Below are positions 1-64,000 of a stretch of 64,000 bases of DNA, one piece after another. The notes beneath the pieces were generated by a model, which ran no database searches, had not been told where the DNA came from, and worked only from the letters and a program-made list of their open reading frames with translations. This DNA is from Streptomyces torulosus (GTDB taxonomy: Bacteria > Actinomycetota > Actinomycetes > Streptomycetales > Streptomycetaceae): contig NZ_LIRK01000204.1 in NCBI RefSeq assembly GCF_001419765.1, positions 1 to 64,000 of the forward strand. The letters run 5' to 3'. Position 1 is the stretch's first letter. Every line of letters starts with the position of its first letter. The position numbers were made by a program, and so were the translations under genes.

Positions 1-33
1 GGGTGTGGGCGGGGCCCTCGCGCTGTCGCGGGG

Positions 34-516
34 TCAGTCGTCGCGCAGTGCCGTGTGGATCTCGCTCAGAGAGGTGGTCAGTCGCCGGTGGTCGGCGGGG
101 GCCAGCGGCGCCACGAGGTACCGCTCGACGACCTGCCCGTGCGCCTCGGCGGCCCGGAGGAAGACGGTGCGGCCGTGCTCGGTCGCCTCGACCAGAACGC
201 TCCGGCGGTCCTCGGGCGACGGCACCCGACGGACCAGGTCCGCCGTCTCCATGCGGTCGACGAGCCGGGTGATGCCGCTGCTGGTCAGGGTGAGGTCGTC
301 GGCGAGCGCCCGCTGCGAGACCTCCTCGCCCGGCTGCCGACAGAGCCTGATGAGGACCTCGAACATGGTGTGGCTGATGCCGCACTCCCGCCTCAGGACG
401 CTGTCGATCCGCTGTTCCATAAGGGTCGCGGCCTTGATCAGCAGCCCGAAGTCCTGGACGAGCCGGCTGTTGGCGGCGCGGGCCGTCTCGTCCGCCCGCT
501 GGGTCTCGGCATCCAT
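34..516 (-). CDS. MarR-family transcriptional regulator
   Basis: A 160-residue protein with the winged-helix MarR fold: an N-terminal dimerisation helix, a recognition region around residues 60-105 (SQRALADDLTLTSSGITRLV) and a basic wing ending in SPEDRRS. The start is the ATG at 516, preceded by GAGAGGA about 9 nt upstream; an upstream in-frame extension has no conserved sequence. It is divergent from the PLP decarboxylase at 730, and the 213-bp gap holds two operator-like repeats at 647-674. Known for the family: dimers bind such palindromes and release on a small ligand. Inferred: it represses itself and the decarboxylase; the ligand is not visible. Confidence 0.9.
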   Translation of the reverse strand: MDAETQRADETARAANSRLVQDFGLLIKAATLMEQRIDSVLRRECGISHTMFEVLIRLCRQPGEEVSQRALADDLTLTSSGITRLVDRMETADLVRRVPSPEDRRSVLVEATEHGRTVFLRAAEAHGQVVERYLVAPLAPADHRRLTTSLSEIHTALRDD

Positions 517-646
517 GGGTGCGCGTCCTCTCCCGGCCTTGCCCTCGCCTTGCTCTGGGCTTCTCGTGCCTTCTCCCGGCACCGAAACCCGGCGCCGCGC
601 TTGCTCACCCCTGCACTTTACTGCCCGGTCACCTACCGACGTCTCA

Positions 647-674
647 ATTACTGAGCAATCAATTGCTGAGTAGT
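647..674. promoter_or_regulatory. Putative MarR operator, two 13-bp half-overlapping sites
   Basis: ATTACTGAGCAAT (647-659) and ATTGCTGAGTAGT (662-674) are repeated with a 15-bp period. The first is a palindrome with one mismatch, and AGCAAT-CA-ATTGCT forms an inverted repeat across the two. This AT-rich patch sits in the divergent MarR/decarboxylase promoter region in otherwise GC-rich DNA. A MarR operator is an inference from position and symmetry. Confidence 0.55.
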
Positions 675-729
675 CAATGAAATCGTATCGTGGGCGCACC
701 GCCGGGAGAGTCCGAGAAAGGGGACGTCC

Positions 730-2094
730 GTGGACCTGAAGCACTGGCTGGGCAGAGCCGACGACGCGATCCAGAAGTGGGCCGGCACCTTCGGCCCTTA
801 CGAGCCCCACCCGTCCCTGCACGTGGACGACGACACCTTCGGCGCCGTCTTCGACGAGTTCACCGTGCGGCTGAGGGACAACTATCCGTTCTTCCACCCG
901 AGCTACGCGGGCCAGATGCTCAAGCCTCCGCACCCGGCCGCGGTGGTCGGCCACCTCACCGCCATGCTGATCAACCCGAACAACCACGCCTTGGACGGCG
1001 GCCCCGCCACCGCCGCGATGGAGCGGGAGGCCGTCGCCCGCCTCGCCGAGATGTTCGGCTTCGACACCCACCTCGGCCATCTCACCACCAGCGGCACCAT
1101 CGCCAACCTGGAGGCCCTGTTCGTCGCCCGGGAACTCCACCCCGGCCGGGGCGTCGCCTACAGCTCCGAGGCCCACTACACACACGGCCGCATGTGCCAC
1201 GTGCTCGGCATCGAGGGGCACCCGGTGCCCGCCGACGGGCAGGGCCGGATCGATCTCGACGCCCTGGAGGACGTGCTGCGCACCGGGGACGTGGGCACGG
1301 TCGTGCTCACCGCCGGCACCACCGGCCTCGGCGCCGTCGATCCGATCCACACCGCGCTCGCCCTGAGGGACCGCTACGGCGTCCGCATCCATGTCGACGC
1401 CGCGTACGGCGGCTTCTTCACCCTCCTCGCCGGCGCCGACGGCCCCGAGGGGCTCCCGGCCGAGCCCTGGCGGGCGATCGCCCAGTGCGACTCGGTGGTC
1501 GTCGACCCGCACAAGCACGGGCTCCAGCCGTACGGGTGCGGTGCCGTCCTCTTCCGCGACCCCGAGGTGGGGCGGTTCTATCTGCACGACTCGCCCTACA
1601 CGTACTTCACCTCCGACGAGCTGCATCTCGGCGAGATCAGCCTGGAGTGCTCGCGCGCGGGTGCCTCCGCCGCCGCCCTGTGGCTGACCTTCCAGCTCCT
1701 GCCGCCCACGCCGGCGGGGCTCGGCAGGGTCCTCGCGGCCGGCCGCCGAGCCGCACTCCGCTGGGCCGACCTGATCGACGCGTCCGACGTCCTGGAGCTG
1801 TACCAGCGGCCCGAGCTGGACATCGTCGGCTACTTCCCCGCCGTGGAACCGGCGACGCTGACCGCCGTCGACGCCGCGTCCGCGCGCGTCCTGGCGGACG
1901 GCATGGCCCATCCCGATCCGGTGTTCCTGAGCACCCTCAAGGCCGGCCGCGCGGCCTTCGCCGCCCGCCACCCCGGCGTCGCCGCGGATGCCGACGGGGC
2001 ACGCATCCTGCGCAGCGTCCTGATGAAGCCGGAGTCGGAGCAGCACGTCGAGCGCCTTCACGACCGGGTCGAGCAGCTCACCCGGTCACGCTGA
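730..2094 (+). CDS. PLP-dependent decarboxylase (group II amino acid decarboxylase fold)
   Basis: A 454-residue fold-type I PLP enzyme. Visible are the TSGTIANLEA phosphate-binding motif near residue 120, HVDAAYG with the pyridine-nitrogen aspartate D223, and VDPHKHGLQPYG with the Schiff-base lysine K262. This is the layout of glutamate/aromatic-amino-acid decarboxylases, about the usual length. The GTG start at 730 follows GAAAGGGGA. The substrate cannot be read from sequence; an amine-forming decarboxylase is the family expectation, an aminotransferase-like activity the alternative. The divergent MarR gene suggests it is inducible. Confidence 0.85.
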   Translation: MDLKHWLGRADDAIQKWAGTFGPYEPHPSLHVDDDTFGAVFDEFTVRLRDNYPFFHPSYAGQMLKPPHPAAVVGHLTAMLINPNNHALDGGPATAAMEREAVARLAEMFGFDTHLGHLTTSGTIANLEALFVARELHPGRGVAYSSEAHYTHGRMCHVLGIEGHPVPADGQGRIDLDALEDVLRTGDVGTVVLTAGTTGLGAVDPIHTALALRDRYGVRIHVDAAYGGFFTLLAGADGPEGLPAEPWRAIAQCDSVVVDPHKHGLQPYGCGAVLFRDPEVGRFYLHDSPYTYFTSDELHLGEISLECSRAGASAAALWLTFQLLPPTPAGLGRVLAAGRRAALRWADLIDASDVLELYQRPELDIVGYFPAVEPATLTAVDAASARVLADGMAHPDPVFLSTLKAGRAAFAARHPGVAADADGARILRSVLMKPESEQHVERLHDRVEQLTRSR

Positions 2095-2110
2095 GCGCCT
2101 CCTGCGAGGG

Positions 2111-2168
2111 GCGGGGCCGGCGACGGTGTCCGGCCCCGCCATGCAGCGTCCGGCCCCGCCATGCAGCA
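2111..2168 (+). terminator. Terminator hairpin with duplicated right arm
   Basis: GGCGGGGCCGG (2111-2121) pairs perfectly with CCGGCCCCGCC (2131-2141) over a 9-nt loop, 17 nt after the decarboxylase stop. The right arm plus flank (2131-2150) is repeated at 2151-2168, so the left arm could pair with either copy. Confidence 0.6.
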
Positions 2169-2466
2169 CTCCACCGCCCAGCGCGCGCCGCGCCGCACTC
2201 CGGCGCGCAGCGCTGGGCCCGGCCCGCACTCGACCGCGCCGCGCCCCGTCGCGCCGCGTTCGGCCGCGAGGAGCGGCGACAGCCGCCGAACCCGCCCTCG
2301 CATGGGGCGTGCCCGGTGCCAGCGGCGAACGCTCCCGCCCATAGCAGCAGTTGGGCCACCCCGTCCAGGGGGCCCGCTCCAGGCCCGCCGCTCCGGCTGG
2401 CGTCAACGCCCAAGCACATGCCTGCCGGAGTGATCATGGGTCGGCCCGTGCCTACCGTGCTGTGGC
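2169..2466. other. Intergenic region, no gene seen
   Basis: Very GC-rich and internally repetitive (recurring CGCGCCGC units). It separates the decarboxylase terminator from the serine hydrolase. Open frames on both strands here have arginine/proline-rich, non-conserved translations. The downstream promoter presumably lies in the last 100 bp, but no clear -35/-10 pair was found. Confidence 0.5.
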
Positions 2467-3675
2467 ATGCCAACCTTCTTATCCACCACGGCGACCGCCC
2501 GGCGCGTCGGTCTCGCGGCCCTGGTGTCGGCCGTCGTCCTGGCCACCGGCCCGACGGCGACCGCGCAGGCGCCCGACCCAGGCCTGACCGTCGACTGCGG
2601 CACACACGACCGGACCCGTCAGGCGCTGCGCGACCTCACCGACCACGACGGCATCGCCGGGGCCGCCGTCCTGGTGACCGACCCCACCGCCGACAAGCAC
2701 TGCGCGCGCTGGACGGAGACCGCCGGAACGGCGGACCTGCGCACCGGACGCCCGATGAACGCCACCGACCGGCTGCGGGCCGGCAGCGTGACGAAGACGT
2801 TCACCGCGGCGGTCGTCCTGCAACTCGTCGCCGAACGCCGCCTCTCCCTGGACGCCCCCGCCGACCGCTACCTGCCCGGCGTGCTCCCGACGGACGGGCG
2901 CGACGGCCGCCCGATCACCGTACGGCAACTCCTGCGGCACACCAGCGGATTGCCCGACTATCTCGACGCCCCCGAATGGGCGCACCTCGAACGGCTGCGC
3001 TACCGCCACTTCGAGCCGCGTGACCTCGTCGCCCGCGCTCTCGAACTGCCGCGCCCCGAGAGCACCTGGCACTACGCCACCACCAACTACCTCGTCCTTG
3101 GAATGATCGTCCGCGAGGTCACCGGTCGGTCCGCCGAGGCGGAGATCACCCGACGCGTCATCGAGCCCCTCGGGCTGCGTGACACCCACTGGCCGGGGGA
3201 CGACGTCCGCCTCCGAGGACCGCACTCCCGCAGCTACTTCGCCGACGGCGACGGCCGCCGCGTCGACGGCACCGACTGGAACATGACCTTCGGCGGAGTC
3301 GGTGGCGCCCTCGTCTCCTCACCGGGCGACCTGACACGGTTCGCCACCGCCCTGTTCGACGGCCGTCTGCTGCCCTCGTCCCAACTCGCGGAGATGCGGC
3401 GGACGGTGGAGGTCGACACCGACCGGCTCTGGCCGGGCGCCCGCTACGGACTGGGCCTGATCTCGACACCGCTGACCTGCGGCGGCCTGTGGTGGGGGCA
3501 CGCGGGGACGGTGCCCGGCGGCCACCGGGCGCTGGTCGCCGTCGGGCCCGGCGGCCGGAGCGTCGCCGTCGCCCTGAACCAGGTTCCCGCCTCGCTCCGC
3601 GCCGAGTCCGACTTCCTGAACCTCGTCGACCAGTCCCTCTGCGAGGGCAGGCCCTCCGAAAGGACCTCCGCATGA
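2467..3675 (+). CDS. Secreted serine hydrolase, beta-lactamase/DD-carboxypeptidase family (S12)
   Basis: A 402-residue exported protein. A Sec signal peptide (hydrophobic run around residues 14-32, cleavage near TAQA) precedes the S12 domain. The nucleophile motif is S107-V-T-K110. The second motif is Y203-A-T rather than the usual Y-x-N, followed by TNYLVLG, and the third box is HAGTVPGG. Members cleave D-Ala-D-Ala or related amides and esters at the cell wall. The stop overlaps the next start (ATGA), so the two exported hydrolases are translationally coupled. DD-carboxypeptidase, esterase and D-aminopeptidase cannot be separated by sight. Confidence 0.88.
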   Translation: MPTFLSTTATARRVGLAALVSAVVLATGPTATAQAPDPGLTVDCGTHDRTRQALRDLTDHDGIAGAAVLVTDPTADKHCARWTETAGTADLRTGRPMNATDRLRAGSVTKTFTAAVVLQLVAERRLSLDAPADRYLPGVLPTDGRDGRPITVRQLLRHTSGLPDYLDAPEWAHLERLRYRHFEPRDLVARALELPRPESTWHYATTNYLVLGMIVREVTGRSAEAEITRRVIEPLGLRDTHWPGDDVRLRGPHSRSYFADGDGRRVDGTDWNMTFGGVGGALVSSPGDLTRFATALFDGRLLPSSQLAEMRRTVEVDTDRLWPGARYGLGLISTPLTCGGLWWGHAGTVPGGHRALVAVGPGGRSVAVALNQVPASLRAESDFLNLVDQSLCEGRPSERTSA

Positions 3676-5267
3676 CCGACTTCCCCTCCCTCTCCTCCGC
3701 CCCGGCGACCGGCGGTCCGCGCCGACTCGTGTCGCGCGCCGCGGCGGGGGCCGCCCTCCTCCTGGTCGGGGCGCTCACCGTCTCCGTGTCGCCCGCCGCG
3801 GCGGAACCCGAGGATGCGCCCACCGACCCCCTCGCCCGCTACCACCGCCAGCACCTCGACTGGAAGAGCTGTGTGCTCGGGTCCGACGACGAGACCGGCA
3901 AGGAGCTCCAGAAGGCCGGCGCCCGGTGCGCCGACGTCACCGTCCCGTTGAACTACGCCGAGCCGAACGGCCGTACGATCACCGTCGCCATCTCACGGAT
4001 CCGGGCCACCGACACTGACCGTCGGGTGGGCGCGCTGCTCCTCAACGGTGGCGGACCCGGCGGCCAGACGATCGGCGACCCGCCGTGGGTGCGCACCTCG
4101 ATGAAACAGGTCGGCGAGCGCTACGACGTGGTGGGCGTAGACCCCCGATTCGTCGGCCGCAGCACACCGCTGGACTGCCACTGGCCCACCGGCTCCTTCA
4201 TACGCGGCGCGGGGACGGACCGTTCGGGATTCGACCGCATGGTGACCCAGGCGAAGGACCTCGCCGAACGCTGCCGGACCACCCAGGGCGACGTCCTGCC
4301 GTACGCCACCACCCGGAACACCGCCCGCGACATGGACGTGGTCCGCGCGGCGCTCGGGGAACGCAAAATCTCGTACCTCGGCTACTCGTACGGCACCTAC
4401 CTGGGCCAGGTGTACGCCACGATGTTCCCCGGCCGCACCGATCGCGTCGTCCTGGACGGCCTCGTCGCTCCCGATCGCTACAACCCGCGGCTGCTGCGCG
4501 GCACGGAGCGGGCCAACAGGCGCGCCCTGGAGGGCTGGGCCGACTGGGCGGCGGCACGCGACGCGGCCTACGGCCTGGGCCGGACCCGGGCCGCGGTCCT
4601 GGCGGTGGTCGACGGCGTCCAGGCGACGGCCGGACGCACCCCGCTGCTGATCGGCGACCACCGGGTGGACGAGCATGTGCTGCCCGTCGTCGTGTTCAGC
4701 GGCCTCTCCCAGGACAACGACGCCGCCTACGCCGATCTCGCGCAGGCCGTACGGGACATGCGGCGTGCCGCCGACGGCCATCCGGTCACCCCCTCACCGG
4801 GGTTCGCGGCCACGCTCGCCTTCCTGCTGGACGGATCGGCGTCCTCCTACGGCAGCGCCCAGACGGCGATCCTGTGCGGGGACGCGTCCGCGCCGCGCTC
4901 CCCCGAGGTGTACTGGCGTGACATCGAACGCGCCCGCGCGCAGGACCCGTTGTTCGGTCCCGTCACCCAGAACATCGGGCCGTGCGCCTTCTGGGACCCG
5001 CCGCGCGAGCGCCCGACAAAGGTCCGGGACGACCTGCCGGCCCTGCTGGTCAACGCGACCGGTGACCCGCGCACCGTCCACGCCAACGCGCTGACGGTGC
5101 GCCGCATGTGGCCCTCCTCCCGGCTGGTCACCCTCCGCGACGCGGACCAGCACGCCGTGTACGGCGTCTTCGGCAGCGCCTGCGTCGACACGACGGTCAA
5201 CACCTACCTGGCCACCGGCCACCTGCCGTCCACCGACGTCACCTGCGACCGGCCCTCGGGCCGATAG
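3672..5267 (+). CDS. Secreted alpha/beta hydrolase, tripeptidyl aminopeptidase-like (S33)
   Basis: A 531-residue exported enzyme. A signal peptide (hydrophobic around residues 22-40, ending SPAAAE) precedes an alpha/beta-hydrolase with oxyanion motif NGGGPGGQ, nucleophile elbow GYS239YG, acid D465 (TGDPR) and H494 (DQHAVYG). The C-terminal part with paired cysteines matches the TAP-like domain of Streptomyces tripeptidyl aminopeptidases. Family role: releasing tripeptides or processing secreted peptides outside the cell. The ATG at 3672 overlaps the upstream stop; earlier in-frame starts would lie inside the previous gene. Confidence 0.9.
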   Translation: MTDFPSLSSAPATGGPRRLVSRAAAGAALLLVGALTVSVSPAAAEPEDAPTDPLARYHRQHLDWKSCVLGSDDETGKELQKAGARCADVTVPLNYAEPNGRTITVAISRIRATDTDRRVGALLLNGGGPGGQTIGDPPWVRTSMKQVGERYDVVGVDPRFVGRSTPLDCHWPTGSFIRGAGTDRSGFDRMVTQAKDLAERCRTTQGDVLPYATTRNTARDMDVVRAALGERKISYLGYSYGTYLGQVYATMFPGRTDRVVLDGLVAPDRYNPRLLRGTERANRRALEGWADWAAARDAAYGLGRTRAAVLAVVDGVQATAGRTPLLIGDHRVDEHVLPVVVFSGLSQDNDAAYADLAQAVRDMRRAADGHPVTPSPGFAATLAFLLDGSASSYGSAQTAILCGDASAPRSPEVYWRDIERARAQDPLFGPVTQNIGPCAFWDPPRERPTKVRDDLPALLVNATGDPRTVHANALTVRRMWPSSRLVTLRDADQHAVYGVFGSACVDTTVNTYLATGHLPSTDVTCDRPSGR

Positions 5268-5303
5268 GGGGACCGGCGGCCACGGCGACCAGGTGAGGGG
5301 GCT

Positions 5304-5726
5304 CTAGCCGAGGAAGCTCAGCCGGACCTGGCGGTCGGGGTTGTCCTTGTTGGTGTCGACGAGGCACACCGACTGCCAGGTCCCCAGTTGGAGGCTGCCG
5401 CCGACCACGGGGAGCGTGGCGTGCGGGGGGACGAACGCCGGGAGGACGTGGTCGCGGCCGTGGCCGGGGCTACCGTGGCGGTGCTGCCAGCGGTCGTCGG
5501 CGGGCAGCAGGGTATGGAGGGCGGCTAGGAGGTCGTCGTCGCTGCCGGCGCCCGTCTCGATGATCGCGATGCCGGCGGTGGCGTGCGGGACGAAGACATT
5601 GAGGAGACCGTCCCGGCCGGCGGCCGCCTCGCGGAGGAACGCCTCACAGTCGCGGGTGAGATCGACGACCCGCTCACGGGATCCGGAGGCGACGTTCAGG
5701 ACTCGGGTGGTGAAGGCATCGGACAT
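5304..5726 (-). CDS. YjbQ-family (UPF0047) protein
   Basis: A 140-residue single-domain protein of the YjbQ family. It shows the diagnostic HATAGIAIIE, GHGRDHVLPAFVPPHATLPV and LQLGTWQSVCLVDTNKDNPDR blocks, with conserved His residues that form a metal site in known structures. Members have been linked to weak thiamine-phosphate synthase activity, but the physiological role is unsettled. The start at 5726 fits the conserved N-terminus; the upstream extension is not family-like. It is divergent from the leader peptide and sulfonate operon. Confidence 0.88.
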   Translation of the reverse strand: MSDAFTTRVLNVASGSRERVVDLTRDCEAFLREAAAGRDGLLNVFVPHATAGIAIIETGAGSDDDLLAALHTLLPADDRWQHRHGSPGHGRDHVLPAFVPPHATLPVVGGSLQLGTWQSVCLVDTNKDNPDRQVRLSFLG

Positions 5727-5877
5727 GGTTCCATCCTCGCGCACCCCGAGGTGGAGACACGGGAGCGACCACCCGCCGATCGGCACCGCCTCCCCTTCAC
5801 CGGCCTCACCCGCTCCCGACACGGCCGCCTGTGAGACGGCCGCCGGTGAGACGGTAGGTCCACTCCGCGAGACGCCA

Positions 5878-5914
5878 TTGACCGTACGCGGACGGGCTGA
5901 CTACGTTCGACGGC
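5878..5914 (+). promoter_or_regulatory. SigA/HrdB-type promoter for a leaderless transcript
   Basis: TTGACC (5878-5883), an 18-bp spacer, then TACGTT (5902-5907). The -10 ends 7 nt before the ATG at 5915, so transcription would begin at or next to the leader-peptide start codon. This spacing is the hallmark of leaderless actinobacterial mRNAs. Confidence 0.65.
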
Positions 5915-5998
5915 ATGTCGCGTTCAGCCCTGCTCACTTCGCGCGGTCACATCGACCTGCTGCGGGTGGCCTCCGCCGCCTGTTGTCGCGGCTGCTGA
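5915..5998 (+). CDS. Cys-rich leader peptide (putative cysteine attenuator)
   Basis: A 27-codon frame with the conserved actinobacterial leader pattern: LLTSRGHIDLLRVASAA followed by the Cys-rich end CCRGC and TGA. Peptides with the SRGHIDLLRV core lie upstream of sulfur-assimilation and sulfur-compound transport genes in Streptomyces, and polycysteine leaders act as cysteine-responsive attenuators in mycobacteria. There is no Shine-Dalgarno sequence, and the -10 spacing predicts a leaderless mRNA. Inferred: when Cys-tRNA is scarce, ribosomes stall at the three Cys codons, changing folding of the 213-nt region before the permease gene. Confidence 0.85.
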   Translation: MSRSALLTSRGHIDLLRVASAACCRGC

Positions 5999-6025
5999 CG
6001 CCTTCTCATCTCTCTTCCGCCTCCC

Positions 6026-6166
6026 TGGTCCGTGCGTCGCTCGCTGCCCGCACGTCTGACATCGGGCTCGCGTCCCCACTTTCCGCCCCGTCCACGGTGA
6101 ACCCGTCCGCGGACCAGGTGAACTGACGTGCGCCGACCGATGCCTGACGCGGCGGCACTCCGCGTC
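6026..6166 (+). promoter_or_regulatory. Candidate attenuator RNA structures
   Basis: Between the leader stop and the permease start are several pairing options. TGGTCCG (6026-6032) can pair with CGGACCA (6110-6116). That competes with the self-hairpin GTCCG/CGGAC (6105-6114). A separate stem, GACGCGG/CCGCGTC, lies at 6146-6166. Mutually exclusive pairings would suit attenuation; no folding energies were computed. Confidence 0.35.
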
Positions 6167-6211
6167 CGCCCCATGTCCGCCGGCCGCTCTCCCCCTCCCC
6201 GTGGAGCCCTC

Positions 6212-7162
6212 ATGAGCATCAGCCACGCCCCACCCGACTCATCTCCGCCGGATATTACGGATACCTCCGCATTTGCCGAGGACGACAGCGACGCCGCTTC
6301 CTCCCGCGGAGGCGCCGCCGGATCCCCCGCCGCCTCGGTCCCCGCCCCCGACGTCGCCCTCGACCTCGAGCCCATCCGGCCGAGTTCCTCCCGTCGCACC
6401 CGCGTACCCCGATGGCTGCGCCGCACGTCAGGGCCGCTGCTACTGCTTCTGCTCTGGCAGATCCTCAGCGCCACGGGGGCGCTCACGCCCGATGTGCTCG
6501 CCTCGCCGGGGCGGATCGCGCGGGTCGCGGGTGATCTGATCGCCGACGGGTCGCTGCCCTCCGCCATGGGTACGTCGTTGCGGCGGGTCGCGGCCGGGCT
6601 GGTGCTCGGCGCCGTCGTCGGCACCGGACTCGCCCTGCTCTCGGGGCTGTTCAGGGTCGGCGAGGACCTCGTGGACGCCAGTGTGCAGATGCTGCGGACG
6701 GTGCCGTTCGTGGGTCTCATCCCGCTGTTCATCATCTGGTTCGGCATCGGCGAGGCCCCGAAGGTCGCGATCATCACCCTCGGCGTGTCGTTCCCGCTCT
6801 ATCTGAACGTGTACGCCGGCATCCGCGGCGTCGACTCCCAGCTTATCGAGGCCGGTGAGTCCCTCGGACTGTCGCGCTGGGGGCTCGTGCGGCACGTCGT
6901 GCTGCCAGGTGCGCTGCCCGGAGCCATGACCGGGCTGCGCTACTCCCTCGGCATCGCCTGGCTCGCTCTCGTCTTCGCCGAGCAGATCAACGCGGACGCC
7001 GGCATCGGCTTCCTGATGGTGCAGGCCCGGGACTTCCTGCGCACCGACGTGATCGTGGTCTGCCTGATCGTCTACGCCTTCCTCGGTCTGCTCGCCGACT
7101 TCATCGTCCGCTCCCTCGAAAGGCTGCTGCTGCAATGGCGACCGACGTTCACCGGCCGGTGA
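6212..7162 (+). CDS. ABC transporter permease, sulfonate/taurine type (SsuC-like)
   Basis: A 316-residue inner-membrane permease with a disordered Ser/Pro/Ala-rich N-terminus (about 65 residues) and then about six membrane segments. The BPD_transp_1 coupling helix motif is EAGESLGLSRWGLVRHVVLPGALPG. Sequence style and gene order match SsuC/TauC of aliphatic sulfonate importers. The ATG at 6212 has GGAG 5 nt upstream; a GTG at 6128 would add 28 non-conserved residues. It overlaps the ATPase gene by 28 nt. Preceded by the Cys leader, so it should be derepressed by cysteine or sulfur limitation. Confidence 0.87.
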   Translation: MSISHAPPDSSPPDITDTSAFAEDDSDAASSRGGAAGSPAASVPAPDVALDLEPIRPSSSRRTRVPRWLRRTSGPLLLLLLWQILSATGALTPDVLASPGRIARVAGDLIADGSLPSAMGTSLRRVAAGLVLGAVVGTGLALLSGLFRVGEDLVDASVQMLRTVPFVGLIPLFIIWFGIGEAPKVAIITLGVSFPLYLNVYAGIRGVDSQLIEAGESLGLSRWGLVRHVVLPGALPGAMTGLRYSLGIAWLALVFAEQINADAGIGFLMVQARDFLRTDVIVVCLIVYAFLGLLADFIVRSLERLLLQWRPTFTGR

Positions 7163-7989
7163 CCCCGAAGACGGCCGACCCGGCCCTCGGCTCCCCCGCG
7201 CACCCGGCGCCCGTCCACCCCGCACCCACGCCTGCCTCCGCACCCCACATCCACACACCCGCCACCACTCCCGCCGCCGCGCCCCACGCCGTGCACGTCG
7301 AAGGGCTGACGCGTTCCTTCGACGGCCGCCCCGTCATCGACGACCTCCGACTCGACGTCCGGCCGGGCGAGTTCGTGGCGCTGCTCGGTCGCAGCGGCTG
7401 CGGCAAGTCGACCCTGCTGCGCATCCTCGCCGGGCTCGACCGTGACATCGAGGGCACCGTGCTGGTGCCGCGCCGCAAGGCCGTCGCGTTCCAGGCGCCG
7501 CGGCTGATGCCGTGGAAGAGGGTGTGGCGCAATGTCCTCCTAGGGCTGCCCGGCAAGCCCGAACGGGCCCTCGCCGAGCGGGCCCTCAAGGAGGTGGGCC
7601 TCGACCATCGCAGCGGTGCCTGGCCCAAGACGCTCTCCGGCGGCGAGGCGCAGCGTGCCTCCCTGGCACGGGCGTTGGTCCGCGAGCCGGATCTGCTGCT
7701 GCTCGACGAGCCGTTCGGTGCCCTCGACGCCCTCACGCGGATCAAGGCGCAGCGGCTGGTGGGTGAGTTGTGGCAGCGGCGGGGCTGCGCCGTGCTGCTC
7801 GTCACGCACGACGTCGAGGAGGCGGTCCTGCTCGCCGACCGAGTCCTCGTGATGGACGAGGGCGTCATCGCGTACGAGACGCGGATCGACCTGGAGCGGC
7901 CCCGCGACATCACCGACCCCCGCTTCGCCGAGGTTCGCGCCCGACTCCTCGAACGCCTGGGCGTCGACACGGCGGCCGAGGCAGCCTGA
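7135..7989 (+). CDS. ABC transporter ATPase, sulfonate/taurine type (SsuB-like)
   Basis: A 284-residue cytoplasmic ATPase with a complete catalytic set: Walker A GRSGCGKST (K91), Q-loop VAFQAPRLMPW, signature LSGGEAQR, Walker B LLLLDEPFGALD and H-loop VTHDVEEA. The MPWKRVWRNV stretch is typical of nitrate/sulfonate/taurine importers. An unusual N-terminal Pro/His/Ala-rich tail of about 50 residues precedes the domain. It overlaps the permease gene. Confidence 0.9.
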   Translation: MATDVHRPVTPKTADPALGSPAHPAPVHPAPTPASAPHIHTPATTPAAAPHAVHVEGLTRSFDGRPVIDDLRLDVRPGEFVALLGRSGCGKSTLLRILAGLDRDIEGTVLVPRRKAVAFQAPRLMPWKRVWRNVLLGLPGKPERALAERALKEVGLDHRSGAWPKTLSGGEAQRASLARALVREPDLLLLDEPFGALDALTRIKAQRLVGELWQRRGCAVLLVTHDVEEAVLLADRVLVMDEGVIAYETRIDLERPRDITDPRFAEVRARLLERLGVDTAAEAA

Positions 7990-8087
7990 CTCCCCGCACA
8001 GCGCACACGCCCCCACCGCCCCGGCACCCGACCCGCTCGCGCCGGGCCGCACATCCCCACCTCGTGAACCAACCGAACGGAATTCCC

Positions 8088-9116
8088 ATGCGACGACGTC
8101 TCGTCCCCGCCCTGCTCCTCCCCCTGGCCCTGCTCCTCTCGGCCTGCGGCGGAAACTCCGCCGCCAGCACCTCGACCGGTGACGGCACCGACGGCAAGGG
8201 CTCGCTCACGCTGAACGTCGGTGACCAGAAGGGCGGTTCGGAGGCCATCCTGCGGGCCGCCGGGGAACTCGACGACCTCGACTACAAGATCAAGTGGTCC
8301 ACCTTCACCTCGGGGCCGCCGCTCCTGGAGGCCGTCAACGCCAAGGCCGTCGACATCGGCGGCGTCGGCAACACCCCGCCCGTCTTCGCGGCGGGCGCCG
8401 ACTCGAAGATCACGGTCGTGGCCGCATGGCACGGCACCTCCAAGGGTGACGCCGTCCTGGTGCCGAACGACTCGAAGCTGACGGACACCGAGCAGCTGAA
8501 GGGGAGGTCCGTGGCCGTGGCCCAGGGGTCGTCGGCCCACTACCAGCTCGTCGCCTCCCTGAAGCAGGCCGGCCTGTCGCTCGGCGACGTCGACGTCAAG
8601 TACCTTCAGCCGGCCGACGCGCTCGCCGCGTTCACCTCGGGCAAGGTCGACGCGTGGGCGGTGTGGGACCCGTACACCTCCCAGGTGCTCAAGGCGAAGC
8701 AGGGGCGGGTGCTGACCACCGGGGACGGCGTCACCAACGGGCTGACCTTCCAGGTGGCGGCGCCGGGCGCGCTGAAGGACAGGCGGAAGTCCGCCGCGAT
8801 CAAGGACTACCTGGAGCGGCTGCGGCGCGCGTACCGGTGGGTGTACTCGCACGAGGAGGAGTGGGCGAAGGTCTGGGCGAAGGACACGGGCCTCCCGCAG
8901 GACGTGGCGCTGGCGGCGGTGAAGCGGACGTACGCCACCCGGGTGGCGGTCGCCGTGGACGAGCCGCTCATCGCCTCCGAGCAGGCGATCGCCGATGCCT
9001 TCACCCGGCTGGAGCTCATCCCCCGCGAGGTCGACTTCGGCGCCTTCACCGACCGGCGGTTCAACGGAGACCTCCCGCCGTCGACCACCGCGCCCCGCCC
9101 CTCGGAGGGATCCTGA
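8088..9116 (+). CDS. ABC transporter substrate-binding lipoprotein, aliphatic sulfonate type (SsuA-like)
   Basis: A 342-residue lipoprotein. The signal peptide ends in the lipobox LLSAC, followed by a Ser/Thr/Gly linker. The mature domain resembles SsuA/TauA: LNVGDQKGGSEAIL, then WSTFTSGPPLLEAVNAKAVDIGGVGNTPPVFA, then the hinge half AFTSGKVDAWAVWDPYTSQ. It would capture an alkanesulfonate or sulfate ester outside the membrane and deliver it to the permease/ATPase pair. The start follows GGA about 6 nt upstream; frames extending further upstream overlap the ATPase gene. Substrate specificity is inferred from family only. Confidence 0.9.
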   Translation: MRRRLVPALLLPLALLLSACGGNSAASTSTGDGTDGKGSLTLNVGDQKGGSEAILRAAGELDDLDYKIKWSTFTSGPPLLEAVNAKAVDIGGVGNTPPVFAAGADSKITVVAAWHGTSKGDAVLVPNDSKLTDTEQLKGRSVAVAQGSSAHYQLVASLKQAGLSLGDVDVKYLQPADALAAFTSGKVDAWAVWDPYTSQVLKAKQGRVLTTGDGVTNGLTFQVAAPGALKDRRKSAAIKDYLERLRRAYRWVYSHEEEWAKVWAKDTGLPQDVALAAVKRTYATRVAVAVDEPLIASEQAIADAFTRLELIPREVDFGAFTDRRFNGDLPPSTTAPRPSEGS

Positions 9117-9168
9117 CCGGTCGGGGAAGATCCGGGGTCCGCGCCTAGTTAGTAGAAGCGTGAACAAT

Positions 9169-10323
9169 ATGCGCGAGGTCGAGGTAGTCGTCATAGGCGC
9201 GGGTCAGGCCGGACTGGCCGGCGCCTATCACCTGCGGCGCACCGGTTTCGCACCGGAGCGCGACTTCGTGGTGCTGGACCACTCCCCCGGGCCCGGCGGC
9301 GCCTGGCAGTTCCGCTGGCCCTCGCTCACCTACGGCAAGGTCCACGGGATGCACGCCCTGCCGGGCATGGAGCTTACGGGCGCCGATCCCGCGCGACCGT
9401 CCTCCGAAGTGATCAGGGAGTACTTCGAGACCTATGAGCGCACCTTCGACCTGCGGGTACGGCGTCCCGTGAACGTGCGCGCGGTGCGTGAGGGCGAGGG
9501 CGGCCGGCTGCTCGTGGAGACCTCGGACGGCACATGGTCGACGCGGGCGCTGATCAACGCCACCGGCACCTGGGACCGGCCGTTCTGGCCGCGCTACCCC
9601 GGCCAGGAGACGTTCCGGGGGCGTCAGCTGCACACCGCGCAGTACCCCGGCCCCGAGGAGTTCGCGGGGCAGCGGGTGATCGTGGTGGGCGGGGGCGCGT
9701 CCGGGACGCAGCACCTGCTGGAGCTCGCCCCCTATGCCGCGGCGACCACGTGGGTGACCCGGCGTCCGCCTGTCTTCCGCGAGGGTCCGTTCGACGAGGG
9801 CGCCGGGCGCGCCGCCGTCGCCCTCGTGGAGGAGCGGGTCCGCCAGGGCCTACCGCCGAAGAGCGTCGTGTCGGTGACCGGCCTGCCGCTGAACGACGCG
9901 ATCCGGCAGGGCATCGCGGACGGCGTCCTGGACCGGCTGCCGATGTTCGACCGGATCACACCGGACGGCGTGGAGTGGGACGGCGGGCGCCGCGTCGACG
10001 CGGACGTCATCCTGTGGGCGACCGGGTTCCGCGCCGCCATCGACCACCTCGCCCCGCTGCGGCTGCGCGAACCTGGCGGCGGCATCCGCGTGGACGGCAC
10101 CCGCGCGGCCGCCGCCCCCCGCGTCCACCTGGTGGGCTACGGCCCCTCGGCCAGCACCATCGGCGCCAACCGGGCGGGCCGTGCCGCGGTCCGGGACATC
10201 CGACGACTCCTGAGGGACGCACCGGCCGCCACCCGCACTGCGCCGCTCACCGGAACCGCGGACCTCGCCGCCCGACCCTCACCGGTCACCGCAGCGAGCG
10301 TCGCTCCGACCGCCGCGGCCTGA
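9169..10323 (+). CDS. Flavin-dependent monooxygenase/oxidoreductase (CzcO/FMO-like)
   Basis: A 384-residue two-dinucleotide-binding-domain flavoprotein. The N-terminal FAD motif is VIGAGQAGLAGAYHLRR, the central NADPH motif is VIVVGGGASG, and FRGRQLHTAQY before it is close to the FMO fingerprint F-x-G-x3-H-x3-F/Y. ILWATGF near the C-terminus is also typical. It lies 52 nt after the sulfonate-binding protein on the same strand, so may share the attenuated transcript. Inferred: oxidation of an imported organosulfur compound, though no dedicated desulfonase is present. GTG at 9160 is an alternative start. Confidence 0.8.
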   Translation: MREVEVVVIGAGQAGLAGAYHLRRTGFAPERDFVVLDHSPGPGGAWQFRWPSLTYGKVHGMHALPGMELTGADPARPSSEVIREYFETYERTFDLRVRRPVNVRAVREGEGGRLLVETSDGTWSTRALINATGTWDRPFWPRYPGQETFRGRQLHTAQYPGPEEFAGQRVIVVGGGASGTQHLLELAPYAAATTWVTRRPPVFREGPFDEGAGRAAVALVEERVRQGLPPKSVVSVTGLPLNDAIRQGIADGVLDRLPMFDRITPDGVEWDGGRRVDADVILWATGFRAAIDHLAPLRLREPGGGIRVDGTRAAAAPRVHLVGYGPSASTIGANRAGRAAVRDIRRLLRDAPAATRTAPLTGTADLAARPSPVTAASVAPTAAA

Positions 10324-10373
10324 GTCCGGCGCGCACCCTCGTCGGCGCCCTCCCGCTCGCGCTGGCACTCGAC

Positions 10374-11261
10374 TCAGCCGGACGTCGGGGAGGGGCTTCC
10401 GACGGCCGATCCCGTGGACGCCGACGACGGCTGCCTGCCGCGGCGCTGGTTGAACTCGGCGACATTGCGCAGGTGTTCCTCGTAGCTCGCCGTGAAGCGG
10501 GTGTCGCCCGGCTTGACCGTGACGAAGTACAGCCAGTCGCCCGGCGGCGGGTTGGTCGCCGCGCGCATCGCGTCCTCGCCCGGGTTGGCGATCGGCGTGG
10601 GCGGCAGCCCCATGCGCCGGTACGAGTTGTAGGGGCTGTCGATCTTCGTGTCGGCGACGCTCGTGTCCAACGTGGAGCGGTTCAGCGCGTAGTTGAGGGT
10701 GGAGTCCATCTGCAACGGCATCCCGCGCTCCAGCCGGTTGAACACCACGCGGGCCACCTTGCCCATGTCCGCCTTGGTCACGGCCTCGGCCTGCACGATG
10801 CTGGCGATCGTGACCGCCTGGTAGACGTTCATCGCGTTGCGCTGCGCCCCGGCCGTGACCTGCCCGCCGTTGAACTTCTTGTGCGCGGTCTCGACCATGA
10901 ACGTCAGCAGCGACTCCGGCGTCGTCTTCTTCGCCAAGGGGTACGTCGCCGGGAAGAGGTAACCCTCCGGGTTGCCCTGGGCTTCCGCGGGGAGCGACAG
11001 CCGGGCCTTGGCCAGGGACTTCTTCGTGGATCCGGCGGGCAGACCGAGCGCCTTGTCGACGGCCTCGTAGACCTGTACGGCTCGCCGGCCCTCCGGGACC
11101 ACCAGGGACGTGGGCCGCTCGGCCCCGCCTTCACCGCTGCCCACGCTCAGCAGCGGCACCGCCACGGCGGCGGCCGCCACGACCGCTCCGGTCGCGATGA
11201 GGGCGGCCCGGCCCCGGCGTGTCAGTCGAATCGTGCTCCGTGGCGGAGTGTTCATCTGCAT
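10374..11261 (-). CDS. MltG-like endolytic transglycosylase (YceG family)
   Basis: A 295-residue membrane-anchored protein with a short basic N-terminus, one membrane helix (residues about 20-42) and an extracytoplasmic YceG-like domain. Catalytic-region motif VTIASIVQAEA contains the expected glutamate E159. LQMDSTLNYAL, YNSYRRMGLPPTPIANPGEDAMRAATNP and the closing TASYEEHL match MltG, which cuts nascent glycan strands. The N-terminal part is shorter than housekeeping MltG and it is not in the usual ruvX/aroE neighbourhood, so it is probably a paralogue. Confidence 0.85.
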   Translation of the reverse strand: MQMNTPPRSTIRLTRRGRAALIATGAVVAAAAVAVPLLSVGSGEGGAERPTSLVVPEGRRAVQVYEAVDKALGLPAGSTKKSLAKARLSLPAEAQGNPEGYLFPATYPLAKKTTPESLLTFMVETAHKKFNGGQVTAGAQRNAMNVYQAVTIASIVQAEAVTKADMGKVARVVFNRLERGMPLQMDSTLNYALNRSTLDTSVADTKIDSPYNSYRRMGLPPTPIANPGEDAMRAATNPPPGDWLYFVTVKPGDTRFTASYEEHLRNVAEFNQRRGRQPSSASTGSAVGSPSPTSG

Positions 11262-11304
11262 GCGGGCACGGTATCCCGCATATCACCTCAAACCCGACAT
11301 ATCT

Positions 11305-13239
11305 TCATCTTGTCGACTCCATCGGCCGTAGCGGCGAAGCCTTTTGGTCCGGAGCGCCGAGGGGACCGGCGCCGGAGACGGATGCCGACTCCGTCTGCGA
11401 GGCGCGGGCGGGCTCCAGCTGGGCGTCACGGCGCACGAGGGCCGCGTAGCGCCCGTTCTGCTCCAGCAGCTCGTCGTGGGTGCCGCGTTCGACCGCGTGC
11501 CCGCCGTCGAGGACCACGATCTGGTCGGCGCCGCGGACGGTGGAGAGCCGGTGCGCGATGGTGATGGTGGTGCGGTTCGCGGAGAGCGCGTCGATCGCCT
11601 CCTGCACGGCGTGCTCGGTACGCGTGTCCAGGGCACTGGTCGCCTCGTCGAGGATGAGGACGGGCGGGTCGCGCAGGATGGTGCGGGCGATGGCGAGGCG
11701 CTGCTTCTCCCCGCCGGAGAACCGGTGGCCGCGCTCACCGACGACCGTGTCGTAACCGTCGGGCAGGGAGGTGATGTGGTCGTGGATCTGCGCCGCCCGC
11801 GCCGCCGCGTGGAGTTCCTCGTCGGTGGCGTCCGGCTTGGCGAAGCGCAGATTGTCCGCGACGGTGGCGTGGAAGAGGTACGTCTCCTGGGAGACGACGC
11901 CGACGGCGCGGGCCAGCGTGTCGAAGCTCAGGTCGCGGACGTCGACCCCGTCGATCAGGACGGCGCCGCCGGTCACGTCGTACAGCCTCGGCACCAGGCA
12001 GCCGAGCGTCGACTTGCCCGCCCCGGTGGGTCCGACGACCGCGAGGCTGCCGCCCGCCGGGACGGTGAGGTCGATGCCGGTGAGTATCGCCGCGGAGGCG
12101 CCCTTGCCGTCGTCGTAGCGGAACTCGACGTCGTCGAAGCGGACCTCGCCCTTCACCTGGTCGAGGCGGACCGGTTCGTCGGGTTCGGTGATGTCGATGG
12201 GCAGGTCGAGGTACTCGAAGATGCGCTGGAACAGGGCGAGCGAGGCCTGGATCTGGACGCCGGTGGACAACAGGCTCACGGTCGGCCGGAACAGGTTCTG
12301 CTGGAGCGAGACGAAGGCGACCAGCGTGCCGACCGAGACCGACGGACCGCCGAACTGGAAGGCGAGGCCGGCCGTCCAGTAGATGACGGCGGGCATCGCG
12401 GACATGACGATCGTGATGATCGCCATGCGCCAGCGCCCCGCCATGTTCGACCTGACCTCCAGGTCGACGAGCCCCTCGGACTCCTCGGCGAACGACCGGG
12501 TGAGCGAGTCGGAACGGCCCATCGTGCGACCGAGCAGGATGCCGCTGACGGAGAGCGACTCGGTGACGGTCGCGGCCATCGCGGCCATCTGCTTCTGCCG
12601 CTGGGTGGTGATCTTCTTGCGCTCGTCGCCGACCCGGCGGCTTATCCACACGAACAGCGGCAGCAGGAGCAGGGTGACCACGGTGAGCCGCCAGTCCAGG
12701 GCGACCATGGCGACGATCGTGGCGACCACGCTGGTGAGGTTGGAGACCAGGGAGGTGGCCGTGGAGGTGACGGTCGCCTGCATGCCGCCGATGTCGTTGG
12801 CGATGCGGGACTGCACCTCGCCGGTGCGGGTGCGGGTGAAGAAGGCGAGCGACATGCGCTGCAGGCGGCCGTAGACGGCGGTCCGCAGGTCGTGCATCAC
12901 ACGCTGGCCGACGGTCGTGGAGATCAGCGTCTGCAGCACGCCGAAGATGCTGGTGAGCACCGCACTGAGGATCATCCCGAGCGCGAGCAGGCTCAGCAGG
13001 CCGAGCCGACCCTCGGGGATCGCGGTGTCGAGGATCTCCTTGAGCAGGAAGGGGGTCGCCACGGAGGCGAGCGACGCGGCCCCGACCAGCAGGCCGACCA
13101 CGGCGAGCCGGCCGCGGTAGGGGCGGAAGAGCTTCAGGATGCGGCGGACCTGCCGCGGCGCCGGAGCGTCGCCGGCTCCCTCGGCGCCTGCGGGCGCGGT
13201 GCGGGCGGGGGTCCAGGCGGGTTGGTCGTCGGGATGCAT
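11305..13239 (-). CDS. ABC multidrug/lipid exporter, half-transporter
   Basis: A 644-residue fused half-transporter: six-helix exporter domain (about residues 40-330) then ATPase. All motifs are canonical: VGPTGAGKST, RFSGGEKQR, LILDEATSALD, IAHRLSTV. It can therefore work as a homodimer, unlike the pair at 18370-22004. It is divergent from a MarR regulator across a 200-bp gap with a clear inverted repeat, so it probably exports a compound sensed by that regulator. The start is the ATG at 13239. Confidence 0.9.
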   Translation of the reverse strand: MHPDDQPAWTPARTAPAGAEGAGDAPAPRQVRRILKLFRPYRGRLAVVGLLVGAASLASVATPFLLKEILDTAIPEGRLGLLSLLALGMILSAVLTSIFGVLQTLISTTVGQRVMHDLRTAVYGRLQRMSLAFFTRTRTGEVQSRIANDIGGMQATVTSTATSLVSNLTSVVATIVAMVALDWRLTVVTLLLLPLFVWISRRVGDERKKITTQRQKQMAAMAATVTESLSVSGILLGRTMGRSDSLTRSFAEESEGLVDLEVRSNMAGRWRMAIITIVMSAMPAVIYWTAGLAFQFGGPSVSVGTLVAFVSLQQNLFRPTVSLLSTGVQIQASLALFQRIFEYLDLPIDITEPDEPVRLDQVKGEVRFDDVEFRYDDGKGASAAILTGIDLTVPAGGSLAVVGPTGAGKSTLGCLVPRLYDVTGGAVLIDGVDVRDLSFDTLARAVGVVSQETYLFHATVADNLRFAKPDATDEELHAAARAAQIHDHITSLPDGYDTVVGERGHRFSGGEKQRLAIARTILRDPPVLILDEATSALDTRTEHAVQEAIDALSANRTTITIAHRLSTVRGADQIVVLDGGHAVERGTHDELLEQNGRYAALVRRDAQLEPARASQTESASVSGAGPLGAPDQKASPLRPMESTR

Positions 13240-13391
13240 GGGCTCCTACGGGATGAGTCAGGGACCGGCACGGCCTCTTGTCAGCTCATAGCTTCGGTAG
13301 CACGTGCGGTATTCGATTCAGCCGGTCATGGATGCAGTGCGGTGCGGCGAGGTGGCTCCGGATCACACGGAGACGGCTTCGGAGCCTAGCT

Positions 13392-13433
13392 CATTGTTAC
13401 CTATACTCACAATGAACATCATCCTGATATTGT
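13392..13433. promoter_or_regulatory. MarR operator overlapping the regulator promoter
   Basis: CATTGT (13392-13397) and ACAATG (13409-13414) form a perfect inverted repeat with 11-nt spacing. The same ACAAT also pairs with ATTGT at 13429-13433. A good -10 hexamer, TATACT (13402-13407), lies inside the first repeat, oriented towards the MarR gene 33 nt downstream. Binding there should block transcription of the regulator and probably of the divergent exporter. Confidence 0.65.
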
Positions 13434-13439
13434 TCCCGC

Positions 13440-13895
13440 ATGACCGCCCCCGATGCCGACGGGCTGCTCGCCGAGCAGCTGCTGCGGCTGACCCGCCGCG
13501 TGCACCGCATCCAGAAGCACCATCTTCTGCGGAGCGGGCTGGACATCACCCCTGCCCAGTCCCGACTGCTGCGGACCCTCGCGCACTACGACGCGCCCCC
13601 GCGCATGGCCGATCTCGCCGAGCGCCTGGAAGTGGTGCCGCGCGCCGTGACGACCCTGGTCGACGGACTGGAGGCGAGCGGCCGGGTGCGCCGGGTGCCC
13701 GACCCCACCAACCGGCGGGTCATCCGCATCGAGGTCACGGACGAGGGCCGCAAGGTCCTGGAAGAGCTGCACCGCGCCCGCCGGTCCGCCGCAGAGGAGA
13801 TCCTCTCACCCCTGTCGGACGGCCAGCGTGAGGTACTGGGCGGCCTCCTCGACACGCTGGTGGACGGGGCGCCGGGGGCGGAGCGGGCATGCTGA
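13440..13895 (+). CDS. MarR-family transcriptional regulator
   Basis: A 151-residue winged-helix regulator: MADLAERLEVVPRAVTTLVDGLEASG is the helix-turn-helix and DPTNRRVIRIEVTDEG the wing. The ATG at 13440 lies directly after the operator described above. It is divergent from the ABC exporter, the classic arrangement of a drug- or metabolite-responsive repressor and its efflux target. Ligand unknown. Confidence 0.9.
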   Translation: MTAPDADGLLAEQLLRLTRRVHRIQKHHLLRSGLDITPAQSRLLRTLAHYDAPPRMADLAERLEVVPRAVTTLVDGLEASGRVRRVPDPTNRRVIRIEVTDEGRKVLEELHRARRSAAEEILSPLSDGQREVLGGLLDTLVDGAPGAERAC

Positions 13896-13969
13896 GCCCC
13901 GATGCACGGGCGCGGTGACACGGAGCGGCGCTCGACACCGACGATCGGGCCGGGCCGCCGCACACGGAA

Positions 13970-14000
13970 GGGCCCGACGCCGAAGTGCGGCGCCGGGCCC
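13970..14000. terminator. Bidirectional terminator
   Basis: An imperfect but long inverted repeat: GGGCCCG-ACGCCG (13970-13982) pairs with CGGCG-C-CGGGCCC (13988-14000) around a small loop. It lies between the convergent MarR gene and symporter. Confidence 0.7.
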
Positions 14001-14019
14001 CTGTCGTCGGTGACGGCGA

Positions 14020-15489
14020 TCAACTGGCCCCGGAGGCAGGCTCCTTGACCTCGCCGCCCGGCTGCGCGGGGACCGCCTTGACGGTGCTCACGGGAGCGGC
14101 CGAGGCGGGGTCGGCGGCCGGGGCGCCGACGGCGGCGGTCGAGGCTGCGGGCGCCGTGGGCGCGTCGTTCTCGTCCGCGGTCTCTTCCTCCACGAACTCG
14201 ATCTCCCCGTCCAGCATCTTCTTCGCCCGCACGGTGTCCAGCGCGCCCTCCCACTTGGAGACGGCGAAGACAGCGACGCAGTTGCCGAGCAGGTTGGTGG
14301 CGACCCGCATCGAGTCCATGATCCGGTCGACACCCAGGAGCAGGGCGACGGCACCGGCGGGGATCGCCCCGAGCGAGGCCGCGGTGGCCGACAGGGCGAG
14401 GAAGGCCGAACCGGGGATGCCGGCCATGCCCTTGCTGGTCAGCATGAGGACGAGGACGACGGTGACCTGCTGGCCGAGACTGAGGTCCACCCCCACGGCC
14501 TGCGCGATGAACAGCGTGCCGACGGAGAGGTAGATGGACGCGCCGTCGAGGTTGAACGAGTACCCGGTGGGCAGCACCAGCCCCACCGCGTCGTCCCGCG
14601 CGCCCGCCTGCCGCAGCTTCTGCATCATGCGGGGCATGACGCTCTCACTGGAGGCCGTGCCCAGCGCGAGCAGCATCTCGGCACGGGTGTAGCGGACGAA
14701 CTTCCACAGGCTCAGCCCGGTCATCAGCTTCAGCGCGACACCGAGCAGCACGAGGAAGACGGCGGCGACGGCGTAGCAGAGGATGATCAGCTTGGCGTAG
14801 GTCTTCATCACGCCGAGGCCGTACTCCCCCACGAGGTGGACCATCGCGCCGAACACGGCGAGCGGGGCCAGCCTCATGACGAAGCCGACGATCGCGAAGA
14901 TGACCTCCTGGGCCTGCTCGATGGCGGGCAGGATCTTCGGCACCTTGGTGTGGCCGAGGTGCAGCAGCGCCGCACCGGTGAGGCAGGCGAGCACGAGCAC
15001 CTGGAGCAGCGCGTTCTCGGCGAACGCGCCGATCGCGCTCTGCGGCAGCGCGTTCAGGATGAACTCGGCGGTCGTCGGCAGCTCGCCGCCCGCCGTCTTG
15101 GCGTCCACCGCCGATGTGTCGAGCTTCGAGGGGTCGACGTTCATGCCCACGCCGGGGCCGAAGACATTGGCGGCGATCAGACCGATGAGCAACGCGGCCG
15201 TGGACGCGACCTCGAACCAGATCAGCGCCTTGAGCCCGATCCGCCCGAAGGCCTTGAGGTTGCCGGCCTTGGCGATGCCGACGACGACCACGCAGAACAC
15301 CAGCGGCGAGATGACGGTCTTGATGAGCCGGATGAAACCGTCGCCGAGCGGCTGGAAGGTCGTGGCCGTGTCCGGCCACAACCTCCCGACAACGATGCCG
15401 AGCACCAGCGCGACACCGACTTGGGCGAACAGTGAGGTACGCAGCATGCGTGCGACGCGTCGCGGCAGGGACGGTACGGACTGCGGCAC
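14020..15489 (-). CDS. Dicarboxylate/amino acid:cation symporter (DAACS, GltP/DctA-like)
   Basis: A 489-residue membrane carrier of the DAACS family: about eight membrane helices and two re-entrant loops. Seen are the serine-rich hairpin ALGTASSESVMPRMM, the Na+/substrate segment PTGYSFNLDGASIYL and the second hairpin TSKGMAGIPGSAFLALSATAA. It imports C4-dicarboxylates or glutamate/aspartate with cations. The GTG at 15489 is chosen because GGAGG lies 7 nt upstream. The C-terminal 50 residues are an extra acidic then Pro/Ala-rich tail, longer than usual for the family. Confidence 0.9.
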   Translation of the reverse strand: MPQSVPSLPRRVARMLRTSLFAQVGVALVLGIVVGRLWPDTATTFQPLGDGFIRLIKTVISPLVFCVVVVGIAKAGNLKAFGRIGLKALIWFEVASTAALLIGLIAANVFGPGVGMNVDPSKLDTSAVDAKTAGGELPTTAEFILNALPQSAIGAFAENALLQVLVLACLTGAALLHLGHTKVPKILPAIEQAQEVIFAIVGFVMRLAPLAVFGAMVHLVGEYGLGVMKTYAKLIILCYAVAAVFLVLLGVALKLMTGLSLWKFVRYTRAEMLLALGTASSESVMPRMMQKLRQAGARDDAVGLVLPTGYSFNLDGASIYLSVGTLFIAQAVGVDLSLGQQVTVVLVLMLTSKGMAGIPGSAFLALSATAASLGAIPAGAVALLLGVDRIMDSMRVATNLLGNCVAVFAVSKWEGALDTVRAKKMLDGEIEFVEEETADENDAPTAPAASTAAVGAPAADPASAAPVSTVKAVPAQPGGEVKEPASGAS

Positions 15490-15519
15490 GGGCACTCCTC
15501 CGAGGGGACTTTCTGGTAT

Positions 15520-15537
15520 GCGGAAAAGCACTTCCGC
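15520..15537. promoter_or_regulatory. Inverted repeat upstream of the symporter
   Basis: GCGGAA (15520-15525) and TTCCGC (15532-15537) are separated by 6 nt, about 30 nt before the symporter start codon. Position suits an operator or a 5' UTR hairpin; the protein involved is unknown. Confidence 0.35.
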
Positions 15538-15633
15538 GCTGATCACTATCGGGGAGTCGCCGCTCACGGGGAAGACCGTCGTGTTTCCGCGAGGTAAATC
15601 ATCGAACAGACGTCACATCACACGCATTTGGTG

Positions 15634-17271
15634 TCAGCAGGCCCCTCGGTCCTCCGTCAGCACTCCCTGTACCGAGATCAGCGAACGGTCGTAGCAGCCG
15701 CCCGTTCCGTACAGGCGGTAACGCTCCCTGGTCGTGGCGACGGCATGCCGCTGGTCACGCGGTACGAACGCCGTGTACGTGGCGTCACCCGTGTAGGTGT
15801 CGTCGAGCCGGGACCACGCGGTGCGCCGACCGCCGTACGTCTCGGTGACCGTCGCCCGGTCGCCGAGCGTGAGCACCGTCCGCAGCCGGTCGCCCGCACC
15901 GAGCGTCGTCGTCCCGTCCATCGTGTACGACCGCTGCGCACGGGTGGTTCGGGCCGGACCGCGCCCGTCGACGGTGACCGTCTCGTCGTCGCTCCACCGC
16001 GCGTCGAGGGCGTCGGGGTTCTCGCCGTCCGACCAGGTGTGCACGGAGGTGTTGGCCAGGCTCCGGCGCACGGTGGTCGTCACCCTGCCGCGCGAGGTGT
16101 CGACATGCCCGGTGACCGTCAGCCGGTGGCTCCCCTCGGTGTCGAGCCGGTGCTCCGTGCCGGGCGTGTACGTGGACGAGTTGGCGAGGTCGCCGGCCCG
16201 CACCTTCGTCAGGGCACCGGTGACGTGTGCGCTCTTCTCGTCCTGCCAGACGAGCACGTTGACGGGGGTGCTCCAGCCGCTCTGTCCCTCGGGTACGCCG
16301 ACGACGGAGACCTCGACCCGGTGCGGGCGCCCGTCGTTGAGGAGGCCGGCGAAGGGGGTGAGGTCATAGCGGATGGGCTGGATGTCGAAGGCCCGGGGGC
16401 CGGGGACCACGTACCAGAGGAAGGGGTTGGACCAGCCGCCGGTCCACACCGTCGGGAACGGCGCGGCGATCCCGGCCAGTTGGCCGTCGACCTTGATCTG
16501 CACCTCGCGGTACGGCCCGTCGTGCGCCTTGCAGGAGTACGGCGCCGTCTCGGGCACCGTCAGATACCAGTACTCCTCGCAGCCGCCGCCGGAGCCGGTG
16601 GCGTACACCTCGGCGACGACGCGTTCGCTGTTGCGCGGGGTGGTGAGGGTGTTGCCGTCCTGGAGGGTGAGGACGCGGTCGGGGACGGTCGCGGCGGCCT
16701 TCGCCGTGGGCCTGCCCGCGTAGAACGTCAGCGTCACCTTGACGTCGAGGACGCCGGTGTAGGTGTCGTCGACGACGTTGCCGATGAGCATCTCCACGGG
16801 CTGCGCCGCCCGCAGGGTGTCGCTGTAGCGGGTGACGTCCTTCTCGACGGACCACGCGATGCCGTCGGGCGAGGGCTGCGGGGTGGAGGTACGGAAGACC
16901 TCGACGCCGCCGATGTGGAGATGGCCGAGGCGGTCGTACTGGCGGCCCTTGACCTTGCCGTCGAGACGCAGCACGACCTTGCTCCAGCGCTTCCCGCACT
17001 CGGCCGGGGGCGCGTAGGTGCCCTTGTAGGGCGTGAAGTCCTTGAACTGTGCCTCGGCGACGGTCACTTCGCAGGACTTCGCGTTCGCGGGCCTGGTGAC
17101 GGGCGGGGCGGCGGTGACGGGGTCGTGCCAGTCGCTGCCGAACTCGGCCGGGACGTCGACCGCGGTGGCGGACTGGGCGGGGGCGGCCGATCGGGCCGGG
17201 GCGGCTCCCAGGAGAGTGCTCACCAGGACGGTCGCCCCGGTGAGCATGGACATGATGATCCGGTTTCTCAT
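15634..17271 (-). CDS. Secreted peptide-N-glycosidase A-like amidase (PNGase A family)
   Basis: A 545-residue exported protein: Sec signal peptide (about residues 1-30, ARSAAPA), then a domain resembling plant-type PNGase A. Matching blocks include FKDFTPYKGTYAPP, KVVLRLDGKVKGRQYDRLGHLHIGGVEVFRTSTPQP, and the later EYWYLTVPE and PYREVQIKVDGQLAGIAAPFPTVWTGGW. The family releases N-glycans from Asn, tolerating core alpha-1,3-fucose in plants. The ATG at 17271 gives a proper signal peptide. Activity on glycoproteins is inferred from family. Confidence 0.8.
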   Translation of the reverse strand: MRNRIIMSMLTGATVLVSTLLGAAPARSAAPAQSATAVDVPAEFGSDWHDPVTAAPPVTRPANAKSCEVTVAEAQFKDFTPYKGTYAPPAECGKRWSKVVLRLDGKVKGRQYDRLGHLHIGGVEVFRTSTPQPSPDGIAWSVEKDVTRYSDTLRAAQPVEMLIGNVVDDTYTGVLDVKVTLTFYAGRPTAKAAATVPDRVLTLQDGNTLTTPRNSERVVAEVYATGSGGGCEEYWYLTVPETAPYSCKAHDGPYREVQIKVDGQLAGIAAPFPTVWTGGWSNPFLWYVVPGPRAFDIQPIRYDLTPFAGLLNDGRPHRVEVSVVGVPEGQSGWSTPVNVLVWQDEKSAHVTGALTKVRAGDLANSSTYTPGTEHRLDTEGSHRLTVTGHVDTSRGRVTTTVRRSLANTSVHTWSDGENPDALDARWSDDETVTVDGRGPARTTRAQRSYTMDGTTTLGAGDRLRTVLTLGDRATVTETYGGRRTAWSRLDDTYTGDATYTAFVPRDQRHAVATTRERYRLYGTGGCYDRSLISVQGVLTEDRGAC

Positions 17272-17374
17272 GGGCGGAGTTCTACGGGCAGTCGACGCCG
17301 CGCACAATGACACCCCCGGCCACATGAGTGGCCGGAGACATCTCCCGGATCCCTGACCGGAGACCTGATGGATC

Positions 17375-18163
17375 TCAGGCCTTCAGCGCCGCCTTGTCCC
17401 CCATCACGATCACCGGGTGCGCGGCCGGATCGAGGGTGCGCAACAGGTACTCCATCCCCGACTTGCTCAGGCTGACGCAGGCCGACGTTCCGCTGCCGTG
17501 GTCCATGTGCAGCCAGATGCTGCCGCCCTTCGACTGACCCTCGGGGCGCGTGGGGTCGATCGGCGAGGTGCCCTTGACGCGGTTGTAGTCGATGGCGATG
17601 ACGTAGTCGAAGTCGTTCCAGTGCGACTTCGCCCAGTAGTGCGGCGCCTGGAACGACGGCGACTGGCTGTACGGCAGCTTCGCCCCCGGATCGGCGAGGA
17701 CACCGCCCGCGTCGCTGAGCGTGAACACCCCCACGGGGCTGCGCTTGTCACCCTCGTGATGGTCGGCCGTCCAACCCTTCTTGCCGTTGTGGCCCAGCCA
17801 GGTCCTGGCTTCCTTCCAGGCGGAACCGCTCTTCGTGTACAGGACGATCTTGGAGTCGGCGTCGTTCACGCCCTCTCCGTAGACGGCCACGACCTGACGG
17901 GAGTCGGCGGGGATCCGCTTCTGAAGGCGGTCGCCCACGTCGGGAATACGGGTCGGATCGGCCTTGCGCGCCTCGGAATGCCCCGCCCTGTCACCCGAGT
18001 CCGTGTCGCCCTTGCCCGTCCCGGCCGAACCGCCGCACGCCGCCAGCGACACCACCAGCACCCCGCAGACCACCATCGCCGCCCCGGCTCGCCTCACGCC
18101 CTCGACCCCGCTCGCACCGCCGACCGCCCCACACCTCGTACCGCCTATTCGCATGCGCTCCAT
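17375..18163 (-). CDS. L,D-transpeptidase-like lipoprotein
   Basis: A 262-residue lipoprotein with a hydrophobic signal ending in the lipobox SLAAC, a Lys/Asp/Gly-rich linker and a YkuD-type catalytic domain. The core reads GSIWLHMDHGSGTSACVSLS: the His, and a Cys in S-A-C-V, correspond to the H...S-x-G-C motif, with Ala replacing the usual Gly. Family role: 3-3 cross-linking of peptidoglycan or attachment of proteins to it. ATG codons at 18163 and 18154 are both possible starts; 18163 is used. Confidence 0.82.
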   Translation of the reverse strand: MERMRIGGTRCGAVGGASGVEGVRRAGAAMVVCGVLVVSLAACGGSAGTGKGDTDSGDRAGHSEARKADPTRIPDVGDRLQKRIPADSRQVVAVYGEGVNDADSKIVLYTKSGSAWKEARTWLGHNGKKGWTADHHEGDKRSPVGVFTLSDAGGVLADPGAKLPYSQSPSFQAPHYWAKSHWNDFDYVIAIDYNRVKGTSPIDPTRPEGQSKGGSIWLHMDHGSGTSACVSLSKSGMEYLLRTLDPAAHPVIVMGDKAALKA

Positions 18164-18369
18164 CGTCGCACCGCACGCCGACTCTCTGCGTCCACCGCCC
18201 CCGCGCACCCGGCGTCACAAGGGCTGTCCAGGCCGAAACTTTGCCCGGCGACGGAAAACCGTTTGCCTCCGACCATGCGGTGACGCGAACCTTTCACGGC
18301 CGGTCGCCGGGCCCCGTCGCCCCTTTTGCACCCTTTCCCCCCTCCTCTGACACGACCCACAGGGACGTC

Positions 18370-20226
18370 ATGCAGATTCAAGACCTTCCGTTCCAAGACC
18401 CCGGCGTGCCGGACGCACGCTCGGGTCCCCGATTCCTGTGGTGGCTGGGCCGCAACCAGCTCGGCGGACAGCTCAAGGCGCTGGCGTGGGGAGTGCTGCA
18501 CTTCACCTCCGTGGCCGGACTGCCGTTCTGTGTCGGCGTCGCCATCGAGGCCGTGGTCGCCCGCTCCGGCACCCGACTGGCCCTCTCGGGCGCGCTGCTG
18601 GCGCTGTGCGGCTTCACCATCGCGCTCGGCGACACCTTCCTGCACCGCACCGCGGTCACCAACTGGATCACCGCCGCCGCCCGCGTCCAGCAGCTCCTGG
18701 CCCGCAAGACGGCGCAGCTCGGCTCCGCGCTGACCCGCCGGGTGGCGGCCGGCGAGGTCGTCGCCGTCTCCACCGGCGACGTCGAGAAGATCGGCTGGTT
18801 CGTCGAGGCCGTCTCCCGCTTCACCGCGGCGGCGCTCACCGTGGTGTTGGTCTGTGTCGCCCTGGTGGTCTACCAGCCCGCGCTCGGCATCGTCGTCGCC
18901 ATCGGCGTGCCCGTGCTCGCACTCGCCGTGCTGCCGCTGCTGCCCCGCGCGACCCGGCGCGCCGACGAACAGCGCGAGAAGGCAGGACGCGCCACCGAAC
19001 TGGCCTCGGACACCGTGGCGGGCCTGCGCGTGCTGCGCGGCATCGGCGGCGAGGACCTCTTCCTCGACCGCTACCGCCGCGCCTCCCAGGAGGTCCGCCA
19101 CGCCGCCGTCCGCAGCGCGCGTATGTGGGCCCTGATCTCCGCCATCCAGGTCCTGCTGCCGGGGCTGCTGATGATCGCGGTCGTCTGGTACGGCGTGGGT
19201 CTCGCCCGCGACGGCCGGATCACCGTCGGCGAACTCGTCACCGTGTACAGCGCGGTGATGCTGCTGGGGTACCCCCTCAGGCACTTCGAGGAGATCGCGA
19301 TGGCGTACTCCTTCTCCCGCCCCTCCGCCAAACGGGCCGCACGGGTGCTGTCCCTGGAGCGGGCCACCGCCACCGAGGGGTCACGCGAGGCCGCCGTGCC
19401 GTCCGGGGACCTGTACGATCCGGCGACCGGACTGCTCGCCCCCGCCGGACGTCTCACCGCCGTGGTGTGCGGCGACCCCGACGCCGCCGGGCGGCTCGCG
19501 GAACGGCTCGGCGGGCACGCCCCGGAGGAGGGCACGTCGGTATTCCTGGCCGGTGTCCCCCTCGACGAACTGCCGCTCGACTCCGCCCGCACGGCCGTCC
19601 TCGTCCAGGACAAGGACCCGGTGCTGCTCTCCGGCACCCTCCGCGAGCTGCTCGACGTACCCGCCTCCGGCGACGTCACCGCCGAGGAGGCGCTGGCCGC
19701 CGCCCAGTGCGGTGACGTCCTGGAGGCCCTGGCGCAGGGCTCGTTGGACGCCGAGGACCCACTGGACGCGCGCATCACCGAACGCGGCCGGTCCCTGTCC
19801 GGTGGCCAGCGCCAACGGCTGGCCCTGGCCCGCTCCCTGATCACGGACCCCGAGGTCCTGGTCCTGGACGAGCCGACCTCCGCCGTCGACTCCCACACCG
19901 AGGCGAGGATCGCGGACGGCATCCGGTCCCTCCGCGAGGGCCGCACGACGGTCGTCCTCACCTCCTCCCCGCTCCTCCTCGACCTCGCCGAACGCGTGGT
20001 CCTGGTGCACGAGGGCGAGGTCGCCGCGGTGGGCGTGCACCGCGAACTCGTGCGCAAGGAGCCGCGATACCGGGCCGTCGTCACCCGCGAGACGGACGAG
20101 GAGACCGCCGCGCACGCCCTGGGGAAGGACGGTGCCGCGCGGCGCGAGGACGCCGTGCCGAAGGACCGCAGGACCGCGCTCAGCGATGTGCTGGACGAAC
20201 TGGAAGAAATCGAGGAGACCGCATGA
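18370..20226 (+). CDS. ABC exporter subunit 1 with degenerate nucleotide-binding site
   Basis: A 618-residue half-transporter. The six-helix membrane domain is normal, but in the ATPase the Walker A is replaced by CGDPDAAGRLAERL, with no GK(S/T), and the H-loop His by Ser (LTSSP). The signature LSGGQRQR and Walker B LVLDEPTSAVD are intact. It cannot hydrolyse ATP alone. Its stop overlaps the start of the next gene (ATGA), and the partner has the complementary defect, so they form an obligate heterodimer. Start chosen at ATG 18370 after AGGGA. Substrate unknown. Confidence 0.9.
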   Translation: MQIQDLPFQDPGVPDARSGPRFLWWLGRNQLGGQLKALAWGVLHFTSVAGLPFCVGVAIEAVVARSGTRLALSGALLALCGFTIALGDTFLHRTAVTNWITAAARVQQLLARKTAQLGSALTRRVAAGEVVAVSTGDVEKIGWFVEAVSRFTAAALTVVLVCVALVVYQPALGIVVAIGVPVLALAVLPLLPRATRRADEQREKAGRATELASDTVAGLRVLRGIGGEDLFLDRYRRASQEVRHAAVRSARMWALISAIQVLLPGLLMIAVVWYGVGLARDGRITVGELVTVYSAVMLLGYPLRHFEEIAMAYSFSRPSAKRAARVLSLERATATEGSREAAVPSGDLYDPATGLLAPAGRLTAVVCGDPDAAGRLAERLGGHAPEEGTSVFLAGVPLDELPLDSARTAVLVQDKDPVLLSGTLRELLDVPASGDVTAEEALAAAQCGDVLEALAQGSLDAEDPLDARITERGRSLSGGQRQRLALARSLITDPEVLVLDEPTSAVDSHTEARIADGIRSLREGRTTVVLTSSPLLLDLAERVVLVHEGEVAAVGVHRELVRKEPRYRAVVTRETDEETAAHALGKDGAARREDAVPKDRRTALSDVLDELEEIEETA

Positions 20227-22004
20227 TCGGCGTGGCGCCACCGGCGTACGACCCGGCCGCCCCGACGACGGCGAACACCCTGCCCGTCGGCGCCCCCGCG
20301 ACCGTCCGCGCCTACGTGGCCGAACTGTTCCGCCGCCACCGCCGGGCCTTCGCCCTGCTCATCGCCGTCAACACCATCGCCGTCGTGGCCTCGATGGCGG
20401 GCCCCTACCTGCTGGGCGAACTCGTCGAACGGGTCTCCGACGGGGCTCGCGAACTCCATCTGGAGCTGACCGCCGGAGTGTTCGTCGTCGCCCTCGTCGT
20501 CCAGGCGGTGTTCGTACGGGAGGTGCGGCTACGCGGGGCCATGCTGGGTGAGCGGATGCTGGCCGATCTGCGCGAGGACTTCCTCGTCCGGTCGGTCGGC
20601 CTGCCGCCGGGGGTCCTGGAGCGGGCCGGGACGGGTGACCTGCTGTCTCGGATCACCACCGACATCGACCGCCTCGCCAACGCGATGCGCGAGGCCGTGC
20701 CGCAGCTGGCGATCGGCGTGGTCTGGGTGGCCCTCCTCCTCGGCGGGCTCGCGGTGACGGCTCCGCCGCTGGCGCTCGCCGTCCTGCTGGCCCTGCCCCT
20801 GCTGGTGGCGGGCTGCCGCTGGTACTTCAAACGGGCGCCCTCCGCCTACCGCTCCGAGTCCGCCGGGTACGCGGCCGTCGCCGCCGTCCTCGCGGAGACC
20901 GTCGACGCCGGGCGCACCGTCGAGGCCCACCGCCTCGGCGCGCGCCGCATCGAGCTGTCCAACCAGCGCATCCGCGAGTGGACCGCCTGGGAGCGGTACA
21001 CCCTGTGGCTGCGCTCGGTGCTCTTCCCGGTCATCAACTTCACCCACACCATGGTCCTCGGCGCGGTCCTGATCGTCGGCGGTGTGTTCGTGCTCCAGGG
21101 CTGGATCGGGCTGGGCCAGCTGACGACGGGCGCCCTGATCGCCCAGATGCTCGTCGAGCCGGTGAACCTCATCCTGCGCTGGTACGACGAGCTGCAGGTC
21201 GCCGAGGTGTCGCTGGCCCGGCTGGTCGGCGTCCGGGACATCGAACCGGGCGCGGGCGACCCGGACGTGGCCCCCGACGGACGCCATGTCCACGCCGAGC
21301 AGGTGCGCTTCGGGTACCGCGAGGGCGTCGACGTGCTGCGCAAGGTGTCGCTGGAGGTCGCGCCCGGCACCCGGCTGGCCCTCGTCGGCCCGTCCGGGGC
21401 GGGCAAGTCCACCCTGGGCAGGCTCCTCGCCGGCATCTACGCGCCCCGCGACGGTCGGATCACCCTCGGCGGTGCCGAACTGTCCCGGATGCCCGCCGAG
21501 GACATCCGCTCCCACGTGGCCCTCGTCAACCAGGAGCACCACGTCTTCGTCGGCTCCCTGCGCGACAACCTGCGGCTCGCCCGCACCCACGCCGAGGACG
21601 CCGAGTTGTGGGCGGCACTCGGCGCGGTCGACGCCGATTCCTGGGCGCGGGCGCTCGACGACGGCCTGGACACCGAGGTCGGCTCGGGCGGGTTCACACT
21701 CACCCCGGCGCAGGCCCAGCAGATCGCGCTGGCCCGGCTGGTCCTCGCCGACCCGCACACCCTGGTCCTGGACGAGGCGACCTCGCTCCTCGACCCGCGT
21801 GCGGCCCGGCATCTGGAACGCTCCCTCGCCCGTGTCCTCGACGGCCGCACCGTCGTCGCCATCGCCCACCGTCTGCACACCGCCCACGACGCCGACGTCA
21901 TCGCCGTCGTCGAGAACGGCCGCATCAGCGAGCTGGGCAGCCATGACCAGCTCGTCGCGGCGGACGGCGCGTACGCGGCACTGTGGCGGTCCTGGCACGG
22001 CTGA
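20223..22004 (+). CDS. ABC exporter subunit 2 with degenerate signature motif
   Basis: A 593-residue half-transporter with six membrane helices and an ATPase with canonical Walker A (GPSGAGKST), Walker B (LVLDEATSLLD) and H-loop (IAHRLHTAH), but signature LTPAQAQQ instead of LSGGQ. Pairing its Walker A with subunit 1's intact signature makes one competent site; the other site is doubly defective. Such asymmetric exporters are a known class. It follows subunit 1 with a 4-nt overlap and ends in a strong terminator. Confidence 0.9.
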   Translation: MIGVAPPAYDPAAPTTANTLPVGAPATVRAYVAELFRRHRRAFALLIAVNTIAVVASMAGPYLLGELVERVSDGARELHLELTAGVFVVALVVQAVFVREVRLRGAMLGERMLADLREDFLVRSVGLPPGVLERAGTGDLLSRITTDIDRLANAMREAVPQLAIGVVWVALLLGGLAVTAPPLALAVLLALPLLVAGCRWYFKRAPSAYRSESAGYAAVAAVLAETVDAGRTVEAHRLGARRIELSNQRIREWTAWERYTLWLRSVLFPVINFTHTMVLGAVLIVGGVFVLQGWIGLGQLTTGALIAQMLVEPVNLILRWYDELQVAEVSLARLVGVRDIEPGAGDPDVAPDGRHVHAEQVRFGYREGVDVLRKVSLEVAPGTRLALVGPSGAGKSTLGRLLAGIYAPRDGRITLGGAELSRMPAEDIRSHVALVNQEHHVFVGSLRDNLRLARTHAEDAELWAALGAVDADSWARALDDGLDTEVGSGGFTLTPAQAQQIALARLVLADPHTLVLDEATSLLDPRAARHLERSLARVLDGRTVVAIAHRLHTAHDADVIAVVENGRISELGSHDQLVAADGAYAALWRSWHG

Positions 22005-22024
22005 GCCGGTTCCCGACCGGCTCA
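22002..22024 (+). terminator. Terminator overlapping the exporter stop codon
   Basis: TGAGCCGGT and ACCGGCTCA are perfect 9-bp arms around TCCCG; the first TGA is the stop codon of the second exporter subunit. Confidence 0.7.
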
Positions 22025-22469
22025 GGAGGCCGCCGTCTCCGAGCCGGTCCTCGCAGACAGGGCCGCCCGTCGGCCGGCCGCGCTCTGTCGGCTGTCGCGC
22101 ACGCCCTGTCGTGGGCCGGCGGGTGTTCCGCCGCATCACCACCGGCTCGTGGGCCACGGCCGCCTTCTCCACGCCGTCCCCGGTCCGGACCGTCGGGGGC
22201 GGTGCGGGCGGCGGCGCCGGTGACGCCGCACGGTCGCCGCACCGCCACGACGCGGGCCGCGCGGCCGAGGCCGAGTGCCCGCTCGCTTCCGGGGCCCGTC
22301 CCCTGACGTTGCGTGGTGCCGACGGCGAGTGGAACTCTGGTGGTGGGCACTGATTCGGGGGACGCCCGTGAACCGCCCGGTTCGCGGGGGTCGGACCGTC
22401 GCCCAGGGGTTCGCGCGCCCACCGTCGCCGCACGGTGGCACCGGGCCCGTCCCACCACTGGAGGTACCC
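22025..22469. other. Intergenic region, no convincing gene
   Basis: About 445 bp between the exporter terminator and the next gene. Open frames on both strands are Arg/Pro/Ala-rich with no recognisable motif. No clear promoter hexamers. A gene remnant too decayed to recognise is possible. Confidence 0.5.
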
Positions 22470-22940
22470 GTGGACAGAGCCGGCGGATGGGGAGACGACG
22501 TCTACCAGCCGGATGGATCGGAGATCCAGGACGACGCCGGGCTGCTGGACGCCGAGGACACCCTGGTCGCCGACGGTGTGGACGACCCGCTCGACCGGGG
22601 CTGGTCGCCACCGGAGCGGCCATGGGCGGTGGAGCACACCGGTGTGACCGCCGCGGAGCGGCTGCGCGGCGAGACCTTGGAGCAGCGGCTCGCGGAGGAG
22701 CTGCCGGACGTCACCTCGGTCGACGGGGACGGCATCGGCGACGCCCAGGACACCGACGGTGAGCTGCTGGACAACGAGGTGGGAGGGCTTCGCTCGGGCC
22801 GTCTCGTCGCCCCCGACGAAGGTGCGCACGAGGACGAGGAGAGTGGGCTGATCGCCACCGACGTGGGCATCGACGGCGCGGCCGCCTCCGCCGAGGAGGC
22901 CGCGATGCACATCGTGGACGAGGACTCGGTGTCGGGCTGA
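22470..22940 (+). CDS. DUF5709-like acidic protein
   Basis: A 156-residue, strongly acidic, probably cytoplasmic protein with no signal or membrane segment. The DDVYQPDGSEIQDDAGLLDAEDTL opening, the central RGWSPPERPWAVEHTGVTA and the EEAAMHIVDE tail are the pattern of a small Streptomyces family of unknown function, called DUF5709 here from memory. GTG at 22470 is chosen because GGAGG lies 5 nt upstream. Function unknown. Confidence 0.75.
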   Translation: MDRAGGWGDDVYQPDGSEIQDDAGLLDAEDTLVADGVDDPLDRGWSPPERPWAVEHTGVTAAERLRGETLEQRLAEELPDVTSVDGDGIGDAQDTDGELLDNEVGGLRSGRLVAPDEGAHEDEESGLIATDVGIDGAAASAEEAAMHIVDEDSVSG

Positions 22941-22966
22941 CCTCGCCCGGCCGCCCGGCCGCGCTG

Positions 22967-23761
22967 TCAGATGACGTTCAGGGCCGCGGCCGCTCCCACG
23001 CCCCCGAGCACCATGAACACCGGCATGAGCACCCTCAGCTCCACCCAGCTGCCGGCCCGGAACCGCATCGCCTTGGGCGGACCGATCGGGTACCAGCGCT
23101 TGCGGCCCACCGGTATCGGCCACAGGATCGGGCAGCCCGAGACGGTCAGCGAATCGCCGATGTCGTGCACCAGCGCGCCCAGCAGGATCGGCAGACCGAG
23201 CCACAGGTACTCCTGGCCCGGCTCGGTGAACAGCCAGTCCGCCCCGTTGCCCGGCTTGTCCAGGACACCGGCGATGATCCAGGCACTGGTCGCCGCCAGC
23301 AGCCACACCAGCACGTCGCTGCTCGACCCGCGGGCCGCCCGCCACAGCAGCCCTTCGATCGCCAGCACCAGGTGCACGAACAGGATGGCCAGCACCGCCC
23401 AGCGGCCACCCATCATCGCCATGGCCGAGGCCCCCGCGCCGAGCAGCACCGCCCACAGCCAGGTGTGGGTGAGCGTGCGGTGCCCGCCTGAGCGGCGTGG
23501 GTCGCCCTGCTTCTTCGTCGCCTTGTAGACGGCGTACGAGAGCTTGTCGACGATCTCGCACACCCAGCGGGACAGCGGGCCGAAGGAACGGGAGATCGTC
23601 GCCGCCTTGTGGTCCAGGTCCGGGGCGAGCGCGGCGCCCGCGCAGATCAGCGCACCGGCCAGGAGGACCGGCCAGGGCATGGTGTGCCCGGTCGCGGCTG
23701 CCGCCGCCCCTACGCCGAGCCAGGCCGCGGCCCCGGACAGTGAGTGTGCTGGTCCCATCAT
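22967..23761 (-). CDS. Membrane metal-dependent hydrolase (YdjM/LexA-binding type)
   Basis: A 264-residue protein with four to five membrane segments. Conserved polar motifs sit at HSLSG near the N-terminus, APDLDHK, GGHRTLTH and LVHDIGDSLTVSG, matching the YdjM-like putative metal-dependent hydrolase family. The biochemical role is not established. It is divergent from the helicase gene. ATG 23761 is taken; ATG 23779 would add six residues but has an AAGGA with no spacing. Confidence 0.78.
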   Translation of the reverse strand: MMGPAHSLSGAAAWLGVGAAAAATGHTMPWPVLLAGALICAGAALAPDLDHKAATISRSFGPLSRWVCEIVDKLSYAVYKATKKQGDPRRSGGHRTLTHTWLWAVLLGAGASAMAMMGGRWAVLAILFVHLVLAIEGLLWRAARGSSSDVLVWLLAATSAWIIAGVLDKPGNGADWLFTEPGQEYLWLGLPILLGALVHDIGDSLTVSGCPILWPIPVGRKRWYPIGPPKAMRFRAGSWVELRVLMPVFMVLGGVGAAAALNVI

Positions 23762-23927
23762 GGCCGTGCCCCGCCCCATTCCTTCTGTGCCGCTGTCCAG
23801 TTGCCCCGGGCCGCTGTCCAGTTGTCCACGTGCGTCGACGCTCCGTCGGCGCCACAGCGTAGCGTTCGCGATCTTCGGCCGGGTATCCGATTCCCGCCTT
23901 GGGGGCGCGGGCAGGCAAGATGGGGGC

Positions 23928-26441
23928 GTGACCCTCATCGATCAGCTGCCGCGGACCGCCGACCCCGACGCCCTCTACGAAGCCTTCGAGTCGTGGGCCG
24001 TGGAACGCGGTCTCACCCTCTACCCCCATCAGGAGGAGGCGCTCATCGAGGTGGTCTCCGGCGCGAACGTGATCGTGTCGACGCCCACCGGCTCCGGCAA
24101 GAGCATGATCGCGGCGGGCGCGCACTTCGCCGCCCTCGCCCGTGACGAGGTCACCTTCTACACCGCCCCGATCAAGGCCCTGGTCTCGGAGAAGTTCTTC
24201 GAGCTGTGCAAGATCTTCGGTACCGAGAACGTCGGCATGCTCACCGGCGACGCGTCCGTGAACGCCGACGCCCCCGTCATCTGCTGCACCGCCGAGGTCC
24301 TGGCCTCCATCGCGTTGCGCGACGGCAGGAACGCCGATGTCGGCCAGGTCGTCATGGACGAGTTCCACTTCTACGCGGAGGCCGACCGCGGCTGGGCCTG
24401 GCAGATCCCCATCCTGGAGCTGCCGCAGGCCCAGTTCATCCTGATGTCGGCGACCCTCGGCGACGTCTCGATGTTCGAGAAGGACCTCACCCGGCGCACC
24501 GGCCGTCCCACCTCCGTGGTCCGCTCGGCCACCCGCCCGGTGCCGCTGTCGTACGAATACGTCCTGACGCCGCTGACGGAGACTCTCACGGAGCTGCTCG
24601 CCACCAAGCAGGCGCCCGTCTACATCGTGCACTTCACGCAGGCGCAGGCCGTGGAGCGGGCGCAGGCGCTGATGAGTATCAACATGTGCACGCGGGAGGA
24701 GAAGGACCAGATCGCCGAGCTGATCGGCAACTTCCGGTTCACCACCAAGTTCGGCCGCAATCTCTCCCGTTACGTCCGGCACGGTATCGGTGTGCACCAT
24801 GCCGGGATGCTGCCCAAGTACCGACGTCTGGTGGAGAAGCTGGCCCAAGCCGGTCTCTTGAAGGTCATCTGCGGCACTGACACGCTCGGCGTCGGCGTCA
24901 ACGTCCCCATCCGCACGGTGCTGTTCACCGCGCTGACGAAGTACGACGGCAGCCGGGTGCGGACGCTGCGCGCCCGTGAGTTCCACCAGATCGCGGGGCG
25001 CGCCGGGCGGGCGGGCTTCGACACCGCCGGGTTCGTGGTGGCGCAGGCGCCCGAGCACGTCATCGAGAACGAGAAGGCGCTCGCGAAGGCGGGCGACGAT
25101 CCGAAGAAGCGCCGCAAGGTGGTCCGCAAGAAGGCGCCCGAGGGGTTCGTCGGCTGGACGGAGAACACCTTCGAGAAGCTCATCGCCTCCGATCCTGAGC
25201 CTCTCACGTCCCGTTTCCGGGTGACACACACGATGCTGCTGTCGGTGATCGCCCGGCCCGGCAACGCCTTCGAGGCGATGCGACGGCTGCTGGAGGACAA
25301 CCACGAGCCACGCAAGCAGCAGCTGCGCCACATCCGGCGGGCCATCGCCATCTACCGTTCGCTGCTCGACGGCGGCATCGTCGAGAAGCTGGACGAGCCG
25401 GACGCCGAGGGCCGCATCGTCCGTCTGACGGTCGATCTGCAGCAGGACTTCGCGCTCAACCAGCCGCTGTCCACCTTCGCGCTGGCCGCGTTCGAGCTGC
25501 TCGACCCGGAGTCGCCGTCGTACGCCCTGGACATGGTCTCCGTGGTGGAGTCGACGCTCGACGACCCGCGACAGATCCTCGCGGCCCAGCAGAACAAGGC
25601 ACGCGGTGAGGCCGTGGCGGCGATGAAGGCGGACGGCGTCGAGTACGAGGAGCGCATGGAGCGGCTCCAGGACGTCACCTACCCCAAGCCGCTGGAGGAG
25701 TTGCTCTTCCACGCGTACAACACGTACCGCAAGAGCCACCCGTGGGTCGGCGACCACCCGCTGTCCCCGAAGTCGGTGATCCGGGACATGTACGAACGGG
25801 CACTCTCCTTCACCGAGTTGGTGTCCTACTACGAGCTGGCCCGCACCGAGGGCATCGTGCTGCGCTACCTGGCCGGCGCCTACAAGACCCTCGATCACAC
25901 CGTCCCCGACGACCTGAAGTCGGACGACCTGGAGGATCTGATCGCCTGGCTCGGCGAGATGGTCCGCCAGGTCGACTCCAGCCTCCTCGACGAGTGGGAG
26001 CAGCTCGCCAACCCCGAGGAGATGACCGCCGAGGAGGCCCAGGAGAAGGCCGACCAGGTCAAGCCCGTCACCTCCAACGCGCGTGCCTTCCGCGTCCTCG
26101 TCCGCAACGCCATGTTCCGGCGTGTCGAGCTGGCCGCCCTCGACCAGGTCGACGAACTGGGCGAGTTGGACGCCGAGTCCGGCTGGGACGCCGAGCGGTG
26201 GGGCGAGGCGATGGACAAGTACTGGGACGAGTACGACGAGCTCGGCACCGGTCCCGATGCCCGAGGTCCTCGCCTGCTGATGATCGAGGAGGAGCCGCAG
26301 AACGGGCTGTGGCGCGTCCGTCAGACCTTCGCCGACCCGAACGGCGATCATGACTGGGGCATCAGCGCGGAGATCGACCTTGCGGCCTCCGACGCCGAGG
26401 GCCGCGCCGTCGTCCGGGTCACCGACGTCGGTCAACTGTGA
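23928..26441 (+). CDS. DEAD/DEAH-box superfamily 2 helicase (DUF3516 type)
   Basis: An 837-residue SF2 helicase. Motif I is TPTGSGKSM (K58), motif II is MDEFHFY, motif III LMSATLG, then the RecA2 motifs IVHFTQAQA and QIAGRAGRAGFD. The C-terminal half is the conserved actinobacterial DUF3516 extension related to Ski2/Mtr4-like helicases. Proposed role: RNA unwinding or decay; specific substrate unknown. The GTG start at 23928 aligns with the conserved LIDQLPRTADPDALYEAFESW opening. It is 19 nt from the TesB gene, so probably co-transcribed. Confidence 0.9.
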   Translation: MTLIDQLPRTADPDALYEAFESWAVERGLTLYPHQEEALIEVVSGANVIVSTPTGSGKSMIAAGAHFAALARDEVTFYTAPIKALVSEKFFELCKIFGTENVGMLTGDASVNADAPVICCTAEVLASIALRDGRNADVGQVVMDEFHFYAEADRGWAWQIPILELPQAQFILMSATLGDVSMFEKDLTRRTGRPTSVVRSATRPVPLSYEYVLTPLTETLTELLATKQAPVYIVHFTQAQAVERAQALMSINMCTREEKDQIAELIGNFRFTTKFGRNLSRYVRHGIGVHHAGMLPKYRRLVEKLAQAGLLKVICGTDTLGVGVNVPIRTVLFTALTKYDGSRVRTLRAREFHQIAGRAGRAGFDTAGFVVAQAPEHVIENEKALAKAGDDPKKRRKVVRKKAPEGFVGWTENTFEKLIASDPEPLTSRFRVTHTMLLSVIARPGNAFEAMRRLLEDNHEPRKQQLRHIRRAIAIYRSLLDGGIVEKLDEPDAEGRIVRLTVDLQQDFALNQPLSTFALAAFELLDPESPSYALDMVSVVESTLDDPRQILAAQQNKARGEAVAAMKADGVEYEERMERLQDVTYPKPLEELLFHAYNTYRKSHPWVGDHPLSPKSVIRDMYERALSFTELVSYYELARTEGIVLRYLAGAYKTLDHTVPDDLKSDDLEDLIAWLGEMVRQVDSSLLDEWEQLANPEEMTAEEAQEKADQVKPVTSNARAFRVLVRNAMFRRVELAALDQVDELGELDAESGWDAERWGEAMDKYWDEYDELGTGPDARGPRLLMIEEEPQNGLWRVRQTFADPNGDHDWGISAEIDLAASDAEGRAVVRVTDVGQL

Positions 26442-26460
26442 GCACTGGAGAGGCCGGCAG

Positions 26461-27336
26461 ATGACGACCAACCCCGCCGAGCGGCTCGTCGACCTCCTCG
26501 ACCTGGAACAGATCGAGGTCAACATCTTCCGTGGGCGCAGCCCGCAGGAGTCCTTGCAGCGGGTCTTCGGTGGCCAGGTGGCCGGCCAGGCGCTGGTCGC
26601 CGCCGGACGCACCACCGAGGGCGACCGGCCTGTGCATTCGCTGCACGCGTACTTCCTCCGCCCGGGGCGTCCGGGGGTGCCGATCGTGTACCAGGTCGAG
26701 CGGGTCCGCGACGGGCGGTCGTTCACCACGCGTCGGGTCACCGCCGTGCAGCAGGGCCGCACGATCTTCAATCTGACCGCCTCCTTTCACAAGCCTGAAG
26801 AGGGGAGCTTCGAGCACCAGCTGCCGCCGGCCCGCGAGGTGCCGGACCCGGAGTCGCTGCCGACGCTGACGCAGGAGATCACCGATCATCTAGGCGCGCT
26901 GCCCGAGCAGTTGCAGCGCATGGCGCGGCGTCAGCCCTTCGACATCCGTTATGTCGACCGGCTGCGCTGGACCCCCGAGGAGGTCGAGCACGCGGAGCCG
27001 CGCAGCGCGGTGTGGATGCGGGCCGTGGGCCCTCTGGGGGACGATCCGCTCGTCCACACCTGCGCGCTGACGTACGCCAGCGACATGACCCTGCTGGATG
27101 CCGTCCGCCTTCCCATCGAGCCGTTGTGGGGACCGCGTGGCTTCGACATGGCGTCGCTGGACCACGCCATGTGGTTCCATCGGCCGTTCCGTGCGGACGA
27201 GTGGTTCCTGTACGACCAGGAGTCGCCGATCGCGGTGGGCGGACGTGGTCTGGCCCGTGGCCGCATCTACGACCTGGAGGGGCGTCTGCTCGTGTCGGTC
27301 GTCCAGGAGGGACTGTTCCGCAAGCTCGGTTCCTGA
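26461..27336 (+). CDS. tesB: Acyl-CoA thioesterase II
   Basis: A 291-residue double-hotdog thioesterase of the TesB family. Family blocks are VFGGQVAGQALVAA, HSLHAYFLRPGRP, TYASDMTLLD (catalytic Asp), SLDHAMWFHRPF and SVVQEGLFR (catalytic Gln). It hydrolyses acyl-CoA to free acid and CoA in the cytoplasm. The length matches E. coli TesB closely. It follows the helicase gene by 19 nt with GGAGAGG before ATG 26461. Confidence 0.92.
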   Translation: MTTNPAERLVDLLDLEQIEVNIFRGRSPQESLQRVFGGQVAGQALVAAGRTTEGDRPVHSLHAYFLRPGRPGVPIVYQVERVRDGRSFTTRRVTAVQQGRTIFNLTASFHKPEEGSFEHQLPPAREVPDPESLPTLTQEITDHLGALPEQLQRMARRQPFDIRYVDRLRWTPEEVEHAEPRSAVWMRAVGPLGDDPLVHTCALTYASDMTLLDAVRLPIEPLWGPRGFDMASLDHAMWFHRPFRADEWFLYDQESPIAVGGRGLARGRIYDLEGRLLVSVVQEGLFRKLGS

Positions 27337-27388
27337 CGCGTCCGTCGGCCGGCGCCCGCAGCGGGTCGTACCGCGCCCGGTCGACGGA

Positions 27389-28342
27389 TCAGGGGTGTCT
27401 GCGCGTCAGCCAGCCGAGCAGGCCGTGGCGCTTCTCGGATGCCGGACCCGGTGTCTCGGGGCGGTTCGCGGGACGCCTGACGCTCCTCGCCGGGCGCGGG
27501 GCCGGTTCCTTCCTGCGGGGCCTCGGCGCGAGGCGGTGAGCGCGAGCCTCGACGAGAGCCTGACGAAGGTCCGCCCGAAGCCACTCGATCTCGTCGGGAT
27601 CGTCCGCCGTCATGATCGTGCCGGTGAGCCGGGCGGCGGGTGAGTCGGGCGGCCCCTGGTCGGTCCGTGCGGGCCGGTGGCGGTTGAGATGGGCGCGCTC
27701 GTAGGGATCCCGGACGATCTCCGCGAGGTGAACGGGGTCGAGGAGGGAGGCCGGCGCGGCGGCCCGGGCCCAGGGGTCTTCGGCCTGCCGGAGCAGGAAC
27801 CCTAGATGGCGTCCTCGCCAGTTCCTGGGCCGCAGATCGAGGCCGTTGTCGAGTTGGGTCCTCAGCTCCTGGGGGAGACGCCCCGTCAGCCACGGGGCGT
27901 TGTTCTCGTCGGCGGCGAACCGCCGCAGTTCTTCCGCCAGATAGAGCCAGACGACGGCACGGTAGCGGTTCAGATAGAACTTGACCGGTGTGACGAGCCC
28001 CAGCCGTGCGAGGCGCACGAAACGCGTCGGCGCCACCTCCAGGATCGCTGCGGCGTCCTTGGAGCCGACGGCTTCGACCCGTGCGCGCAGCGTCTGGGGG
28101 AAGCCCTCCTCGGCGCGGAGCCGGTCGATCTCGCTGCGGGCGACTCGGCGTCCTCCGCCTCCCTCGTCGGGGACGGTTCGTACGCATCCGAGGTGGACGG
28201 CGAGGTCGAGTTCGCTTCGTTTCAGGCTCAGTTCACGTGCGGCGCGGCTCTGGGTGAGCGGCCGGTCGGCCGCCCCGGCCGGTACTGCGGCGACGGTCGC
28301 CGCGGTGGGTGTGGCAGGTCGCGTGATGGTGTTTCCGGACAT
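27389..28342 (-). CDS. DUF6397-like putative DNA-binding protein
   Basis: A 317-residue protein. Residues about 30-150 contain two helix-turn-helix-like stretches (TQSRAARELSLKRSELDLAVHLG and SKDAAAILEVAPTRFVRLARLG), then a helical region with YLNRYRAVVWLYLAEELRRFA. The C-terminal third is basic and Arg/Pro-rich. It resembles a Streptomyces family I would call DUF6397 (recalled, not checked). ATG 28342 has GGGGGAG 7 nt upstream. Function unknown; nucleic-acid binding is inferred. Confidence 0.7.
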   Translation of the reverse strand: MSGNTITRPATPTAATVAAVPAGAADRPLTQSRAARELSLKRSELDLAVHLGCVRTVPDEGGGGRRVARSEIDRLRAEEGFPQTLRARVEAVGSKDAAAILEVAPTRFVRLARLGLVTPVKFYLNRYRAVVWLYLAEELRRFAADENNAPWLTGRLPQELRTQLDNGLDLRPRNWRGRHLGFLLRQAEDPWARAAAPASLLDPVHLAEIVRDPYERAHLNRHRPARTDQGPPDSPAARLTGTIMTADDPDEIEWLRADLRQALVEARAHRLAPRPRRKEPAPRPARSVRRPANRPETPGPASEKRHGLLGWLTRRHP

Positions 28343-28432
28343 GGTGGTTCTCCCCCGTGCAGTGGTGCCGCGACGCCTGTGCGCGTCGCCTCGGGAAAAC
28401 CGTAGCCCGTTCACAAGAAGTCGTGGCGGGCC

Positions 28433-28441
28433 TGTGGATAA
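28433..28441 (-). promoter_or_regulatory. DnaA-box match TTATCCACA
   Basis: A perfect 9-mer DnaA-box match on the minus strand in the 126-bp gap between the DUF6397-like gene and the Roadblock gene. A single box may be chance or may titrate or bind DnaA at this promoter. Confidence 0.35.
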
Positions 28442-28468
28442 CTTGCAACCAGCTACTGAAACCGCAGG

Positions 28469-28882
28469 TCAGAGGTCCCTGGCGGCGGAGGGTTCGGGTT
28501 GTCGGGCGTCCACGCCGAGGTGTTCGCCGACACGGTTCACCATCAGGGTCATCTCATAGGCGATCTGACCGATGTCCGCTTCCGCGGCGCTGAGCACGCA
28601 CAGGCAACTGCCCGCGCCGGCCGCGGTGACGAAGAGCATGGCGTCGTCGAACTCGATCATCGTCTGCCGTACGTCACCGGCGCCGAAGTGGCGTCCCGAG
28701 CCCTTGGCGAGGCTGTGCAGCCCCGATGAGACCGCGGCGAGGTGCTCGGCGTCCTCACGCCTCAGCCCGGTACTGGCCGCCGTGACCAATCCGTCGCTGG
28801 ACAGCACCAGTGCGTGTCGTACGGGTTCCAGGCGCTCGGTCAAGTCGTCCAGCAACCAACCGAGTCCCGCGTTCTGCGGCAT
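28469..28882 (-). CDS. Orphan Roadblock/LC7 domain protein
   Basis: A 137-residue cytoplasmic Roadblock/LC7 protein (LDWLL-like GLGWLLDDLTERLEPVRHALVLSSDGL, then HLAAVSSGLHSLAKG and MIEFDDAMLFVTAAG). It is clearly a paralogue of CvnB at 30713-31150, about 2 kb away. In conservons this protein couples the sensor kinase to the small GTPase. Here it stands alone, divergent from an F420/FMN-binding gene, so may compete with CvnB for the same partners. ATG 28882 gives the family N-terminus. Confidence 0.85.
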   Translation of the reverse strand: MPQNAGLGWLLDDLTERLEPVRHALVLSSDGLVTAASTGLRREDAEHLAAVSSGLHSLAKGSGRHFGAGDVRQTMIEFDDAMLFVTAAGAGSCLCVLSAAEADIGQIAYEMTLMVNRVGEHLGVDARQPEPSAARDL

Positions 28883-28978
28883 TTTTCCTACTCCCCGTAT
28901 TCGTCGTTCCCCCTGGCGAGGAGGATCCGACGGTTCAGCCTTCCCCACTGCTGCCGCAGGAGCAAGCAAGATGGGGAC

Positions 28979-29407
28979 ATGGCAAAGAAGATGACCGACA
29001 AGGAATGGCGGGCCTTCGTCTCACACGGAACTCGCACCGGAAAACTGGCGACCTCCCGTGCCGACGGACGTCCTCATGTCACGCCCATCTGGTTCTTGCT
29101 GCACGGTGACGAGTTGCTCTTCAACACCGGCAAGGAAAGTGTCAAGGGACGGAATCTGGCCAGGGACGGCCGTGTGGCGCTCTGTGTGGACTCCGATCTG
29201 CCGCCGTACGACTTCGTGGTGCTGGAAGGCCGGGCGGAACTCTCCGAGGACCTCGACGAGGTGCGGCACTGGGCCGCGCGTATAGGCGCCCGCTACATGG
29301 GCGAGGACCGGGCCGAGGAGTTCGGCGCCCGCAACGGCGTGCCGGGCGAGCTCCTCGTGCGGGTGCGTGTGGACAAGGTCCTCGCGTACTCCGCTGTCTC
29401 CGACTGA
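28979..29407 (+). CDS. PPOX-class F420/FMN-dependent split-barrel protein
   Basis: A 142-residue split beta-barrel protein of the pyridoxamine-phosphate-oxidase-like superfamily: FVSHGTRTGKLATSRADGRPHVTPIWFLLHGDELLFNT is the cofactor-binding opening, and the VALCVDSDLPPYDFVVLEGRAEL strand pair is typical. Many such actinobacterial proteins use F420 as reductant, but substrate and cofactor are not determinable here. It is divergent from the orphan Roadblock gene. Confidence 0.85.
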   Translation: MAKKMTDKEWRAFVSHGTRTGKLATSRADGRPHVTPIWFLLHGDELLFNTGKESVKGRNLARDGRVALCVDSDLPPYDFVVLEGRAELSEDLDEVRHWAARIGARYMGEDRAEEFGARNGVPGELLVRVRVDKVLAYSAVSD

Positions 29408-29455
29408 GCGCCGACCCCGGTCGTCACCTGTCGGCACGGGGCCGATCGGGGCGCC

Positions 29456-30061
29456 TCAGCTCACCGAGTCGAGCAGCCGGGCGGTGTGCATCCGTCCGGC
29501 GTACTCGACGAGGCGTATCAGTACCTCCTTGCCGGAGGCGCGGTCCCGCGCGTCGCAGAGGACCACGGGAGTGCCCTGGTCGAGGTCGAGGGCGCGCGAC
29601 ACGTCGTCGGGGCCGTAGGCGCCTGCTCCGGTGAAGCAGTTGACGGCGACCACGAACGGGATGTGCCGGTGCTCGAAGAAGTCCACCGCCGGGAAGCAGT
29701 CCTGGAGTCGTCTCGTGTCCGCGAGGACGACCGCCCCCAACGCGCCCTGGGCCAGTTCGTCCCACAGGAACCAGAACCTGTCCTGGCCCGGGGTGCCGAA
29801 CAGATAGAGCGACAGGCCGGACCGGATGGTGATGCGGCCGAAGTCCATGGCCACCGTGGTGGTCACCTTCTGATCCACTCCGCCGGTGTCGTCGACCGAC
29901 TGGCCGGCCTCGCTCAGGAGTTCCTCGGTGCGCAACGGCTTGATCTCGCTGACCGCCCCCACCAGGGTGGTCTTGCCCACGCCGAAACCACCGGCGACGA
30001 GGATCTTCAATGCCAGGGCGCCCGTGTCGCCGTCTGTCGTGTCGGAGTGCTGGGAGGCCAT
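29456..30061 (-). CDS. cvnD: Conservon small GTPase (CvnD)
   Basis: A 201-residue Ras-like ATP/GTP-binding protein. P-loop GGFGVGKTT near residue 24, G3-like GTPGQDRFWFLWDE, and VNCFTGAGAY in place of NKxD. This is the fourth gene of the conservon operons, acting with CvnA, B and C in a membrane-associated complex proposed to resemble eukaryotic G-protein signalling. Unusually, 215 bp separate it from cvnC, whereas these genes normally abut. GAGAGAAG upstream serves as ribosome-binding site. Confidence 0.9.
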   Translation of the reverse strand: MASQHSDTTDGDTGALALKILVAGGFGVGKTTLVGAVSEIKPLRTEELLSEAGQSVDDTGGVDQKVTTTVAMDFGRITIRSGLSLYLFGTPGQDRFWFLWDELAQGALGAVVLADTRRLQDCFPAVDFFEHRHIPFVVAVNCFTGAGAYGPDDVSRALDLDQGTPVVLCDARDRASGKEVLIRLVEYAGRMHTARLLDSVS

Positions 30062-30064
30062 CGA

Positions 30065-30274
30065 TCACTTCTCTCGGGAGTGCGGGGCAAGGTCGACATC
30101 GGTACTGCTGTGCGGAGCCAGCATCATGACAACTTCCGCTCCACAACGGGGTGTTGGACCGGTTCTTCCTGGCATCGACCGACTCGTGCGTGTTCGATGC
30201 CCGGTTGGATGCACAAGTTCGAACGAGATCGACCCGCACCGTTGCCCGTCCCTACGGCTCGTACTGTTGTTCAT
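30065..30274 (-). CDS. Candidate 69-residue small protein between cvnC and cvnD
   Basis: This frame starts with ATG 2 nt after the cvnC stop and ends 3 nt before the cvnD start, filling the unusual gap exactly, as an operon member would. It contains Ser/Arg/His-rich segments (RTRTSRSMPGRTGPTPRCG) and a weakly hydrophobic EVVMMLAP patch. Against it: third-position GC is much lower than in neighbouring genes and no family is recognised. Alternatives: a long untranslated regulatory region, or a horizontally acquired fragment. Confidence 0.35.
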   Translation of the reverse strand: MNNSTSRRDGQRCGSISFELVHPTGHRTRTSRSMPGRTGPTPRCGAEVVMMLAPHSSTDVDLAPHSREK

Positions 30275-30276
30275 GA

Positions 30277-30699
30277 CTACAGCGCCCTCAGCCCGGCGAT
30301 CACCTCACGCAGGATGCGCTCGTCCGGCAGTTGCGCGGGCGGCACCGGCCGGCTGACCGTGACGTGGCCCAGTTCGAGGAGGTCACCGAGGAGTACTCGC
30401 ACCACGCCGACCGGCAGGTCGGCTCCGGCGGCGAGTTCGGCGACCGACTGGGTCTCGGTCCGGCACAGTTCGATCAGCGTGCGGTGTTCGGGACCGAGTG
30501 AGGTGTCCCCGTCGACGTCGGGTGCGCCGATGTGGAGGGACACCAGGGCGATCAGGTCGAAGCGGACTCCACTGGGGCCGGGGGCGGTGCGTCCGCCGGT
30601 CATCGCGTAGGGGCGGACGAGGGGCCCGGCCTCGTGGTCGTACCACTGGCTGCCCGGCGGCTCGTGCGGAGCGCTCGTGCTGTCCTCGGTCATGAGCAC
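30277..30699 (-). CDS. cvnC: Conservon DUF742 protein (CvnC)
   Basis: A 140-residue DUF742 protein: LVRPYAMTGGRT, FDLIALV, LGPEHRTLIELCRTETQSVAELAAGADLPVGVVRVLLGDLLELGHVTV and a C-terminal ERILREVIAGLRAL. The central part is a winged-helix-like fold. It is the third conservon component. GTG at 30699 is preferred since GGGAA lies 6 nt upstream; ATG 30693 is the alternative. It begins 13 nt after cvnB. Confidence 0.9.
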   Translation of the reverse strand: MLMTEDSTSAPHEPPGSQWYDHEAGPLVRPYAMTGGRTAPGPSGVRFDLIALVSLHIGAPDVDGDTSLGPEHRTLIELCRTETQSVAELAAGADLPVGVVRVLLGDLLELGHVTVSRPVPPAQLPDERILREVIAGLRAL

Positions 30700-30712
30700 G
30701 GCTCGTTCCCGC

Positions 30713-31150
30713 TCATCCGGCGACGGGTGGCCGCGCGCCGGCGCGCGGAGCGGTGTAGAGGTGCTCGCCCACGCGTTTCACGAGCCGTGCCATCTCGTAC
30801 GCCACGAGGCCGATGTCCGCGGTGACGGCCGTGAGGACGGCCAGGCAGGAGCCGTCTCCGGCAGCCGCCACGAAGAGGAAGCCGTCGTCCATCTCCACCA
30901 TGGTCTGGCGCACTCCCCCGGTGCCGAAGTGGCGGCCCGCTCCCTTGGCGAGGCTGTGGAAGCCGGAGGCGACGGCCGCGAGATGCTCGGCGTCCTCGCG
31001 TGCGAGGTCGGTCGACGCACCGACGGCGAGTCCGTCGTTGGACAGCACCACCGCGTGTCGCACCTCATGCACGCGCAGTACGAGGTCGTCCAGCAGCCAG
31101 TCGAGTTCTCCGGACCGTCCGGTGGCCCTGGTGGTCGGGTCCTGGATCAT
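30713..31150 (-). CDS. cvnB: Conservon Roadblock/LC7 protein (CvnB)
   Basis: A 145-residue Roadblock/LC7 protein (LDWLLDDLVLRVHEVRHAVVLSNDGLAVG, HLAAVASGFHSLAKGAGRHF, MVEMDDGFLFVAAAG). Its start overlaps the cvnA stop by ATGA, giving translational coupling to the sensor. Known role: regulatory scaffold between sensor kinase-like CvnA and GTPase CvnD. Confidence 0.92.
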   Translation of the reverse strand: MIQDPTTRATGRSGELDWLLDDLVLRVHEVRHAVVLSNDGLAVGASTDLAREDAEHLAAVASGFHSLAKGAGRHFGTGGVRQTMVEMDDGFLFVAAAGDGSCLAVLTAVTADIGLVAYEMARLVKRVGEHLYTAPRAGARPPVAG

Positions 31151-33684
31151 GCGGGGTCTCCTTCGCTGCTGTCGCTGCCCGTCGTGGGGCCGTGGGTGAC
31201 GCCTCGTCCGGGTGCCCTGCCGCCGCCTCGCGTCCAGCCGTCGCGGTAGGCCGCCATACGGTCCCGTACGAGTTCGGGGGTGCGGTCGTCGTCGCCCCCG
31301 TGGCTCGGGGCAGGTTCCGGCCCGCGGCTGTGCCGGTCGCGCAGTTGGGGGGCGAGATGGGCCTGCCGTACCCGGCGTGGCAGTTCACCGGTGGGGTCCG
31401 GCTCCTGCGGCGGACGGTGCTGCCGCAGGGCGGTGACGCCCGGCGGGGGCGGTTCGGGCGGGCCGCCCGCCATGGACTCCCCGGCGGAGGCCACGGGAGC
31501 CATCAGTGCCCGCCGGTCGACGGACTGCTCCACGGGGTCCTGACGCGGACCGGCGTGCACGCGCGCGTACTCCCGTTGCTCGGGCCGCCGCTGTGCCTCG
31601 ACAGTGGCTCGGGGGGAACGTTCCGTCGTGCCGTTGTGCAGCAGAGCGGTCGGCAGGAGGACCACGGCTGTGGTGCCACCGTAGGGAGAGGGCCTCAGAT
31701 GGACCTTGATGCCGTGGCGGGAGGAGAGTCGGCTCACCACGAACAGTCCGAGACGGTCGCTGTCGAAGAGGTCGAGGGCCTCCGACTGCTCGATCCTGCG
31801 GTTGGCCTCGTCGAGGGTCTCCTTGCCCATGCCGAGCCCGCGGTCCTCGACCTCGACGGCGTATCCGTTGCCGACGGGTTCCCCGGTGATCCGCACGCGC
31901 GTGTGCGGTGGTGAGAACTGGGCTGCGTTCTCGACGAGTTCGGCGAGGAGGTGGATGAGGTCGGCGACGGCGGCACCGGCGATCCGTGCCTCGGGCAGTT
32001 GCCGTACCTCCACGCGCGCGTAGTCCTCGATCTCGGAGACGGCTGCGCGGACGACGTTCGTCAGGGAGACAGGCATGCGCCAGGCGCGGCCCGGTGCGGC
32101 TCCCGACAGGATGATCAGACTCTCCGCGTGGCGTCGCATCCGGGTGGTGAGGTGGTCGAGCCGGAAGAGGTCGCTGAGCTCGTCGGGGTCCTCGGACCTG
32201 CGTTCCATGCTGTCGAGGAGGCTCAGCTGGCGGTGGACGAGGACCTGGCTGCGGCGGGCGAGGTTGACGAACACTCCGGAGATGCCGCCGGCCAGTTCGG
32301 CGCGCTCGACCGCCGCGCGGAGGGCGGCCCGGTGGACGATGCGCAGCGCCTCGGCGACCTGGCCGGTCTCGTCCTCGGCGGCGGGCCCCGGCGGGGCCTC
32401 GGCGTCGACGTCGATCTCCTCTCCGGCCCGCAGTTTCCGCATGGCGTGGGGCAGTTTGCGGCGGGCGATCTCCAGGGCTCCGTTCCGCAGGCTCACCAGC
32501 TCGACGACGAGTCCGCGCCCGATGCGTACGGAGATCACGAGCGACGCGGCGACGGCGGCGAGACCGAGGAGCACGGCGGCACCGGCCGGGGTGAGGAGGG
32601 CGCGCGTGAACGGGTCGGCCCGCTCGGCCACGTCGCGTCCGGCGTCGGCCTCGATCTTCCGCATCCTGTCCCGCACGCGCGTGTGGGCCGACTCCCAGAC
32701 ATCCACCGGTGCCGCGGTGAGCGCCTTGCTGCCGGGACGGCTTGCGAGCACCTTGTCCTCGACGGCGTTCAGGTCGGTGTAGGCGTCGCCCTCGGCGAGT
32801 TCTTCCCATGCCGCCCGTTCGGGGCCACGGAGGTCGGCGGCAGCGGCTTCGGTCAGGGTGTGGCGGGCACCCGCGGCGCCGCTGAACAGACGCAGTCGTT
32901 CGCCGTCGAGGGTGCCGGAGAGCCGTGCGCCGGCCAGCAGCGCCTCCTCCTGGGCGAGGGCCTCGGCCGCGCGGGAGAACTCGAGCAGCACGCGCGCGTC
33001 GGAGCCCGTTTCGGCGTCCTGGATGCCGCTGAGTGCGCCGCCCACACCGAAGGCCGTGGAGATGGTCGTGGTGTACCTCTGGTACGTCTCCGCCCAGCCG
33101 CTACGACGGTCGAGCACCGACGCGCGCAGGGGGCGCAGTTGCTCGGCACCGGAGACGAAGGCCGCGAGCCGCTCGGCGACCCCGGCGGGTAGGTCGATTC
33201 CGTCGGCGACGGTGTGCCGGCCGCCCAGACGCAGTCGGGCGACCGCGCGATCGGATGCCCGGGAGAGTGCTTCCAGGTCGCTCCCGTGTGCGTCGGAGGG
33301 CCTCGTGGTGTACCGCACGGCGGCGGCACGCTCGGCCTGGAGCGCGGCGACCGCGTCGGCGACCGGGGCGCGCACGGAGGCGTCGACGCGCTGGAGCTGC
33401 CGAAGCCGGGCGACGTCCTGGGCGGTGGTGACGGTGGCGTACGCCCACAGGGCGAGCAGGGAGACGACGGGCACCATCAACAGGCAGATGATCTTGGCTC
33501 GGACGGTGCGGGGGCGTATGTGCGGGCGGCCGGCGCGTCTGGGTGGGCCGGTCGTGTGAGCGCCGGTCTCGTCGGGGGCGAAACCTTCGTCGGCCGGTGG
33601 TCCCGCGTGGGCGCGGCGTCCGCGCGCCGCGGGCCGGGTCGGCGTCTCGGCGCCGGTGGTCGAGGTCCTGCCGGATGTACGCAT
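31147..33684 (-). CDS. cvnA: Conservon sensor histidine kinase-like protein (CvnA)
   Basis: An 845-residue membrane sensor. It has a basic N-terminal tail, a first membrane helix at about 65-85, an extracytoplasmic NIT (nitrate/nitrite-sensing-like) helical region with AERAAAVRYT, a second helix at about 380-400, HAMP, and an HATPase domain with N-box LVENAAQFSPPHTRV, G1 EDRGLGM and G2 RLGLFVVSRL. The LDHLTTRMRRHAE segment replaces a classical phospho-His box. The Arg/Pro-rich C-terminus is probably disordered. It is first gene of the conservon. Confidence 0.92.
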   Translation of the reverse strand: MRTSGRTSTTGAETPTRPAARGRRAHAGPPADEGFAPDETGAHTTGPPRRAGRPHIRPRTVRAKIICLLMVPVVSLLALWAYATVTTAQDVARLRQLQRVDASVRAPVADAVAALQAERAAAVRYTTRPSDAHGSDLEALSRASDRAVARLRLGGRHTVADGIDLPAGVAERLAAFVSGAEQLRPLRASVLDRRSGWAETYQRYTTTISTAFGVGGALSGIQDAETGSDARVLLEFSRAAEALAQEEALLAGARLSGTLDGERLRLFSGAAGARHTLTEAAAADLRGPERAAWEELAEGDAYTDLNAVEDKVLASRPGSKALTAAPVDVWESAHTRVRDRMRKIEADAGRDVAERADPFTRALLTPAGAAVLLGLAAVAASLVISVRIGRGLVVELVSLRNGALEIARRKLPHAMRKLRAGEEIDVDAEAPPGPAAEDETGQVAEALRIVHRAALRAAVERAELAGGISGVFVNLARRSQVLVHRQLSLLDSMERRSEDPDELSDLFRLDHLTTRMRRHAESLIILSGAAPGRAWRMPVSLTNVVRAAVSEIEDYARVEVRQLPEARIAGAAVADLIHLLAELVENAAQFSPPHTRVRITGEPVGNGYAVEVEDRGLGMGKETLDEANRRIEQSEALDLFDSDRLGLFVVSRLSSRHGIKVHLRPSPYGGTTAVVLLPTALLHNGTTERSPRATVEAQRRPEQREYARVHAGPRQDPVEQSVDRRALMAPVASAGESMAGGPPEPPPPGVTALRQHRPPQEPDPTGELPRRVRQAHLAPQLRDRHSRGPEPAPSHGGDDDRTPELVRDRMAAYRDGWTRGGGRAPGRGVTHGPTTGSDSSEGDPA

Positions 33685-33738
33685 GGCCTCCTCGCTCGGT
33701 GTGGTCTGGGTGTGCCTTCGTGCCGCCGAGGTGCGCTG

Positions 33739-34515
33739 CTAGTGGGCGGCGGCGCTCCCGACGGGCTGTTGGGCCGACGCGGAGGCCTCGCGTTCCCCGG
33801 CCGTCGGCGACAGCGCGACGAACGCCGAGGTGAGGAAGAGATAGGACCCGAGGCCGACGGCGAGGGGGAAGATGAACTGCATCGCCGTGACCCCGGGCAG
33901 GTTTTCGCCGGAGGGAGCGACCTCCACGCGCACCGCCCACATGGCGGTGTAGTGCATGCTGCTCACCGCGCCGCCCATGACCATGGAGGCGACGGTGACC
34001 GCGAGGGGCGACCTGATGTTGAGGGCCGCCCACAGGGCGGCGGTGGCCGCGACGACGGCGATCACCACGGAGAGCGCGACGAGGGCCGGGTCGTATGTCA
34101 CCTCGCCGTGCATCCGTACCGCCGCCATGCCCAGGTAGTGCATGCTGGCGACGCCCAGTCCGGTGGTGAGGCCGCCGAGAAGAAGCGCCCGTTGGCGGTT
34201 GCGGCTGTAGCCGACGGCGAAGACTCCGCCGCAGACGACGGCCATGGCGACGAGCAGGCTGAGGATGGTCAACGGCACGTCGTAGCGGAGTTCGGTGCCG
34301 CTCACACCGAAGCCGAGCATGGCCACGAAGTGCATGGTCCAGATGCCGGTGCCGATCGCGGACGCTGCGGTGACGAGCCAGTTGCGGCGGGCGCGGCCGG
34401 TGGCGCCCAGCGCACGGACGGTGCAACGCAGTCCGAGTGCCGCGCCCATGCAGGCCATCACGTACGACAGCACGGGGGTCAGCCAGCCGAAGGTGGCGTG
34501 GTCCAGGTGTCCCAT
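33739..34515 (-). CDS. MHYT-domain membrane sensor
   Basis: A 258-residue protein with seven predicted membrane helices. It carries the three MHYT-type motifs TMHFVAML, SMHYLGMA and SMHYTAMW, which are proposed to bind copper and sense O2, CO or NO. No GGDEF, EAL or kinase output domain follows, so it is a stand-alone MHYT protein. It lies 54 nt upstream of cvnA on the same strand and could be co-transcribed with the conservon, supplying it with a gas or redox input (inference). Confidence 0.88.
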   Translation of the reverse strand: MGHLDHATFGWLTPVLSYVMACMGAALGLRCTVRALGATGRARRNWLVTAASAIGTGIWTMHFVAMLGFGVSGTELRYDVPLTILSLLVAMAVVCGGVFAVGYSRNRQRALLLGGLTTGLGVASMHYLGMAAVRMHGEVTYDPALVALSVVIAVVAATAALWAALNIRSPLAVTVASMVMGGAVSSMHYTAMWAVRVEVAPSGENLPGVTAMQFIFPLAVGLGSYLFLTSAFVALSPTAGEREASASAQQPVGSAAAH

Positions 34516-34560
34516 GGCTCCGGGACGCTAGTGGGAGCACGGGTGCACGAAGGGGGCGCA

Positions 34561-34595
34561 TTTCGAAAAGTGGTGGAAGGTGGCGCATATATGCG
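34561..34595. promoter_or_regulatory. Two palindromes in the MHYT/methyltransferase divergent region
   Basis: TTTCGAAA (34561-34568) and the perfect 12-bp palindrome CGCATATATGCG (34584-34595) lie 46-80 nt upstream of the MHYT gene. They are AT-rich against the background and suit regulator binding; the factor is unknown. Confidence 0.4.
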
Positions 34596-34667
34596 TCGGA
34601 ACGATCGCCTCACGCTCGAACATGCACACCGTGCCCGCTCACCCGACCGTGGGGGATCATGCGGAGC

Positions 34668-35267
34668 ATGAGCGACGACCACACACATGTCCAGGAGTTC
34701 TTCACGGCACGAGCCGCCGACTGGGACACCCGGTTCCCCGACGACGGACCCGCCTACGCCGCCGCCGTCGCCGACCTCGGCCTGCGGCCGGGTGACCGTG
34801 TGCTCGACGCGGGCTGCGGCACGGGACGGGCCCTGACGCCGCTATGGAAGGCCGTGGGCCCCTCCGGCGTGGTCCTCGGGGCGGATCTGACCCCGGCGAT
34901 GCTGGAGGCCGCCGTACGAGCCGGGCGGCACCTCGACGGGCAGCTGCTGCTCGCGGACGTGGCGGCCCTGCCGCTGCGCACGGGTTCCTTGGACGCGGTC
35001 TTCGCCGCGGGGCTCATCGCGCATCTCGCGGACCCGGCGGGGAATCTCCGGGAGCTCGCGCGGGTGGTCCGGCCTGGCGGGACGTTGGCGCTCTTCCACC
35101 CGATCGGCAGGGCCGCGCTCGCGGCGCGCCAGGGACGGCAGATCACCCCGGCCGATCTCCGGGCGGAGGCGAACCTCGGCCCGCTGCTGGCCGGTTCGGG
35201 CTGGCGCATGACGTCGTACATCGACGAGGACAGCCGATTCCTCGCGCTCGCCGTACGCACCGGCTGA
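34668..35267 (+). CDS. Class I SAM-dependent methyltransferase
   Basis: A 199-residue Rossmann methyltransferase: motif I VLDAGCGTGRAL, acidic loop VLGADLTPAML, motif II/III LPLRTGSLDAVFAAGLIAHL and post-motif RVVRPGGTLALFHP. It belongs to the UbiE/SmtA-like group; substrate unknown. The ATG at 34668 is favoured for spacing to GGGGGA; ATG 34659 would add three residues. Divergent from the MHYT gene. Confidence 0.85.
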   Translation: MSDDHTHVQEFFTARAADWDTRFPDDGPAYAAAVADLGLRPGDRVLDAGCGTGRALTPLWKAVGPSGVVLGADLTPAMLEAAVRAGRHLDGQLLLADVAALPLRTGSLDAVFAAGLIAHLADPAGNLRELARVVRPGGTLALFHPIGRAALAARQGRQITPADLRAEANLGPLLAGSGWRMTSYIDEDSRFLALAVRTG

Positions 35268-35391
35268 CCCGCGGCACACCCCCTGACCAGCAGGGTCCCA
35301 GATCGCGACCTCGCCGCTCGGCCCTGCTCCCGGGATGGACCCTCTTCTGTCGCCGCGCCTCCGTCTCTACGTTGAGTAGGAACACGTGAAC

Positions 35392-35405
35392 GGTATGTGC
35401 ATACC
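35392..35405. promoter_or_regulatory. Inverted repeat GGTATG-TG-CATACC
   Basis: Perfect 6-bp arms with a 2-nt spacer, 22 nt before the start codon of the small gene at 35428. Likely an operator or an mRNA 5' hairpin. Confidence 0.4.
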
Positions 35406-35427
35406 GAGATGGGGGAAGGTAGCCCTT

Positions 35428-35724
35428 ATGTTCGACAGGCTCCGTAGGTCCTTCGACAGATTCCTCGACTCGACGCGCACCGAGGCGACCACGCAGGAGG
35501 AGAAACGCACGCACAACCTGTTCGAAGCGGCGGCCGCCTACATCTCGGCGTGCGCCGACGACGACCAGGACCGGATCGACGAGACCGTGACCTGGGTGTC
35601 GCCCGAGGCCCTGTCGTTCGGGGTGAGCGAGCTGGCGTGTCGTGCGGTCATAGCGCTGGCACGCGAGCGGGACGAGTCGCCGCAGACGGTGGCACGGTCG
35701 CTTCTGGGGCTGCCCGCCGCCTGA
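35428..35724 (+). CDS. Small conserved helical protein of unknown function
   Basis: A 98-residue protein, predicted mostly helical, with a basic N-terminus (MFDRLRRSFDRFL) and core NLFEAAAAYISACADDDQDRIDETVTWV. No signal peptide or membrane segment. ATG 35428 has GGGGGAAGG 8 nt upstream, an excellent site, so I use it instead of ATG 35386. I do not recognise a named family. Confidence 0.7.
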   Translation: MFDRLRRSFDRFLDSTRTEATTQEEKRTHNLFEAAAAYISACADDDQDRIDETVTWVSPEALSFGVSELACRAVIALARERDESPQTVARSLLGLPAA

Positions 35725-35860
35725 AGGGGCGAGAAGCACCGGTCGATTCGCCCCTGTCCGGCCGGAACCGCAGCTCTGCGTGGGTTTCACTCTCGTGACA
35801 AGCGCCCGCCGGGCGCATTAGGGTGCGCCGACGGACGAGCGAGAGCAATGGGAGGCCGGC

Positions 35861-36706
35861 ATGGCCGGGACGGACGATGACGCCGTCGCCGCCGGGGACG
35901 ACGACGCACTGTATGTGCTGACGGCGGTGCTGCTCACGCCCGCGAACTTCCCCAGCGTACTGGGCGACGACTACCCCGAGGCCTGCGCGGCGCTCGGTCT
36001 CGCCCCGCTCGCCGACGGTTACGGGATCGTCCTGGGCCAGGACAGCGACGGCGCCCGGTGGACGGTCGTGGTGGACGACGTGTCACTGGTCGCCGTGGCC
36101 ATCGCCTCGTGGGACTGCGGCATGGAGTACGACCTGTCGCCCGACGAGGACTCCGTGGTGGCCGCGCTGCCCGGCTGGCCCCTCGCGGTGGCCGTGGCCG
36201 CTCCCGGTGTGCCGGCTCCGCACGACCCGGACCCGGAGGTCTCCGACCTGCCGCCGCTGAGCCCGCCGGACACCACGGTCTGGGGCCCCGCACAGCGGCG
36301 CCTGGGCGCCGATGAGATCGCGCTTCAGTGGAGCACCTGGCGGGCACAGATCGACGACTCCGCCTTCACGGGACAGAACGGCGCGAGCGCGGCGGCAGCC
36401 GGAGACGCCGCCGAGTCCGGCCGCGACGAGGGCGGCGTCCGCTCGGGCATCCGCCGAGTCCTCGCCGAGGCACGCGCCTACGTCGAGTCGCCGCCGCCCC
36501 TCGGACGTGTGCGCTCGTCGTTCGCGCCGGGCGACGCCCGGACCCTTCGTGCCGACGGCCCCGGGTGGTCGATGGTGGCCAGGACCGACGACATCGCCTT
36601 CGTCCTTCTCGACGACGAACCGGGGGAAGTGCTCCCGGTGGGGCGTGGCGAGGAACTGCCCGGTCTCCTGGAGTCCCTCGACAAGATCGCGGTACGCCCC
36701 AACTGA
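35861..36706 (+). CDS. Conserved hypothetical protein
   Basis: A 281-residue, acidic, cytoplasmic protein. The N-terminal half (LYVLTAVLLTPANFPSVLGDDYPEAC through VALVAIASWDCGMEYDLSP-like strands) and the C-terminal GWSMVARTDDIAFVLLDDEPGEVLPV look like two alpha/beta domains joined by a Pro/Ala-rich linker. GGGAGG precedes ATG 35861. I do not recognise the family, and context gives no function. Confidence 0.72.
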   Translation: MAGTDDDAVAAGDDDALYVLTAVLLTPANFPSVLGDDYPEACAALGLAPLADGYGIVLGQDSDGARWTVVVDDVSLVAVAIASWDCGMEYDLSPDEDSVVAALPGWPLAVAVAAPGVPAPHDPDPEVSDLPPLSPPDTTVWGPAQRRLGADEIALQWSTWRAQIDDSAFTGQNGASAAAAGDAAESGRDEGGVRSGIRRVLAEARAYVESPPPLGRVRSSFAPGDARTLRADGPGWSMVARTDDIAFVLLDDEPGEVLPVGRGEELPGLLESLDKIAVRPN

Positions 36707-36733
36707 GCGCGGGCTCGCCCCCGACTCTGCCGC

Positions 36734-36765
36734 GTGTCACCGGCCCGGCCGCGGGCCGGTGACAC
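36734..36765. terminator. Strong bidirectional terminator
   Basis: GTGTCACCGGCCC and GGGCCGGTGACAC are perfect 13-bp arms around a 6-nt loop, between two convergent genes. Confidence 0.85.
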
Positions 36766-36766
36766 C

Positions 36767-36955
36767 TCAGCGTCCGAGCTCCTTGCGGCCGACCCGGCGC
36801 AGCCTGCGTCGCTGCGAGGGGTCGAGTGTCAGGTACGCGGCCGTGGGGATCCCCAGGACTATCAGGAGATTGGCCCAGAAGGGGAACGGCAACAGGAACA
36901 GCAGGACGATCCCGATTGCCGCACCCCCCACGACGATCTTCGTGCTCTTCGACAT
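36767..36955 (-). CDS. Small two-helix membrane protein
   Basis: A 62-residue protein with two hydrophobic helices (IVVGGAAIGIVLLFLLPF and ANLLIVLGIPTAAYLTL) and a very basic tail (SQRRRLRRVGRKEL), so both ends probably face the cytoplasm. GGAGG lies 7 nt before ATG 36955, which decides this start over a longer frame. Function unknown. Confidence 0.75.
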   Translation of the reverse strand: MSKSTKIVVGGAAIGIVLLFLLPFPFWANLLIVLGIPTAAYLTLDPSQRRRLRRVGRKELGR

Positions 36956-37213
36956 CTCCGTCGCCTCCTTCGCGGCCCACTGCCGCTCTCTGTCCTGAAA
37001 ACGGGCTCCCGCTCCCCGCAGTTCCGGACCACGACCCTGACGCAACCCTGACTCCGCCCCCGGCGCAACCCTGAGACGCCTTCCACTTTTCTCGGCATCA
37101 CCCTCACGCCGTGACGGACGTCACCTCGGATCACACTCCCGGGACCTTTGAAGTGAGGTACCCTGGGCGATTCTGAGTGTGCGGTAGTCAAATTTGAGGA
37201 GTTCAGCATCTCT

Positions 37214-40108
37214 GTGCCGATGAACCTCGCGGCGTCCCCTGCCGATGTTTCTGAGCTGGCCCGCTGTCACGCCGCCTTCGTGGCCGACGACCCGGCCCGG
37301 ACCGGCCGTTTCGTCTTCCGGCGCCCCGACGGCACGGCACCGCCGCCCGTCGCGGTGGGCTCCGCCGGGGAGTCGACGGTCGTCCTGCCCGGCGAGACGG
37401 GTGTCGAGCTGCTGACGGTTCCCGTCGTGTCGCTCCCGGTGAGCGCCGCCCTGCCGGTGCTCACACGCGCGCGTGCGGCGGCGGACGCCGACCGGTCGAC
37501 CGTCTTCTGGGGTACCGCCGCCGTCCTGGCCCTGCAACTCGTCGCGCGCGGACTTCTGTTGCCCGGTGTGACCGCCGCGGGCCATGACGCGTGGCGGATC
37601 GGCCCCCTGCGGGCGGAGGCCCTGGAACGGCTCCGCGAGCTGGCGGCGGCGATGCCGCCGGAGGCACACGCTGTACCCGTCGACCACTCCTCGCCACTGC
37701 GTCTGCCGGACCCCGAGCGGCTGCTGCGCGCGTTCCTCGACGCGGTCGCCGACTCGCTGCCGCGCTCCCCCGCCGCCGCCCTCGCGGCAGGTGGCCCTGC
37801 CTTCGCGGCGCGGGAGCCGCAGTCGGTGCCCGAGCAGCGCGCCTGGGCCGCCGATGTCGCCGCCGGTCACGACGCCGGGGTCCGCCTGTCGCTGCGCGTG
37901 GAGGTCCCCGGACTGGCCTCGGCCGACCCGGACGAGACCGGGTTGTCGTTCCGGGCCGTCCTCCAGGTGCACAGCGTCAGCGACCCGGCGCTGGTCTCGG
38001 ACGCGTCCGGAGTGTGGGCCGGTGCCGAGGCGTTCGGCCCGCGCGCGCGGATGGACGCCCTGCTCGCGCTGCGCCGCGCGGCTCGCGCCTGGGCCCCGCT
38101 CACCCCGCTGCTCTCGGCAGCCGTGCCGGACGCGGTGCATCTCGCCGACGAGGAGATCACCGACCTCCTGGGCGAGGGGGCCCGGACACTGGCCGCCACA
38201 GGCGTCGACGTGCACTGGCCCAAGGAGCTGGCACGCACGTTGACCGCCCGCGCGGTCATCGGTCCGTCGGACGACGAACAGAGCGACGAAAAGGCGGCCG
38301 GTACGGGCAGCCCCACCACGACCGGTTCCGGCGGGTTCGCCTCCGGCACTCCGTCATTCCTGTCGGCCGACGCGCTGCTCGCCTTCGACTGGCGGTTCTC
38401 CCTGGGCGACCAGCGGCTGACCCGCGAGGAGCTGGACGCGCTCGCGGAGGCCAACCGCCCGATGGTGCGCCTGCGCGACCAGTGGGTCCTCGTCGACCCG
38501 GAGGAGATCCGCCGCGCCCGAGCGCAGCGGGACCACAAGGTGTCCCCGGTCGACGCGCTCGGCGCCGCCCTGACGGGCTCCACCGAGATCGACGGCCGGA
38601 TGGTCGACGTGCGGCCCACTGGCTGGCTGGCCACTCTGCGGGAGCGGCTCTCGGACCCGGAGGGGCAGGTACCTGTCGGGCAGCCGTCGGGGCTCGCCGC
38701 GACCCTGCGCGACTACCAGCTGCGGGGCCTCGGCTGGCTGGCCCGGATGACGTCTCTGGGGCTGGGCGGCTGCCTCGCGGACGACATGGGGCTCGGCAAG
38801 ACGATCACCCTGATCGCCCTGCATCTGCACCGGCAGTCCGAAGCCTCCTCCGCCGGCCCCACACTCGTGGTCTGCCCGGCCTCGCTGATGGGCAACTGGC
38901 AGCGCGAGATCGAGAAGTTCGCGCCCGGCGTTCCGGTGCGCCGCTTCCACGGCACCCGGCGCACCCTGGACGGGCTGGCGGACGGGGAGTTCGTCCTCAC
39001 CACGTACGGCACGATGCGGCTCGACGCGTCATGGCTCGGCGACGTCCCCTGGGGCATGGTCGTCGCGGACGAGGCGCAGCACGTGAAGAACCCGTACTCG
39101 GCCACGGCGAAGGAGCTGCGCACCATCGGGGCACGCGCGCGTGTGGCGCTCACGGGCACTCCGGTGGAGAACAACCTGTCCGAGCTGTGGGCGATCCTCG
39201 ACTGGACGACCCCGGGGCTCCTCGGCAGGCTCGGCACCTTCCGCACCCGGTACGCGCAGGCTGTCGAGGGCAGCCGGGATCCCGCCGCCGCGGAGCGGCT
39301 CGCCCGCCTCGTACGGCCGTTCCTGCTGCGGCGCCGCAAGTCGGATCCGGGCATCGCCCCGGAACTGCCGCCGAAGACCGAGACGGACCGCGCCGTGTCG
39401 CTGACCAGGGAGCAGGTGGGCCTGTACGAGGCATTGGTTCGCGAGACGATGGCGGAGATCGCCCGGGCCGACGGCATGGAACGGCGCGGGCTGATCGTGA
39501 AGCTGCTCACCGGGCTCAAGCAGATCTGCAATCACCCGGCGCAGTTCCTCAAGGAGGAGCGGCCCCGGATCGCCGGCAGGTCGGGGAAGTTGGAGCTGCT
39601 GGACGAACTGCTGGACACCATCCTCTCCGAGGGGGCGAGCGTTCTGGTGTTCACGCAGTACGTGGGGATGGCGCGGCTCCTGGAGCGCCATCTCGCGGCG
39701 CGTGGCGTGCCGACGCGGTTCCTGCACGGGGGCACACCGATCCCGGAGCGCGAGGCGATGGTCGAGAGCTTCCAGGAGGGAGGAGTTCCCGTCTTCCTGC
39801 TGTCCCTGAAGGCCGCCGGCACCGGCCTGAACCTGACGCGCGCCGAACACGTCGTGCACTACGACCGCTGGTGGAACCCCGCCGTCGAGGCACAGGCGAC
39901 CGACCGGGCGTACCGCATCGGCCAGACGCGGCCGGTGCAGGTGCACCGGCTGATCACGGAGGGAACGATCGAGGACCGCATCGCGGACATGCTGGTCCGC
40001 AAGCGTGCGTTGGCCGAGGCGGTGCTCGGTTCCGCCGACACGGCCCTCACCGAGCTGTCCGACGCCGAACTGGCCGACCTGGTGGAACTGCGAGGGGACG
40101 CACGATGA
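37214..40108 (+). CDS. SNF2/Rad54-family DNA helicase (HepA-like)
   Basis: A 964-residue protein. The N-terminal 450 residues are a bacterial SNF2-associated domain. The motor follows: LRDYQLRGLGWL, motif I DMGLGKT (K529), II ADEAQHVKN, III TGTPVENN, V/VI LKAAGTGLNLT and DRAYRIGQTRPVQVHR. Such proteins translocate on dsDNA and remodel nucleoprotein, often in repair. The stop overlaps the start of a SWIM protein, a conserved pairing. Start GTG 37214 has GAGGAG about 12 nt upstream, longer than usual; ATG 37220 is also possible. Confidence 0.92.
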   Translation: MPMNLAASPADVSELARCHAAFVADDPARTGRFVFRRPDGTAPPPVAVGSAGESTVVLPGETGVELLTVPVVSLPVSAALPVLTRARAAADADRSTVFWGTAAVLALQLVARGLLLPGVTAAGHDAWRIGPLRAEALERLRELAAAMPPEAHAVPVDHSSPLRLPDPERLLRAFLDAVADSLPRSPAAALAAGGPAFAAREPQSVPEQRAWAADVAAGHDAGVRLSLRVEVPGLASADPDETGLSFRAVLQVHSVSDPALVSDASGVWAGAEAFGPRARMDALLALRRAARAWAPLTPLLSAAVPDAVHLADEEITDLLGEGARTLAATGVDVHWPKELARTLTARAVIGPSDDEQSDEKAAGTGSPTTTGSGGFASGTPSFLSADALLAFDWRFSLGDQRLTREELDALAEANRPMVRLRDQWVLVDPEEIRRARAQRDHKVSPVDALGAALTGSTEIDGRMVDVRPTGWLATLRERLSDPEGQVPVGQPSGLAATLRDYQLRGLGWLARMTSLGLGGCLADDMGLGKTITLIALHLHRQSEASSAGPTLVVCPASLMGNWQREIEKFAPGVPVRRFHGTRRTLDGLADGEFVLTTYGTMRLDASWLGDVPWGMVVADEAQHVKNPYSATAKELRTIGARARVALTGTPVENNLSELWAILDWTTPGLLGRLGTFRTRYAQAVEGSRDPAAAERLARLVRPFLLRRRKSDPGIAPELPPKTETDRAVSLTREQVGLYEALVRETMAEIARADGMERRGLIVKLLTGLKQICNHPAQFLKEERPRIAGRSGKLELLDELLDTILSEGASVLVFTQYVGMARLLERHLAARGVPTRFLHGGTPIPEREAMVESFQEGGVPVFLLSLKAAGTGLNLTRAEHVVHYDRWWNPAVEAQATDRAYRIGQTRPVQVHRLITEGTIEDRIADMLVRKRALAEAVLGSADTALTELSDAELADLVELRGDAR

Positions 40109-41373
40109 AGGAACGCAGCGGGCAGAACGAAGAACGCACGTTCGCCACGCTCGCGCCGGTGCAGCGTGGATTCGCGCAGACGTGGTGGGGCCGGGCCTGG
40201 CTGAAGGCGCTGGAGGACGCTGCGCTGGACTCCGGGCAGCTCAAGGAGGGGCGCAGACTCGCGCGCGCGGGAGCCGTGGGAGCCGTGGCGGTGCGCCCCG
40301 GACGGGTCACGGCCGTGGTCCAGGACCGGGACGGCACGGCCCATCGCGCCGACGTCCTGCTCCAGGAACTGTCCGAGGAGCACTGGGACCGTTTCCTCGG
40401 GATGGCCGCGGAGCGGTCGGGGCACATCGCCGCCCTGCTCGACCGTGAGATGCCGCCGCATCTCGTCGAGGACGCGGCGACGGCCGGGGTCGACCTGCTG
40501 CCCGGCCTCGGAGACCTGGAGGCGGAGTGCGACTGCGGCGCCTGGGACCACTGCGGGCACACCGCGGCGCTCTGCTACCAGGTGGCGCGACTGCTGGACC
40601 AGGATCCGTTCGTCCTGCTGCTGATGCGGGGCCGCGCCGAGCGGGCGCTGCTGGACGAACTCCAGGTCCGCAGTGCCGCCCCCGAGACCGAGGAGCAGAG
40701 CGCACCGGAAAGCCCCCAGGACGGCCTGGACGCCGCCGAGGCGTACGCGGCCGGCGACATCCTGCCTCCGCTCCCGGAGCCGCCCGGGCTGCCCGCGGAG
40801 CCCGGTCTGCCGCCGTCCCTCGACACCGAGGTGCCGCCAGGGCCCGGTGTCGACCCGGGCGCGCTGGAGTTCCTGGTGGCGAGGACCGCCCAGGAGGCCC
40901 ACAGGCTGTTGGCCGAGGCCCTGCGCGACGGACATGATCAGCAGGCCGTGGAGGCAGAACCCACGCCGGATCAGGACGCGGTGCGCCTGGCCGCCGGCGC
41001 CCCGGAGCCGAGCGTCGCGGCACGGCTCGCGGAGGGCTCCGGGCGTGGCGGGGAAGGGCTGGCGCTCGCGGTCCGCGCCTGGCGGTACGGCGGCGCGGCC
41101 GGGCTCGCCGTCCTCGACGAGGAGTGGCCCGTCCCGGCGGAACCGCTCGCACGCGCGCGTGACGCCCTGGAAGCGGCCTGGGACGACGACGAACGGCCAC
41201 GGCTGCGCCCCGCCCACAACCGCTGGACCGTGGTCGGCGGCTCCGCCCAGCTGCGCCTCGGACGGGACGGCCGCTGGTGGCCGTACCGCAGGGAGCGGGG
41301 CCGCTGGGCGCCGGCGGGCCCGGCCGCCCACGATCCGGCGACGGCACTGGCTTCGGTCGACACCGAGGCGTGA
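40105..41373 (+). CDS. SWIM zinc-finger protein
   Basis: A 422-residue protein whose centre carries a SWIM finger, CDCGAWDHCGH (C-x-C-x5-C-x-H), expected to bind zinc and nucleic acid. The N-terminal FAQTWWGRAWLKALEDAALDSGQLKEGRRLARAG block is typical of actinobacterial SWIM proteins paired with SNF2 helicases. The rest is acidic and Pro-rich with a conserved C-terminal HNRWTVVGGSAQLRLGRDGRWWPYR. It overlaps the helicase stop by ATGA, so is almost certainly a functional partner. Confidence 0.9.
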   Translation: MKERSGQNEERTFATLAPVQRGFAQTWWGRAWLKALEDAALDSGQLKEGRRLARAGAVGAVAVRPGRVTAVVQDRDGTAHRADVLLQELSEEHWDRFLGMAAERSGHIAALLDREMPPHLVEDAATAGVDLLPGLGDLEAECDCGAWDHCGHTAALCYQVARLLDQDPFVLLLMRGRAERALLDELQVRSAAPETEEQSAPESPQDGLDAAEAYAAGDILPPLPEPPGLPAEPGLPPSLDTEVPPGPGVDPGALEFLVARTAQEAHRLLAEALRDGHDQQAVEAEPTPDQDAVRLAAGAPEPSVAARLAEGSGRGGEGLALAVRAWRYGGAAGLAVLDEEWPVPAEPLARARDALEAAWDDDERPRLRPAHNRWTVVGGSAQLRLGRDGRWWPYRRERGRWAPAGPAAHDPATALASVDTEA

Positions 41374-41473
41374 GCGCTTCACCGAGGCGTGAGCGTGTCG
41401 GAGACCTGCGCGAGCCTCGGCAAGGTAACCGCCCCTTCCGGGAGGTGGGCCGAACCCGCCGCATTGAACAGCG

Positions 41474-41508
41474 GGAGGCCCCCGCCGCTACGAGCGGCGG
41501 GGGCCTCC
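41474..41508. terminator. Strong bidirectional terminator
   Basis: GGAGGCCCCCGCCGCT and AGCGGCGGGGGCCTCC are perfect 16-bp arms with a 3-nt loop, between the convergent SWIM gene and xylA. Confidence 0.9.
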
Positions 41509-41523
41509 TTCACGCGCGCGTGA

Positions 41524-42720
<1,197 letters not shown>

Positions 42721-42731
42721 TCATGGCGATT

Positions 42732-42743
42732 TACAAATTAGTA
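42732..42743. promoter_or_regulatory. Putative xylose operator
   Basis: TACAAATTAGTA is a 12-bp palindrome with one mismatched pair, embedded in an AT-rich stretch (42728-42745) in the xylA-xylB divergent promoter. The nearby ROK regulator is the expected binder (inference). Confidence 0.5.
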
Positions 42744-42836
42744 TGCGGACGCGTCTCTGGGAAGACAAGATGTCGCCCGTCGGACGCGTCAGCCGCGTCG
42801 GCGGCAGTCACGAGCCCGCGTGAGAGGGAGAGCCCG

Positions 42837-44282
42837 ATGTCAGCAGCCGAGGGTCCGCTCGTCGTCGGTGTGGACTCGTCCACACAGTCCACCAAGGCCC
42901 TGGTCGTCGACGCGTCGACCGGACGGGTGGTCGCGAGCGGGCAGGCCCCGCACACCGTGTCGTCCGGCGCGGGCCGGGAGAGCGATCCGCGGCAGTGGTG
43001 GGACGCGCTGTGCGAGGCGTTGCGCCAGTGCGGTGAGCCCGCCCGTGAGGCCGCGGCGGTGTCGATCGGCGGTCAGCAGCACGGCCTGGTCACGCTCGAC
43101 GCGCAGGGCGAACCGGTGCGCCCGGCGCTGCTGTGGAACGACGTGCGTTCCGCGCCGCAGGTGCGCCGGCTGGTGGCGGAGCTCGGCGGCCCGAAGGCCT
43201 GGGCCGAGCGCACCGGAAGCGTCCCCGGTACGTCCTTCACCGTCACGAAGTGGGCCTGGCTCGCCGAGAACGAGCCCGAGGCGGTCCGCGCCACCGCCGC
43301 CGTCCGGCTGCCGCACGACTATCTGACCGAGCGCCTCACGGGACAGGGCACGACCGACCGCGGTGACGCCTCCGGCACCGGCTGGTGGGCTTCGGGGACG
43401 GAGGTGTACGACGAGGAGGTCCTCGCCCATGTGGGCCTGGACCCGGCCTTGCTGCCCCGTGTGGTCCGGCCCGGCGAGGTCGCCGGCACCGTGCGGGACG
43501 CCCACGACCTGCCGTTCGCGAAGGGCACCCTCGTCGCCCCGGGCACCGGGGACAACGCGGCCGCCGCGCTGGGCCTCGGCCTGCGGCCCGGCACACCGGT
43601 GCTGAGCCTCGGCACGTCCGGCACGGTGTACGCCGTGTCGAAGCATCGCCCGACCGACCCGACCGGCACGGTGGCGGGCTTCGCGGACGCCCACGGGGAC
43701 TGGTTGCCGCTGGCCTGCACCCTGAACTGCACCCAGGCCGTCGACCGCGTCGCCGCGCTGCTGGGTCTGGACCGCGAGGCCGTGGAGCCCGGCACGAGCG
43801 TCACCCTCCTCCCCTACCTGGACGGCGAACGCACCCCGGCCCTCCCGCACGCCTCCGGTCTCCTGCACGGGCTGCGGCACGACACGACCGGCGGACAGCT
43901 CCTCCAGGCCGCGTACGACGGTGCCGTGCACTCGCTGCTCGGTGCCCTCGACCTGGTGCTCGACGCGGACGCGGACCCTTCGGCTCCGCTGCTGCTGATC
44001 GGCGGCGGCGCGCGGGGCACGGCGTGGCAGCAGACCGTGCGACGGCTGTCGGGGCGGGCGGTGCAGGTCCCGGAGGCCAAGGAACTGGTCGCGCTGGGCG
44101 CGGCCGCGCAGGCCGCGGGGCTCCTCACCGGCGAGGACCCGGCCGCGGTCGCCCGCCGCTGGGACACCACGCGCGGGCCGGTGCTGGAGGCGGTCGAGCG
44201 GGACGAGGAGACGCTGGCCAGGATCTCAGGGGTACTCTCCGACGCGGCGCCGCTGCTGGAGCGCGAGCCTGGCGGCCGCTGA
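42837..44282 (+). CDS. xylB: Xylulokinase
   Basis: A 481-residue FGGY-family kinase: VVGVDSSTQSTKALVVD phosphate motif, SIGGQQHGLV, DYLTERLTG with TDRGDASGTGWW, GTGDNAAAALGLG, SLGTSGTVYAV and the C-terminal LLIGGGARGTAW. It phosphorylates D-xylulose to xylulose 5-phosphate for the pentose phosphate pathway, completing the pathway begun by XylA. GGGAG precedes ATG 42837. Confidence 0.95.
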   Translation: MSAAEGPLVVGVDSSTQSTKALVVDASTGRVVASGQAPHTVSSGAGRESDPRQWWDALCEALRQCGEPAREAAAVSIGGQQHGLVTLDAQGEPVRPALLWNDVRSAPQVRRLVAELGGPKAWAERTGSVPGTSFTVTKWAWLAENEPEAVRATAAVRLPHDYLTERLTGQGTTDRGDASGTGWWASGTEVYDEEVLAHVGLDPALLPRVVRPGEVAGTVRDAHDLPFAKGTLVAPGTGDNAAAALGLGLRPGTPVLSLGTSGTVYAVSKHRPTDPTGTVAGFADAHGDWLPLACTLNCTQAVDRVAALLGLDREAVEPGTSVTLLPYLDGERTPALPHASGLLHGLRHDTTGGQLLQAAYDGAVHSLLGALDLVLDADADPSAPLLLIGGGARGTAWQQTVRRLSGRAVQVPEAKELVALGAAAQAAGLLTGEDPAAVARRWDTTRGPVLEAVERDEETLARISGVLSDAAPLLEREPGGR

Positions 44283-44372
44283 CCGGGCAAGGGCGCCTGA
44301 AGTGGGGAGATACGCTTCCGGCATGATCTGAGGGCCATCAGCCACGACACTTCGAGAGGAACCGGGGGAGGT

Positions 44373-45581
44373 ATGACCGCACCGCTGCACGAGGCGCACC
44401 CGAGCAGTCCCGGCCGCCGCCTGCCCGACACTCAGCAGGGCATGCGCCGCCGCAACCTCTCCCGGGTGATGCACACCGTCAACGCCGAGGGCCCGCTCTC
44501 CCGCGCGGCGGTGGCGTCGCACATCGGCCTCACCCGGGCGGCTGTGTCCACGCTGGTGGACGAGCTGATCCGGGCGGGGCTCCTGGAGGAACTGGGTCCG
44601 GAGCGTCCCGGCCGGGTCGGCCGCCCCGGTTCGGCGCTCGCTCTCAGCGGACGCGGTCCCGCCGGAATCGGCGCGGAGATCGGCGTCGACCACCTCGCGG
44701 TGTGCGCGGTGGACCTGCGCGGCGCGGTACGCGCGCGTGCCGTGCGGCACGGGACCAACCGCGGCCGCTCCCCCGAGCCGGTGATCGACGAGCTGACGGT
44801 GCTCGTACGGCAGGTCGTCGCCGAGGCCGAGAAGGAGGGCCTGTGGGCGGCGGGCCTCGCGGTCGCCGTGCCCGGACTGGTGGCGCGGGACGCCCGCACC
44901 GTGGTCCGTGCCCCCAACCTCGACTGGCAGGACACGGACCTCGGCGCACTGCTCCCCGACGGTCTGGCGCTGACCGTCGACAACGAGGCCAACTTCGGCG
45001 GCCTCGCCGAACTCTGGCTAGGCGCCGCGACGCCGCGCGACTTCCTGCATGTCTCCGCGGAGATCGGTATCGGTGGCGCGGTGGTCGTGGACGGCCGGCT
45101 GCTGCGGGGCACCCGCGGCTTCGCGGGCGAGCTGGGCCATGTGCCCGTACGGCCGGAGGGCCCGCAGTGCGCGTGCGGGGGGCGTGGCTGTCTCGAGCAG
45201 TACGCCGGCGAGGAGGCCGTGCTGCGGGCGGCCGGGCTGGAGCCGGGCGAGGACCGGGTGGAGCTGCTCGCCGAGCGGGCCGCCGCCGGGGACCAGGAGG
45301 TACGCCGGGCGCTGCGCGGCGCCGGTACCGCGCTGGGTATCGCGCTGACCGGCGCGGTCAATCTGCTGGACCCCGAGACGGTGGTCCTGGGCGGTGCCCT
45401 GGCCGCTCTCGCACCCTGGCTCGTCCCGTCACTGGAACGTGAGCTGGCCCGGCGGACAGCGGGGCCCGCATGCGCCGTGACCGTGTCACGCCTCGGCTCC
45501 GAGGGACCGCTCCTGGGCGCGGCCCATTCGGTGGTACGGGCGGTGCTCGACGACCCGGCGACGGTCGGGGTCCGGGCGTAA
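44373..45581 (+). CDS. xylR: ROK-family transcriptional regulator (XylR-like)
   Basis: A 402-residue protein: N-terminal winged helix (NLSRVMHTVNAEGPLSRAAVASHIGLTRAAVSTLVDELI), then a ROK sugar-binding/kinase-like domain with VDNEANFGGLAE, EIGIGGAVVVDG, GELGHVPV and the zinc motif CACGGRGCLEQY. Its place 90 nt after xylB implies control of xylose genes, with xylose as inducer. GGGGGAGG precedes ATG 44373. The symbol is assigned from context. Confidence 0.88.
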   Translation: MTAPLHEAHPSSPGRRLPDTQQGMRRRNLSRVMHTVNAEGPLSRAAVASHIGLTRAAVSTLVDELIRAGLLEELGPERPGRVGRPGSALALSGRGPAGIGAEIGVDHLAVCAVDLRGAVRARAVRHGTNRGRSPEPVIDELTVLVRQVVAEAEKEGLWAAGLAVAVPGLVARDARTVVRAPNLDWQDTDLGALLPDGLALTVDNEANFGGLAELWLGAATPRDFLHVSAEIGIGGAVVVDGRLLRGTRGFAGELGHVPVRPEGPQCACGGRGCLEQYAGEEAVLRAAGLEPGEDRVELLAERAAAGDQEVRRALRGAGTALGIALTGAVNLLDPETVVLGGALAALAPWLVPSLERELARRTAGPACAVTVSRLGSEGPLLGAAHSVVRAVLDDPATVGVRA

Positions 45582-45907
45582 CCGCAGAGATCGCGGCCAG
45601 GACCCGGCGCTGCGCACCGCTCGCCTGGTTGCCTCGCGGGCGTAACCCGGCAGAGAGCGCGGGCGCGCCGAAGCGGGAGAAGCTGTCCTCAAGTCCCGGG
45701 CAGTCACGGCCATCTCACCCCTGAAGGTGGCGGAGTTGTCCACAACGGCTCGCTTTTCCACCGTTTCCCCCACGCCTCGACGGCGCATCGGCTGATCGCC
45801 GTACCGTGAATCACGCGAGGCGCAGCCGTTCGACCTGCGGATGCGTCTCACACACGGGCGCCCCTCCCCGCAGATCGGATTCAGCCCCCCTCTGAAAGGC
45901 AGACCCC
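45582..45907. other. Regulatory region upstream of the amidase, with a DnaA box
   Basis: No gene seen in 326 bp. At 45736-45744 is TTGTCCACA, the consensus Streptomyces DnaA box. The last 120 bp is less GC-rich and probably holds the amidase promoter and a 5' UTR; no known riboswitch core was recognised. Confidence 0.5.
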
Positions 45908-46507
45908 ATGGAGCGAGCCGAAGCGTTGCCGAGCAGGCGGCGGCTGCTGAAAGGCACCGCTTTCGCCGCGATCCCCTACGCGTTGCTCCCGAGTCCCCGC
46001 GCGGATGCCCACCCAGCGCCCGTGGACCACGCGTTCGCCCTGTGGGAGCCGGCGAGCGAGGCCAACTACACGGCGGCGGACCGCCCGACGAGCCACCCCG
46101 TCGACCTGGTGATCATTCACGTGACGCAGACGACCTACAAGAACACGATGCCCGTCTTCTGGAACCCGGCGAAGCAGGTCTCCGCGCACTACGTCCTGCG
46201 ATCGGCCGACGGCAGAGTCACCCAGTGCGTCCGTGAGCGGGACATCGCCTGGCACGCGGGCAACTGGGACTACAACGCACGCAGCATCGGCATCGAGCAC
46301 GAGGGCTGGGTCGAGCGCCCCGAGTACTTCACCGATGCCATGTACGAGCAGTCGGCGGCCCTCGCCTCGGAGGTCTGCGACAGGTACGGCCTCCCCAAGG
46401 ACCGCGACCACATCATCGGCCACCACGAGGTGCCGGGCACCGACCACACCGATCCCGGGCCGCACTGGGACTGGGCCCGGTACATACGTCTGGTCAACGC
46501 CGTCTGA
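45908..46507 (+). CDS. Tat-exported N-acetylmuramoyl-L-alanine amidase
   Basis: A 199-residue Amidase_2 (type 2, PGRP-like) enzyme. The signal has the twin-arginine motif SRRRLLKG and hydrophobic run TAFAAIPYALL. Zinc ligands are in VIIHVTQTTY, the central NARSIGIEHEGW and IIGHHEVPGTDHTDPGPHWDW. It cleaves the MurNAc-L-Ala bond in peptidoglycan. GAAAGG precedes ATG 45908. Confidence 0.92.
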   Translation: MERAEALPSRRRLLKGTAFAAIPYALLPSPRADAHPAPVDHAFALWEPASEANYTAADRPTSHPVDLVIIHVTQTTYKNTMPVFWNPAKQVSAHYVLRSADGRVTQCVRERDIAWHAGNWDYNARSIGIEHEGWVERPEYFTDAMYEQSAALASEVCDRYGLPKDRDHIIGHHEVPGTDHTDPGPHWDWARYIRLVNAV

Positions 46508-46608
46508 GGTCGTGGAGGCGGAACCGCCGGGTACGTCTCATGGCTTGTCGGGCGCGGGTGCGAGGTTGACGATGGACCCTGCCATGCACGGACTGCCGGG
46601 AGGCCGAG

Positions 46609-47916
46609 TTGACCGATCCATGGGTGGCTCTGGAGCCGGGAGCCGACCCTGTCGAGCGAGTGCGGGTGCTGCGCCGTGCGCACGAGGCGTTCACCCAGGG
46701 CGGCGCGGTGGCCCGGCCGGTCCGTTCCGTGGTGGCCGATTCGTGGCGGCGCTCCGCGAAAGCCGGCGTCGGACCGGAGGGCACCGCACGTGTGGAACTG
46801 ACGGACGGCGACCTCGGTTCCTATCGCGCGGAGCACCCCCTCGCCAGGGTGATGCCGCTGGTCCGTGAGTTGCTGGGCACGTTCGCGGCGGACGGCGAGC
46901 ATCTGCTGGCCGTGTGCGACGCGCAGGGCAGGCTGTTGTGGGTGGAGGGACATCCGGCGACCAGACGCCGGGCGGACGGGATGAACTTCGTGCCGGGGGC
47001 GCGCTGGGCGGAGTCCGAGGTCGGGACCAACGCGCCGGGTACGGCCGTCGCCGTCGGCCGGCCGGTGCAGGTGTTCGCGGCCGAGCACTTCATACGGCAA
47101 GTGCAGCCGTGGACGTGTGCGGCCGCGCCGGTGCACGATCCGCGCACCGGTCGGGTGCTCGGCGCGATCGACATCACGGGCGGCGACCGGCTGGCACACC
47201 CGCACAGTCTCGGTTTCGTACAGGCGGTGGCTCGGGCCGCCGAGTCCCAGTTGGCGCTGCTCGCACCGCCCGGCGCCCCTGCCGACGCGCTGGAGCTGAC
47301 GGCCCTCGGTCGGGACGAGGCGCAACTCCTGGTGGCGGGAAGGAAGGTGAGGCTCAGCCGACGGCACAGCGAGATCCTGGTGCTGCTCGCCCGGCATCCG
47401 GAAGGGCTCTCCGGCGACGAGTTGCTCTGCGCCCTGTATGAGGACGAGTCGGTGACGCCGGTGACGTTGCGGGCCGAGCTGGCGAGGCTGCGCAGACTGC
47501 TCGGCCCCGGGTTGCTCGGTTCGCGTCCGTACCGGCTGATGGTTCCGGTGGAGTCCGATGTGGCGGTCGTGGAGCGGAGGTTGGAGACGGGTGCGGTGAC
47601 GGCGGCCGCGACGGCGTACGCAGGTCCGCTGCTGCCTGGCTCGCAGGCCCCGGCGGTCGCCCGACTGCGCCACAGACTCGCCGAGGGGCTGCGCACGGCT
47701 CTCATAGCCCGCCGCGATCCCGACCTGCTGGCCGACTGGGCGCACACGCCCTGGGGCGAGGAGGACCTCGACGTATGGCGCGCACTCGCGGCCGTACGAC
47801 CCACAGCGGCGGTACGCGCGCGATTGCGGGAACTGGAGACGGAGCTGCGTGCGGGAGGGCGGAGGCGTCCACGCCACGGGCCACGCGCAACGTCGTTGCA
47901 ACCGTCGGATTCCTAG
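46609..47916 (+). CDS. GAF-domain transcriptional regulator (AcoR-like)
   Basis: A 435-residue regulator: helical N-terminus SVVADSWRRSAKAGV, GAF domain (about residues 75-215) with GMNFVPGARWAESEVGTNAPGTA, and a C-terminal winged-helix region (VRLSRRHSEILVLLARHPEGLSGDELLCALY). There is no sigma-54 AAA+ domain, as usual in Streptomyces. The TTG start at 46609 is decided by GGGAGG 5 nt upstream. It lies 57 nt before an aldehyde dehydrogenase and probably activates it in response to an alcohol or aldehyde. Confidence 0.87.
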   Translation: MTDPWVALEPGADPVERVRVLRRAHEAFTQGGAVARPVRSVVADSWRRSAKAGVGPEGTARVELTDGDLGSYRAEHPLARVMPLVRELLGTFAADGEHLLAVCDAQGRLLWVEGHPATRRRADGMNFVPGARWAESEVGTNAPGTAVAVGRPVQVFAAEHFIRQVQPWTCAAAPVHDPRTGRVLGAIDITGGDRLAHPHSLGFVQAVARAAESQLALLAPPGAPADALELTALGRDEAQLLVAGRKVRLSRRHSEILVLLARHPEGLSGDELLCALYEDESVTPVTLRAELARLRRLLGPGLLGSRPYRLMVPVESDVAVVERRLETGAVTAAATAYAGPLLPGSQAPAVARLRHRLAEGLRTALIARRDPDLLADWAHTPWGEEDLDVWRALAAVRPTAAVRARLRELETELRAGGRRRPRHGPRATSLQPSDS

Positions 47917-47973
47917 CCTCCACAAGAGAGCCGCCCAACGGCGGGTGGCGCTTCTGGGGAGGCAGGTATTCCA

Positions 47974-49497
47974 ATGACCCGTTTCGCAGCACCTGGTACG
48001 GATGGCGCGGTCGTCTCCTACGAGGCGCGGTACGACCACTTCATCGGCGGTGAGTACGTGCCGCCGGCGCGCGGGCAGTACTTCGAGAACCCGAGTCCGG
48101 TGAACGGGCTGCCGTTCACGGAGATCGCGCGGGGCACGAGTGAGGACGTGGAGCGGGCGCTGGACGCGGCGCACGCGGCCGCGCCCGGCTGGGGTCGTAC
48201 GTCGGTGACGGAGCGTTCGGACATCCTGCGGAAGATCGCCGACCGGATGGAGGCGAACCTGGAGAAGCTGGCGGTCGCCGAGAGCTGGGAGAACGGCAAG
48301 CCGGTGCGCGAGACGCTGGCCGCCGACATCCCGCTCGCCATCGACCACTTCCGGTACTTCGCGGGGGTGGTGCGTGCTCAGGAGGGTTCGCTGGCGGAGC
48401 TCGACGACGACACGGTGGCGTACCACTTCCACGAGCCGCTGGGGGTGGTCGCTCAGATCATCCCGTGGAACTTCCCGATCCTGATGGCGACGTGGAAGCT
48501 GGCGCCGGCACTGGCGGCGGGCAACGCGGTCGTGCTCAAGCCGGCGGAGCAGACTCCGGCGTCGATCCATGTCTGGCTGAGCCTGGTCGCGGACCTGCTG
48601 CCGCCGGGCGTCGTGAACATCGTCAACGGGTTCGGGGTGGAGGCGGGGAAGCCGCTGGCGTCGAGCCCGCGGGTGGCGAAGGTGGCGTTCACGGGAGAGA
48701 CGACGACCGGGCGTCTGATCATGCAGTACGCCTCGGAGAACATCACGCCGGTGACGCTCGAACTCGGTGGCAAGTCGCCGAACATCTTCTTCGACGACGT
48801 GTGGTCGGCGAACGACGACTTCCGCGACAAGGCCCTCGAAGGCTTCACGATGTTCGCGCTCAACCAGGGCGAGGTGTGCACGTGCCCGTCGCGGGCGCTG
48901 GTGCAGCGTGGGCACTACGCCGAGTTCCTCGAGGCGGCCGTGGCCCGCACGGAGCAGATCAAGACGGGGCACCCGCTGGACACCGACACCATGATCGGGG
49001 CGCAGGCGTCCAACGACCAGTTGGAGAAGATCCTCTCCTACCTGGACATCGGCAGGCAGGAAGGGGCCAAGGTCCTCACGGGCGGGGAACGCATCGAGCA
49101 CGGTGGCGAGTTGAAGGGCGGCTACTACGTCCAGCCGACGATCTTCGAGGGCCATAACCGTATGCGGATCTTCCAGGAGGAGATCTTCGGGCCGGTCGTG
49201 TCCGTCACGTCGTTCGACGACTTCGACGACGCGATCAAGATCGCCAACGACACGCTGTACGGCCTGGGGGCCGGCGTGTGGACGAGGGACGCCAACACGG
49301 CGTACCGAGCCGGCCGTGCCATCCAGGCGGGCCGCGTCTGGACGAACTGCTACCACGCGTACCCCGCACACGCCGCGTTCGGCGGCTACAAGGGTTCGGG
49401 CATCGGCCGCGAGACCCACAAGATGATGCTGGACCACTACCAGCAGACGAAGAACATTCTTTGTTCTTACAGCCCTCAGAAGCTCGGGTTCTTCTAG
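47974..49497 (+). CDS. NAD-dependent aldehyde dehydrogenase (ExaC/AldA type)
   Basis: A 507-residue ALDH: oxyanion Asn in [10 protein letters not shown], general base in LELGGKSPN, nucleophile Cys in [11 protein letters not shown] (unusually two cysteines spaced by Thr), and [10 protein letters not shown]. It oxidises acetaldehyde or similar to the acid. The GAF regulator immediately upstream supports inducible expression. A DUF779 gene that I recall as a frequent downstream companion is not visible here. Confidence 0.92.
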
Positions 49498-49962
49498 AGC
49501 CTGAAGTCGGGTTGTCTGAGGCACCGTTGCGCCGCCTTGTCGAAGCGCCGGGGGCCGGCCACCGGCCTGTCCCCGGCGCTGGCGGTGGGCCCGCTGGTCC
49601 TCGGGCTGAGCGATGGTGGCCTTGATCCCTCACCGGAGCGAACATCGGGTTGTCACCCCGCTGACCGGTATCAAGGGGCGCTGACGGGGTGCGTCGACCC
49701 GATGCGGGGGCGGCGGACGGGGCCTGGGTCCGCCGCCCCTCGTCGTGTGCGAGGGGGGTGACTCCGGGCCCCGCGAGGTACAGGCCGGGGCCGGACAGGC
49801 CCCACCCGTGACCACGCCGATGACGAACCCGGCCGGCAGTCCCGGTGGACACCGACTGCAGTACTCACGGCCCCCAACTTCCTTACTGTTACTCTACTTT
49901 GACTTTCAACAAGCGCCAATCGCACGCACACATCAGGCACCCCTGACGGGAGACAGCAGCAC
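49498..49962. other. Intergenic region with terminator
   Basis: 465 bp without a convincing gene. The first 200 bp has open frames of no recognisable family. It holds the hairpins at 49707-49756. Around 49877-49920 is an unusually AT-rich patch, the likely promoter of the methyltransferase, but no well-spaced hexamer pair was found. Confidence 0.5.
49707..49756 (+). terminator. Double terminator with overlapping arms
   Basis: GGGGCGGCGGA (49707-49717) pairs with TCCGCCGCCCC (49729-49739). CCCCTCG (49736-49742) also pairs with CGAGGGG (49750-49756). The two stems share four bases, so only one complete stem forms at a time. Confidence 0.65.
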
Positions 49963-50775
49963 GTGGACACCTCCGGACCACGCACGGCCGAGAGCCTTGC
50001 CGCACGCTTCCACGACGTCGACTCGTCCGGCGTCCCCGAGGACTTCATCGCCTATCTGCGGAAGATGGAGGAGAGCGAGAGCGGTCGCGCGGTGCGAGAG
50101 GCCACCTACCGCGCCCTGAAGACCGCCGAGGGCAAGGGAACCGACATCGGGTGCGGCGCGGGGCGCGCCGTAGCGGACCTCGTACGGCTCGGAAAGGACG
50201 CCGTGGGAGTCGACAGCAGCCAGGCCATGGTCGACGCGGCCTCGGCCAGGTTCCCGCACTGCCGCTTCCTCCAAGGCAGCGCCTTCGAGCTGCCGTTCGA
50301 GGACGGTGAACTGTCGTGGTACCGGTCCGAGCGGACCTTCCTCCACTTCGGCGATCCCGCCGAGGCACTGTCCGAGGCCCGCAGGGTGTTGAGGCCGGGC
50401 GGAACCATCGTTCTCGCGGACCCCGATCTCGGGTCGATGGCGGTGAGTTCACGGATCCCCGCGACGACCGAGGCGGTCAAGCGCGCGTTCTGTTCAGCCG
50501 TCCCGAATCCCCACTCCGGCACCCGCAGCGCCTCCCACCTCGCCGACGCTGGCTTCACCGACATCGAGGTCGTTCCCATCATGGCGGCGCTGAACGACCA
50601 CGCGTCCGCGTTCGGCGTGGTGCTGGAGCCGGCCCTGACGGCGGCTCTCACCCAAGGCGTCGTCAGCGAGGAGGAGGCGGCGCGGTGGAAGGACGACCTG
50701 AGCGATCTCTCGCGCCGGAACGCCTTCACCGCGACGGCGACCTTCTTCGTCACCACGGCCCGCCAGGCGTCCTAG
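49963..50775 (+). CDS. Class I SAM-dependent methyltransferase
   Basis: A 270-residue methyltransferase: TDIGCGAGRAV (motif I), VGVDSSQAMVDAA, LPFEDGELSWYRSERTFLH and ARRVLRPGGTIVLADPD. The layout is UbiE/small-molecule-like, with a C-terminal helical cap. GTG 49963 has GGGAGA about 9 nt upstream. Substrate unknown; the divergent-terminated neighbour at 51021 is an acid-activating ligase, with no clear pathway link. Confidence 0.86.
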   Translation: MDTSGPRTAESLAARFHDVDSSGVPEDFIAYLRKMEESESGRAVREATYRALKTAEGKGTDIGCGAGRAVADLVRLGKDAVGVDSSQAMVDAASARFPHCRFLQGSAFELPFEDGELSWYRSERTFLHFGDPAEALSEARRVLRPGGTIVLADPDLGSMAVSSRIPATTEAVKRAFCSAVPNPHSGTRSASHLADAGFTDIEVVPIMAALNDHASAFGVVLEPALTAALTQGVVSEEEAARWKDDLSDLSRRNAFTATATFFVTTARQAS

Positions 50776-50784
50776 CACTCCAAC

Positions 50785-50811
50785 GGTACCGCGCCAGCAG
50801 AGCGCGGTACC
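50785..50811 (+). terminator. Terminator after the methyltransferase
   Basis: GGTACCGCGC and GCGCGGTACC are perfect 10-bp arms with a 7-nt loop, 9 nt after the methyltransferase stop. Confidence 0.8.
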
Positions 50812-50976
50812 GCAGTCACGCGGCGACCTGATGCGAGGGCTCGTGCCCGAGGGCTGGTCCGCCACCTCGGTCGCGGTTCGCGGCACCAGCGCCTCTCAAG
50901 GGCCAGGGCCACAGACCCGCCGCGTCTTCCTCTGACAGAGGCGAACCCACGCGGGGTCGGCGCAGGGCCTGACAGT

Positions 50977-51010
50977 CGGGTCGCCCAGGGATGGTCTCCC
51001 GGGCGACCCG
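50977..51010 (-). terminator. Terminator after the AMP-dependent ligase
   Basis: CGGGTCGCCC and GGGCGACCCG are perfect 10-bp arms around a 14-nt loop, just downstream of the ligase stop on the minus strand. Confidence 0.75.
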
Positions 51011-51020
51011 AACCTCTCGG

Positions 51021-52661
51021 TCAGTCCGAGCGGAGCCGAAGCCGTTCCCGGAGCAGGTTCTTCCGCACCTTGCCGGTCTCGTTGCGCGGCAGTTGGGGCA
51101 GGAGTTCCAGGTGGGAGGGCAGACACCATTCGCTCATGCCGAGCCCGCCGAGCCAGTCGCGCAGCCCTTCAAGGGTGGGCGTCCGCTCCCCCGGGACGAC
51201 GACCGCGCAGGCGAGTTCGCCGCCATGGCCGTCCGGGTAGCCGACCAGGGCGACATCTCGTACGTCGGGGTGGTCCAGCAGTGCCGACTCCACGTCACTG
51301 ACCGGGATCATGATGACGCCGATCCGGTCTTCGGCACGGCCGTGGAGGCGGATGCCGCCGTGGCCGTCCGGCGCCGCGAGGTCACCCGTGTCGTACCAGC
51401 CGTCGTCGTGCTCGGCCAGCACGGTCAAACGGCCGTCGTCCCGGCCCCAGGTGGCCAGGCACAGCGAAGGGCTGCGCACGAAGAGACGCCCGGGTCGGTC
51501 GTCGCTGATCGGGTGGTCGGCCCGCAGGTCGATCTCATGGCCCGGCGCGCAACGCCCGACCGTGCGTCCGGCCAGGTCCGGGTGCTCTCCGGCGCGGGTG
51601 AAGGTGTTGGCGCCCTCCGTCATGCCCCAGCCCACGTCCAACGGGATGCCGAAGGTCTCCGTCACCCGCCTGAACAGCGGCTGCGGGACCGTGGTGCCTC
51701 CCGCGCGGATGATGCGCACGGCGTCCAGTCGCCTCGAGGTGCGTTCCATCGCGTCGATCAGCGCGGAGAGGAAGACCGGGACGATGACCATCCAGGTGAC
51801 CCGCGCCTGGGCCAGGAAGGGGACGATGGCCTCCGGCGCCCAGCGGTCCGTCATGACCGCGCACCCCCCGCGGTGCAGCGGCATGAAGATCCCCATGGTG
51901 AGGCCGACGATGTGCGTCGCCGCGTTCGGTGAGTAGACGCGGCTGTGCGGGCCGATGCCGTCGGCGGCCGCGACGGGGGCGTACCAGGCGTACAAGGTGT
52001 TGAGGGTGTGCAGTACGGCCTTCGGCTCACCGGAGGTACCGGAGGTGAACAGCACCAGGGAGACCCGGTCCGGGTCCACCACGGACGGATCAGGCAGGGT
52101 GCTGTGCTCCGTGTGCTCGAAGAAGTCGCGGAAGTCGAGTTCCCCGTCGTCCCCGTCGGCGGTTCGCTCACCGAGCACCACGCGGTGGCGCAGTGCGGGC
52201 AGCCGGGGTGCCATGTCGGCCAGCGCCGCGGCGTGCTCGAAGTCGTCCCACCGGTCGATGGTCACGCAGACGACGGCGTCCAGCCGGCGGAGCATCCGCT
52301 CCAGCTCACGAGGGCGGAACGCGCACATGATGGGCGCGGCGACGGCCCCGAGCCGGGCGCAGGCCAGGAGCAGCGGTCCGACCTGCCAGACGTTCGGCAG
52401 CTGCATCGCGACGACGTGACCGCTGCGCACCCCCAGCGCGTGCAACGCGCCGGCGAAGCGGTCCACGTACTCGGCGTACCGCGCGTAGCTCATCTGTACG
52501 GGGCCCCGGCCGGCCTCCGACACGAGAAGGGCAGGGGCGTCGGGAGTCTCGGCACTCCACCGCGCCAGGTCGTCCAGGATGGTGTCGGGTCGCCAGAGGC
52601 CCTCCTTGCGGTACCGCTCCACGGTGTCGGCGGACGGGCGTAACGTCGTGATCGGGTTCAC
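51021..52661 (-). CDS. AMP-dependent acyl-CoA synthetase/ligase
   Basis: A 546-residue ANL-superfamily enzyme: LFTSGTSGEPKAV (P-loop), GWGMTEG, WYDTGDLA, GRAEDRIGV hinge and C-terminal catalytic Lys in NETGKVRK. The VAMQLPNVWQVGPLLLACARLGAVAAPIM region resembles cyclohexanecarboxylate/aryl-acid ligases. It activates a carboxylic acid as AMP ester, usually to CoA thioester. The start is GTG 52661 with weak GGA upstream. No carrier protein lies nearby, so a CoA ligase is more likely than an aryl-carrier loader. Confidence 0.88.
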   Translation of the reverse strand: MNPITTLRPSADTVERYRKEGLWRPDTILDDLARWSAETPDAPALLVSEAGRGPVQMSYARYAEYVDRFAGALHALGVRSGHVVAMQLPNVWQVGPLLLACARLGAVAAPIMCAFRPRELERMLRRLDAVVCVTIDRWDDFEHAAALADMAPRLPALRHRVVLGERTADGDDGELDFRDFFEHTEHSTLPDPSVVDPDRVSLVLFTSGTSGEPKAVLHTLNTLYAWYAPVAAADGIGPHSRVYSPNAATHIVGLTMGIFMPLHRGGCAVMTDRWAPEAIVPFLAQARVTWMVIVPVFLSALIDAMERTSRRLDAVRIIRAGGTTVPQPLFRRVTETFGIPLDVGWGMTEGANTFTRAGEHPDLAGRTVGRCAPGHEIDLRADHPISDDRPGRLFVRSPSLCLATWGRDDGRLTVLAEHDDGWYDTGDLAAPDGHGGIRLHGRAEDRIGVIMIPVSDVESALLDHPDVRDVALVGYPDGHGGELACAVVVPGERTPTLEGLRDWLGGLGMSEWCLPSHLELLPQLPRNETGKVRKNLLRERLRLRSD

Positions 52662-52738
52662 AGTTCCACTTTTCTCAGGGTGATCGCGTCATTTCATTGC
52701 GTGGGAGCGGCCGTTGGTGCCGTCCCGGACCGTGCCGG

Positions 52739-53662
52739 TCATTCCTGGCCCAGTCCCTCGCGCCAGCTCGGCCGCAGCGGCTTCCAGCCCAGAGCCGTAC
52801 GGGCCCGGTCATTGGCCGCGCCGTGCGCGGCGGTGAGCTGATGGGCCAGGAACCAGCCGAGCAGCTGGGGCGCGTGGTCCGCCGGGATCGTACGAGGGGC
52901 CGGGCCGCCCAGCGCTTGGGCGTAGTGCGGCAGCCACTGCGCGGCCGGGGCCGGGTCGTCGTCCGTCACATGGAACACCCCGGTGGCCTCCGACTCGACG
53001 GCGGCGACCGTGGCCGCCACTGCGTCCTCCACGTGCAGGAACGACGTGATCCCGGTGCCGTTCCCGGGCAGCGGGAGCTGCCCGGCCCGTACCGCCTGGG
53101 CTGCCCCACCGTCGCGGGCGTACATGGTGCCGGGGCCGTACAGCGTGCCGTATCGCAGGACCGCGCCGGCGAGCGGCCCGCTGTTCAGAACCAGCCGCTC
53201 CAACTCGGCGACAGCCCGTACGGTGGCGGCCCAGCCGGGATCGGGTGCGTCCACGTACAGCGGTGCGTCCTCGTCGAGGACCAGTTCCTCGGCCGGGGCG
53301 GCCGCGAAGGCGATGGACTGCGCGACCAGCCGTCCCGCTCCGGCCGCCCGGGCCGCCTCCATCAGGTTGGCGGTGCCTTCGGTACGCAGCCGCGCGGTCA
53401 GGGTGAAGGCCGCCACCGGGTCGTCGCCCAGCAGGCGCAGCGCCGTCATCTGATGGACCACCACCTCGGGGCGGGCGGTCGACACCGCCGACAGCAGGGC
53501 ATCGCGGTCGAGGGCGTCGGCGACCACGACGCTGTCCGCCTCCGGGGCCCGCTCCCGCGACTCCTGGCGTACCAGCGCGCTCACCTCGTGGCCCCGTGCC
53601 CGCAGCGCTCCCACCAGGGGGTGTCCGATCACTCCGGTGGCCCCGGCGACGAGAATACGCAT
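52739..53662 (-). CDS. NAD(P)-dependent epimerase/dehydratase family protein
   Basis: A 307-residue extended-SDR-like protein: Rossmann GATGVIGHP, VVVADALDRDALLSAV, and LRYGTLYGPGTMYARDG with the substrate-side tyrosines. The canonical YxxxK is not obvious (VRAVAELERLVL region lacks it), so it may be an atypical reductase or regulator-type SDR. GGAGG lies 8 nt before ATG 53662. It is 77 nt upstream of the ligase on the same strand, possibly co-transcribed. Confidence 0.83.
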   Translation of the reverse strand: MRILVAGATGVIGHPLVGALRARGHEVSALVRQESRERAPEADSVVVADALDRDALLSAVSTARPEVVVHQMTALRLLGDDPVAAFTLTARLRTEGTANLMEAARAAGAGRLVAQSIAFAAAPAEELVLDEDAPLYVDAPDPGWAATVRAVAELERLVLNSGPLAGAVLRYGTLYGPGTMYARDGGAAQAVRAGQLPLPGNGTGITSFLHVEDAVAATVAAVESEATGVFHVTDDDPAPAAQWLPHYAQALGGPAPRTIPADHAPQLLGWFLAHQLTAAHGAANDRARTALGWKPLRPSWREGLGQE

Positions 53663-54709
53663 GATTCATTCCTCCGTATCGGTAGAGAGAGGGGTGGCGA
53701 ACCGCCTCAGCGGACGGCACGCCTTGTCACGCCTGTGCGGACCGTTCTCGGTCAGAAGCACGCCGAGTCCCTCGGCCCGGCCCGCGTGGATGTCGCGCAC
53801 GAGCACCCGTAGCCTTCCGGCGAACCGCCCGTCCGCACCCTGGCGAGGACGACGTTCCGTCGGAGCGTGCGGACGGTTCCGGGGCGCGGCGCGAGGTGTC
53901 CTGGAGGAGGCCGTTGGTGGGCGCATCCGCCGCTTCCCCGCCAGGACGGCGGCCGGGCGGGCCGGTCGCGTCGAGGGCATGGGGTCCGCAGGGGGCGAGC
54001 ACGTGGCGCCGCGCGCAGGCCTCGATCGCGTCGGGCCGGGAGGCCGGGAGGCCGTCGGGTACCCCGGGAAAGATCTTGCGGCAGGACAGCAACTGGGCTT
54101 CCGTGCTCATGCCTTCGCCCCGCGCCGGACGGCCTCGCCTCCGAATCCGCCGAGGCGCGGCGAGGCCAAGGGGCCGACGTCGGGGACCGGGATATCCACG
54201 CCTGAGCGCGACTCCCGTCGCAGGGGCGGGCTCGACCGGCTCAGCGAGTCGAGATCTAACGCTCCGACGGCCACCGTGGTCACGTGTGGACACCGGCCGA
54301 CGACCGTCGCCTTGACCGAAATCGTGTGCCCCGTTCTCGCATGCCGCCGCCACTTCCACACCCGAAAAGCGATGGTCGTACAACTTTCAAGGACCTGCCG
54401 GACATCAGCATTCCCGGTGTGATCACACGTTGGCAAGGCGTAGTCACCGGTGGATTTTTATGCCGACCGGCGCATGATTACCGAAGAGGAAGGGGCAATG
54501 GCGGCTGCTGTCGTCATGCCGGCTCGACGGCGCCGGGCACGGAGTTTGTGGAGCCGCCAGGCGGCCCGACAGATGGCCGCCGCGAAGCTCGCCGCCCGAA
54601 TCCGCACGATTACCGTGACTCGGACGGCACCTACACCGCACCGCTGTTTCTTCGCGCCGCAGGCCACGGCGAACGCCGCACCGGTAGGCAACTCCGACAG
54701 GCCGCCTGA
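53663..54709. other. 1-kb region without a convincing gene; probable island boundary
   Basis: No open frame here has a recognisable domain. A minus-strand frame at 53666-53980 contains GRLRVLVRDIHAGRAEGLGV and could be a small degenerate gene. A plus-strand frame ending near 54709 has a HDYRDSDGTYTAPLFLRAAG patch. Around 54440-54500 composition falls to near-even GC. It separates housekeeping-like genes from the carbohydrate island, so it may be the scar of integration or gene loss. Confidence 0.45.
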
Positions 54710-57562
54710 CTACATGCGCTGGAGTTGGAATCGCTGGTTGGCGCTACCCGTGGCCGCCCACTGGGAGATGCGGGCTCCGTCGGCGGTGGAGGCCTCCCAC
54801 ACGTCCAGGGCGAGGCCGCTCTGCCGGTTGACCAGACTGATCACGCCACTGCCGTGGTCGACTGTCCGCCACTGCTGGCCAGCGGCGTTGGTATCCGGCT
54901 GCTGGGTGATGTCGGCGCCGCTGCTGCCACTGGCCGCGTGCAGGACCAGACCACTGCGCCCCACCCGGATCTTGTAGTGTCCGTCGTCGGAGGGCAGGAA
55001 CTCGAAGTGCTGGTTGCGACCGGTGGCGATCTGCCACTGGACCAGCAGCGCACCGGCGCCCGAGGACGCACCATTGATGTCGGCAGCCTTGCCGCTGTGC
55101 TGGGCCACCAGCCGATACGCCACGCCGGCCTCCACCGGCCCCGACCTGACTGCGGACGCGCGATAGGTCTTGCCGGCCTGGCCGGCGAACTCGATGAGAT
55201 CGGCCTCGAGCCGCTTCGGCTGGACCGGCTCGCCGCTCGCATCGTCCCGCAGCGTGAAGTCGCCGGCGAAGATCCGGCTGCGCACCCGGACGGCACCGGT
55301 TCGGTCGGGTGTGACGACGAACTCGATCCGGCCGCTGCTCCACTCGGCGCCGACGGTGTACCCGCCGCGACCCCGCAGTCCGCTCACACGCCCGGTGGGC
55401 CAGGCGGCCGGCAGCGCCGGCAGCACATGCAGTTCCCCGTTGTGGCTGTGCAGCAACATCTCCGCGATGCCCGAGGTGGCGCCGAAGTTGCCGTCGATCT
55501 GGAACGGTGGGTGCAGGTCGAACATGTTGGGCGCGAGCCGGTCCGTGCGCACCAGGTCCCGGATCAGCTTGTGGGCCCGGGCACCGTCCTCCAACCGCGC
55601 CCAGAAGTTGATCTTCCATGCGAGCGACCAACCCGTCCCGTCGTCACCGCGCAGTTCCAGCGTCCGCCGCGCGGCCTCGTGCAACTGGGGTGTCCCGCGC
55701 TTGGTGATCTGGTTGCTCGGATGCAGACCGTACAGGTGGGAGACGTGCCGGTGATTCCGCTCGGTCTCCACCCAGTCGGCAAGCCACTCCTGGACATTGC
55801 CCCGGGAGCCGACCCGTGTCGGGGCCAGCCGGTCCCGGGCCGCCAGTGCCTGAGCGCGGAAGGTCGCGTCCACGCCGAGGATTTCGCCGGCGCGGGCGAC
55901 GCTGTTGAAAAGGTCGCGCAGGATCTGGTTGTCCATGGTGGGCCCCGCGCAGACGGTGGCGTTCGTATGGTGAGCGAGCTCCGGAGAGTTCGACGGGTTG
56001 GTGACCAGGTGTCCGAGCGTCGGATGGGCGACCAGGGTGTCGAGGAAGAACTGGGCGGCGCCCTTCAGGGCCGGATAGTTCGAGCGGAGGAAGTCGATGT
56101 CACCGGTGAACAGGTAGTGGTCCCAGATCAGGGTGGCCAGCCATGCGCCGCCGGTCTGCCACATCCCCCACCGCGCTTCGTCGACGACCGAGGCGCCCCG
56201 CCACGCGTCGGTGTTGTGATGCGTCACCCAGCCGCCGGCGCCGTACTGCGCCTGTGCCACCCGGGCGCCGGTCACGGTCAGGTCGTTGACCATGTCGAAG
56301 ACCGGGAGGAAGCATTCGGGCAGGTTCGTCGTGTCGGCGGGCCAGTAGTTCATCGGCAGGTTGGCGTTGACGGTGAACTTCGAGTCCCAGGACGGAGCCA
56401 TCTGGTCGTTCCAGATGCCCTGCAGGTTCGCCGGCTGGGTGCCCGGCCGCGAGGACGAGATGAGCAGATACCGGCCGAACTGGAACAACAAAGCGGAGAA
56501 CTGCGGGTCGTTCACTTGCGCGTGCTGTGCGATCCGTACGTCGGTCGGCTGGTCGGCCGCCGCCGTACGTCCCAGATCGACCGACACCCGGTCGAACAGC
56601 GCCTGATAGTCGGCGAGATGCCGAGTGCGTAGTTGGTCGATGCCGGCGTTGCGGGCAGCGTTGAGGTGGCTCCGCGCGATCCCCTGGTAGTCGCCGTCGA
56701 CCTTCCGGAAGTTGACGTAGCTGGAGCCGATCGACACCAGCACCGTCACGCTGGTGGCACCGGAGACCCGTAGCGTGCCGCCCGAGCTGCTGACCGTGCC
56801 GCCCGTCACGGCGGCGTGGGCCAGGGCGAGGAACCGGACCCGTCCGGCGATGCCCTCCATGGTGCCGGAGGTGCCGTCGAGGGCGATCGTGGCCCCGTCC
56901 GGGCTGGACAGCGTTGTCCGTTGAGGACTGTCGAACGTGGCGCTGAAGGTGATGGCGTTGGCCCGGTCGGCCGTCAGCCGGACCACGATCACCTGGTCCC
57001 GTGCGCTGGCGAACACCTCACGCTGGTACCGCACGCCGTTCAGCACATAGGTCGTGAGGGCCGTGGCGGTGGTGAGGTCGAGGGTCCGGTTGTACTGCGA
57101 GGCACCGGTGGCGCTGCCGAAGGAGAGCCGAAGGTTTCCGACCGGCTGGTAGGCCAGCTGTCCGGCCGGGCTGCCCAGCATCGTCTGATTGATCAGGTCC
57201 TGCGCCGGCCCCCACTGATCCGCGAAGACCCGCCGCCGGATCTCGGCGATGTTGGCCGCGCCACGAGTGTTGGCGGAGTCGTACGGACCGCCGGCCCAGA
57301 CGGTGTCCTCGTTGAGCTGCAGCCGTTCGGTGTCGACGTTGCCGAACACCATCGCGCCGAGGCGTCCGTTGCCGATCGGCAGTGCCCGCAGCCAGTCCGC
57401 GCCGGCCGGCTTGTCGTACCACAGGGCGAGATCGTTGGCGGCCAGAACCTCCGGCGGCGCGGCCGAGCCGCTCCTGGCGACGGCCGTCCAGCCACCCGGC
57501 ACGATCCCTGCTCCAGCCGCCGCCCCGGCGGCGAGAAACCGTCTGCGTGTCACTTCGGACAT
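54710..57562 (-). CDS. GH95 alpha-L-fucosidase with ricin-type lectin domain
   Basis: A 950-residue secreted enzyme. Twin-arginine signal [17 protein letters not shown]95 N-domain opening [28 protein letters not shown]; catalytic (alpha/alpha)6 barrel with [10 protein letters not shown] (paired Asn), NPSNSPE (general acid Glu) and [16 protein letters not shown] (Asp). Residues about 815-950 form a ricin-like beta-trefoil ([35 protein letters not shown]). It removes terminal alpha-1,2-fucose (or galactose) from xyloglucan or glycans outside the cell. GGGAG precedes ATG 57562. Confidence 0.92.
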
Positions 57563-57680
57563 GTCGTTCTCCCTTCACGACTGGAGCAGGTCACTCACTT
57601 TGGTGATGACAGACCGCCGGTGCGAAAGGCGACGGCCGTACGCTGTCTTCTCCTGAGCGGCGGGCCACCGCGGCCGGCGG

Positions 57681-59162
57681 TTACGTTGCACCGTGTCCGC
57701 CGAGTCGGGCGTCGCGTCGCGTGTCCGTGTTCTGGATCTGCCATGTCTGGTTGTCGCCGCCCCAGCACGCCCACAGCTGCGCCTTGAAGGTGGCGGTGTT
57801 CACGTCGAGGCAGAGGCCTGATCGAGCGCTGCGGATGGTGCCGTCACCGCCCACCGTCCACCGCTGGTTGTCGCCGCCGTTGCACGCCCACGTGCCGACC
57901 ACGGTGCCGTTCGTCGTCCCGCTGTTGTACGCATCCATGCACCTGCGGCCGCCAAGTGCGGTGATCTGCCCGCCGGCCGTCAAGGTCCACTGCTGGCCGA
58001 CCGTGTTGTCGCAGGTGTTCACCTGGACCTGGATGTTCGCCGTGGTCCCGCCGGGGATGTCCAGACAGCGCCCGGTGCCGACGTTGCGCAGCAGGCCGGC
58101 CGGGGCCGGGACGTCGCCGTCCAAGCCCCAGCCGTGTCTGAGGCGCTCGCGGCCGCTGGCGCTGGGGGTGCTGAGCGTGAGGTCGGTACCGGTGCCGTGC
58201 AGTTTCTGCATGGCATACCAGTCGTCGCCCTGGCCGGCGCGTATCTTCCCGCCCAGCCCCGGCCAGTAGACGGAGCCGATCCGCAGTTCCCGGAGCACCG
58301 TGGTGGTCGCCCGGAAGTAGCGCACGAAGTTGTCGGTGCTGCCGGCATCGTGATAACTGAGCCCGGTGTCCATCGGGGCGCCGAACTCGTCGACGACAGT
58401 GCGGTCGGCGCAGGAGCCGAACGCGTCCCGCAGGTAGGCCATCCACTGGTCGTAGGTCTTCGCGCCGCTGAAGAACGTGTAGTGGTGCAGCGACAGAAAC
58501 GTCCCGTCAAGGCGGCGGTCGGCGCACATGGATTTGATGTCGGTGTTCAGGCCGGCGCCGCTGACGAAGATGCGGTTCCGCTGAATCGACGGGTGGCTGC
58601 TGATCCAGTTGCTCACCACGTTCGCCCACTCGGCGGCGCTGTGTCCCGCCGGTTCGTTCATCGGCTCGAAGTAGACGAGGCTGTTGGAGCCGTACCGGGC
58701 AAGCACCGTGTTCCACATGGCGTCGAAGGCGCTCGGGTTGACGATGCGACCGCCGCGGGCGGCCACCCCGTCGTCCCAGTAGGAGAGGACGACCTTGAAT
58801 CCCTTCGCGGTGGCTGCGTCTATCGCGCCCGTGTACGCGCTCCACCAGCTCGTCCCGACTGTGTAGGTGTTGATCGGGAGCCGAACGGTGTTGGCGCCGA
58901 GGTTGTTCTCGAAGCCGTTGTAGATGGCGTTGGCTTTCGCCACGACCGTCTGGTAGTTGTCAGAGCCGCTCAACCCGTGCAGGACCAGCGGTCCACCGTG
59001 GAAGTTGTCACCGAGCCGGGCCCAGTTGACGCCGCGGAACTGGGACGTGTCGGTAGCGGTCGGCGAGGCGCTCTCGTGCTCGACGACCGCCAGCACGCTG
59101 GGAACGGTCAGGATGTAGGCGAGCGCCCGGGCGAGGTAGCGCCGGCGGCGGGTGCGGGGCAT
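57681..59162 (-). CDS. Secreted GH5-family glycoside hydrolase with CBM13
   Basis: A 493-residue secreted enzyme. Signal with RRRRYLARALAYILTVPSVLA; TIM barrel with GVNWARLGDNFHGG, TVRLPI, the acid/base Glu in FEPMNEP, HHYTFF and nucleophile Glu in VVDEFGAP. Residues about 365-485 are a CBM13/ricin trefoil with QQWTL, NQRWTV and NQTWQI repeats. It cuts a beta-linked polysaccharide such as cellulose, mannan or xyloglucan; which one is not determinable. GGGAAGG lies 7 nt before ATG 59162. Probably co-regulated with the GH95 gene 118 bp downstream. Confidence 0.9.
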   Translation of the reverse strand: MPRTRRRRYLARALAYILTVPSVLAVVEHESASPTATDTSQFRGVNWARLGDNFHGGPLVLHGLSGSDNYQTVVAKANAIYNGFENNLGANTVRLPINTYTVGTSWWSAYTGAIDAATAKGFKVVLSYWDDGVAARGGRIVNPSAFDAMWNTVLARYGSNSLVYFEPMNEPAGHSAAEWANVVSNWISSHPSIQRNRIFVSGAGLNTDIKSMCADRRLDGTFLSLHHYTFFSGAKTYDQWMAYLRDAFGSCADRTVVDEFGAPMDTGLSYHDAGSTDNFVRYFRATTTVLRELRIGSVYWPGLGGKIRAGQGDDWYAMQKLHGTGTDLTLSTPSASGRERLRHGWGLDGDVPAPAGLLRNVGTGRCLDIPGGTTANIQVQVNTCDNTVGQQWTLTAGGQITALGGRRCMDAYNSGTTNGTVVGTWACNGGDNQRWTVGGDGTIRSARSGLCLDVNTATFKAQLWACWGGDNQTWQIQNTDTRRDARLGGHGAT

Positions 59163-59639
59163 GGTCGCGCCTTCCCGGTTGGCGGTGTGGTCACGTCTGC
59201 GCTGTAAAGGATCTTGACGTTGGCCGCCTGCCGGCAGCCGGCCGAGCCGGCGCGGAGCTTGCCCTCTCCACGCCGGCCCCCTCCCAGGTCGCTCGCGCAG
59301 CGAGCATGTCAGCGTCATGCCGCTGCCGTGGCGCCTGGAAAGCCTTGCTCCCCGGCTTCGCCCGGATGGTCGTTACCCGGCCCGGATCGGCTCCTCGTGA
59401 CTCAAGTCCCGGGTCTTCGGAGCCAACTCACCGTACTGACGCCAGCATTTCGCGGATCGCTTTTGGCTTCCGCTTTCCCAGGTCATGAATGGGGAACGTT
59501 CGGCGTCGACTTCTAGAAGATTGGCAGATTGCCATGGTCCATTCAAGAGGGAAGCATCAATAATTGAAGACCACCCCTCATAACCTTTTCAAGCAGTGAA
59601 ATCAGAATGCCGGACGCAGGTAAATCGCGGCAGTTTTCG
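59163..59639. other. Intergenic region upstream of the GH5 gene
   Basis: 477 bp with no supported gene. The half near 59500-59600 is clearly AT-richer than the rest and contains the inverted repeat TGGCA-GAT-TGCCA (59522-59534), a possible operator. It should hold the GH5/GH95 promoter (minus strand). The right end abuts the abruptly ending sigma-factor gene, so it may include remnants of that gene's lost 3' part. Confidence 0.45.
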
Positions 59640-60671
59640 TTATCGGCGGCCGACTGGAACAGTCGCAGTCGCAGTCGCCGTGGTGCCGAAAAGCACGGCA
59701 CCGTTGCCGAACGCGGGTACTTGGGTGCCGATTCGATCGGCTCTCAGACGAGTTGGCCGAGGGAGCCCAGCCCCAACGCCGGCAACCGGCCCGGATCCGA
59801 CCTCGGCCGCCTCGGCTCCCGCAACGACGGCGTTCTCGGTGGCCCCGGCGAGCGCAGGTCTGTCGAGCACCGTGGCGGGCCGCGCCAGCGGGACGGGGAG
59901 CAGCGCCAAGGCGACGATCAGCCGCTCAAGGGGCACGAGTTCGTCGGCGGCCCGGCCGCACTCCGCACAGGATCGGGTGTGCCGGGTGATGCGCTTACGC
60001 CACAGCGCGCTCGGTACGCCGTCCCAGCCCCCCAGCGCGGCGGTCAGCTGTGGGCACCGGGGGCCGGCTTCCAGCGCCGCGACGAGTGACCGGCTCAGCT
60101 CCAGCTGGTTGCGCATCCGCTGGACGCGTACACCCGCGTGGGCCACGCTCGTTCCCAGCGCCGCCGCGAGCTCCGCCCTCGTGAGCCGGCCCGCGGTCTC
60201 CCGCCACCACAGCGACAGCAGCGTCCGGGCGTCCGGGTCGAGCCATCGACTGGCGCGTACGGTCTTTCGGCGATGACCGGACAGCTCGACGTGGATCAGG
60301 GCGAGGTTCTCGGCGTCGGCGTCCGGCGGGTCGGTCATCTCGTCGAGGGGGGCCGTCCGTTCGGCATCCGCATGCCGCCGGTGCAGATGGGTGCTGATCT
60401 GTCGTGTCGCGATCGTGGCGAGCCAGGGCCGGAAGCACTCCGGGGTGCGCAACGTGCGCAGTTCAGGAAGTGCCCGCAGCATCGTCTCCTGCACCACGTC
60501 GTCGACGTCCGCGAGCTCACCCAGTGCCCTGCGCACGATCGCGTACACCAGTGGCAGGTACGTCGCGGCCAGGTCGTCGAGCGCTCGTGGATCGCCGGCC
60601 TGTGCGGCGACGACCAGGCTCGTCTCGTCGCCTCGGTCCGCTCGGTCCGCTCGCATCATGAGTCCATGCAT
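59640..60671 (-). CDS. ECF sigma factor with C-terminal zinc-finger segment, probably truncated
   Basis: A 343-residue protein. Sigma-2 region LAATYLPLVYAIVRRALGELADVDDVVQETMLRAL and sigma-4 LTRAELAAALGTSVAHAGVRVQRMRNQLE are clear. Then comes an anti-sigma-like zinc motif (RHTRSCAECGRAADEL), a hydrophobic stretch (LIVALALLPVPLA) and an Ala/Gly-rich tail. Related fused ECF proteins continue into an external, often carbohydrate-binding domain; here the frame stops just after a second weakly hydrophobic stretch. ATG 60671 chosen; ATG 60779 overlaps the upstream remnant. Likely role: transmembrane control of polysaccharide genes. Confidence 0.75.
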   Translation of the reverse strand: MHGLMMRADRADRGDETSLVVAAQAGDPRALDDLAATYLPLVYAIVRRALGELADVDDVVQETMLRALPELRTLRTPECFRPWLATIATRQISTHLHRRHADAERTAPLDEMTDPPDADAENLALIHVELSGHRRKTVRASRWLDPDARTLLSLWWRETAGRLTRAELAAALGTSVAHAGVRVQRMRNQLELSRSLVAALEAGPRCPQLTAALGGWDGVPSALWRKRITRHTRSCAECGRAADELVPLERLIVALALLPVPLARPATVLDRPALAGATENAVVAGAEAAEVGSGPVAGVGAGLPRPTRLRADRIGTQVPAFGNGAVLFGTTATATATVPVGRR

Positions 60672-60775
60672 GCCGCCTCGGGCGAGGCCGCCGCAGGTGC
60701 CGCGCACGTCGCCACCCTCGGGTTCGCTCGCACGATCGACTCGGGCGCGGCCGGCTGGTAATGCTGGGCGGCCCG

Positions 60776-61087
60776 TCATCGCCCCGGCCGTCCGCCGTCG
60801 ACGGGAGGAACGATGCCGTTGAGACGGTCCGACGCCGGTGGGGCGAGGAACACCGTGGCCCCGACGAGATCGTCGGCGCGGCTCCGGCGACCGGCCGGGA
60901 TCCGGCCGAGGATCGCCCGGTCGCGCCGGGGGTCCGCGCGTAACGCCTCGGTGTCGCCGGTGGCGATGCGGCCCGGTGCGATGGTGCTGACGCCGCGCCC
61001 GCCCCGCTCCTTCGCCAGGGCCGGCGCCTCGGCGACCCGGATCTCGATCTCGTGGGTGCGTGCCCCGCGGTAGACAACCGCGTTCAT
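60776..61087 (-). pseudogene. Chimeric remnant: alcohol dehydrogenase N-terminus joined to SDR C-terminus
   Basis: The first about 22 residues (MNAVVYRGARTHEIEIRVAE) look like the start of a zinc-type MDR alcohol dehydrogenase. From about 61018 the frame becomes the last 80 residues of a KduD-like SDR (ALAKERGGRGVSTIAPGRIATGDTEALRADP, then VDGGRPGR). The SDR active site is missing, two residues of VNVNAIAPG are lost, and conserved Trp positions are Arg. An internal deletion fusing two neighbouring genes is the simplest reading. The start overlaps the enolase-family stop (ATGA). Confidence 0.8.
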
Positions 61088-62286
61088 CGATCCTCCATTC
61101 CCATGGTGTCGAACGTCCCTTCCGCGGTGGATCGGCATGGTCCGGGGGTGACCGCGAGCAGCCGCCGGCCGGCGTGCTCCGGCCGTATGTGCGGTCCGTC
61201 GGGTGCGTGTGCCGTCCGCTGCCTGGCCGCGGTCATCACCGTCTCGTGGATCCGGATGCCGAGGCCCGGCGTGTCGCCGAGCACAAAGGCTCCGTCCTCG
61301 ACGTGCAGGTCCATCGCGACGCCGATCGGCGGCCGCAGGCCCTGTAGTTCGCTGACGAGGTGGTTGGGCACCGACGTCGCGGCGTGCAGCAGCGCGACAG
61401 GCGTGTTGCCGATCGGGCTGACCGGCAGGTCGTGGGCGTGGGCCAGCGCGGCGACCCGCAGGAAGTGGGTGACTCCCCAGACCGCGGCCGTCTGGACGAT
61501 GTCGAGACCTCCCGCCGCGATCAGCGGGCGGAACTGCTCGAGGCCGGTGAGGTTCTCCCCGCTGGCGACCGCCGTCCGTACGCCACGGCTGACAGCGGCC
61601 AGGCCGTCGGCGTCCCAGCGCCGGACCGGCTCCTCGATCCAGGTCAGGTCGAGTGTGCGTTCCAGTTCACCGACGTGGCGTACCGCCTGCTTGCGGCTCC
61701 AGGACTCGTTCGCATCCAGCATGAGCCCGGGCCGGGCCCCGTGCGCGGCCTCGGTCAGTACCTCGCGTACGAGCGACAGTCGGTGCCGGTCACGCTCGAT
61801 GTCCAGGCCGCCCTTGAGCTTCGCCGCCCTCAGCCCGCGTTCGGCGTAGACCTGGTAGGTGGCGACGAGTTCGTCGTCGGTGAGACCGATGTCCAGGCCG
61901 GAGGCGTAGGCGTGGACCGTGCGGTCGTTGCCGCCGAGCAACCGCCACAGCGGCTCACCCACGGCCTGTGCCTTGATGTCCCACAACGCCGTGTCGAACG
62001 CGCCGATCGTGCCGAACACCACGCCGGCGTGCCCGGCTTTGAAGGTGTGCCGCAGCATGCGGTCGTAGAGGGCGGTCACCGCGCGCGGGTCCTGGCCGTC
62101 GATGGCGGCGAAGACCGCCTCGGCCTCCACGTGCGGTCCCAGGCCGACTCCGGTGATCCCCTCATCGGTCTCGACGATGACGACCGGCACGGGCACGACG
62201 CCGTCGCCGTAGACGCCGTTGGCGTCACCGACGGATCGCCCCCAATGCTGCGTCGTCGTCAGGGTTCTGTACCCGGTGATGCGCAT
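61084..62286 (-). CDS. Mandelate racemase/muconate lactonizing (enolase superfamily) enzyme
   Basis: A 400-residue enolase-superfamily protein: N-terminal capping domain, then a barrel with K-x-K (AAKLKGG), metal ligands LMLDANES, WIEEP and ASGENLTG. At the strand where mandelate-racemase-type members carry a catalytic His, this protein reads VSPIGNTP, so the His seems absent. Family reactions are sugar-acid dehydration or epimerisation; with fucosidase and KduD-like neighbours, L-fuconate or a related acid is a plausible substrate. ATG 62286. The last 40 residues are a basic non-family tail. Confidence 0.85.
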   Translation of the reverse strand: MRITGYRTLTTTQHWGRSVGDANGVYGDGVVPVPVVIVETDEGITGVGLGPHVEAEAVFAAIDGQDPRAVTALYDRMLRHTFKAGHAGVVFGTIGAFDTALWDIKAQAVGEPLWRLLGGNDRTVHAYASGLDIGLTDDELVATYQVYAERGLRAAKLKGGLDIERDRHRLSLVREVLTEAAHGARPGLMLDANESWSRKQAVRHVGELERTLDLTWIEEPVRRWDADGLAAVSRGVRTAVASGENLTGLEQFRPLIAAGGLDIVQTAAVWGVTHFLRVAALAHAHDLPVSPIGNTPVALLHAATSVPNHLVSELQGLRPPIGVAMDLHVEDGAFVLGDTPGLGIRIHETVMTAARQRTAHAPDGPHIRPEHAGRRLLAVTPGPCRSTAEGTFDTMGMEDR

Positions 62287-62289
62287 GCG

Positions 62290-62520
62290 TCAGCCCTTCG
62301 TCGCGCCGGCCGTCACGCTGTCAGCGATCTGGCGCTGCAGAAACAGGTAGGTCACCAACACGGGCAGCCCGGCGATCAGGACACCGGCTGCGAAAGTGGG
62401 GATGTCGGCGGAGTACTGGCCGCGCAGGGACGTGATGCCCGCCATCAGGGTGCGATGGTCGGCCGACGGCATCATCAACAGCGCGATGAGCACGTCGTTC
62501 CAGCAGAACAGCGCGTCGAG
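62290..62520 (-). pseudogene. 3' remnant of a MalG-type sugar ABC permease
   Basis: The frame ending at 62290 encodes CWNDVLIALLMMPSADHRTL, then MAGITSLRGQYSADIPTFAAG and the closing LFLQRQIADSVTAGATKG, which is the C-terminal 70-75 residues of a MalG-type permease. Upstream of about 62520 the DNA instead encodes a solute-binding protein in another frame, so the rest of this permease and a MalF-type partner are missing. Confidence 0.85.
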
Positions 62521-63251
62521 ACGTTGGCCTCTCTCCACAGCGAGAAGACCCGCTTGACCGCCGGAGAGGACCAGTCCCGCTCGCCGGCGATCCAGTCGTC
62601 GTACTCCTGGGGCGACAGGACGCCCGAGCCGAGCCCGGACAGGAAGAACTGGATTCCGATGCCTTCCTTGTTGCCCTGCGCGAAGCACCCGGCACCGGTC
62701 GACCTGGTGAGGGTCCGGCAGTCGGCGACGAACTCGTTCCAACTGGTGGCCGGCTGCTCCGGTTCCAGCCCGGCCTTCCGGTAGAGCGACTTGTTGTAGT
62801 GGATCGGGTGACCTTGCAAGGTCACCGGAGCGGCGTAGGTCGTGCCGTCCTCGGTGAAGGCCTCCCACCCGGCCGGCCGCTTCCTGTCGTCACGGACGTA
62901 CTCGTCCAGCGGCAGAAGGGAGTCCGCGCGGTCACGGATCTGCCCGCCGCCGTTGAAGAGCATGACGTCCGGCCCCTTGCCGGCCTGGATGGCGGCCCCG
63001 AGCAGGGTGTAGTACTGCTCGAACGGCTGCGCGACGAACTCGACCGTCACACCGGGATGCCGCTCGGCGAAGTCGGCCTTGGCCTTCTTGACGTATGAGG
63101 ACGCCGTGGCGTCGCCGGACTTCCCGTCCCAGACGACGAGCTTGCCCTTCGAACCACCGGACGCCGCATCCGGGTCGGAGGCGCTTCCGCAGCCGGCTAA
63201 GACAACGAGCCCGGCGACCAGGATCGCCGACCACAGTGTTCGCTGCTTCAT
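62475..63251 (-). pseudogene. 5' part of a sugar ABC solute-binding lipoprotein, truncated by deletion
   Basis: The frame begins with a lipoprotein signal (VLAGC) and a normal MalE-like N-lobe: VEFVAQPFEQYYTLLGAAIQAGKGPDVMLFNGGG, LQGHPIHYNKSLYRKAG and SWNEFVADCR. After about 245 residues (VFSLWREANVS) it runs out of frame into the permease remnant and stops at 62475; full-length homologues are about 420 residues. The deletion junction is near 62505-62525. It can no longer bind sugar as a two-lobe protein. Confidence 0.87.
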
Positions 63252-63310
63252 TGCTGCCCCACTCTCCTGAGGTGGCCGGCTGTCCGGCAGTTGAGGTTGA
63301 GGAGGAACGC

Positions 63311-63368
63311 AACTCGTATGACGTATGTAACTCGTATGACGTATGACGTCAACCGGATGCCGTATAGT
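63311..63368 (+). promoter_or_regulatory. Tandem GntR operator and promoter
   Basis: AACTCGTATGACGTATG occurs at 63311-63327 and again at 63329-63345 (18-bp period). The second overlaps the perfect palindrome GACGT-ATG-ACGTC (63338-63350), a FadR-subfamily-like site. TATAGT (63363-63368) is a good -10 for the GntR gene. The site sits between the divergent GntR and solute-binding genes. Confidence 0.7.
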
Positions 63369-63409
63369 GAGCGGGAATCCGTGGCACGGCGCGGGTCCCG
63401 GGGGGTGTC

Positions 63410-64000
63410 ATGACGGCAGTACCGCAGTCATCCGCAGGCGCCTCCGAGGTCCCCGCCTGGAGTCGGCGCCCGGCGAACCTCGCCGCCGCGGTCACGGCTG
63501 AGTTGGTGGAGCGGATCGTCCGTGGAGTCCATCCGTCCGGTTCGCCGCTCCCCCCCGAGCCCGTGCTCTGCGCGACCTTCTCGGTCAGCCGCACCGTGGT
63601 CCGCGAGGCGGTGAAGATTCTTCAGGAGAAGGGGCTGGTGCAGGTCCGCCAAGGCGCCGGCACGATGGTCACCCCGCCGGCGATGTGGAACATGCTTGAC
63701 GAGCTGGTCCTCGGCGCGACCATCGCCGAGGACGAGAGCCTGGCCACCCTTGATCACCTCGTCGCGACCCGCCGCGTGCTGGAGTCCGACATGGCCAACG
63801 TCGCCGCCCGCCTGGCGAACGCCGAGGTGATCGACCAGCTACGCAGGCTGGTGGAGCGGATGGACGAGCTCGTCGACGACCCCGTTTCGTACCACGACGA
63901 GGACCGGGCGTTCCACGACACCGTGATGCAGGCGTCGGGGAACCGCATCGGCCGTGCCGTGGTCCGTTCGTTGGAGCGCCAGGTCATCGACTCCGCCCGT
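63410..64000 (+). CDS. GntR/FadR-family transcriptional regulator (partial at right edge)
   Basis: An open frame from ATG 63410 to the window end, 197 codons so far. The winged helix is at residues about 20-85 (TAELVERIVRGVHPSGSPLP, FSVSRTVVREAVKILQEKGL, VRQGAGTMV). It is followed by an all-helical FCD ligand domain: LDHLVATRRVLESDMANVAA carries the D-x3-N/R metal-site start, and DEDRAFHDTVMQASGN follows. It should sense a sugar acid or similar and control the divergent transport/catabolic genes through the repeats at 63311-63350. Only the last 30-40 residues are missing. Confidence 0.9.
   Translation, partial: MTAVPQSSAGASEVPAWSRRPANLAAAVTAELVERIVRGVHPSGSPLPPEPVLCATFSVSRTVVREAVKILQEKGLVQVRQGAGTMVTPPAMWNMLDELVLGATIAEDESLATLDHLVATRRVLESDMANVAARLANAEVIDQLRRLVERMDELVDDPVSYHDEDRAFHDTVMQASGNRIGRAVVRSLERQVIDSAR

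Follow-up and report, generated by a model that had tools for sequence, protein, structure and literature searches.

The window analysed here, a stretch of 64,000 nucleotides from Streptomyces torulosus, contains a conservon on the minus strand. On the basis of Pfam domains, cvnA (31147–33684; NIT sensor and HATPase, PF08376 and PF02518), cvnB (30713–31150; roadblock/LC7, PF03259), cvnC (30277–30699; DUF742, PF05331), and cvnD (29456–30061; conservon small GTPase, PF03029) follow each other in this order on one strand. As stated in the first-pass annotation, cvnC and cvnD are parted by an insert of 215 bp (30062–30276, minus strand), and the 69-codon ATG frame that it described there (30065–30274) does start 2 nt past the cvnC stop and end 3 nt ahead of the cvnD ATG. 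The GC content is 0.61–0.63 in four 120-bp windows placed mostly inside the gap, and about 0.65–0.77 over cvnC and cvnD. Directly upstream of cvnA, and on the same strand, is the gene for an MHYT-domain protein (33739–34515, minus), and a second roadblock/LC7 gene (28469–28882, minus) is located downstream of cvnD. The gap had been regarded as unusual for a conservon, which holds within the genome itself, but the difference is less clear-cut than claimed. Among eight paralogous conservons with both genes found, six are compatible with overlap; the paralog L039 has about 52 nt between cvnC and cvnD, and for L042 a distance of 154 nt is reckoned on the assumption of the same CvnD start, the CvnD frame being open further upstream.

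Relatives were collected from 246 genomes of the same genus, 245 of which have a CvnD match (the weaker best matches possibly being paralogs), and from a named set of 80 genome contigs, with some genomes shared between the two sets. In the same-genus set, 109 loci were read, i.e., 30 plus 79 of the further listed places, the latter not being all of them, and one region, G114, was left out since it offers too little upstream DNA. cvnC and cvnD occur together in 104 of 109 same-genus loci and 72 of 80 named loci, giving 176 in total, and the distance between them ranges from a 20-nt overlap to a gap of about 300 bp, with the exception of three loci where an inserted gene brings it to more than 800 bp. 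A cvnC match is missing in 5 of 109 same-genus and 8 of 80 named loci; eleven of these thirteen were treated apart, and the other two (L103 and L116) are situated at contig edges.

Within the insert, a module of 73 bp (30113–30185, minus; alignment A1, model R1) is conserved among relatives, and constitutes a probable promoter region for cvnD. The alignment of 59 diverse loci has a mean column identity of 72%, few indels, and fixed spacing. In the genome of S. torulosus, the module model gives a single match at E = 4e-14, with the next best at 0.09, and at E ≤ 1e-6 the module is present in 98 of 392 genomes, with one match in each when strict filters are applied, some of the scanned genomes having supplied the model. 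All 31 matches from genomes outside the earlier locus sets adjoin a cvnD. Of the two possibilities raised for the gap in the first-pass annotation, that of an unusual regulatory insert is supported by this conserved, single-copy DNA module tied to cvnD.

The core of the module, TTGTCATGAT (30123–30132), fits an extended −10 element (TGN plus nATnnT). Extended −10 promoters carry TGN directly before the −10 hexamer and do without a −35 hexamer; a C at the first hexamer position, as in the core, departs from the −10 consensus. Of 127 distinct modules, 112 match the core pattern TTG[TC]CAT[AG][AC]T exactly and 118 contain TGN-nATnnT, figures to be read with the knowledge that the 127 modules were gathered with a pattern near the core motif, and that the −10 interpretation arose post hoc ("distinct" counts here and below exclude identical sequences). 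A −35-like hexamer at spacers of 15–19 nt occurs in at most 1 of the 127 modules, and no sigma-70 pair was found. Upstream of the core, the box GGTCCAAC (30153–30160) is positioned 19 nt before GTTGTCATG and is a possible activator site; its GGTC is 20 nt from an upstream GGTC repeat (30177–30180). Counted from the A of the leader start described below, GGTC is found 33 nt before in 87 of 127 modules and 53 nt before in 64 of 127. In the rest of the genome, matches to the box pattern show no enrichment (71 vs 69 for the control) and thus do not outline a regulon. An ECF-type reading of GGTCCAAC-N19-GTTGTC was compared with ECF consensus sequences and rejected on account of a spacing misfit and no genome-wide enrichment. 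Further upstream, at about 30191–30220 (minus), there is a palindrome-like stretch that is degenerate in the window and corresponds to TTCGG-N3-CCGAA in several relatives with longer gaps.

The ATGATG at the core opens a short leader frame of 20 codons plus TGA (MMLAPHSSTDVDLAPHSREK; 30065–30127, minus) that overlaps the module. Its length varies between 13 and 46 codons in relatives, and 64 of 72 loci keep it in phase with the TGA of the cvnD ribosome site. Among the 31 modules new to the analysis, 27 have ATGATG, and 23 of these 27 leaders are in phase, 22 of them free of internal stops, the in-phase leader with an internal stop being that of L285. When two repeats of earlier loci are set aside (L284, identical to L178, and L270, 97% identical to L200), 21 of 25 new leaders are in phase; the exceptions to the phase rule number 8 among the 72 loci and 4 among the 25 new ones. 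Downstream of ATGATG, length differs in 16 of 36 nearest pairs, and 12 of the 16 differences are multiples of three (p = 0.0008). Stops amount to 0 per 993 codons in the leader phase, and to 3 per 986 and 16 per 922 in the other phases, with about 13 expected from composition; the motif, which itself inflates counts, and the ribosome site are left out of this comparison, as is an early TGA in L111 and L195, located two codons ahead of the normal stop and bordering on the ribosome site. The loci are related, and the phase and stop figures are therefore not independent tests. The start-to-stop phase is conserved and stops are avoided, as for a translated upstream open reading frame (uORF).

Conservation of the leader phase does not extend to the peptide. 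In the middle part of the leader, pN/pS is 1.03, compared with 0.88 and 0.96 in the shifted frames, i.e., about 1 in all three, and since the peptide drifts freely, translation rather than the product seems to matter. An attenuator-type leader peptide finds no support in the form of purifying selection on residues, a terminator, or a consensus structure of the module. Ahead of the leader ATG, anti-SD pairing scores the same as in shuffled sequence, and a ribosome site hinted at by a control with random gap positions was removed by a composition-matched control. Outside the crown group, lineages have ATA, or an out-of-phase ATG, at the leader start, and the leader thus does not accompany the module everywhere. 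In lineages with CATACT or CATGCT, the hexamer reading is retained but the leader start is lost or altered, an argument for the DNA element as the primary feature. In seven loci (L066, L070, L090, L094, L104, L112, and L114), the distance from the TGA to the cvnD ATG is one base shorter (TGATCATG), whereby the phase relation between leader and cvnD is altered and the leader still ends at the same TGA. A clade devoid of the module (L089, L117, L118, L119, L124, L184, L206, and L210) has another short frame, of the MTGTHVHDHPHREK type, which also ends at the same TGA before cvnD, and has a GTG start in L124.

The 176 loci divide into 71 with core and in-phase leader, 22 whose core is not followed by an in-phase leader, 51 where a gap, close to zero in a few, lacks the core, 29 with overlapping genes, and the three with an inserted gene. 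In a tree of CvnC–CvnD, for which 165 rows were kept, all 66 rows with core and in-phase leader fall in one group of 116 rows, next to overlapping lineages; this group has an SH-aLRT support of 86, obtained with a quick method and no bootstrap.

Several relatives provide natural tests of whether the module belongs with cvnD or with the operon. In L131, L135, and L217, the module is found beside cvnD despite a reverse-strand gene between cvnC and cvnD. By eye, the inserted genes are hydrolase-like in L131 and L135, and acetyltransferase-like in L217. In L264, L296, and L297, the module is kept and the genes downstream of cvnD are retained, and there is no cvnA, cvnB, or cvnC within 6.4–8 kb upstream, the roadblock gene downstream of cvnD not being counted as cvnB. 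Weaker module matches (E 3.5e-6 to 0.0015) are present in L208, L219, and L224, with no cvnC within 3 kb, and in L133 and L139, with none within 1.3 kb. L076 keeps the module next to a remnant of cvnC in which only the last 21 codons match, and which is adjoined by MHYT fragments; cvnA and cvnB were not found in the stretch read. Because the module remains where cvnD cannot be read from cvnC, it is best understood as a cvnD promoter. Five loci with no nearby cvnC (L234, L236, L237, L239, and L247) gave no module match, and together with the 51 gaps that lack the core they indicate that cvnD can do without the module.

The borders of the insert give a clue to its origin. The true cvnC tail, LREVIAGLRAL plus stop (30277–30312), is the first copy of a repeat, the second copy of which is located at the start of cvnD (30042–30077, minus) and reads PREVIDGLPALR in the cvnC phase. 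Inside the second copy are the cvnD ribosome site GAGAGAAG (30068–30075) and the TGA that ends both the 69-codon frame and the leader frame (30065–30067). In Kitasatospora sp. SolWspMP-SS2h, Kitasatospora sp. GP82, and Streptacidiphilus jeojiense, cvnC and cvnD overlap by exactly 20 nt (outgroup rows L240, L241, and L249), such that the ATG of cvnD falls within the tail of cvnC. In outgroup rows L238, L242–L245, and L248, the start cannot be placed because the N-terminus of CvnD differs too much, and an ancestor with cvnC and cvnD overlapping by 20 nt is therefore probable rather than proven. REVI is encoded at 116 of 131 cvnD starts, but the ribosome site by itself dictates these letters; it does not dictate the longer REVIxGLxxL, which is found in the cvnC phase at 65 of 131. 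Since the cvnC tail is kept and a second copy is present at the cvnD start, the junction was probably duplicated and DNA put between the copies. The first-pass annotation considered the fit of the 69-codon frame between the two genes to be operon-like. The boundaries are correct, but they constitute weaker evidence than they seem to, since the stop TGA is part of the conserved cvnD ribosome site, GAGAGAAGTGATCGATGG, which is present also in relatives that lack the 69-codon frame. Judged from the outgroup overlaps and the copied cvnC tail, the stop 3 nt ahead of cvnD is inherited as a part of the ribosome-site sequence. The direct repeats at the two ends of the insert would also allow clean deletion, which may explain its patchy distribution.

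Taken together, we consider it probable that the gap is a regulatory insert that uncouples cvnD from cvnC, and that the module is a promoter for cvnD accompanied by a leader frame. According to this proposal, duplication of the junction would have set a second cvnC tail with the cvnD ribosome site before cvnD, with new DNA in between, and the new DNA would carry cvnD's own promoter in the form of the core TTGYCATGAT and the upstream GGTC repeats. A regulator bound at the GGTC repeats, a candidate activator, would recruit RNA polymerase to the extended −10 element. Transcription is expected to start 5–8 nt downstream of a −10 hexamer, which places the predicted start near 30117 (expected range 30115–30119) and would yield a separate cvnD message, so that expression of the GTPase gene could be independent of cvnABC. 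The ATG contained in the core would open the leader of about 20 codons that ends at the pre-existing TGA in the cvnD ribosome site. A start at the place predicted by the −10 element leaves the leader ATG upstream of the message, and the leader would thus be used only on read-through transcripts. On any transcript that includes the leader, such as a read-through message from cvnABC, translation would terminate 3 nt ahead of the cvnD start and could reinitiate at that point, and an in-phase leader would prevent ribosomes from running out of phase over the cvnD start. Promoter activity, the regulator, the start site, translation of the leader, and reinitiation are steps that we infer from the sequence.

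A more far-reaching proposal, which we regard as tentative, is that CvnD leads a second life independent of the conservon, with a private promoter, no need for CvnABC, and the product of the roadblock gene at 28469–28882 as partner, the leader serving to balance private and operon output. Eleven loci with sequence read on the downstream side as well have no cvnA–C in the upstream flank read (3–8 kb; L208, L219, L224, L234, L236, L237, L239, L247, L264, L296, and L297), and a roadblock gene follows cvnD in all eleven. The cvnD–roadblock pair thus persists where cvnABC is missing from the flank read, and CvnD may have a partner outside the conservon. The gene that follows cvnD in these loci is a relative of the roadblock/LC7 gene in the window.

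Translation rather than transcription could be the purpose of the insert, if ribosomes leaving cvnC restarted at a nearby ATG, read through to the TGA, and so kept cvnC and cvnD coupled, the module being secondary. The gap is indeed open back to the cvnC stop in the phase of the 69-codon frame in 101 of 124 distinct gaps, compared with 82 and 30 of 124 in the other two phases, and of the 55 in-phase loci, 50 have no stop in the frame back to that of cvnC. The outermost start is within −4 to +6 of the cvnC stop in 54 of 124 distinct gaps, and in the clade with short gaps (e.g., L184, L206, and L210) the frames ending at the common TGA have AG-rich sequence before their ATG. Openness of the upstream part is weak evidence because the GC content is high, however, and both the start position and the 5′ phase are often broken. 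Furthermore, such a bridge does not account for the module staying with cvnD where cvnC is absent, and we find it unlikely as the main role of the insert.

Less probable still is that the 69-codon frame encodes a real small protein, the undescribed conservon component suggested in the first-pass annotation. Its openness to the cvnC stop and the starts near that stop would suit a gene, but the 5′ part, comprising 49 codons (30128–30274, minus), is open and has no sign of coding constraint. The annotation proposed to judge the frame by its conservation in orthologous conservons and by an excess of synonymous changes, and both comparisons speak against a protein. The 5′ length differs in 24 of 36 nearest-neighbor pairs and disregards phase, 10 of the 24 differences being multiples of three (binomial p = 0.39 vs one third). 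In the nearest relative, L010, nine of the 49 codons are changed non-synonymously, one of these being the start (ATG to GTG), and one synonymously, whereas third positions account for 7 of 9 changes in cvnC and 18 of 24 in cvnD. No Pfam family matches the product at E ≤ 0.001, and the best NCBIfam match, at 0.077, is far under the cut-off; the same Pfam threshold gives neither a P450 nor a GAF domain, and the product is thus neither CvnE nor CvnF. A full-length small protein was rejected on the combined grounds of phase, substitution pattern, and absence of a family. The last 20 codons, which are identical in L010, behave differently in that they hold phase with the TGA in most relatives, and for this part the multiples-of-three spacing overturned the view that the frame lacks conservation. 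A coding-like signature is thus carried by the leader part of the frame, where the pN/pS value close to 1 disagrees with selection on a product.

The module could also be an RNA element, such as a riboswitch, an attenuator, or a processing site, instead of a promoter, in keeping with its conservation, its single copy, and its position directly upstream of one gene. The 59 aligned sequences do not yield a consensus structure, however, and a hairpin between the GGTCCAAC box and the ATG that looked plausible by eye was discarded for this reason. Rfam matches were limited to two weak ones outside the gap, both below their gathering scores, and within the gap nothing was matched at E ≤ 1; no terminator-like site was found either, which makes an RNA element improbable. 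Least credible is a module that binds a protein to repress or block transcription from cvnC into cvnD and has no promoter of its own, since the repeats at 20-nt spacing and the fixed geometry would agree with a binding site, but the module is kept where a reverse-strand gene intervenes or cvnA–C are missing nearby, and there is no reading from cvnC to block.

Conservons are treated as four-gene units in which the output of the GTPase is set by the neighboring proteins. If the insert is a regulatory element with a promoter for cvnD, the ratio of GTPase to its regulators would itself be regulated, and the GTPase may act without the sensor kinase. The 73-bp module offers a concrete target in this respect, and there are natural strains with cvnD and no adjoining cvnA–C. 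The case would further illustrate a route by which a neat "gap-filling ORF" can originate, from an inherited stop in a ribosome site and an ATG in a promoter-like core.

The proposed promoter resembles known extended −10 promoters in having TGN before an nATnnT hexamer and no −35 hexamer, and differs from them in the C at the first hexamer base and in having a predicted start site. Conservons, or actinobacterial G protein systems, are described in passages of two reports as cvnA–D with cvnE or cvnF as accessories (PMC13343842, PMC8510531), the accessory genes encoding P450 (CvnE) or GAF (CvnF) proteins in the former (PMC13343842). The S. torulosus operon agrees with these in the order of cvnA, cvnB, cvnC, and cvnD on one strand. 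Unlike the described conservons, it is split by an insert with a cvnD-specific module, and the insert encodes neither CvnE nor CvnF. Judging by titles and passages, none of the literature matches listed deals with a promoter, uORF, or small ORF within a conservon. BldC binds at cvn1 and cvn4 in Streptomyces venezuelae (PMC6428758), and these are not equated with the present operon.

In mycobacteria, small upstream ORFs are known whose ends coincide with or adjoin the start of the following gene, and the corresponding study proposes that the coupling may raise downstream expression (PMC4633059). The leader resembles them in being small and in stopping shortly ahead of a larger gene's start. The mycobacterial ORFs are supported by footprints in that study, and many of them are the first gene on a leaderless transcript (PMC4633059), whereas the leader frame is in the middle of an operon, has its ATG in a promoter-like core, and is translated by prediction. 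Another parallel is mgtQ in Salmonella, presented in excerpts of its report as an intergenic small ORF that promotes translation of mgtB (PMC8092293). In the account given there, mgtQ depends on alternative stem-loops and acidic residues, and neither an RNA structure nor a residue requirement was found for the leader. Like mgtQ in these excerpts, the leader is a short intergenic ORF inside an operon, with a predicted action in cis on the next gene.
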